Virus record (IMG/VR): IMGVR_UViG_3300035182_000300
Location: 1 to 25,261 of that record
Strand: one strand, 5' to 3'
Source of the DNA: a virus
Length of the DNA: 25,261 nucleotides
Notes under the pieces: generated by a model
What the model saw: the letters and a program-made list of their open reading frames with translations, nothing else
Told to the model about the DNA's origin: nothing
The model's database searches: none
Translations under genes and position numbers: made by a program
Shown here: piece after piece, positions 1 to 25,261 of the stretch
Layout: each line of letters opens with the position of its first letter
Position numbering within the stretch: position 1 is the first letter of the stretch

Positions 1-273
1 GATCCGGAACTTAACGATGGGACGTGCTTTTGGAAGCATCGCGAGACTGGCGCTGTGGAGAGCGTCTCAATAGACAGCACTCCATCTGAACAGGCAGCGT
101 GGCGTGACTCCGCGCAATGGGAACTTTGGCACCACGTTGAGGCTCAGTTCAACCGTGCTGTGATTTTCCCTGCGCGGTATTTTCATTCACGGTCCATTTA
201 CGATAATTACGGCACGGGGCCGTCTGCGCGGCTTGTGCAGGTCGTGTTTGGCACGACAGAGAAAGCGAATTGA
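1..273 (+). CDS. C-terminal part of a 2-oxoglutarate/Fe(II) oxygenase-like phage protein (5' end outside window)
   Basis: The reading frame is open from base 1 and ends with TGA at 271-273, so this is the last 90 residues of a longer gene. The tail has an aromatic and Asn segment (FNRAVIFPARYFHS) and then an Arg in ARLVQVVFG. In jelly-roll Fe(II)/2-oxoglutarate oxygenases and the related phage DUF6445 proteins, a distal His followed about 20 residues later by an Arg on the last strands binds iron and the co-substrate. The match rests on this C-terminal pattern only, because the proximal HxD motif would lie outside the window. It precedes internal virion genes, a common place for such accessory genes in phage structural modules. 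A purely structural jelly-roll role is possible. Confidence 0.55.
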   Translation, partial: DPELNDGTCFWKHRETGAVESVSIDSTPSEQAAWRDSAQWELWHHVEAQFNRAVIFPARYFHSRSIYDNYGTGPSARLVQVVFGTTEKAN

Positions 274-274
274 T

Positions 275-811
275 ATGGCCATAGCTTCAGCAATTACGGC
301 GTCAATCATTGGTGGCGGTGCGCTTTTGGCTGGCACAAAGCTACAGACCAGCGCATCAGGCAAAGCAGCTAAAAAGCAAACGGATGCACAGACTTCAGCG
401 GCAGAAATTCAAGCTGAGTCTATTAAGAAACAACTGGATTTCCAGACAAAGCAGGCAGATTACTTGCGGGCTGACAGCGAGATTGCCCGTAAGGGAAACT
501 TTGGCTTAGGGTTAGTTAACAACCGCAATGAGGCTTCTCAGTTCAACTTTGGTAATCAGCTCAACGCCGGGGTGTTTAACGCAAACGCGGCAAACAAGCG
601 CGGTGAATTCAACGTCACTAGAGGCGATACAAACGCACGATACGGTGCCTTGGCTAATGACCTCAGCAACATTCGGGCAATGCTAAAGGGTCCCTCGTGG
701 ACGCCCGCGACGTTTGCGGCGATTGACCCGCTTGAGCGTGTGACGGCCGGTGTGTACACGCCGGAAGAAGCCGAGTATCTGCCGGGCTATGTTCCGCCGA
801 ACAACGCGTAA
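275..811 (+). CDS. Internal virion/ejection-type structural protein (178 aa)
   Basis: The ATG at 275 follows the previous stop by one base; an alternative start at 233 would overlap the upstream gene. Residues 3-20 are a hydrophobic Ala/Gly segment with a GGG turn, like a membrane-interacting stretch. Residues about 28-70 are Lys/Gln/Ala-rich and helical, and residues 85-130 are rich in Asn, Ala, Phe and Gly. The C-terminus is proline-rich (YLPGYVPPNNA). Small Ala-rich proteins placed upstream of the tail fibre in podoviruses are often internal core or ejection proteins of the P22 gp7 or T7 gp14 kind, and that is my inference; no catalytic motif is visible. It is the first of a tightly spaced block of five virion genes. 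Confidence 0.75.
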   Translation: MAIASAITASIIGGGALLAGTKLQTSASGKAAKKQTDAQTSAAEIQAESIKKQLDFQTKQADYLRADSEIARKGNFGLGLVNNRNEASQFNFGNQLNAGVFNANAANKRGEFNVTRGDTNARYGALANDLSNIRAMLKGPSWTPATFAAIDPLERVTAGVYTPEEAEYLPGYVPPNNA

Positions 812-841
812 CGCAGCGTCTGTGATTTCACGGAGTCATTA

Positions 842-2107
842 ATGGCAATACAGTATGACGTGAACGGCGATCCCTACGACGACAACGAAGATTCGACGCC
901 TGCCGCAGACACACCCGCGCCTGCGCCAAACACAAGTACGCGTGATGCAATTATTCGTGCGTATCGAGAGGCGCTTGGGAGAGAGCCTGAGAGTGACGCG
1001 GTTATTCAGGCGCATCTCAACAATCCGAGAGGGTTTGGTGGTGCGATTGAGGCCATTTACACAAGCCCTGAAGCGCAAGCGTATGGCAACAGACAAGTAG
1101 CGAATACTTCCGCGCCAAAGAGTGAGAACCCACGCGATCAGCACATTGCAGACAACAAAGAGTCGTGGGAAAGAGAACTGCGTGCAAAATGGCCTGCTGG
1201 AGTGCCATTTGATTCAGGTGCCCTTGACGGTGTTATTCGACAGGTAAGCTACGCTGGAAATGCGGGTCGTAATCCTGCTGATTTCATTGCCGAAGCCATT
1301 ACAAAGGCTACGGCTCGGGCGCAGTCTGGTGGTGACCGGTCTGTTGCGGGCAACTACGACACGAACTGGAACGACCTTGACCCGGCCCGTCTAAGTGGGA
1401 AAGCCCCGTCAGCAGCATACACCGCAGAGATGGCTCGTCTGCAAACGCAGATGGATGCGTCCGGCATAACAGCCGCACAACGCAATGCGTTGCAGACAAA
1501 GATGGCTGGCATGTTTAACGGTGCGTATACGGGACCGCCCCCGCCTGTTAGCACGATTGGGGCTATTACGCCTTCTGCGCCAACAAACACGGCGGCGACT
1601 TCATCGGTTCGTCCACCCACGACTCCGTATAGCGCACGCGCTACGACGACTGCGCCTCCCATGCAGGCCGCGCCTGTGTCAGCCGCGATCCCTGCTACAA
1701 CGACAATGGCAAACATGGTAACGCCGCAAAATCCGTATGCCGCGCAGACCCCCGACGCCGCGCAGAATCCGTATACCGCAGCCCGTCAGTTTGGCTATAC
1801 GAACGATGTCTATGACCGGTCGTTGCAAGGCACAGGATTCGCACAAGCGCCGTGGGCAGGCACACGGGACCAGTTGGCCCGTGGGCCGAGCGTACAATCG
1901 TCGATGGATACTTCAACGGGGATGCCGAGTACGGCAGACCGTCGCCGCGCCTATCGGTTTGGCGCACAGGATGCGGCAAACAACCAGCGCGATGCCATGC
2001 TGGGGCAGCAAGACTTTAACGGCCAGATGAACAACTGGTTGAAGGCGTACAACGACTGGAACCAACGTGGCGCAACCTCGCTTGCGCCCCCGACAGGTGG
2101 TGTGTAA
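842..2107 (+). CDS. Virion structural protein with DUF4214-like segment and low-complexity linker (421 aa)
   Basis: The start follows a GGAG-type ribosome site (cacggagtcattaATG). After an acidic, proline-rich N-terminus, residues about 34-78 contain YREALGREPESDAV and AIYTSPEAQAY. This resembles the DUF4214/phycobilisome-linker-like helical repeat seen in some phage and surface proteins. A second helical block lies near residues 100-160. Residues 240-320 are a Pro/Thr/Ala/Gln-rich linker. The end (FNGQMNNWLKAYNDWNQRG) matches the end of the next gene product, suggesting the two proteins share a C-terminal module. Its TAA overlaps the next ATG (TAATG), so translation is probably coupled. A role in the virion core or tail hub is inferred from position. 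Confidence 0.75.
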   Translation: MAIQYDVNGDPYDDNEDSTPAADTPAPAPNTSTRDAIIRAYREALGREPESDAVIQAHLNNPRGFGGAIEAIYTSPEAQAYGNRQVANTSAPKSENPRDQHIADNKESWERELRAKWPAGVPFDSGALDGVIRQVSYAGNAGRNPADFIAEAITKATARAQSGGDRSVAGNYDTNWNDLDPARLSGKAPSAAYTAEMARLQTQMDASGITAAQRNALQTKMAGMFNGAYTGPPPPVSTIGAITPSAPTNTAATSSVRPPTTPYSARATTTAPPMQAAPVSAAIPATTTMANMVTPQNPYAAQTPDAAQNPYTAARQFGYTNDVYDRSLQGTGFAQAPWAGTRDQLARGPSVQSSMDTSTGMPSTADRRRAYRFGAQDAANNQRDAMLGQQDFNGQMNNWLKAYNDWNQRGATSLAPPTGGV

Positions 2108-2910
2108 TGGCGACGTATCTTGAAGGTGTAAACGGACCGTTTAACTACGGCGCACCGACCACGCCTGCGGTTCAGCCGTATTCGCAGCCGACGTACACCC
2201 CGTCAGCGCCGTATCAGCCTTCGACCCCGTATCAGGCGAATACGTACACGTCGCCCTACTATCAGGCGCCAACAGCGTTCGGTCGTCCTGAGTATCAGCA
2301 GGCCACGCCGTTTGCCTCGCCTACGGCTGCGGACATGCAGCAAGACCCGAGCTATCAGTTCCGTCTGAATCAGGGCCAGCAGGCGCTGGAGCGGTCTGGT
2401 GCGGCCAAGGGGGTCACCAACACGGGCGGCAACCTGCGAGACATTCTGGACTACGGGCAGAACGCGGCCAGTCAGGAATACGGCAACATCTACAACCGGA
2501 ACCTGACGAACTACAACACGAACGAGCAGAACCGCTACAACACATATGCGGCGAACTACGGCAATGCGGCCAACGCCTACAACATGAACGAGCAGAACCG
2601 GGCGAATGCGTTTGGCACCAACGCCAACAATGCGTTCCAGGCGTATGGCGCGAACGAACTGGGCCGGTCGAATGCCTACGGCACGAACGAGGCAGCGCGG
2701 CAGGGTGCGTATAACACCAACGAGGCGAATGCCCAGACGGCCTACGGCACCAACGCGAACGCCAACCAGATGAACTACACGATGAACGCAAATGCGGCGC
2801 AGCAGGACTACAACAACCAGTTCAACAGCTGGGTGCAGTCCTATAACCAGTGGCGTCAGACTGGTGCAGACCGCTTCAATGAACTCCTTCAGACTGCGCC
2901 CCCGGCTTAA
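2107..2910 (+). CDS. Asn/Tyr/Ala-rich repetitive virion protein (267 aa)
   Basis: Residues 1-75 are Pro/Tyr/Thr/Gln-rich with repeated PYQ and PTY motifs. Residues 78-135 hold a segment I recognise from many phage structural proteins (DPSYQFRLNQGQQALERS, then GGNLRDILDYGQNAASQEYGN). Residues 135-235 are an imperfect array of units built around YGTNE, YNTNE or AFGTN, likely forming a long Asn-rich helix or fibre. The end (FNSWVQSYNQWRQTG) parallels the end of the upstream protein. Expression is coupled through TAATG. In related phages such proteins sit between the portal/capsid block and the tail fibre, and I infer an internal or tail-channel role. Its repetitive sequence leaves a long antisense frame open that is not a gene. 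Confidence 0.75.
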   Translation: MATYLEGVNGPFNYGAPTTPAVQPYSQPTYTPSAPYQPSTPYQANTYTSPYYQAPTAFGRPEYQQATPFASPTAADMQQDPSYQFRLNQGQQALERSGAAKGVTNTGGNLRDILDYGQNAASQEYGNIYNRNLTNYNTNEQNRYNTYAANYGNAANAYNMNEQNRANAFGTNANNAFQAYGANELGRSNAYGTNEAARQGAYNTNEANAQTAYGTNANANQMNYTMNANAAQQDYNNQFNSWVQSYNQWRQTGADRFNELLQTAPPA

Positions 2911-2913
2911 GCC

Positions 2914-4677
2914 ATGGCATTTGAATACAAACCGTTTATCAACCCCTACATCGGCTCCATTAGTGAGTTGATGGGCAAGGGCGATCAGGCCAAAGCAGAG
3001 GCGTTGCTTCGCATTGGCGAGATTCAGGCACGGGCGGCAGAGCAGCAGGGGCAGGCGTGGGGCAATGCTATCCAAGGGTTGGGAAACATTGCGTCAAAGA
3101 CCATCACGGATTACAACAGCCCTGAAGCGCAAGACCGACGAGCAGCTGAAAAAGCTAAAGCTATTTTCAATGACATGGGGAAGGCAGAAACTCAAACGAC
3201 TCAGGGACTTGCCTATCGAAATTTTCCTGGGAATAAAGCAGTCCCAGCCGAACTGACTCGGTCTGAATTGTCGCTTGATAGCCCTGGCAATTTTAAAGTT
3301 GGCGCAGATGGAAAGTTTGTGCGGACAGAGGTTCCCGGAGCAGCCGCTATTGCTGGAACTCTTCCGAGCCGTCAAGGATTCCCAACGATTGCACGGACCA
3401 ACCCTTACAGGGTATTGGCTGAGAGCGGCGTCAAGAATCTTGATACGTGGGACATCGACGCCGCTAGTAAGAACTTTGCGAAAAACAACGTGCCGCCGGA
3501 GCTGGCATTCAAATATACGCAAATGATGCGTACGTCGAATGCCGACATGGAAGAACATCACGAAAAAGCCATGTCGATTATGCGGAAGAATTCGTCAGAT
3601 ATTTTGCAGCTTTCACCCGACGCACGATTGGGTGCGGCGCAACAGCTTCTTCAGAAATATCAGAACAATGGAGTGCTGTCTTACAAGGATCTCCAGAGCG
3701 CTCGCCAGCAGCTTGACTCTATTGCTGCCTTGCCAGTGCCACAGCAAGCTGTAGCAACATCTAAATTCTTGCTGGGATTGAGCGGAGAAAAGCCAACAAT
3801 CGTTACCACTGGAGTTGGTCAGACATCTAGAGTTCTTCAAACAAACGAAGTAGTAGATGAAGGGCCATCACCGAAAAGTGCTTTTCCACAAAGCACTTCA
3901 AAGCTTGTGCGGATAACATGGCCTGATGGCACGACAACGGACCGTACGGCTGAATACGTCCCAGGCCAAGGCAAAGGTGGGCAATATTTTGTGAATGGTC
4001 AAGACATCACGAGTCTGAACCCGCAACTTATTGACGACCCAAGTTTGCTGGAATTGGCGCTAGGCGTTGCGGCTAACAAAGATCCTGATGGCGTTAACGC
4101 TAGAGCCATAGCTATGGTTCAGCCTCTTGTACAGGTAACAGATTCAACTGGACGGCCTTCTTTCCTTCCCAGATCGGTAGCTGCAAGTGCTAAGCCGAAA
4201 TTGTTGCCTGAGGAGCAAAGTCGCGTTAATGGGCTTCAAAAAATGTTGGGAAGCATTGACAAAATTTTGGCAATGGCTGATGACCCCGATGTATGGGCAG
4301 ATGCGAAAAAAGGCGTTGGTTCTTTTGGCAGGGGTTATTTTCAGTCAGCTTTGAGCAAAACGCTTGGCATAGGCACTAAAAACCAACAAACATTGAGAGA
4401 TTTTATTAGTGCAGTGAGAGCAAACTCGTCGTTTGAGTCAGGCGGCAAAGCTCTCACTAAAACAGAGTTAGATCTTGTCGATGCTTTTACTGGAAACATT
4501 GACATTGACCCAGATGTTTCCGTTCAAATGTTGAGAGACAGGAGAGGTGAGTTCGTTGATGCCTTATCCGTGTATGGAGTAAATCCACGTTTAAATAACG
4601 CCACGCCTAAAGCTGGTGGCAATGATTCGTATGCAGCTTATCTCGCAAGACAAGAGGCGAAATCCAATGCCCGTTGA
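2914..4677 (+). CDS. Large internal virion (ejection-like) protein (587 aa)
   Basis: ATG lies 4 bases after the previous TAA. Residues 15-75 are Ala/Gln/Glu-rich, probably coiled coil, with PEAQDRRAAEKAKAIF. Central residues 200-290 are helical (SPDARLGAAQQLLQKYQ). The C-terminal third (about 435-560) carries RVNGLQKMLGSIDKILAMA, then LRDFISAVRANSSFESGGKA, then LTKTELDLV. I recognise this last arrangement from phage internal or DNA-transfer proteins, but no enzymatic site is visible. From about 3100 onward base composition drops: a hand-counted 60-base sample at 3541-3600 is 45% GC, while the tail-fibre sample at 7741-7800 is 63%. This suggests a different origin for the module. It overlaps the next gene by 11 bases. 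Confidence 0.75.
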   Translation: MAFEYKPFINPYIGSISELMGKGDQAKAEALLRIGEIQARAAEQQGQAWGNAIQGLGNIASKTITDYNSPEAQDRRAAEKAKAIFNDMGKAETQTTQGLAYRNFPGNKAVPAELTRSELSLDSPGNFKVGADGKFVRTEVPGAAAIAGTLPSRQGFPTIARTNPYRVLAESGVKNLDTWDIDAASKNFAKNNVPPELAFKYTQMMRTSNADMEEHHEKAMSIMRKNSSDILQLSPDARLGAAQQLLQKYQNNGVLSYKDLQSARQQLDSIAALPVPQQAVATSKFLLGLSGEKPTIVTTGVGQTSRVLQTNEVVDEGPSPKSAFPQSTSKLVRITWPDGTTTDRTAEYVPGQGKGGQYFVNGQDITSLNPQLIDDPSLLELALGVAANKDPDGVNARAIAMVQPLVQVTDSTGRPSFLPRSVAASAKPKLLPEEQSRVNGLQKMLGSIDKILAMADDPDVWADAKKGVGSFGRGYFQSALSKTLGIGTKNQQTLRDFISAVRANSSFESGGKALTKTELDLVDAFTGNIDIDPDVSVQMLRDRRGEFVDALSVYGVNPRLNNATPKAGGNDSYAAYLARQEAKSNAR

Positions 4678-6955
4678 CAAAAAAACATTTGATGCCGTTC
4701 GTCAACGTGTGATTGAGACAGCCCCAGATGGATTGTCTAAGGTTCAGTTCGATAATTTGCTAGATGCTGAGCTGGCAAAGATAGATCTAGACTCCAAGCT
4801 TGTGACACCTCCAAAGACTCCTGAACGGTCATGGGGAGACGTTGCGCTGTCTGCGAAAGATACCGTTGCTGAGTTTGCTCCAGCCGCACTTGCAACGGCA
4901 CTTTCAGGAGAGCCTGGTGGGAGATATCTTGGGTACGCAGGCGGGCAGGGTATTCGTGAAGTTCTACAGCGTGGTGGACAAATTCCCGGCGCGATTGCTG
5001 ACATTTACCGCAACTTGCGTGATGGCGATCCTAATGTGCGTTTTGCCACACTGAAAGGTGCTGCCCAAGGTGCCGCGCAGGGTGCAAGTAATTTGATTCC
5101 GGGTAGTCGTAGCACTCAAGAAGCGATAGCGAGTCTTCAAGCAGATAAACCGTACACCGCAACGGCTCAAGGTATTGACGCAGCGTTAGACATTGCAACA
5201 GTCGGAGGGGCAAAAGCTATTCGCAAAGTTTTTACAAACAGACCAGAGAGAGCCATTCTTGGCACATTGCTGGGGCTTGGTGGTGCAACAGTTGGAGAAA
5301 AAGCTGCGGATGTGGGTGCTGATGTCGCAGGCCTCACGCCAGACCAGCGCGAGTTGGCGAGAAAGTTAGTAAGTATTCCTGCCGCTGCTGCCACTGCCAG
5401 TTTTGCACATCCGAAAGTATCAGGTCATCCTTTGACGGCTGGTGTGGCTGTTGGTGGAACGTCGTTGGCTTTAGGGGCAAGCCCACTTGCGGCATTCAAT
5501 GCTGGGTCAGGTGCGTTTGCAGCAGCGGGAGCAAAACCGTACATTCAGGAATGGCTCAGAACAAGAAGTGAAGGTCTGAAAATGAAAGCAGCAAAGAAAG
5601 CGGCTGAACCTGCTCGTCTTGCTGCCAAAGAAGCCGAAGCAGCCAGACTTCTTCAAGAGTCACGAGACTATACGGCCAAACTACTTGCAGAAAAGAATGC
5701 AAGAAATGACAAATTGTTGGCCGAAGAACGTGCCCTAACAGAGAAGACTATCTCAGCAAAACAGCAAGGTGCTTTGTTCAAGCTTGACCAGGCGCATAAG
5801 AACCGTCTTGAACGAGACGTATTGCAGGCTGGTACAGATGCTGAGCAAGCTGCCGTGAGACGGTCGCAAAAAGCTGGAGACCTATTAGAGTCTCGCGAGT
5901 TTGCCGCAAATCTTGCCGCAGAAAAAGCCGCAGAAAAAGTTTTAGAGGCTCAACTCCAAGACGCGCTTCGTGCGTCTAGAGAAGGCAAGACAGAGCTAAT
6001 CCGAAAAGAAAACTTTACTAGGGCCAATGCGATTCGGGCGACTCAACAAAATCTTACGTTAGAGAGAGAAACGCGCACTCGGAGCAATGTGTTGAGCGAT
6101 GCCGCAGTAAGGAATGCGCGTAAGGCTGAGATAACAGCGGCGCATACGGCGGCACAGTTGAAGCAGACACATTTGTCGAATGTTGAGTCCATGCTCAAGG
6201 CCCAGACGCCTGATGCGCTAAATGCAGCACGGCAAATGGCAGACTATCATCTTGAGTTGGCTGACAGTCTGGACCTTGATGTCCGCGCCGCACTGCAAGG
6301 CAAGATTGATCAAATCTTTGAGACCCAGTCTGCAACGATGGCTGAACGGCTTGCTGAACAAAATGCGCAGATGCAGGGACTGGAACCAAGTGGTATTCGT
6401 GCAACGCGCTCGTCATCGACGCAGGATGCCAGTGGTAAGCGTCAACGTGTGACGGAGGCGTTTAGGGAGCCTGCGCCTGCTGACGAATTGGTGCCTCAGC
6501 AAGATTTGCCAGCATCAAGCCCTATGGCTAAACCGAAAGGTTCTACGCCGACACCAAAAACGTCCGACAAAGTGACGCCTGACAACGTGCTTGAAAAGCT
6601 GAAAGAACAGGCTGATGAACTAGCTCGAAGAAGTATGCCGTCTACACTGACGCCAAATGAAATTAGGGATCAACTAAAGAACAGGCCGTCTTTGGAGTTG
6701 ATTGTTATTGCCCAAGAATTGGCTGATAAACCTATCCATACCCCTGAAACTGATAACCTCCGGTCTGAATACTCAGCGTTGTATAAAGGCCTTACTGGTG
6801 CAGCGCCAACAACGTCAAATCAGTTTTCGCCATCGCATGTTCAAGGAAAATGGTTTGCGAGTGGTATGAATGAAGCAGACAAATCGCTATTGAGTGCTGC
6901 TACTAAATCTCCACGCGGACGAATCACTGTTACGGGTCTTGACGTAGGAAACTAA
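4667..6955 (+). CDS. Long Gly/Ala and coiled-coil internal virion protein (762 aa)
   Basis: I choose the ATG at 4667, with GAGG 12 bases upstream. A frame extension to 4616 would overlap the upstream gene much further. Residues 75-300 contain several Gly/Ala-rich hydrophobic stretches (LLGLGGATVGEKAADVGADV, then AGVAVGGTSLALGASPLAAF) that could insert in a membrane during DNA ejection. Residues about 305-540 are a long, highly charged Ala/Glu/Lys/Arg coiled coil. The C-terminal 150 residues are polar with a Pro/Thr linker. Size, order and composition fit the largest ejected core protein of a podovirus, though no transglycosylase motif is visible. The gene is AT-richer than its neighbours (45% GC in a 60-base sample at 5641-5700). 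The stop is followed by ATG one base later. Confidence 0.75.
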   Translation: MPVDKKTFDAVRQRVIETAPDGLSKVQFDNLLDAELAKIDLDSKLVTPPKTPERSWGDVALSAKDTVAEFAPAALATALSGEPGGRYLGYAGGQGIREVLQRGGQIPGAIADIYRNLRDGDPNVRFATLKGAAQGAAQGASNLIPGSRSTQEAIASLQADKPYTATAQGIDAALDIATVGGAKAIRKVFTNRPERAILGTLLGLGGATVGEKAADVGADVAGLTPDQRELARKLVSIPAAAATASFAHPKVSGHPLTAGVAVGGTSLALGASPLAAFNAGSGAFAAAGAKPYIQEWLRTRSEGLKMKAAKKAAEPARLAAKEAEAARLLQESRDYTAKLLAEKNARNDKLLAEERALTEKTISAKQQGALFKLDQAHKNRLERDVLQAGTDAEQAAVRRSQKAGDLLESREFAANLAAEKAAEKVLEAQLQDALRASREGKTELIRKENFTRANAIRATQQNLTLERETRTRSNVLSDAAVRNARKAEITAAHTAAQLKQTHLSNVESMLKAQTPDALNAARQMADYHLELADSLDLDVRAALQGKIDQIFETQSATMAERLAEQNAQMQGLEPSGIRATRSSSTQDASGKRQRVTEAFREPAPADELVPQQDLPASSPMAKPKGSTPTPKTSDKVTPDNVLEKLKEQADELARRSMPSTLTPNEIRDQLKNRPSLELIVIAQELADKPIHTPETDNLRSEYSALYKGLTGAAPTTSNQFSPSHVQGKWFASGMNEADKSLLSAATKSPRGRITVTGLDVGN

Positions 6956-6956
6956 C

Positions 6957-8264
6957 ATGGCAGGCACACTCACTCCCACGCCCTTTCAGACCGTCCTGGA
7001 CGACACCGGGGTTGCGTCTCCGGCTGCGCTGATCTACACCTACACCGCTGGGACGACCACGGCTGCGGCGACATACACCACCTCAGCCCTATCTGTGGCG
7101 AATGCCAACCCGATTGTTGCGGACAGCGCGGGAAGATTTGTGGCGTATCTGGCGGCGGGCGCGAACATGAAGTTCGTGTACAAGACGGCAGCGGGGGCCA
7201 CGATTCGGACGCAGGACAACGTGCTGTCGGTGCCTGGCGCAGCAGTCAACCTCGACATCCAGGGGACTGTGGGCGTGGCGGTGACGGCGGGACAGGTCTG
7301 TTATTTGTCGTCTGGCGCGGAAGCAACACCGTTGACGCCCGGCCTGTGGTATCTGACCGATGCCGACTTTGCGGTCAGCAGCACGACCTGCCAGTCGATT
7401 GGCGTGGCGGTCTCGGCTATCCCTATCAACACGGCGGGGACGATTCGGATTGCGGGTCTGGCGACGACGGCAGCGGCGGTGGTGGTGGGCAGCACGTATT
7501 ACGTGTCGGCCACGGCGGGGGCGATTACGACGACGGCTCCGGCGTTTGCGCGTGTCGTGGGTGTGGCGGATACCACGTCCACATTGCTCCTTGCGGCTAC
7601 GTCTGCGGTCATTGCAAGTTTGCCCAACCCCATCTTGCAAGACCTGCTGTTTACCGACGCGACGTACGACATTGGCAAGTCTGGCGCGAGTCGGCCCCGT
7701 GACCTGTTCCAGTCGAGGAACGCCACGATTGGCGGCACGTTGGGCGTCACGGGTGCGACCACGTTGTCCTCGACTGTTGCCACAGGTGCGTTGACCGTCA
7801 CCGGGGCGGCGACCGTCTCCACGACCCTTGGTGTGACGGGTGCCACCACCCTGTCTTCGACGGTCGGTACTGGAGCGTTGACGGTCACTGGCAATGAGAC
7901 GGTATCGGGCACACTGGGCGTCACGGGTGCCACGTCGTTATCGAGCGCAACGGTGTCCACGACGCTGGGCGTGACGGGCGCGGCGACGTTGTCCTCGACG
8001 CTAACGGTGACCGGTGTCACGACCCTCACGGGCGGGTTGAACACGCCGCTCACGGTCCCGAATGGCGGCACGGGTGTGGCGACACGAACCGCCTACGGCG
8101 TGATTGTCGGCGGCACCACGTCTACTGGGGCTGAGCAAACGATTGTTCCTGGCACGTCTGGGTATGTGCTGACTTCGGGTGGAGCCTCGGCGGTGCCGAC
8201 GTGGGCGGCATCAGTGACTGGCGATTCTGACCAGATTGTTCTCGGTGTGCAGGTCTTCTCGTAA
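6957..8264 (+). CDS. Tail fibre protein with repeated LGVTGATTLSS units (435 aa)
   Basis: The N-terminal 90 residues (FQTVLDDTGVASPAALIYTY, later ADSAGRFVAYL) match the type of N-terminal domain seen on many phage tail fibres that attach to the tail. Residues about 255-360 form a repetitive beta shaft: five copies of a (T)LGVTGAxxLSS unit alternate with LTVTG and TVS units, on a roughly 20-residue pattern. The shaft is followed by NGGTGVATRTAYGVIVGGTT, a knob-proximal motif common in fibres. There is no obvious chaperone or pectate-lyase domain after it, so receptor binding may involve the following small proteins. The gene is GC-rich (63% in a 60-base sample) next to AT-richer genes on both sides, consistent with module exchange. 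Confidence 0.85.
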   Translation: MAGTLTPTPFQTVLDDTGVASPAALIYTYTAGTTTAAATYTTSALSVANANPIVADSAGRFVAYLAAGANMKFVYKTAAGATIRTQDNVLSVPGAAVNLDIQGTVGVAVTAGQVCYLSSGAEATPLTPGLWYLTDADFAVSSTTCQSIGVAVSAIPINTAGTIRIAGLATTAAAVVVGSTYYVSATAGAITTTAPAFARVVGVADTTSTLLLAATSAVIASLPNPILQDLLFTDATYDIGKSGASRPRDLFQSRNATIGGTLGVTGATTLSSTVATGALTVTGAATVSTTLGVTGATTLSSTVGTGALTVTGNETVSGTLGVTGATSLSSATVSTTLGVTGAATLSSTLTVTGVTTLTGGLNTPLTVPNGGTGVATRTAYGVIVGGTTSTGAEQTIVPGTSGYVLTSGGASAVPTWAASVTGDSDQIVLGVQVFS

Positions 8265-8273
8265 AAGGAATTT

Positions 8274-8618
8274 ATGGCTACTTTTAGCAAAGTCGTATTG
8301 AGCGGCGGCACCTCTGGTGCGGATATTCTGGTTGTTGCGACCGCCACCGCTGGCACCTTGATTCACACCGCGAACGCGACGGCGCTCGATGAGGTTTGGC
8401 TGTGGGCGCAGAACAACACTACGGCGGATGTGGCGCTGACAATTGAATTTGGCGGTGTGAGCAGTCCGAAGGATTTGGTGATTGTCACTATTCCGTTTAA
8501 GTCTGGGCTGGTCAGTGTGATTCCCGGCATCCCGCTCACAGGGTCACTTGTCGTACGCGCCTTTGCTGGCACTGCATCGGTTATCAGTATTGCCGGATAC
8601 GTTAACAGGATTACCTAG
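8274..8618 (+). CDS. Small beta-rich virion accessory protein (114 aa)
   Basis: AAGGAA lies just upstream of the ATG. The product is almost entirely alternating beta-strand-like sequence rich in Thr, Val, Ala and Gly, with no Cys and few charges. It has the pattern VVLSGGTSGADILVVATATA followed by ALDEVWLWAQNNTTADVALT. It resembles small jelly-roll or immunoglobulin-like decoration or tail-tip subunits found beside fibre genes, but I do not recognise a named family. Its stop TAG overlaps the GTG start of the next gene (TAGTG), so the two are probably translated together and may assemble together. Confidence 0.65.
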   Translation: MATFSKVVLSGGTSGADILVVATATAGTLIHTANATALDEVWLWAQNNTTADVALTIEFGGVSSPKDLVIVTIPFKSGLVSVIPGIPLTGSLVVRAFAGTASVISIAGYVNRIT

Positions 8619-9208
8619 TGCGACAACATTCGCGCTATCTTGACGGAACTGGCGCTAATTCGCTGCTACTCAGGCGATCACAGCGAAGTTTGATTAAGTC
8701 TATTCAGTCGGGAACAACCACGATTGCTATTAATACCACCACAAACACCTCAACGGTCACAGCGGTTGTTGTAGCAAATAGTGTGTTGCTCAATTTAGGA
8801 TCAACACATAGCAATGCCGCTGAGACAAACGCGGGGCGTTGGAATCTTCGTATCAGCCTCACAAACACAACGACAATTACGGCGACGAATTACGCGTCAG
8901 GCCCGGCTTCTACCCCTATAGTATCGTGGATGTTAGTGGAGTTTTTGCCCGGTGTAATTAAGACAAGACAAGAGGGCACGATTGCTCTGACCACGGTAGC
9001 GTCTGCCACTGCGACGGTGACCGCTGTCACGGTGCAAAAAAGCGCACTGTTTCCGATTGGTTGGAGTGGAGGCGTAGACCCAGCCGTTGGTGAGGGCGCA
9101 ACGGCACGTCTTGCGGTAACAAACGCCACAACAATCACGGCCACAAAAATTGGGACTTCAGCCGTGATTCCAATGACGGTGGGTTATCAACTGGTGGAGT
9201 TTTTTTAA
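8618..9208 (+). CDS. Beta-rich virion protein made of two tandem related domains (196 aa)
   Basis: The start is GTG at 8618, overlapping the previous stop. The protein divides into two related halves. Residues about 28-112 begin IQSGTTTIAI and end SWMLVEFLPGV. Residues about 113-196 begin TRQEGTIALTT and end GYQLVEFF. Both halves share TVTAVxVxxS, an RxxLxxTNxTTITAT stretch and the LVEF ending. This is an internal duplication of a beta-sandwich-like unit. Similar repeated small beta domains occur in tail or capsid accessory proteins of environmental phages, but I do not know the function. Composition is AT-richer than the fibre gene (45% GC in a 60-base sample at 8701-8760). Confidence 0.65.
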   Translation: MRQHSRYLDGTGANSLLLRRSQRSLIKSIQSGTTTIAINTTTNTSTVTAVVVANSVLLNLGSTHSNAAETNAGRWNLRISLTNTTTITATNYASGPASTPIVSWMLVEFLPGVIKTRQEGTIALTTVASATATVTAVTVQKSALFPIGWSGGVDPAVGEGATARLAVTNATTITATKIGTSAVIPMTVGYQLVEFF

Positions 9209-9245
9209 TCTTTACGCGGCGACTGTCGCAGAAAGCGTTGACGGT

Positions 9246-9698
9246 ATGAGTACGGTAGCGGAAACACGAACCAGCGATTATGTCTGCTATGCGACGTGGT
9301 CTGGTGGAGACATCATCCCGATTGCGCCTAATAACACGTATGCATTTATTGATACCACCACCACCGTACCGCTGCCGCAGGAAGGGGACATCTATAACCC
9401 CTTGACGCAGACGTGGGCACCCCCGCCGCCGCCCGTGACCGTCCTGCGGATTAAGAAGACCGCGTTCATCGACATCCTGACGCCGACGGAATACGTCGCG
9501 ATGCTTGGGCCACAGACCGACCCGCAACTCGCGTGGGGTGTAGGCCTTTATGACGCCGCGTCTGATCCGTTTATGACCGAAGACCCGCAGGTGGAGATGA
9601 TGCTGAACTACTGCGCCTCGACGGGCGTATTGACGCAAGCGAGAGCAAATCAGATCTACGCGGAGATGATCGCGGCGTCGAAGCCGTACCCAGAGTAA
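9246..9698 (+). CDS. Unknown phage protein after tail genes (150 aa)
   Basis: The ribosome site before the ATG at 9246 is weak, and a 37-base gap separates it from the previous gene. The N-terminal half is beta-rich with a Pro-rich linker (APPPPPVTVLRIKK). The C-terminal half is helical: FIDILTPTEYVAML, then DPQVEMMLNYCASTGVLTQ and ANQIYAEMIA. Proteins of this build near fibre genes are sometimes tail-fibre assembly or tail-end proteins, but the match is generic. It precedes the lysis cassette by 3 bases and shares its high GC content (62% in a 60-base sample at 9661-9720). Confidence 0.6.
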   Translation: MSTVAETRTSDYVCYATWSGGDIIPIAPNNTYAFIDTTTTVPLPQEGDIYNPLTQTWAPPPPPVTVLRIKKTAFIDILTPTEYVAMLGPQTDPQLAWGVGLYDAASDPFMTEDPQVEMMLNYCASTGVLTQARANQIYAEMIAASKPYPE

Positions 9699-9701
9699 GC
9701 G

Positions 9702-9917
9702 ATGGACGCACAACAGCAGCTGCTCGACGAGCGGCACACGGCGCTCATGACGGCCATCGCTGGCATCAGCGATCGGCTCGACCTGCTCAATGGCCGCACC
9801 CGCGAGAACGAGCGGCACATTGCGGTGCTGGATGACCGCTCCAATCGCACCAACGCGGTGTCGATCAGCGCGTTGTCGGCGGTGGTGGTTGCGGCGGTCT
9901 ACTGGATGCTGCGATGA
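9702..9917 (+). CDS. XhlA-like small membrane protein, lysis cassette (71 aa)
   Basis: Residues 1-48 are amphipathic and coiled-coil-like, with regularly spaced Leu/Ile and charged residues. Residues about 52-69 form one hydrophobic membrane segment (SALSAVVVAAVYWML) ending in Arg. A helical N-terminus plus a single C-terminal membrane helix is the pattern of the phage hemolysin XhlA family, which works with holins at the inner membrane. The stop overlaps the next start (ATGA), coupling it to the DUF5675 protein. An inner spanin is less likely because the membrane segment is C-terminal. Confidence in the membrane protein is high; confidence in the family name is moderate. Confidence 0.65.
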   Translation: MDAQQQLLDERHTALMTAIAGISDRLDLLNGRTRENERHIAVLDDRSNRTNAVSISALSAVVVAAVYWMLR

Positions 9918-10399
9918 CGATCTACATGGTGCGCGATGACTGCACCGAGAAACGCACCCTCGGGACGATGGTGTTCCCTGACGGCTACGTGTGCCAGACG
10001 CTGGAAGACCCTGTGCGGGCTGCGGGTGTGAAGGTCATGGGCGACACGGCCATCCCGTCAGGGACGTTTCAGGTCAGCATCACGCGCAGCAAGCGGTTCC
10101 AGAAGATGTTGCCGCTGCTGCACAACGTGCCGGGATTTGGCGCGGTCAGGATTCACGCGGGCAATGGGATCGGGGACACCTCGGGCTGTGTGCTGGTTGG
10201 CACCCAACGCGGGACGTTCTCGGTTGGCGCGGATCAGACCATCATTCACTCCAGAGAGGCGATAGAGGATGTGCAACGTCGGATCGCAGCGGCGATTGCC
10301 AACGCAGAGCAGGTCTGGCTCGACATCGTCACGCCGCGAGTGACCACCTCGGAAACATTTGATGTGGCGTCGTCGGACGCAACAGGATTCCCGTCATGA
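9914..10399 (+). CDS. DUF5675-like lysis-associated protein (161 aa)
   Basis: The conserved core reads TLEDPVRAAGVKVMGDTAIP, then the RF and PLL region, then VPGFGAVRIHAGNGIGDTSG followed by Cys-Val-Leu-Val-Gly. This is the signature of phage DUF5675 proteins. His81 and Cys92 in RIHAGN...SGC recall the His/Cys pair of YkuD-type L,D-transpeptidases. A peptidoglycan-acting role, possibly the phage lysin, would fit because no other endolysin is seen in the cassette; that is inference. There is no signal peptide. It is linked by ATGA overlaps to genes on both sides, so it is a central member of a translationally coupled lysis operon. Confidence 0.75.
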   Translation: MTIYMVRDDCTEKRTLGTMVFPDGYVCQTLEDPVRAAGVKVMGDTAIPSGTFQVSITRSKRFQKMLPLLHNVPGFGAVRIHAGNGIGDTSGCVLVGTQRGTFSVGADQTIIHSREAIEDVQRRIAAAIANAEQVWLDIVTPRVTTSETFDVASSDATGFPS

Positions 10400-11043
10400 T
10401 GAGTCGAGTGCTACTGGCCTGTGTGTTGCTGCTGTGTGGCACGTTTATCTCCGCGCAGTCGAAGCCTACGGCGCTGCCGCCGCTGCCTGCAGGGATTACG
10501 GCGTGTAAAGGTGATTTTGCGTTGTGCGCGGCCAGTAACTGCACCCCGGTGCTAAATGCGGACGGCACGCCCAAGATGATCCGGGCGAGGACCGAAGGCG
10601 GCGGGTTTGCGTCGTATCCCGAGATGTCCTGTATGTGCCCGATCCTGAAGGGCGCAGCCATTGCGGATGTGACCGGGGGAAACATGCGTGGGTCGTGCGC
10701 GGCTCCGAGCAAGAACGGCGTGTGGAGCCTGTATTCGTTTCGGCAGCACATCCCGCAGGCGGTGAACAGTTGGGCGACATCGCCCCTTGCGAAAACGAAA
10801 GTCACGGGGCAGGTCTGTGCGGGCACACCCAACGCGATTGCACCCGTCGTGAACTGCTTCAGTTTTGCCTGTTCACCCGCTCAATCGATCAACGGCGTCA
10901 AGCTGGCAGACTGTCGTTGCCCGCTGGGTGAGACGCTGAACGGTGGGCCGGTGGACGTAGGGCAGGGATTTATTACAGACGCCGGTCAGGGCAATCCCGC
11001 AAACTGCAACTTCGCCGTTGGCGGGCCAATCCCGGCCCAGTAG
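10396..11043 (+). CDS. Secreted cysteine-rich protein in lysis cassette (215 aa)
   Basis: Residues 1-20 are a classical Sec signal peptide (Arg, then VLLACVLLLCGTFISA, with probable cleavage after Ala20). There is no lipobox at the cleavage site. The mature part has about a dozen Cys residues, many paired closely (CMC, CRC, CKGDFALC), so it is probably disulphide-bonded in the periplasm or outside. It overlaps the DUF5675 stop through ATGA. Its position suggests either a lysis accessory role or a cargo gene acting on the envelope, such as exclusion of other phages. I recognise similar exported Cys-rich proteins as uncharacterised in Proteobacteria and phages. Start could be Met1 or Met2. Confidence 0.7.
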   Translation: MMSRVLLACVLLLCGTFISAQSKPTALPPLPAGITACKGDFALCAASNCTPVLNADGTPKMIRARTEGGGFASYPEMSCMCPILKGAAIADVTGGNMRGSCAAPSKNGVWSLYSFRQHIPQAVNSWATSPLAKTKVTGQVCAGTPNAIAPVVNCFSFACSPAQSINGVKLADCRCPLGETLNGGPVDVGQGFITDAGQGNPANCNFAVGGPIPAQ

Positions 11044-11052
11044 GAGATCGAG

Positions 11053-11262
11053 ATGAAGAATCCATTCAAGAGCAAGACGATGCTGCTGAACGCGGCGGCA
11101 CTGGCGCTGTCCGTGGCTTCCACCTACGGCAGTGCGCTGCCAGTGGTGGACCCGCATGTGCAAATGGGTGTCCTCGCGGTTGTGAACCTGCTCTTGCGGA
11201 TTGTGACGCATCAGCCGCTGGACCTACCGGCTGTGCTGTCCGACCTACTGCGTCGTCGCTGA
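11053..11262 (+). CDS. Holin-like small membrane protein (69 aa)
   Basis: A strong ribosome site (aggagatcgagATG) precedes the start. The short product has a positively charged N-terminus (MKNPFKSK), hydrophobic segments at about residues 9-24 and 34-51, and a basic end (LLRRR). This is typical of small two-helix phage holins and of 'MKNPF/W'-type lysis membrane proteins. It closes the rightward late operon and is followed by the stem-loop cluster. An immunity or other membrane role cannot be excluded. Confidence 0.65.
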   Translation: MKNPFKSKTMLLNAAALALSVASTYGSALPVVDPHVQMGVLAVVNLLLRIVTHQPLDLPAVLSDLLRRR

Positions 11263-11275
11263 TATACTGGGGGGC

Positions 11276-11362
11276 CTACACTTGCTGCGAGTGCTGGGAC
11301 CAGCGGAACCCACCTCAATTCCGAGGCCGTTGGAAGCCTCGCGGTGAGTGTGGGTTACTCAC
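11276..11362. other. Cluster of four stem-loops between convergent genes
   Basis: This gap between the rightward holin-like gene and the leftward 184-residue gene holds consecutive hairpins. CACT...AGTG has a short loop near 11279-11293, CTGG-GA-CCAG is near 11294-11303, GAGGC-N8-GCCTC is at about 11322-11339, and GTGAGT-N7-ACTCAC is at 11344-11362, including the leftward stop. None is followed by a T-run on either strand, so this is not a standard intrinsic terminator. It may instead block 3' exonucleases or act as a bidirectional transcript end. Confidence 0.45.
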
Positions 11363-11909
11363 AGCTATAGACTTCAGTCTGCCGTGCCAGCCCGTGCGGG
11401 AAGGCCAGTGGGCCGGTGAAGCTCTTGTCCTCGTAGACCACCCGGTCAGTCGGCTGGATGGTCAGTCGCCCATTCTCTAGCTCGATGAAGTGGAACTCCT
11501 TGGCCTGTTCAGGCACAGCGGAGAACCCATCTCCAATAGGCGCAATAGAGAACAGGTGTTGCCCCGGCAACTGCTGCGCTCCCGCCTTGGCGAGGCACCG
11601 TAACCCTGACAGATACGGATACTCCAGCGCCGAGAAGTCGGTGCCGTAACAGTCCCACATCTGCGCGTCCGTCACGCTCCACGGCTCCTCTGAATGCATC
11701 GAGAACGCTATCGCATGAGGGGGCAGTGAGCGAAACACCGCTCCTGTTTCAAGCATGAGGGTGCAGCCCCACATCCGGCCCGGTGTGCTGGTCAGGCCAA
11801 ACCAGACGGCGGGCTGATAGCGCGGTCCTTGTATCACTCGATGTGTAAACGTCGTGTCCACGTAGACGTAGAGGTGCCTCGGTAATGGGCCGATGAGGGA
11901 ATGGATCAC
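11355..11909 (-). CDS. Conserved phage protein of unknown function (184 aa)
   Basis: This leftward gene starts with GTG at 11907-11909, overlapping the VRR-NUC stop as GTGA. The sequence contains LYVYVDTTFTHRVIQGPRY, then PAVWFGLTSTPGRMWGCTLM, then YRSLPPHAIAF-like FRSLPPHAIAFSM and later DCYGTDFSALEYPYLSGL. I recognise this arrangement from uncharacterised phage proteins only. It is a soluble mixed alpha/beta protein with no signal peptide or membrane segment. It is the last gene of the leftward operon and converges on the lysis genes. No function should be inferred beyond probable co-expression with DNA-metabolism genes. Confidence 0.7.
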   Translation of the reverse strand: MIHSLIGPLPRHLYVYVDTTFTHRVIQGPRYQPAVWFGLTSTPGRMWGCTLMLETGAVFRSLPPHAIAFSMHSEEPWSVTDAQMWDCYGTDFSALEYPYLSGLRCLAKAGAQQLPGQHLFSIAPIGDGFSAVPEQAKEFHFIELENGRLTIQPTDRVVYEDKSFTGPLAFPHGLARQTEVYSCE

Positions 11910-12190
11910 AACGCCAGTGCTTCCTTAAGGCTGGTCACGACCTGCACCGTCACCCCGGCCGACGCCATGAGCGCGTGGAACTGCACCTCGTCTTCCGTCA
12001 ACTTCTGCGCGGACGGCACTTTCGCGCCGTCCTTGATTTCGACCAATACCAGCCGACCTCGCTTGGCAATCAGCAGGTCGGGGAATCCTGACCCCACGCC
12101 AGCGCAGTCCACGACCACCCAGTGTGCTGCCCTGAGGGCTGACCGAATTTCGGCGTGATTCGCATCAACTCGGGCACGTCGTCTCACCAT
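11906..12190 (-). CDS. VRR-NUC domain nuclease (94 aa)
   Basis: This is a compact PD-(D/E)xK fold nuclease covering essentially one VRR-NUC domain. GVGSGFPDLL (residues 31-40) supplies the metal-binding Asp38. LVEIKDG (49-55) supplies Glu51 and Lys53. EDEVQFHALMASAGVTVQVV gives the conserved Gln/His helix and last strand. Stand-alone phage VRR-NUC proteins are predicted to cut branched or structured DNA and act in repair, recombination or packaging. The ATG at 12190 lies only 29 bases downstream, in transcription sense, of the pentamer array. Any transcript from the recombination operon must therefore carry the array in the leader of this gene. The stop overlaps the next start. Confidence 0.85.
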   Translation of the reverse strand: MVRRRARVDANHAEIRSALRAAHWVVVDCAGVGSGFPDLLIAKRGRLVLVEIKDGAKVPSAQKLTEDEVQFHALMASAGVTVQVVTSLKEALAL

Positions 12191-12219
12191 GTGCCCCTCG
12201 CGTTATGTCGTGTCATCCC

Positions 12220-12923
12220 TTGCCTCGTTCCTCGCCCTGCCCAGCCGTGCCATGCCCGGCCCGGACTTGCCTAGCCTCGCCTCGTTCCTCGCCATGCCAC
12301 GCCCAGCCCCGCCGAGCCGGGCCACGTTCCTTGCCTTACCCCGCCGTGCCACGCCCTGCCTAGCCAAGCCACGCCCCGCCCTGCCGGACCTCGTTCCTTG
12401 CCTCGCCATGCCGAGCCTGGCCCCGCCGTGCCCCGCCTTGCCGAGCCACGCCCAGCCAAGCCAGGCCCCGCCGAGCCGTACCTTGCCGCGTTCCTCGCCT
12501 TGCCACGCCGTGCCGCGCCACGCCTTGCCCTGCCTTGTTCCGCGCCCTGCCTCGCCCTGCCGCGCCGAGCCAAGCCCGGTTCCTCGCCTTACCGCGCCGA
12601 GCCGCGCCAAGCCTAGCCGCGCCACGCCCAGCCATGCCCAGCCCCGCCCCGTTCCTTGCCGCGCCTCGCCCTGCCGCGCCGCGCCCCGCCACGCCTAGCC
12701 TCGCCTCGTTCCTCACCTCGCCTTGCCTAGCCAAGCCACGCCCCGCCCTACCGGACCTCGTTCCTCGCCTCGCCCAGCCGCGCCATACCCGGCCACGCCT
12801 AGCCCCGCCTAGCCGCGTTCCTCGCCTCGCCCAGCCACGCCATGCCCTGCCCGGCCTTGCCGCGCCCTGCCGCGTTCCTTGCCTTACCCCGCCTGGCCCC
12901 GCCACGCCTTGCCAGGCCCTGCC
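12220..12923. repeat. Degenerate NNGCC pentamer array punctuated by twelve NNGTTCC heptamers
   Basis: The whole stretch parses without gaps into pentamers NNGCC (nine are NNACC, one is CGGAC) and heptamers NNGTTCC. There are about 124 pentamers and twelve heptamers. Heptamers begin at 12225, 12282, 12324, 12391, 12488, 12535, 12577, 12649, 12706, 12758, 12815 and 12872. Their spacings are 57, 42, 67, 97, 47, 42, 72, 57, 52, 57 and 57, all equal to 7 plus a multiple of 5. All 16 NN dinucleotides occur. Eleven of twelve heptamers are followed by TC or TT. On the leftward mRNA this reads GGCNN repeats with RAGGAAC punctuations. The array begins 12 bases after the stop of the winged-helix-like gene and ends 29 bases before the VRR-NUC start. 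It is not coding: spacings do not keep one frame, and the 5-base period leaves almost only TAG as a possible stop in any frame. Confidence 0.95.
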
Positions 12924-12935
12924 CTGCGCCTTGCG

Positions 12936-13412
12936 TCAGGACGGGGTGGGTGTCCCCACGGCCAACGGCAACACCGGATGCGTCGTCCGCGCTTGCAGCC
13001 GGGCCGACTGAATCACCGTTGTCGCCACCCGCTGCACATGCTCCGCTTGCTGCCGCTCTTCTACCGACAGCCGCGTCCAATCCGTACTCGTCGCCACGGC
13101 ATGGGCACGACGGAAACTCCGCACCCCCATCCGCAACTTCGTCGCACTGAGGTCTACCCGTTCGCCGGGGGCGAGGGCGACATACGCCCCCTCCCCTGCC
13201 CGCAGATAGATATTGTGTTCCCGCACCAGCCGATTGCGCCACGCCGTGGTCACCGTGCGAAACCGCGACATGACGGGACTCACCTGAATCACCTCCGACA
13301 CCTCGGTATACGTCATCTTGACCCCCTCCGCTGGCACCCCAAAGGCCGCGAACAGCCGATGGACATCTGCTTCGGTGGGAATCCCAGACGCGAACAGCGG
13401 GGACTTCGTCAT
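12936..13412 (-). CDS. Winged-helix-like conserved phage protein (158 aa)
   Basis: I take the ATG at 13410-13412, which overlaps the stop of the upstream gene as ATGA; an open extension to 13583 lies wholly inside that gene. Residues about 12-75 (PTEADVHRLFAAFGVPAEGV, then MTYTEVSEVIQVSP and later TAWRNRLVREHNIYL) look like a helix-turn-helix followed by a wing ending in YVALAPGERV. The C-terminal half is basic and helical (TKLRMGVRSFRRAHAVAT). I recognise this combination as a frequent uncharacterised phage protein that often neighbours the 224-residue protein found just upstream here. DNA binding is inferred. The pentamer array begins right after its stop. Confidence 0.7.
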   Translation of the reverse strand: MTKSPLFASGIPTEADVHRLFAAFGVPAEGVKMTYTEVSEVIQVSPVMSRFRTVTTAWRNRLVREHNIYLRAGEGAYVALAPGERVDLSATKLRMGVRSFRRAHAVATSTDWTRLSVEERQQAEHVQRVATTVIQSARLQARTTHPVLPLAVGTPTPS

Positions 13413-14083
13413 CGCTGCACCTTCACCGTGGCGCGGAACCGACCCCACGGCCCCGGCTTGCTCGGGCTGGAGGGACGCCAATCGCCCAACCCGCAATACG
13501 TCCCGGCCATCTCCAGAATCAGCGCGAGAATCTCGCCCGTGATGGTTTCGTCCACCACGGTGATGCTGCCGCTCACGCTCCACGCATTGAACCGGGGACG
13601 CACACGAATGTGCTTGGACATGCCGACCTTCGCGGCCTTCGCAAACAACTCAAAGCCCAACCCCTCGGCGGTGGACTCATGCACGGCGTAATCCTTCTCC
13701 TCGATCAACGCCGACAGCGCGGGCCAGGACACCGGTTTGCCGTCAGCCGTGAGCAGGGGCCACAGCATCTGATCGACGATCAGGCCCGACTGGGACTGCC
13801 GTTTATACGTTGCGCCCTTCTTGCCGGTCGGCACACGCGCTCCACCCTCGCGCAGCAGCGTCATCAGGTTGTCGGCAGGCATCCCGAGGCGCACTCCGTC
13901 GTGGTAGCAGTAGCCCAGCCATTTCCAGGCCGGGGTGCGGTCATCGCCCGCCTTGCTCAGGCGCTTGTTCTCGGGATTCGCCAGCCAGCGGTCAAGTTCT
14001 GACCGCCATTTCAGGTCATCGGCGTGCATCAGGAGCGGGGATTCGCCGGTCAAGGTCACGTCGTACTTCGTCATTAAACTCAC
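13409..14083 (-). CDS. Conserved phage protein of unknown function, possible RAMP-like fold (224 aa)
   Basis: The GTG at 14081-14083 has AAGGAG five bases upstream and overlaps the previous stop (GTGA), so it is preferred over the ATG at 14074. The N-terminus (KYDVTLTGESPLLMHADDL) followed by a Lys/Ser/Asp segment (KRLSKAGDDRTPAWKWLGY) is shared by a widespread phage family. The middle has SKHIRVRPRFNAWSVSGSI, and the end has CGLGDWRPSSPSKPGPWGRF. The strand-turn pattern 'TLTGxSPLLMH' and the Gly-rich end remind me of Cas7/RAMP-type RNA-binding proteins, a weak hunch without structural support. It lies in the recombination/replication operon beside a winged-helix-like partner. Confidence 0.7.
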   Translation of the reverse strand: MSLMTKYDVTLTGESPLLMHADDLKWRSELDRWLANPENKRLSKAGDDRTPAWKWLGYCYHDGVRLGMPADNLMTLLREGGARVPTGKKGATYKRQSQSGLIVDQMLWPLLTADGKPVSWPALSALIEEKDYAVHESTAEGLGFELFAKAAKVGMSKHIRVRPRFNAWSVSGSITVVDETITGEILALILEMAGTYCGLGDWRPSSPSKPGPWGRFRATVKVQR

Positions 14084-14217
14084 AAACTCTCCTTTGCGGG
14101 TGGTGGTGGAAAACTCGTCGCGCAGACATTACAGAGATAGGTCCAGGTCGTGCCGGTGACGACCCGCTCGATCAGGCGGTCCTCGCCGCACTTGGGACAC
14201 CGGATCTCATCCGGCAT
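14080..14217 (-). CDS. Small zinc-ribbon protein (45 aa)
   Basis: This short frame begins with ATG at 14215-14217, 11 bases inside the methyltransferase gene, and its TGA overlaps the next GTG start. Two CxxC knuckles (CPKCG at residues 7-11, CNVCA at 29-33) are about 18 residues apart, with Thr-Trp-Thr-Tyr before the second. This is a classical zinc ribbon. The rest is Pro-rich (FPPPPAKESL). Zinc ribbons of this size in phages usually bind nucleic acid or adapt polymerase subunits, but no specific role can be assigned. Tight overlaps on both sides support a real coupled gene. Confidence 0.75.
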   Translation of the reverse strand: MPDEIRCPKCGEDRLIERVVTGTTWTYLCNVCATSFPPPPAKESL

Positions 14218-14686
14218 GAGTCGGCCTGAAGATCACGAGCATTGAGGGAAACGGCGCACTGCCCGTCCCGTCGCCAAACTTCAACCGGCCTCGAACGAAC
14301 CGGACTTCGACGTGCGGACGTGGCGAGTTCGTCGTGACGTCCCAGACGTGGTCATGGAACCACCGGGTGTCCGTCCGACTGGGCACCAAACACACGACGG
14401 TGCAGCCGTCCGCCGCTTCCGCCTGGGCCTTCTGCATAAACAGCCGCACCTTGGAATACGGCGGATTCAGCCAGACCACGGGCGGTCGGATCCGCTGCGG
14501 GGGGACGCGCCGCCACCGCGCCTGTAACGCATCCTCCGCCTGCGTCACAAACGCGGGGCAGCACGCATTATCTGCCGTCGCCGCCGCATCGAGGCTGAAG
14601 CTGAACTCGGCATCGAGGGCGTCATACAGATCGCGGGGCGTCGTCCACTCGTCAGACGTGCGACTAAACAGGACCGGGTAGGTCAT
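14207..14686 (-). CDS. dam: Phage DNA N6-adenine methyltransferase (159 aa)
   Basis: The product carries the family pattern of phage DNA N-6-adenine-methyltransferases (Dam, PF05869). EWTTPRDLYDALDAEF is followed by SLDAAATADN near residues 31-40. The catalytic motif IV NPPY lies at residues 74-77 within VVWLNPPYSKV. CLVPSRTDTRWFHDHV and a C-terminal RFVRGRLKFGDG segment follow. It transfers a methyl group from S-adenosylmethionine to adenine, probably protecting phage DNA or timing replication and packaging. GGGAG precedes the ATG by four bases. It sits in the replication operon between a zinc-binding helicase-loader-like gene and a small zinc ribbon. No cognate restriction enzyme is seen, so it is likely a solitary methylase. 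Confidence 0.9.
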   Translation of the reverse strand: MTYPVLFSRTSDEWTTPRDLYDALDAEFSFSLDAAATADNACCPAFVTQAEDALQARWRRVPPQRIRPPVVWLNPPYSKVRLFMQKAQAEAADGCTVVCLVPSRTDTRWFHDHVWDVTTNSPRPHVEVRFVRGRLKFGDGTGSAPFPSMLVIFRPTHAG

Positions 14687-14701
14687 ACCACTCCCTTCGT
14701 C

Positions 14702-15238
14702 TCACCATGTTTTGGCGTGCGCCGTTTTCGCCACGGCGTATTGCACCACCGCCGCCCGTTTCCGTACGAGCGCCGGATTACTGTCGTAACACGGGCAGTG
14801 TTCGACCCATTCGTGGGCGTCATGATCGCGGTGCAATCCACACGGCGCGGCACGGTGCCACGGCTTACGGTGCGTCTCGACCCCGCACCACCACGAGCGC
14901 CATCCACTATCGGAGCAGTGTTCGCAGTAGTAGACCCACTCCCGCTCAATACGCACCCTCGCCGTGGTCTGTGGCACCTCCACGACGTACGGCCTCTCCA
15001 GTCGCACCGACCGGTCCTCTTCTTCCATGAGGACACGGATGCGCCCCATGTCCGCGTCCTGCCGCAACTCATGCGGGGTGGGAAAATCCACGCGGGTGCG
15101 CCCGGCGACGGTGACCGCAGCGGTCAACGCCTCGTCTGGCATCTCGCGCAGCGCCTCCCAGTGCGTCGTCAGGTCACCGGGCACAAATTTCAACCCGACC
15201 AGCCGCGCCATCTGGGCGTAGAAAAACGATTCGGTCAT
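14702..15238 (-). CDS. Replication-associated protein with Cys/His zinc-binding tail (178 aa)
   Basis: The ATG at 15236-15238 overlaps the upstream stop (ATGA); the open extension to 15382 overlies the upstream gene. Residues 1-65 (FFYAQMARLVGLKF, then HWEALREMPDEALTAAV and FPTPHELRQDAD) match a helical domain common in phage proteins next to replication genes, probably loader-like. Residues 100-150 hold Cys105, Cys108, Cys118, Cys133, Cys148 and Cys150 plus several His, forming one or two zinc sites. Its position directly after the DnaT/O-like protein suggests a joint role in loading the host helicase. This is inferred from layout and general resemblance. Confidence 0.65.
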   Translation of the reverse strand: MTESFFYAQMARLVGLKFVPGDLTTHWEALREMPDEALTAAVTVAGRTRVDFPTPHELRQDADMGRIRVLMEEEDRSVRLERPYVVEVPQTTARVRIEREWVYYCEHCSDSGWRSWWCGVETHRKPWHRAAPCGLHRDHDAHEWVEHCPCYDSNPALVRKRAAVVQYAVAKTAHAKTW

Positions 15239-15585
15239 CGCTTGGCCTTGATGGCGGTCTGCGCCCAGGCGGGGAGGCGTGAATGGACCGGCGTCTCGGG
15301 ACGATCCGGCTCGTCGGTCCAGCGTTCGCCCCGCAGGTAGGACGCCGGGAGCGGCGTATACATCACGGGTCTGGTGGCCCATTCCTCAGTTTGCCAGACC
15401 AAGGCCGTAAGGATCTCGGCGTGGAGTGCTGCTGTGGGGCGCAGGTCCGTCCACGCCTTCCACGCATCCTTCTTGTGCTTGCGCCGGGGATACGCCGCCC
15501 AGAAGGCGGCGAATCCGGCATCCAGCGTCGTTACCACAGGGGAATCTGCGTCAGGGGTGTCCCATAGCACCAGTGTGCAGCCCAT
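15235..15585 (-). CDS. Replication protein/helicase-loader C-terminal-like (116 aa)
   Basis: A strong GAGGAGG site seven bases before the ATG fixes the start at 15583-15585, inside the 3' end of the preceding 56-residue gene. Residues 22-95 contain DAGFAAFWAAYPRRKHKKDA, then WTDLRPTAALHAEIL, ALVWQTEEWATRP and YTPLPASYLRGERWTDE. This arrangement is the typical C-terminal domain of phage replication initiators and DnaT-like helicase loaders (FxxFWxxYPRK...P.P..WL....W.DE). Here it stands almost alone, without the usual N-terminal winged-helix origin-binding domain. DNA binding may therefore come from another subunit. Its stop is coupled to the zinc-tail protein. Confidence 0.7.
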   Translation of the reverse strand: MGCTLVLWDTPDADSPVVTTLDAGFAAFWAAYPRRKHKKDAWKAWTDLRPTAALHAEILTALVWQTEEWATRPVMYTPLPASYLRGERWTDEPDRPETPVHSRLPAWAQTAIKAKR

Positions 15586-15701
15586 CGTTCGGCCTCCTCG
15601 CGGGTCATCCCCGCCTCAAACTCCAAAATCGCAGCGCGTTCCTCATACTGATCGCGCTGGGCCAGTGTCGGGACCGGTGGCAGCGGTGGCCGCACGGTCA
15701 T
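15531..15701 (-). CDS. Small conserved-looking phage protein (56 aa)
   Basis: A frame from ATG at 15699-15701 to TAA at 15531-15533 encodes a Pro-rich N-terminus, then a charged amphipathic helix (RDQYEERAAILEFEAGMTRE, then EAERWAAHW), and ends TPLTQIPLW. The motif 'YEERAAILEF-GMTREEAERWA' resembles a segment I know from many short phage and plasmid proteins of unknown function found in replication modules. It overlaps the gene before it and, by 55 bases, the gene after it; the latter's ribosome site lies within it. The codons give a sensible protein only in this frame, which is why I call it. Confidence 0.65.
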   Translation of the reverse strand: MTVRPPLPPVPTLAQRDQYEERAAILEFEAGMTREEAERWAAHWCYGTPLTQIPLW

Positions 15702-15885
15702 TGCAAGCCGGTGCCTCGTCCATACGGGGCTTGGTCGTCATCGGCCATGTCCACGTCACCCCGTGGAATTCGACGCGGTCCCCGAGGCCATGTTGACGTA
15801 TCCAGTGGCGGGAGACGGTGCCCAGCGCAGCGAGGGACGGCTGATGTGCGCCCGGTGACGCGGGACCACGCCCCCACCACCGCAT
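15643..15885 (-). CDS. Possible small hypothetical protein (80 aa)
   Basis: The ATG at 15883-15885 overlaps the stop of the SSB-tail protein gene (TAATG), arguing for coupled translation. Residues about 19-48 look protein-like (LAALGTVSRHWIRQHGLGD, then RVEFHGVTWTWP), but the remainder is low in pattern and overlaps the 56-residue gene by 59 bases. A competing frame at 15698-15910 ends in a perfect ATGA overlap with the 56-residue gene but has a less plausible composition. I cannot decide firmly, and only one of the two is likely expressed. Confidence 0.4.
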   Translation of the reverse strand: MRWWGRGPASPGAHQPSLAALGTVSRHWIRQHGLGDRVEFHGVTWTWPMTTKPRMDEAPACNDRAATAATGPDTGPARSV

Positions 15886-16148
15886 TAAAAAGGAATCTCA
15901 GGAAGGTCATGGGCCGGTCCTGTCTTGGGCTTCGCCACCCAGGTATCTAACGTGACGCTGTGCGTGTCCCCAAACTTACCAAGCTCACGCCGAGACTGAA
16001 CGCACAGGTTCAGGTATCCCCGCTCGTTGGCGTGGCGCTGGGCGAACTCCAGCAAGTCGGCCACTTTGATGCCGAGGTTCAGAATGCTGCCCCCACTCGC
16101 AAACGTCTTCTCTTTCGCGGAACACTTCAGGAAAATCTTCTCAGCCAT
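15885..16148 (-). CDS. Small recombination-module protein with SSB-like C-terminal tip (87 aa)
   Basis: The ATG follows the exonuclease stop directly (TAAATG). The body has KIFLKCSAKEKTFASGG, then SILNLGIKVADLLEFAQ, then GYLNLCVQSRRE and GDTHSVTLDTW. It looks like a small beta-barrel-like conserved phage protein of unknown name. The last seven residues are DLPEIPF, closely resembling the acidic DDIPF tip by which bacterial SSB recruits partner enzymes. Because it follows ERF and YqaJ genes, I infer a single-strand-binding or partner-docking role. It is shorter than standard SSB, and I do not see the usual OB-fold aromatic pattern clearly. Confidence 0.7.
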   Translation of the reverse strand: MAEKIFLKCSAKEKTFASGGSILNLGIKVADLLEFAQRHANERGYLNLCVQSRRELGKFGDTHSVTLDTWVAKPKTGPAHDLPEIPF

Positions 16149-16808
16149 TTACTGCACTCCTTGGCGCGTCAGCGCCTCTGTCTGAAACGCCGACAGCGTC
16201 TCAATGTCTTCCTGTACTTCCGCGAGAAACGTCTCCACGGCGGTCTGATGCGCGGCCATCAGCGCCTCGTCCCGGTCCTGCCGCACGACCCATAACTGCA
16301 ACCCGACAGGGAGGCGGTCATCGAACGACACAAAGTCGATATACCCGTACTCCGGCCCGGCGACCCACAGACTATGCGTCAACTGCGCCTGATACGTCGG
16401 CGGGATACCGCCCGCCTTGAGATACCCCACATGCACCTTCGTGGTCGGGCACTTCACCTCCACGAGGCCACGCTGCCCGTGCAACCCCTCCACGACCCCG
16501 TCAGGGCTACAACCCGCCGCGCAGGACTCGGACTCCATGAACCCGACCCGGCCCACCACCGCGCCCGTGAGCGCCTCGTAGGCCCGGATGGCGTCCGCTT
16601 CCTTGTCGATGCCCCGCTGGACGGCGTCGTTCGGTGTAAACGGAGCCTCGCAGGACAGGCCAGTGAGACGTTCACAAGCCAATTGCATCCGCAAATCGGC
16701 CCGTTGGGCCGAGAAGCCGGTCTTAATTGTCGCCAGCATAGCCTTGGCCGCAGACGCCGTCAGTTTGCCGACCCGGATCTGGTGCCACTCCGGGGTGCGT
16801 TGGTCCAT
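16149..16808 (-). CDS. YqaJ-family viral recombinase/exonuclease (219 aa)
   Basis: I choose the ATG at 16806-16808, which gives MDQRTPEWHQIRVGKLTASA, the standard start of this family. A frame extension to 16925 overlaps the ERF gene. Motifs follow in order: RGIDKE (65-70), GCSPDGVV (99-106, Asp103), VEVKCP (116-121, Glu117 and Lys119) and TYQAQLTHSLWV (138-149). This is the lambda-exonuclease-type PD-(D/E)xK nuclease that resects double-stranded DNA 5' to 3', leaving 3' tails for the annealing protein. It lies 11 bases after the ERF stop, forming the usual two-component recombination pair. Confidence 0.92.
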   Translation of the reverse strand: MDQRTPEWHQIRVGKLTASAAKAMLATIKTGFSAQRADLRMQLACERLTGLSCEAPFTPNDAVQRGIDKEADAIRAYEALTGAVVGRVGFMESESCAAGCSPDGVVEGLHGQRGLVEVKCPTTKVHVGYLKAGGIPPTYQAQLTHSLWVAGPEYGYIDFVSFDDRLPVGLQLWVVRQDRDEALMAAHQTAVETFLAEVQEDIETLSAFQTEALTRQGVQ

Positions 16809-16819
16809 GAGGTGCAGGA

Positions 16820-17407
16820 TCACTTCGTCCCCTGCATGCCCTTGGCTCGGGCCTTCAGGTCCGTCCAGACCTGTTCGTGGTGCGTGGTCAGGTGCGACCG
16901 GAACGTGGCCGAGGACGCCGTCCACGCCGCCTTCAATGCCGCTTCGCCGGTGTCGGCCACCGCCGTCATGTCATCGAGCCACGCCTCAAAGCCGGGAGGC
17001 GCGACCACCACCGGCACATGCGACTGGGCACTCTCGGCGTCGTCATCGACCGGTGCGACCGAGGCAATGGCACACAACCCCGCCCGGCGCAGGTAGGTGA
17101 CGATGCTGATGAGCGCCTGTGGCGAGGAGTCCTTCGCCGTGGCGGTCATGACGCCGGACATCCACTGCCCGGAACTGTGCAGCAGGACCGTCTCCAGCGA
17201 CACCGTCGCGCCCGTGGCGCTGGGATGCTGCACGATGGACAGGCCGTTGCGGGTGAGCGGTTCGCGGACTGCCGACCAGCACGACGCCAGGTCAGAGTAT
17301 TTGCTCTTAAAGAAGGGGTTATCGCTGTTGCGGTGTGCCCCGGCGATATCGGCCTGTGCCTTCGCCAGTGCCGTGGCGAGTTCTCCGAGTTCGGGTGATG
17401 CGTTCAT
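16820..17407 (-). CDS. erf: ERF-family single-strand annealing protein (195 aa)
   Basis: The signature PFFKSKYSDLASCWSAVREP with LTRNGLSIVQ lies at residues 31-60. PQALISIVTYLRRAGLCAIA followed by DDDAES lies at about 96-126, where the ERF family has TYxRRYxL...G and DDDG. ERF proteins form rings on single-stranded DNA and anneal homologous strands during phage recombination and genome circularisation. The C-terminal 60 residues are more variable and helical. Its start overlaps the upstream stop (ATGA), and the exonuclease gene follows, so both are made together. Length is normal for the family. Confidence 0.92.
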   Translation of the reverse strand: MNASPELGELATALAKAQADIAGAHRNSDNPFFKSKYSDLASCWSAVREPLTRNGLSIVQHPSATGATVSLETVLLHSSGQWMSGVMTATAKDSSPQALISIVTYLRRAGLCAIASVAPVDDDAESAQSHVPVVVAPPGFEAWLDDMTAVADTGEAALKAAWTASSATFRSHLTTHHEQVWTDLKARAKGMQGTK

Positions 17408-17703
17408 CGGTCCTCCAATATGGGGTGGTCGAGTTCGTATTCAAGGCGATCCCGCAGGGCGTCGTCGTCGTCCGCTGCTCGGCGCAGGATCAGGAACTGC
17501 CGCAGGGCCAATAGCCCCTCGACGGTCACCTCCGCCCCGGCCCACTCGCCGTGCGGGCCGTCTGCGGACGCCTGTTCAAAGTTGTCGAACGCCTCGCTGG
17601 CATACCGCGCAGCCTCAGCGGTCGAGAGTTCCGTCAGTTCGTCGATCTCGCCAGCGGCATCGACCCAGCAGTAGGCGTCACGTAGCTCGACAGGGACCAT
17701 CAT
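17404..17703 (-). CDS. Acidic hypothetical protein (99 aa)
   Basis: The ATG at 17701-17703, or the adjacent second ATG, overlaps the stop of the upstream gene, and its own stop overlaps the ERF start. The product is strongly acidic, with helical stretches (LSTAEAARYASEAFDNFEQA, then VEGLLALRQFLILRRAADDD) and a charged end (YELDHPILEDR). I do not recognise the family. Its position immediately before ERF within a coupled series suggests a recombination or anti-host accessory role. The acidity would also fit a DNA mimic, but nothing more specific supports that. Confidence 0.7.
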   Translation of the reverse strand: MMVPVELRDAYCWVDAAGEIDELTELSTAEAARYASEAFDNFEQASADGPHGEWAGAEVTVEGLLALRQFLILRRAADDDDALRDRLEYELDHPILEDR

Positions 17704-17873
17704 TCGTCACCGCCGTCCTGCTCAGACTGCTGCGCGATCTCATCCACGATCTGCTCCAGCCAATCGTCATGCTCTAGCAGCTTGATGATGGCGGTGTTTA
17801 AACGTGTGTTGTTGCCGCCGCAGGTGTCGAGCGCCAGCCGGTACAACGCACCGGGCAGCCGCACCCTGAGCAT
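17700..17873 (-). CDS. Possible ribbon-helix-helix protein (57 aa)
   Basis: The preferred start is the ATG at 17871-17873, whose first base overlaps the stop of the leader peptide (TGATG). A GTG at 17885 is an alternative. The N-terminus (MLRVRLPGALYRLALDTC) could be the DNA-contacting beta strand and first helix, and NNTRLNTAIIKLLEHDDWLE the second helix, as in Arc/MetJ-type repressors. The tail is acidic. As the first substantial gene behind the leftward promoter it could autoregulate the operon. The assignment rests on general pattern and length, not on a clear family match. Confidence 0.6.
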   Translation of the reverse strand: MLRVRLPGALYRLALDTCGGNNTRLNTAIIKLLEHDDWLEQIVDEIAQQSEQDGGDE

Positions 17874-17914
17874 CACGTCGCCCACCGCATCGTTTGTGTG
17901 TAATTGCGTGTCAT
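17873..17914 (-). CDS. Short leader peptide ORF (13 aa)
   Basis: ATG at 17912-17914 has the best ribosome site of the operon (GAGGAG seven to eight bases upstream). It opens a 13-codon frame (MTRNYTQTMRWAT) whose TGA overlaps the ATG of the possible ribbon-helix-helix gene. The start lies about 40 bases after the expected transcription start of the 17960-17988 promoter. It may load ribosomes for the weakly signposted downstream gene by translational coupling. No attenuator hairpin or run of one amino acid is seen. Confidence 0.5.
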   Translation of the reverse strand: MTRNYTQTMRWAT

Positions 17915-17959
17915 TTCACTACTCCTCGTAGGTGTCGCCCGTGGTTGGGCGAGGTAAGT

Positions 17960-17988
17960 ATGCTACGCCCGTCGTAGCCCGATGTCAA
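17960..17988 (-). promoter_or_regulatory. Leftward sigma70-type promoter of the recombination/replication operon
   Basis: On the minus strand, TTGACA (17988-17983) is followed by a 17-base spacer and TAGCAT (17965-17960). The spacer ends in an inverted repeat GCTACG-N5-CGTAGC that reaches into the -10 box and could be an operator. The promoter lies just 3' of the HTH-type regulator gene and upstream of the leader peptide. It shares the -35 box and a TAGYAT -10 box with the promoter at 22640-22668. Confidence 0.8.
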
Positions 17989-17998
17989 GCGGTATGTG

Positions 17999-18280
17999 TT
18001 ACTGGTCTGGCAGCGTGATCGTGTGGCCCTTCAATCGCAGCCGGATCACCGACCGGGTCATCGCCTGCCGCACGAACAGGTTGGGCGTCCGGCGTCCCTG
18101 CTCCCACGCCTCGACAGTGCGTGCGCTGAAGGCAAGGCCATCCTCAGAACACCAGTGCGAGGCGAACACATGGCACGGTTCACGTAATATCCGACGCCGG
18201 AAAAACTTTATCCAACTGGGGGGCCATGCGTGCTGTTTGAGTCTGCCGATCTGCTTGCCCATATGCGACAAGTGTATCAT
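17999..18280 (-). CDS. HTH-type putative regulator (93 aa)
   Basis: The ATG at 18278-18280 overlaps the stop of the upstream gene (ATGA); Met7 is an alternative start. The protein is basic. Residues about 50-72 (LAFSARTVEAWEQGRRTPNL) look like a helix-turn-helix of the XRE or plasmid-regulator kind, where the segment 'ARTVEAWEQGRR-P' is the recognition helix and following turn. The end is short and basic (RLRLKGHTITLPDQ). Placed immediately upstream of the strong leftward promoter, it is a candidate regulator of it. No C-terminal cleavage or dimerisation domain is present, so it is more Cro-like in size than CI-like. Confidence 0.6.
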   Translation of the reverse strand: MIHLSHMGKQIGRLKQHAWPPSWIKFFRRRILREPCHVFASHWCSEDGLAFSARTVEAWEQGRRTPNLFVRQAMTRSVIRLRLKGHTITLPDQ

Positions 18281-18750
18281 GCCCTGCGGACTCGCAATTC
18301 AGCGAGTGCGTGAAGGGCTGACGCTGGCACGAAATACGCTGGAGGACGACCGCCGTAGGTCTGTACCCACTTGGCGCACTTGGCGTCGGACGCACGAATC
18401 CATCCGACCACGTCAAAGTTCGGGACTCGACCGCGTACTAAAATAAATACGCGGTCATCAGCGTCATCCTCGCGCACGATGAGATCGAATGTGTGATCAC
18501 TGCGAGTGCGAACCTGGTAGGGACCGACATCCCCTCCGGTTTTGAAGGTGTTTACACTGCCGTTCCAATAGATATCAAGTGCCTTCGCGGCAGCAGCTTC
18601 TCCGCAGGCTCCCTCAATATGGTCCGTCCATCCGTTGTCGACGCCACGGCCATGTGAATCGGCGCGATTGACTCGCAACGCTTCCATATGACGACGCATC
18701 CCGACACTCGCTGCCAGCGCAACTTCACTCCACGTTAACGTGATATCCAT
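18277..18750 (-). CDS. Conserved phage protein, possible PD-(D/E)xK-like nuclease (157 aa)
   Basis: I choose the ATG at 18748-18750 (MDITLTWSEVALAASVGMRR); the open extension upstream has no supporting ribosome site. Core residues about 45-100 contain GACGEAAAAKALDIYWNG, then GGDVGPYQVRTRSDHTFDLI and later DRVFILVRGRVPNFDVVGWI. The C-terminal GGRPPAYFVPASALHAL is also conserved in phage proteins I have seen. The order Glu-helix, then GGDVG, then QVRTR resembles a restriction-endonuclease-like core with Gln in place of the usual Glu, so activity is uncertain. It is the first gene after a non-coding stretch and is coupled to the HTH-type gene. Confidence 0.65.
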   Translation of the reverse strand: MDITLTWSEVALAASVGMRRHMEALRVNRADSHGRGVDNGWTDHIEGACGEAAAAKALDIYWNGSVNTFKTGGDVGPYQVRTRSDHTFDLIVREDDADDRVFILVRGRVPNFDVVGWIRASDAKCAKWVQTYGGRPPAYFVPASALHALAELRVRRA

Positions 18751-18821
18751 CTGTTTACACGTACTCCTGTACGAACCACCTCTATTCCGTGACTCCCCCT
18801 CTGGTGAGGGAACCATGGCGA

Positions 18822-18836
18822 CTGGGACGGTCCCAG
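18822..18836. repeat. Palindrome CTGGGAC-G-GTCCCAG in leader of 18277-18750 gene
   Basis: A perfect 7-base inverted repeat with a one-base centre lies 72-86 bases upstream of the leftward start codon at 18750. The core GGGACGGTCCC recurs at 22337-22347, at nearly the same distance from another leftward start (22266), and both copies are preceded on the plus strand by GGCGAC. It could be an operator or, in RNA, a short hairpin. Confidence 0.6.
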
Positions 18837-19174
18837 ACCTCTCGCTGCGCCCCCGTGACCAGCCGTGGGATTCAGGCATGATTGCCCCCACCGCTTTATC
18901 TTTTAGGCGCATCTACACGACGTGTGCGGTCACCCGCCGTGCTTGACGCTGATGGACTAGCCCGGAGATCATCCGTGAGTCACATTGCGCGGGTCGTCAG
19001 GTGTAGACGTTGCCCGCTCGCCTATCAGCATCCGAGAGTTGTGCGCGGGGTTGCCCCCTTTGGTCTGCGTCGGCGCACTCGGCAGAGGCTCGACCACACA
19101 TTGCGTGGCCAGCTCGCGTGTATCAGAGGTTGTCGGGATAGCCGGGAAGGTGGGGACCGTGCTAGGATAAACGC

Positions 19175-19247
19175 CTAACACGGTATTGCGAGTCCCCTTC
19201 GCAGTATCCGAGACGCCAGTTCTGATCGGACTGGCGTCTCTTTTTTT
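19175..19247 (+). ncRNA. Candidate rightward small RNA ending in an intrinsic terminator
   Basis: An extended -10-like TGCTAGGAT (19160-19168) precedes two consecutive hairpins. GGTATTGCG pairs with CGCAGTATCC with one bulge (19182-19209), followed by the terminator hairpin and T-run. The predicted transcript is about 73 nucleotides and is opposite to all surrounding genes. No good -35 box is seen at the standard distance; a start near 18980 is also possible. The RNA itself is inferred; the terminator is directly visible. Confidence 0.35.
19210..19247 (+). terminator. Strong intrinsic terminator (rightward)
   Basis: A perfect 11-base stem (GAGACGCCAGT with ACTGGCGTCTC, loop of 9 bases) is followed directly by seven T residues on the plus strand. 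The minus strand lacks a T-run after the stem, so it stops only rightward transcription, although all flanking genes run leftward. Confidence 0.9.
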
Positions 19248-19305
19248 GTCTGGGGCGTACTCTAGCACGGATCAGAAAAATCTGTCGTCTTCCAGTCGTC
19301 GTAGG

Positions 19306-19467
19306 TCATTTGCCCCATCGTGTCGGTCGGCGGTTGCCGTCATCCTGCCAATCGTCCGACCGTGTCCGGTTCCAGGTCAGCCGGACGACCCACGCGACGG
19401 CCAGCAGGACAGGCAGGGCCAATAGGCACAATCCCGCGACCACTCCGGGCGTGAGCCAGGCGGTCAT
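19306..19467 (-). CDS. Small membrane protein (53 aa)
   Basis: ATG at 19465-19467 overlaps the stop of the preceding 27-residue gene (ATGA); a longer open frame to 19686 overlies other genes. Residues about 8-30 form one strongly hydrophobic helix (VVAGLCLLALPVLLAVAWVV). It is followed by a basic and acidic polar tail (RLTWNRTRSDDWQDDGNRRP), suggesting a single-pass inner-membrane protein with the tail in the cytoplasm. It is the last gene of the coupled series. A role in superinfection exclusion or membrane modification is possible but unproven. Confidence 0.65.
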   Translation of the reverse strand: MTAWLTPGVVAGLCLLALPVLLAVAWVVRLTWNRTRSDDWQDDGNRRPTRWGK

Positions 19468-19547
19468 ACGATACCCTCCAGCACCAATAGCAGACCGATC
19501 AGGAGGCCACAGAGGCTGCCTAGCAGCAGTATGTGCGTGATTTTCAT
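19464..19547 (-). CDS. Very small membrane peptide (27 aa)
   Basis: The frame from ATG at 19545-19547 to TGA at 19464-19466 gives MKITHILLLGSLCGLLIGLL and a further seven residues ending EGIV. It is one hydrophobic helix with a short basic N-terminus. ATGA overlaps join it to genes on both sides, so it lies in a chain of coupled starts and stops. It could be a phage toxin-like or anti-host membrane peptide, or a partner of the next 53-residue membrane protein. It is too short to assign a family. Confidence 0.6.
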   Translation of the reverse strand: MKITHILLLGSLCGLLIGLLLVLEGIV

Positions 19548-19744
19548 CGCGACACCTCCAGCAGCCCAGCACGGCGCAGGGCGTGGTATCTGGCGTGTGA
19601 CCGCGTGTCGTCTGCCGCCTCGCAGGCCGGGCAGCGTTCAGGCTCGCATAGCTCGCCTTCAGGCAGGTCGAGCGATGCCCAGGCATGTTGGCTGCACACG
19701 CGGACGACGTTCCAGTCTGCGCCGTCTGCCACTCTGACGATCAT
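19544..19744 (-). CDS. Small Cys-rich hypothetical protein (66 aa)
   Basis: ATG at 19742-19744 overlaps the upstream stop. Residues Cys17, His20, Cys33, Cys38 and Cys41 (VRVCSQHAW, LCEPERCPACE) suggest a zinc-binding site. The rest is helical and basic (DDTRSHARYHALRRAGLLEV). I do not recognise a family. Such tiny zinc proteins are common in early phage regions and often bind host proteins or nucleic acid, but nothing here tells which. Confidence 0.7.
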   Translation of the reverse strand: MIVRVADGADWNVVRVCSQHAWASLDLPEGELCEPERCPACEAADDTRSHARYHALRRAGLLEVSR

Positions 19745-19941
19745 GCTGGCACCCCGTCCATAATCACCAGAGCTTGGGGTTTTGTTCTGTGGCCAACAAC
19801 GTGAATTGACCATGATCGAGCGGTAGAAAGTGACGCCATTACCCATGACCAGTCCACATAGATCCACTCTGTCAGTCTCGGCATCCACAGCCTGAGGTGC
19901 CCGTCTCTGTCTAGTGTGAGGTGAATGACTTGCATGTTCAT
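19741..19941 (-). CDS. Small hypothetical protein (66 aa)
   Basis: ATG at 19939-19941 overlaps the previous stop, and a second ATG two codons later is an alternative. The sequence is beta-rich at the start (MQVIHLTLDRDGHLRLWMPR), with several Trp residues (TEWIYVDWSWVM). There is no membrane segment or Cys. No family is recognised. The coupled position in the micro-gene chain supports that it is translated. Confidence 0.65.
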   Translation of the reverse strand: MNMQVIHLTLDRDGHLRLWMPRLTEWIYVDWSWVMASLSTARSWSIHVVGHRTKPQALVIMDGVPA

Positions 19942-20147
19942 CGTTCACCTCGATCTGCGGCATCGGGCGGTTCCATCGTACCGTCGCGTAATTGCTGATC
20001 CACGTCGGCGCATTCGTCGCACGCCACAATTTCCAGTGGCCCAATGTCGTCGGTGTAATCCAATTCCGGTCGTCGTTCGATAGTCCGCATCATCCGACAT
20101 ATATCGCAGTAATCGACGTGTCGTCCTACACGAAAAAACCCGATCAT
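19938..20147 (-). CDS. Small zinc-finger-like protein (69 aa)
   Basis: The chosen ATG is at 20145-20147, coupled to the upstream stop by ATGA; a longer frame upstream covers other genes. Two CxxC pairs (Cys14/Cys17 in DYCDICRMM and Cys43/Cys46 in VACDECADV) fit one zinc site. The C-terminus is acidic and polar. The build resembles small phage zinc proteins that bind host factors, though no specific family is recognised. It is one of a run of six genes linked by four-base overlaps. Confidence 0.7.
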   Translation of the reverse strand: MIGFFRVGRHVDYCDICRMMRTIERRPELDYTDDIGPLEIVACDECADVDQQLRDGTMEPPDAADRGER

Positions 20148-20317
20148 GTCGTCACCTCCAGCAGGATCAGCGCCTGCCGCTGTGCCTCGGCTATGTCCCC
20201 TAGGGGCATGGCGTAGGCAAGCTGCTGCACCAGGGCGTCGGCGGCGCGTTCTCGGGCGGCATCTGGGGCGGTCAGGGCGAGTACGAGTGCCTTGGTCAGT
20301 GCGATCTGTTGTGTCAT
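20144..20317 (-). CDS. Small helical hypothetical protein (57 aa)
   Basis: ATG at 20315-20317 overlaps the upstream stop. The product is Ala/Leu-rich and predicted helical throughout (IALTKALVLALTAPDAARER, then ADALVQQLAYAMPLGDIAE), with amphipathic spacing rather than a clear membrane helix. Function is unknown. Its lengths and overlaps match the neighbouring members of the coupled series. Confidence 0.6.
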   Translation of the reverse strand: MTQQIALTKALVLALTAPDAARERAADALVQQLAYAMPLGDIAEAQRQALILLEVTT

Positions 20318-20520
20318 CGCGCGTCCCCGCGCGCAACCCGCGCCACGACGCACGGCCACGTCAAGAATCTGTGTCCCTCGCTCTCTTCCCAGTAGCCCGC
20401 AAGATCGTCAATCGTCCGCGATACCTGCTCGGCGCGGACTACATCCCCCGATGCCGCGATCCTGCGATATTCGTGCGCGGCTTCAATCGCTTGTTCCAGC
20501 CGATGCTCAGAAAATGTCAT
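20314..20520 (-). CDS. Small helical hypothetical protein (68 aa)
   Basis: The ATG at 20518-20520 has AGAGGGG eight bases upstream, better than the upstream in-frame ATG at 20559, which falls inside the hairpin. The product is charged and helical (HRLEQAIEAAHEYRRIAASG, then SRTIDDLAGYWEESEGHRF). No family is recognised. It is the first gene of the seven-gene ATGA-coupled chain, so its ribosome site may drive translation of the whole chain. Confidence 0.65.
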   Translation of the reverse strand: MTFSEHRLEQAIEAAHEYRRIAASGDVVRAEQVSRTIDDLAGYWEESEGHRFLTWPCVVARVARGDAR

Positions 20521-20548
20521 GTCTGCCCCTCTTTCGAGTAACGGTGTC

Positions 20549-20570
20549 GCCGGGGGCACCCTGCCCCGGC
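20549..20570. repeat. GC-rich intercistronic hairpin
   Basis: GCCGGGG pairs with CCCCGGC across an 8-base loop, between the stop of the 101-residue gene and the start of the coupled micro-gene chain. There is no T-run in either direction. It may protect or separate mRNA segments. Confidence 0.5.
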
Positions 20571-20583
20571 TCAGGCGTGGTGT

Positions 20584-20889
20584 TTACACTTCCAGCGCGG
20601 CGACGATCGCGAGTTCTGCGGGGCAGTCTGGTTCGTGGTCGTTCAGCAGGAGCCAGGCCACGGCCTCATCGGCGCTGAGGCGGGTCCAGGTATCGTGCGA
20701 ACCTTGCCAGTCGGACCAGTGGCGTAAGACGTACGTGCTGCGTTTTGTGCGGTACAGGCACTCGTGTTCCCACTGAGAGCCTGTGCTGCAACTGAGATAG
20801 TTTCTGCCGTCGAACATTGCTTTCCCAGCGAATTTCTGCGCGGTATCCAGATCGAGCCATCCGCCGCCGTCAAGTGTCTGTCGTGTCAT
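20584..20889 (-). CDS. Hypothetical early phage protein (101 aa)
   Basis: ATG at 20887-20889 has GAGGATA just upstream. The product is Trp- and Tyr-rich (WLDLDTAQKFAGKAMFDGRN, then SQWEHECLYRTKRSTYVLRH), with a beta-rich core and a helical end (SADEAVAWLLLNDHEPDCPA). This gives a compact soluble protein. The pattern 'YRTKRSTYVLRHWSDWQGS...W.RLSADEAVAWLLLN' looks familiar from other phage early proteins, but I cannot name a family. Intercistronic hairpins flank it on both sides, so it may be expressed as its own mRNA segment. Confidence 0.7.
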   Translation of the reverse strand: MTRQTLDGGGWLDLDTAQKFAGKAMFDGRNYLSCSTGSQWEHECLYRTKRSTYVLRHWSDWQGSHDTWTRLSADEAVAWLLLNDHEPDCPAELAIVAALEV

Positions 20890-20917
20890 GTCTATCCTCG
20901 TTCGCGTGTAAACGGTG

Positions 20918-20966
20918 GCCTGGTTCCGCCAGGCGCGGGGGAGTGGGCCGGTGGAAGTCCCGGCCC
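20918..20966. repeat. Two intercistronic hairpins
   Basis: GCCTGG-N5-CCAGGC (20918-20934) is followed by GGGCCGG-N8-CCGGCCC (20945-20966), between two leftward genes. The first stem is the same as the hairpin at 22315-22331. Neither has a T-run on the leftward strand, which argues against intrinsic termination. Confidence 0.6.
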
Positions 20967-20973
20967 TTTGCCC

Positions 20974-21180
20974 TTACTTTGCGGATACGACGATACCGTT
21001 GGTAACCGTCACGGCGGCATACCAGGTATGCGCCTTCGGGTAGTGCGGTCCCTCTACCGTAGTCCGACCGTTTGGGTTCACCGGGAACGGTCCAGGTGAG
21101 TAAACCTCTAACCGTTCGCCGGATTTGATCGCGGCCAAGAAAGCTTTTTTTGTGGGGAAATTCGGATCTACGTATGCCAT
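20974..21180 (-). CDS. Hypothetical early phage protein (68 aa)
   Basis: The chosen ATG at 21178-21180 gives MAYVDPNFPTKKAFLAAIKS; the longer frame upstream spans the promoter and is unlikely. The middle contains RLEVYSPGPFPVNPNGRTTV, then EGPHYPKAHTWYAAVTV, an arrangement I associate with small phage proteins of unknown role. It is probably a small beta-rich fold, with no Cys or membrane segment. It has its own promoter with an operator-like palindrome about 55 bases upstream, unusual for such a small gene and suggesting separate regulation. Confidence 0.75.
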   Translation of the reverse strand: MAYVDPNFPTKKAFLAAIKSGERLEVYSPGPFPVNPNGRTTVEGPHYPKAHTWYAAVTVTNGIVVSAK

Positions 21181-21234
21181 TGGATTCTCACTTTCGCGGT
21201 GTCGGAGTGCCGTCCGATGCGGTGTTACCAGATA

Positions 21235-21263
21235 CTTATACCACGCCCGTGGTATCGGTGCAA
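21235..21263 (-). promoter_or_regulatory. Leftward promoter with operator palindrome in its spacer
   Basis: On the minus strand TTGCAC (21263-21258), a 17-base spacer and TATAAG (21240-21235) form a sigma70-type promoter. The spacer and the -10 edge contain ATACCACG-N2-CGTGGTAT (21238-21255), an 8-base perfect inverted repeat. A repressor bound there would block the promoter. The -35 box lies five bases past the stop of the 74-residue zinc protein gene. Confidence 0.7.
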
Positions 21264-21268
21264 GGGTG

Positions 21269-21493
21269 CTACTCGCACCCGGCGCAAACGCCAATTGGCT
21301 CCGCCGCACCCACCCATACATGTTCCACGCGTGGGAGACTCACGCCCCGTCCCGTCAGCCGTCCAAGGCACGTCCGACAGACATACCACAGCCCGTCTTC
21401 TCCGATCGTCCAGACGCCCCGCAAGCTAGGCACGATAGGCGCGCCGTGCGCCGGACTATCGCGAACCCATTCGCGGATATTTGCGCCGATCAT
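21269..21493 (-). CDS. Small zinc-binding hypothetical protein (74 aa)
   Basis: ATG at 21491-21493 overlaps the stop of the 258-residue gene (ATGA). Cys39/Cys42 (WYVCRTCLGRL) and Cys70/Cys73 (VCAGCE at the extreme end) make one likely zinc site with a 27-residue loop. The N-terminus (IREWVRDSPAHGAP) may form a helix. No family is recognised. Coupling to the large Cys-rich neighbour suggests that they act together. Confidence 0.7.
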   Translation of the reverse strand: MIGANIREWVRDSPAHGAPIVPSLRGVWTIGEDGLWYVCRTCLGRLTGRGVSLPRVEHVWVGAAEPIGVCAGCE

Positions 21494-22266
21494 GCTACTG
21501 CCATCTTCAGGAACGAACTGGTACCGATGCCGTGAACGATTATCGCGATATTGGCGCGCCGATCATCCGTCCGTGCGCCGTTGCACAGGCCGCAACTATC
21601 GCAACTCGTGCGCTTGCCAGCCTCTTCGGATGCCGGACAGGCGATCTCTTTTGGTGCCAGTGCTTCGGTTGCCGTACGCACGCGGAACGTCCTCCATCCA
21701 GCGGTCGATGCGTCTACTTGATCTTGTGCACTATCGGCGCTTGCCATGAGCAAAGGGGCAAGATCGCCACGCGTGCGCCACGCGTGCGTGTATCCGGTGT
21801 GATAGATCCCGTGCGTGAGTGCCTCTAGTACTTCAATCGGGAGCGCCGCACCATCACCGTAGGCGCCTATCCTGATTCCCATACCGCGCGATACTAAATG
21901 CGTGGCCACATCCGCCGGGCGCATGGACAAGTACGCGCCTTTCGAGTAGGCCGTCCATACCGCGCGGGGGGCATTTTTCACGCTCACGTAGCAGCTCCGC
22001 CCTTTGCCGGTGCCATCGCCGCGATGGCGACAAATCCCGCAAATACTGCGATCTCTACCCGTACGTATCGCATCCAGTGGTGAGATATCCTCCGCCAGGA
22101 TCCAGAGCTGAGCTAAGTTCGCGCCGGTCTTCACATTCCGACTCTTGGTTTGTAGGCCTGTGACGATCGCCACAATCGGCGAATGATCGAACGCGGAACG
22201 GCCGCGCCATACCACGGCCGATGATGGAACGGGATCCGTGTGGCGGTATGCCTGTAACTTTTGCAT
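21490..22266 (-). CDS. Conserved phage protein with two cysteine clusters (258 aa)
   Basis: ATG at 22264-22266 has GGAG seven bases upstream. A motif TGLQTKSRNVKTGANLAQLW is followed by a first cluster Cys76, Cys79 and Cys92 (ICGICRHRG, then SCYV). A central block (RIGAYGDGAALPIEVLEAL, then GYTHAWR) follows, and a second cluster has Cys210, Cys222, Cys225 and Cys228 (CPAS, CDSCGLCNG). I recognise this layout as a widespread uncharacterised phage family. The Cys sets could hold zinc or an Fe-S cluster. The GAYGDGAALP block is the most enzyme-like part. It is the largest early gene here and leads a two-gene coupled unit. Confidence 0.75.
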   Translation of the reverse strand: MQKLQAYRHTDPVPSSAVVWRGRSAFDHSPIVAIVTGLQTKSRNVKTGANLAQLWILAEDISPLDAIRTGRDRSICGICRHRGDGTGKGRSCYVSVKNAPRAVWTAYSKGAYLSMRPADVATHLVSRGMGIRIGAYGDGAALPIEVLEALTHGIYHTGYTHAWRTRGDLAPLLMASADSAQDQVDASTAGWRTFRVRTATEALAPKEIACPASEEAGKRTSCDSCGLCNGARTDDRRANIAIIVHGIGTSSFLKMAVA

Positions 22267-22314
22267 GTCTTTACTCCACAGTGGGTGACGTCAGGATTGA
22301 CGCGATCTCATCAG

Positions 22315-22351
22315 GCCTGGCATGACCAGGCGACGGGGGACGGTCCCCCGT
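22315..22351. repeat. Two hairpins in leader of 258-residue protein gene
   Basis: GCCTGG-N5-CCAGGC (22315-22331) is followed by ACGGGGGAC-G-GTCCCCCGT (22333-22351), a perfect 9-base arm palindrome. The palindrome begins 6 bases after the stop of the upstream gene and lies 67-85 bases before the next ATG. It shares GGGACGGTCCC with 18822-18836 and the first stem with 20918-20934. Confidence 0.7.
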
Positions 22352-22357
22352 TTCGAC

Positions 22358-22588
22358 CTATTCGCTCTGCACGTTGGCGAAACGCGCGTACGCCGCATCC
22401 CGTTTTTCTATCGCCGTGTCCCAGGCATCTATGCGATCCCAGGGGGTATGCGGACCGTCTACCACCGCCCTATACTCAGAATAGGCCGCATCAACCAGGG
22501 CCGTGCATCTCAGAACATCACGCCCAAAAGCGGAGAAAGTGGCGGAGGATCGCCCTGTTGCGATTGATCCTGTCGGTGCCTTTTTCAT
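22358..22588 (-). CDS. Hypothetical first early protein (76 aa)
   Basis: The chosen ATG at 22586-22588 has GAGAGG six bases upstream; the next in-frame ATG, at 22630, lies inside the promoter region. The N-terminus is basic (MKKAPTGSIATGRSS). The middle is helical (TALVDAAYSEYRAVVD) and the end amphipathic (IEKRDAAYARFANVQ). No family is recognised. As the first gene behind the 22640-22668 promoter it would be expressed earliest and most strongly, typical of phage host-takeover proteins. Confidence 0.7.
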   Translation of the reverse strand: MKKAPTGSIATGRSSATFSAFGRDVLRCTALVDAAYSEYRAVVDGPHTPWDRIDAWDTAIEKRDAAYARFANVQSE

Positions 22589-22639
22589 CTTGAGCCTCTC
22601 AATGGTGGCGGGCGGTATGCCCGCGTTCAACGTAGACGT

Positions 22640-22668
22640 ATACTACGCTTGCCGCATCGCCTTGTCAA
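22640..22668 (-). promoter_or_regulatory. Leftward early sigma70-type promoter
   Basis: On the minus strand TTGACA (22668-22663), a 17-base spacer and TAGTAT (22645-22640) form a near-consensus promoter. The -10 region is GCGTAGTATACGT, close to GCGTAGCATACTT at the 17960-17988 promoter. CGTAG-N7-CTACG forms an inverted repeat over the -10 box and start site. It would drive the early micro-genes. Confidence 0.85.
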
Positions 22669-22919
22669 CGGAATAATGAGGGTATCTGAAAATAGGGCGT
22701 CTCACCTAGCGTTCTGTCTGATTAGTTAGTAGGGTTCTGTACGCCCCGCAGGGCGACGATCTCCGGCCTTCCCATACCCTACTATCCCCCTCCACCCTCA
22801 CGCCTTATAAGTCATCCTAGCGACACCTTCGCCTATCCTTCTCTCTTTCGCTGTACCTTCGTACGTACGTACGTACGCCTTCTCTTCGCCTTACGCCTTC
22901 TCTTCGCTTAACCACCACC
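22669..22919. other. Pyrimidine-rich non-coding stretch with simple and direct repeats
   Basis: There is no convincing gene. It holds a hairpin CGCCC-N4-GGGCG near 22743-22756, a strongly pyrimidine-rich plus strand from about 22760 to 22910, a (CGTA) tetranucleotide run at about 22860-22877, and a 16-base direct repeat TACGCCTTCTCTTCGC at 22874-22889 and 22892-22907. It adjoins the inverted-repeat iterons and is a plausible part of a replication origin. Confidence 0.55.
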
Positions 22920-23030
22920 GTCAATATCTTGACACCCACCGTCAATCTTTTGACGCACCGTCAATCTATTGACACTGTCCCCTTTCAGGTACACCGTCAA
23001 TTCTTTGACGCCTACCGTCAAGATCGTGAC
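22920..23030. repeat. Five GTCAA-N4-TTGAC inverted-repeat iterons
   Basis: Sites start at 22920, 22941, 22960, 22996 and 23017, and each is 14 bases. Four are perfect inverted repeats with a 4-base centre, and the fifth has CGTGAC on its right arm. All are preceded by ACC and followed by AC or GC, so the fuller unit is ACCGTCAA-N4-TTGAC-R-C. Spacings are 21, 19, 36 and 21 bases. These look like binding sites for a dimeric DNA-binding protein: a replication initiator or a repressor. Confidence 0.85.
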
Positions 23031-23039
23031 ACTGGCCTT

Positions 23040-23089
23040 GGGCGTACGCCCTAAGCCTGGCGCTAGGGCAGGTGCCCGAATCGCCAGGC
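23040..23089. repeat. Perfect palindrome and nested inverted repeat
   Basis: GGGCGTACGCCC (about 23039-23050) is a perfect 12-base palindrome. It is followed by GCCTGGCG (23055-23062) paired with CGCCAGGC (23082-23089), and inside this GGGCA-GG-TGCCC (23066-23077). The outer stem contains the same GCCTGG/CCAGGC arms as hairpins at 20918 and 22315. It could extrude as a cruciform or fold in RNA. Confidence 0.65.
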
Positions 23090-23366
23090 CGAATTTCAAA
23101 GGCGAATCGCTTTTCGGTTGGGGATTCCCCCCCTACATCGCCTCATACCCCGCGAAATCCACACAAAACATGGATACACCACCTGTCGCATCTTTGCTCC
23201 GTCACCGCCTCTCGTCGATTGCTGTGGACAAAAACACCGCGCTCCTATACTCTTTGACAGCGACATCGCGGCTGAAAAGGAAACGAAGCCGGGGACTTAA
23301 AGAACAAAGGATGTCCCCGCTGAAGCCAAAGGCCGTCTGTACAGAAACTGGAGTAGACTGGGCCAC
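23090..23366 (+). promoter_or_regulatory. Leader region of terminase operon with possible weak promoter
   Basis: There is no reliable gene in this stretch. A -10-like TATACT (23246-23251) lacks a good -35 box. DnaA-box-like sequences AAATCCACA (23155-23163) and TGTGGACAA (23223-23231) differ from the consensus at two and one positions. A GGAG 13 bases before the 23367 start is the only ribosome-site candidate. Late transcription may also start elsewhere. Confidence 0.35.
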
Positions 23367-23912
23367 ATGGACGACGAATTGGGTGTACCGGCGGGGCTGC
23401 CTGCGGTGCCGACCACGACGGCGGAGTTGATGGCCGTGACGGGGGTGGGCAAGAAGAACAAACGGGGCGGCACCTTTGGGAACAAGGGTGGGCGGAAGAA
23501 GGGCGATACGGTCGCGAGTGGACGGATTAACCCTCCGGCGTCCGTGCGTGAGAAAGCGGCGTTGCTGCTGGCGTGGAAAGAGGCGGTGTCTCGGCGGTTT
23601 GACCGACTGGTCGAGGCGCAGTTAACGGCGGCAGAAGGCATTACCCACATGCAGGCCAGAGACAGTAAGGGCAAGTGGGAGCCGGTCACAGACCCGGCGG
23701 TCATGTCAGCCAAGCTGGAGGCAGGCGAAGAGGCGTATCGACTCTCAGCCATTGCGCCCAGTGCGCCGATTCTGAAGGACATCATGGACCGCATGTTTGG
23801 ACAGGCCAAGCAGAGTCTGGACCTGGATGTCACCACCACCCCCACGTCCGTGCTGACCGATGCGGAACTGGCCACACACCTCACGGCCCTCTTAAAAAAG
23901 CTGGAGCAGTAA
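23367..23912 (+). CDS. terS: Putative terminase small subunit (181 aa)
   Basis: Residues 1-60 are flexible and basic (VGKKNKRGGTFGNKGGRKKG), suited to DNA binding. Residues 60-140 are helical (VREKAALLLAWKEAVSRRF, then RLVEAQLTAAEGITHM and EEAYRLSAIAPSAPILKDIM), a pattern I associate with phage small-terminase-like proteins that lie directly before terL. No classical helix-turn-helix is obvious. In packaging, the small subunit recognises phage DNA and hands it to TerL. The 3-base gap to the next gene and 213 bases to terL fit this. The start at 23367 has only a weak ribosome site; the in-frame ATG at Met22 is an alternative. Confidence 0.7.
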   Translation: MDDELGVPAGLPAVPTTTAELMAVTGVGKKNKRGGTFGNKGGRKKGDTVASGRINPPASVREKAALLLAWKEAVSRRFDRLVEAQLTAAEGITHMQARDSKGKWEPVTDPAVMSAKLEAGEEAYRLSAIAPSAPILKDIMDRMFGQAKQSLDLDVTTTPTSVLTDAELATHLTALLKKLEQ

Positions 23913-23915
23913 CGG

Positions 23916-24122
23916 ATGCCGCAGACCACGCCCGCCGCGAAAAGCAAGACCCCGAAGGGGATGCCGAGTACACCCAAAGACCTGTATGAAAGCGCAAAAG
24001 CCAAGGTCATGAGTCTCGGTAATATGCTGGGCATGGGCGACGAAGCTCCACCCCGCGCACGGTCGGCACGCATCACAGACATTGAACTGCCCAATCCGGC
24101 CACAGCCAAGCGCAAACGGTAA
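23916..24122 (+). CDS. Small basic hypothetical protein between terminase genes (68 aa)
   Basis: A short Lys/Pro-rich N-terminus (AAKSKTPKGMPSTPKDLYES) is followed by a small helix (KAKVMSLGNMLGMGDEAPPR) and a basic tail (ATAKRKR). It lies between the small and large terminase genes with gaps of 3 bases on each side, so it is surely co-transcribed. It may assist packaging or be a small virion protein, but I do not recognise a family. Confidence 0.65.
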   Translation: MPQTTPAAKSKTPKGMPSTPKDLYESAKAKVMSLGNMLGMGDEAPPRARSARITDIELPNPATAKRKR

Positions 24123-24125
24123 CGC

Positions 24126-25261
24126 GTGCCACTCACCGTTGATGAACGGCTGCAATACGACCGACTGATTGCCGAGGCCGTCCGGCGCTCAACCGCACGA
24201 TTTACCACGTTCTTTGCTGAGACAGGGCCGTTTGCCCGTACCGGCTATCTGAAGCACCTTGACTTCTTTTCGGCAGGCAAACGCTACAAAGAACGGCTCT
24301 TTATGGCCGCGAATCGGGTTGGCAAATCTGAGGCGGGGGCGTACGAACTCACCTGTCACCTCACCGGCCTGTACCCCGCCTGGTGGGAAGGACGGCGGTT
24401 CAATACCCCCGTGGAATGCTGGGCGGTGGGGACCAACAGCCAGACCACCAGAGACATTGTGCAGGCCAAGCTACTGGGCAGTGTGCAAATGCCCGGCACC
24501 GGCATGATTCCCGCCCACCTCATTGCCTCGACCATCAGTTCACGCGGACTCCCCGGCGCATTAGAAGGCGCAGTCATTAAGCATGTGTCCGGTGGCACCA
24601 GCCTGCTGGGCCTCAAGACGTACGAACAGGGCCGACAGTCGTTTGAAGGCACCAGCAAACACATCATCTGGTGCGACGAAGAACCCCCGGCAGACTGCTA
24701 CACCGAAATGCTCTACCGCACGGTGACCACCAAAGGCATTGTCATGGTGACCTTTACCCCGTTGCAGGGCATGTCCGAAGTCGTCAAGGGATTCCTCGAA
24801 CCCGAGACAGATGTGGCGGCAGACTTTAAGACGTTCATTCAGGCCGGATGGAAAGATGTCCCCCATCTGGACGAAGAAGAACGACGTGCCCTGATGGCCA
24901 CAACCCCGCCCTACCAGATTGCCGCTCGGACCGAAGGCGAACCGTCCCTCGGGTCTGGCGCTATTTATCCCATTGCCGAACGCGAGATTCTGGTGCCGAC
25001 CACCGAGATTCCCGCCAGTTGGCCGCGTGTCTACGCGATGGATGTGGGCTGGAATAGAACGGCAGTCATTTGGGGAGCCAAAGACCCCGGCTCCGGGCGC
25101 ATTGTGCTATACGACGAGCATTACCGAGGACATGGCGAACCGGCCAGTCATGCCGAAGGCGTTCGCGCACGCGGAGCCTGGATGCACGGCGTCATCGACC
25201 CGGCCAGTTCCGGCAGTAGCCAAGCCGATGGGCGGAAACTCATCGACATCTATGCCCGTCT
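24126..25261 (+). CDS. terL: Terminase large subunit, N-terminal ATPase and start of nuclease (3' end outside window)
   Basis: The frame starts with GTG at 24126, three bases after the previous stop, and stays open to the window edge (378 codons). ATPase motifs are the Walker A-like AANRVGKSE (residues 61-69), Walker B HIIWCDEE (179-186, with the expected catalytic acids) and the coupling motif VMVTFTP (206-212). RTEGEPSLGSGAIYPI and the nuclease strand VYAMDVGW (Asp306) follow, with VIDPASSG further on. TerL drives ATP-dependent DNA packaging through the portal and cuts concatemers. The motif spacing is that of podovirus/siphovirus-type terminases. The remaining nuclease acids and the portal gene lie beyond the window. 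Confidence 0.93.
   Translation, partial: MPLTVDERLQYDRLIAEAVRRSTARFTTFFAETGPFARTGYLKHLDFFSAGKRYKERLFMAANRVGKSEAGAYELTCHLTGLYPAWWEGRRFNTPVECWAVGTNSQTTRDIVQAKLLGSVQMPGTGMIPAHLIASTISSRGLPGALEGAVIKHVSGGTSLLGLKTYEQGRQSFEGTSKHIIWCDEEPPADCYTEMLYRTVTTKGIVMVTFTPLQGMSEVVKGFLEPETDVAADFKTFIQAGWKDVPHLDEEERRALMATTPPYQIAARTEGEPSLGSGAIYPIAEREILVPTTEIPASWPRVYAMDVGWNRTAVIWGAKDPGSGRIVLYDEHYRGHGEPASHAEGVRARGAWMHGVIDPASSGSSQADGRKLIDIYAR

What the first reader, a model, noticed from the sequence alone, without database searches (positions are those of the whole stretch)
12220..12923. A 704-base array of NNGCC pentamers with strictly phased NNGTTCC heptamers
Every base belongs to a pentamer (NNGCC, sometimes NNACC) or one of twelve heptamers. 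All eleven heptamer intervals (57, 42, 67, 97, 47, 42, 72, 57, 52, 57, 57) equal 7 plus 5n, so there are no frame slips of the 5-base register in about 700 bases. The fixed GCC with a freely varying NN (all 16 dinucleotides occur) is unlike a normal tandem repeat, where drift affects all positions. Something conserves the GCC register while tolerating or generating NN diversity. The array fills the space between two tightly packed leftward genes. I know of no described element with this design.
Basis: seen in the sequence. Interest (0 to 1): 0.9.

Follow-up and report, generated by a model that had tools for sequence, protein, structure and literature searches.

The report
Phage guide-RNA array (VIPR system)
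The strange 704-base repeat is the guide-RNA array of a VIPR system, a newly described phage weapon related to CRISPR in which the variable letter pairs between fixed GGC/GGT triplets spell out a gapped DNA target; the kind is known since 2026, but this compact array is a new example.

Summary
In detail: 12220-12923 is a slip-free chain of 123 NNGCC-type pentamers and 12 NNGTTCC heptamers. Read on the strand of the surrounding genes it is GGY-NN repeated, in blocks separated by GGAAC-NN. It is not a microsatellite. In cellular genomes the same pattern mostly finds ordinary repeats with 1-5 NN types; in viral contigs it finds arrays with mostly 5-16. Of 150 loci with such arrays, 116 encode one uncharacterised protein family (phrog_4652), and 202 of 203 arrays near it lie on its strand. 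The window's member (13409-14083) is predicted with high confidence and matches Cas7/Csm3 RAMP subunits of type III and VII CRISPR complexes. A second gene (12936-13412, phrog_5926) overlaps it by ATGA. The same two genes plus array occur in E. coli phage phiSUSP1, where a 2026 preprint (PMC13142463) showed that Vipr protein and GGY/NN vrRNAs bind DNA by a one-nucleotide-skip code and repress rival phages. So this is a VIPR locus: a new member of a just-described kind. Unlike phiSUSP1, its blocks abut with only a short GGCRA-GGAAC boundary and no structured tail. The preprint's staggered arrays may be the same; I could not read that supplement. Natural targets were not established.

The parts
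12220..12923 (-). vrRNA (guide) array: 123 GGYNN units in blocks separated by twelve GGAAC-NN heptamers; sense strand is minus
   Evidence: same-strand rule 202:1 near vipr genes
12331..12390 (-). One guide block (NN: CC AG GG GT TT TA AG GT AC GG AA AA), first seven units nearly shared with L134 and L142
12713..12757 (-). Second copy of the same guide start (NN: CC AG GG GT TT TA AA GA GA), diverged at its 3' end
12391..12397 (-). Example of a heptamer boundary, GGAAC-GA in sense; the unit before it is nearly always GGCRA (the other eleven start at 12225, 12282, 12324, 12488, 12535, 12577, 12649, 12706, 12758, 12815, 12872)
12936..13412 (-). vap-like accessory gene (phrog_5926 family); ATG overlaps the vipr stop codon as ATGA; predicted helical protein with a winged-helix-like N-terminal half
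13409..14083 (-). vipr gene: phrog_4652 family, Cas7/Csm3-like RAMP protein (GTG start 14083 with AGGAG upstream, or ATG at 14074)

Best explanation
The array is the guide-RNA array of a phage VIPR (Viral Interference Programmable Repeat) system made of vipr (13409-14083), vap (12936-13412) and about a dozen guide blocks in 12220-12923. Shown here: the register, the orientation, the gene association, the predicted Cas7-like fold, homology of both genes to those of phage phiSUSP1, and block-wise replacement of guides between near-identical phages of the phiSUSP1 group. Inferred from the published system: the minus strand is transcribed with the operon; each RNA block is bound by several Vipr subunits, one per GGYNN; GGY is held by the protein; NN pairs with double-stranded DNA, two bases paired and one skipped; binding represses genes of competing phages or prophages. 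Inferred and specific to this clade: the recurring GGCRA-GGAAC-RN element is the boundary between successive guides and takes the place of the structured tail seen between guides in phiSUSP1.
For: Pattern and phase. phrog_4652 HMM in 116 of 150 loci with diverse arrays, 79 of 117 hits within 100 bp and 105 within 500 bp, against 2 of 115 cellular loci with ordinary repeats (cellular arrays). GGYNN on the vipr strand in 202 of 203 arrays within 2 kb. AlphaFold2 pLDDT 96.3, pTM 0.90; Foldseek top hits and the VIA list dominated by Cas7/Csm3-type subunits, best Z 11.5 over 161-163 residues at 3.4-3.6 A. Window Vipr to phiSUSP1 Vipr: BLASTP E 2e-18, 27% identity, shared RPxFxxW and GxGDWRP...GRF motifs; the window-headed family alignment to the near-identical SUSP2 protein: hhalign probability 99.9, E 5e-33. 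vap family to phiSUSP1 vap: hhalign probability 97.2, E 4e-11. phiSUSP1 shows one GGYNN tract upstream and three downstream, as the preprint reports for its four vrRNAs. In Felixounavirus/SUSP-type phages with 95-98% identical vipr-vap, most guide blocks are no more alike than shuffled ones, while a few are shared exactly.
Against: No natural target was established: of five decoded window guides scanned exactly against IMG/VR, three gave one hit each, consistent with chance or unproven; a decoded shared Felixounavirus guide, used as a positive control, also found nothing, so the scan has little power. A search of all decoded guides against the fetched loci showed no excess for the one-base skip. 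No structured tail lies between blocks, unlike phiSUSP1. Transcription was not measured. The source is one preprint.
Confidence: 0.93

Rival explanations
1. The array is a regulatory RNA of the phage's own operon, bound by a ring or filament protein as TRAP binds NAG triplets with two-base spacers, and controls expression of the neighbouring genes rather than guiding to foreign DNA.
For: Five-base period with triplet plus two free bases; sense orientation within an early operon; starts just behind an upstream stop codon in many loci.
Against: The associated protein has a predicted Cas7 fold; guide blocks turn over between near-identical phages while genes do not, unexpected of a cis-regulatory site; the homologous phiSUSP1 system was shown to be RNA-guided.
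Confidence: 0.04
2. Vipr and array form an RNP, but in this clade it serves as a decoy or inhibitor, for example against host type III CRISPR complexes, instead of as a DNA-targeting effector.
For: Cas7-like fold; compact array without tails; no clear targets found.
Against: NN diversity and cassette-like blocks fit guides; the vap gene is kept; no CRISPR-repeat-like element is seen.
Confidence: 0.025
3. Ordinary hypermutable pentanucleotide satellite or assembly artefact.
For: 57-base higher-order duplications.
Against: Identical array on a second contig, cultured phages, high NN diversity in viral contigs against cellular VNTRs, tight linkage to one gene family on one strand.
Confidence: 0.005

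Closest known systems
VIPR system of Escherichia phage phiSUSP1 (PMC13142463)
   Same: Homologous vipr and vap in the same order, GGY/NN repeat tracts next to the genes on the same strand, tracts of roughly similar unit number.
   Different: In phiSUSP1 the downstream tracts are separated by about 70-100 bases that include a structured tail, and the triplets are mostly GGT; in the window the triplets are mostly GGC and about a dozen blocks are joined directly with only a short GGCRA-GGAAC boundary.
VIPR staggered arrays with overlapping vrRNAs (preprint fig. S18)
   Same: Named in the preprint as another array architecture; possibly the same as the window.
   Different: Could not be compared: the supplement was not readable here.
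Class 1 CRISPR-Cas Cas7/Csm3 (types III, VII)
   Same: Fold of the backbone subunit; multiple guide units in an array.
   Different: No cas genes, no CRISPR repeats and spacers; five-base period with GGY in the guide itself; pairing is not contiguous in the published VIPR mechanism.
TRAP-binding RNA sites (from general knowledge)
   Same: Triplets spaced by two variable bases.
   Different: Different triplet; associated protein has a Cas7-like fold; far longer and hypervariable arrays.

Membership tests
VIPR | RAMP-homologous Vipr protein next to the array | tested here: met
   AF2 model and PDB comparison to Cas7/Csm3; homology to the SUSP2/phiSUSP1 protein
VIPR | RNA tract of alternating GGY and variable NN | tested here: met
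   (sequence level); phiSUSP1 tracts for comparison
VIPR | Small locus with a vap accessory gene | tested here: met
   phrog_5926 gene overlapping vipr by ATGA; hhalign to phiSUSP1 vap probability 97.2
VIPR | vap of this type is a predicted DNA-binding protein | tested here: inconclusive
   AF2 model pLDDT 90.7; PDB matches include winged-helix regulators but none with E below 0.01
VIPR | 9-16 repeats per vrRNA | tested here: inconclusive
   Blocks between heptamers hold 7-18 pentamers in the window and mostly 7-13, mode 11, over 60 clade blocks; true RNA ends unknown
VIPR | NN positions match natural targets with a one-base skip | tested here: inconclusive
VIPR | RNA is expressed and co-purifies with Vipr | not testable with these tools
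   needs small-RNA sequencing and pull-down
VIPR type II array as in phiSUSP1 | Each repeat tract followed by an invariable structured 3' tail | tested here: not met
   Blocks abut; only GGCRA-GGAAC-NN between them; tails present in phiSUSP1. The preprint says array architecture varies between VIPR types, so this bears on the sub-type, not on VIPR membership.
CRISPR-Cas | CRISPR repeat-spacer array with cas genes | tested here: not met
   No cas family among the neighbouring genes scanned; array is five-base periodic
Pentanucleotide microsatellite | Few unit types, drift at all positions | tested here: not met
   16 NN types with nearly fixed GGY; cellular satellites mostly have 1-5 types

The most novel reading that the evidence does not exclude
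A compact VIPR variant in which about a dozen guides are strung together without structured tails, punctuated only by a seven-base phase break within GGCRA-GGAAC-RN. This would mean that guide ends are set by a ten-base signal, or by the Vipr filament restarting at the phase break, and that other clades use other breaks (for example the GGCA tetramer in Cheoctovirus mycobacteriophages).
Probability: 0.4. Interest if true: 0.6.

Novelty: new member of a known kind. Interest (0 to 1): 0.55.

Why it matters
VIPR is a freshly described RNA-guided system with a non-contiguous code, proposed as older than CRISPR. An analysis that started from raw sequence and met the preprint only at the end reached the same GGY-NN motif, the same protein family and the same RAMP fold, which supports the preprint's core genomic claims independently. 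It also adds a clade with tail-less, GGAAC-punctuated arrays and well-studied mycobacteriophages (Cheoctovirus) as carriers, in which guide ends, phase breaks and targets can be tested in laboratory hosts.

Tried and rejected
Microsatellite or artefact: rejected. Protein-coding repeat: TA units that give TAG are present 7 times in 123, and no single listed ORF covers the array. The TA shortfall across arrays (0.61 of expectation) may reflect general CTAG avoidance, so it was not taken as coding selection. TRAP-like regulation and a G-quadruplex array were considered before the fold was known and dropped; neither was tested beyond that. RNA folding of the whole array gave z -6.6 over 20 shuffles, not used because a periodic repeat makes the shuffles a poor control. 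Rfam: no hits. Target search: decoded blocks against fetched loci no better than shuffled or other skip lengths; IMG/VR exact scans gave single hits L276 (T4-like phage gene, skip at codon position 1), L277 (start region of an exonuclease-like gene) and L278 (tape measure gene, skip at wobble positions), but other guides do not clearly converge on those records. The family 'fam0' was inflated by single linkage with an unrelated FEWDD-containing family; the HMM counts replace it. First gene-orientation counts were crude and are replaced.

Full report
Observation. The array is real and exact. parse 12220-12923 as 123 pentamers and 12 heptamers without a slip; shuffled sequence never exceeds five consecutive units. 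The same array, letter for letter, is on a separately recovered contig of the same virus.

Orientation and anatomy. The genes around the array run leftward. On their strand the array reads GGY-NN, with the heptamer as GGAAC-NN. Most blocks end in GGCRA before GGAAC; over 103 boundaries from 24 loci the base before GGAAC is A in 74% and the one before that a purine in 87% (GGAAC itself was required by that search). Blocks between boundaries hold mostly 7-13 units, mode 11.

Distribution. In these arrays NN is diverse. Cultured phages with arrays include Cheoctovirus mycobacteriophages, Felixounavirus and SUSP phages, Pseudomonas LESphi2, Mycobacterium LittleE and Gordonia MakoManhole.

Gene association. 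One family, phrog_4652 of unknown function, is encoded in 116 of 150 loci with diverse arrays, usually within 500 bases; some of the other loci are cut by contig ends. Of 203 arrays within 2 kb of such a gene, 202 have GGYNN on its strand. The association was found from arrays and holds in reverse: tblastn with the window protein led to Felixounavirus, LESphi2, LittleE and MakoManhole, and each of the four representatives examined has GGYNN tracts in the gaps beside the gene. The partner phrog_5926 follows phrog_4652 in all four.

Fold. The window protein is predicted at pLDDT 96.3. Foldseek and VIA-align return Cas7/Csm3-type subunits of type VII and type III CRISPR complexes at the top, best Z 11.5 over about 160 of 221 residues. 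The partner protein is predicted as helical with a winged-helix-like N-terminal part; no solved structure matches it convincingly.

Identification. A literature search on these features returned the preprint PMC13142463: VIPR systems consist of a RAMP-like Vipr, a vap gene and vrRNAs of GGY/NN repeats; NN pairs with double-stranded DNA with one base skipped; targets are competing phages. The main experimental system is phage SUSP1. I fetched phiSUSP1: its locus has one tract upstream and three downstream of the two genes, its Vipr is homologous to the window's and its vap to the window's partner gene. The window is therefore a VIPR locus.

Evolution. Among nine Felixounavirus/SUSP phages whose vipr-vap genes are 95-98% identical to the reference, most blocks match no better than shuffled ones, while a few are shared exactly. 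Blocks appear to be gained and lost as units, as expected of guides. In the window's clade one guide start (CC AG GG GT TT TA A, with small variations) recurs in three phages and twice in the window.

What differs. phiSUSP1 tracts are separated by structured tails; the window's blocks are not. The preprint mentions staggered arrays with overlapping vrRNAs in a supplement that could not be read, so I do not claim this architecture as new.

What is not shown. Expression, RNA ends, binding and targets of this particular array. Target scans were underpowered and inconclusive.

Noticed in passing
window 11906-12190 (-): Small nuclease-like gene (phrog_93 endonuclease and phrog_5702 Holliday junction resolvase matches) starting 30 bases beyond the array; a homolog lies in L036. 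Not conserved next to other arrays, so not counted as part of the system.
   Followed up: partly
window 14207-17407 (-): Leftward early genes: Dam methyltransferase, replication-initiation-like protein, YqaJ-type exonuclease and Erf-type annealing protein.
   Followed up: partly
window 22915-22975: Three copies of a repeat of about 19 bases (consensus CCACCGTCAATCTATTGACAC) in a region of strong GC skew; possible operator or origin.
   Followed up: no
window 7733-7933: 87-base repeats inside the ORF 6957-8264, encoding repeated V-T-G-A-T-T-L-S segments, perhaps a tail fibre.
   Followed up: no
L274 2486-3648: In Mycobacterium phage LittleE the two genes lie in reverse orientation between tail genes, as if inserted as a cassette.
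   Followed up: partly
L275 2970-3140: In Gordonia phage MakoManhole the tracts alternate with elements resembling a tRNA T arm (GGTTCGACTCC); no tRNA gene is predicted.
   Followed up: no
L003-L006, about 2490-2830: Cheoctovirus arrays show no GGAAC heptamer but GGCA tetramer phase breaks; other loci show other breaks, so break type looks clade-specific.
   Followed up: partly
L100, L104, L106, L117, L224: A second recurrent neighbour family with an FEWDD motif near vipr-like genes or arrays, possibly another accessory protein.
   Followed up: no
L278 2384-2409: The only IMG/VR match to the decoded window block at 12656-12705 (nine units): a prophage tape measure gene with every skipped base at the wobble position. 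May be chance.
   Followed up: partly
Felixounavirus records: About 104 of 230 matching records carry most of the locus; many of the rest keep only repeat or flank pieces, suggesting frequent gain or loss.
   Followed up: no
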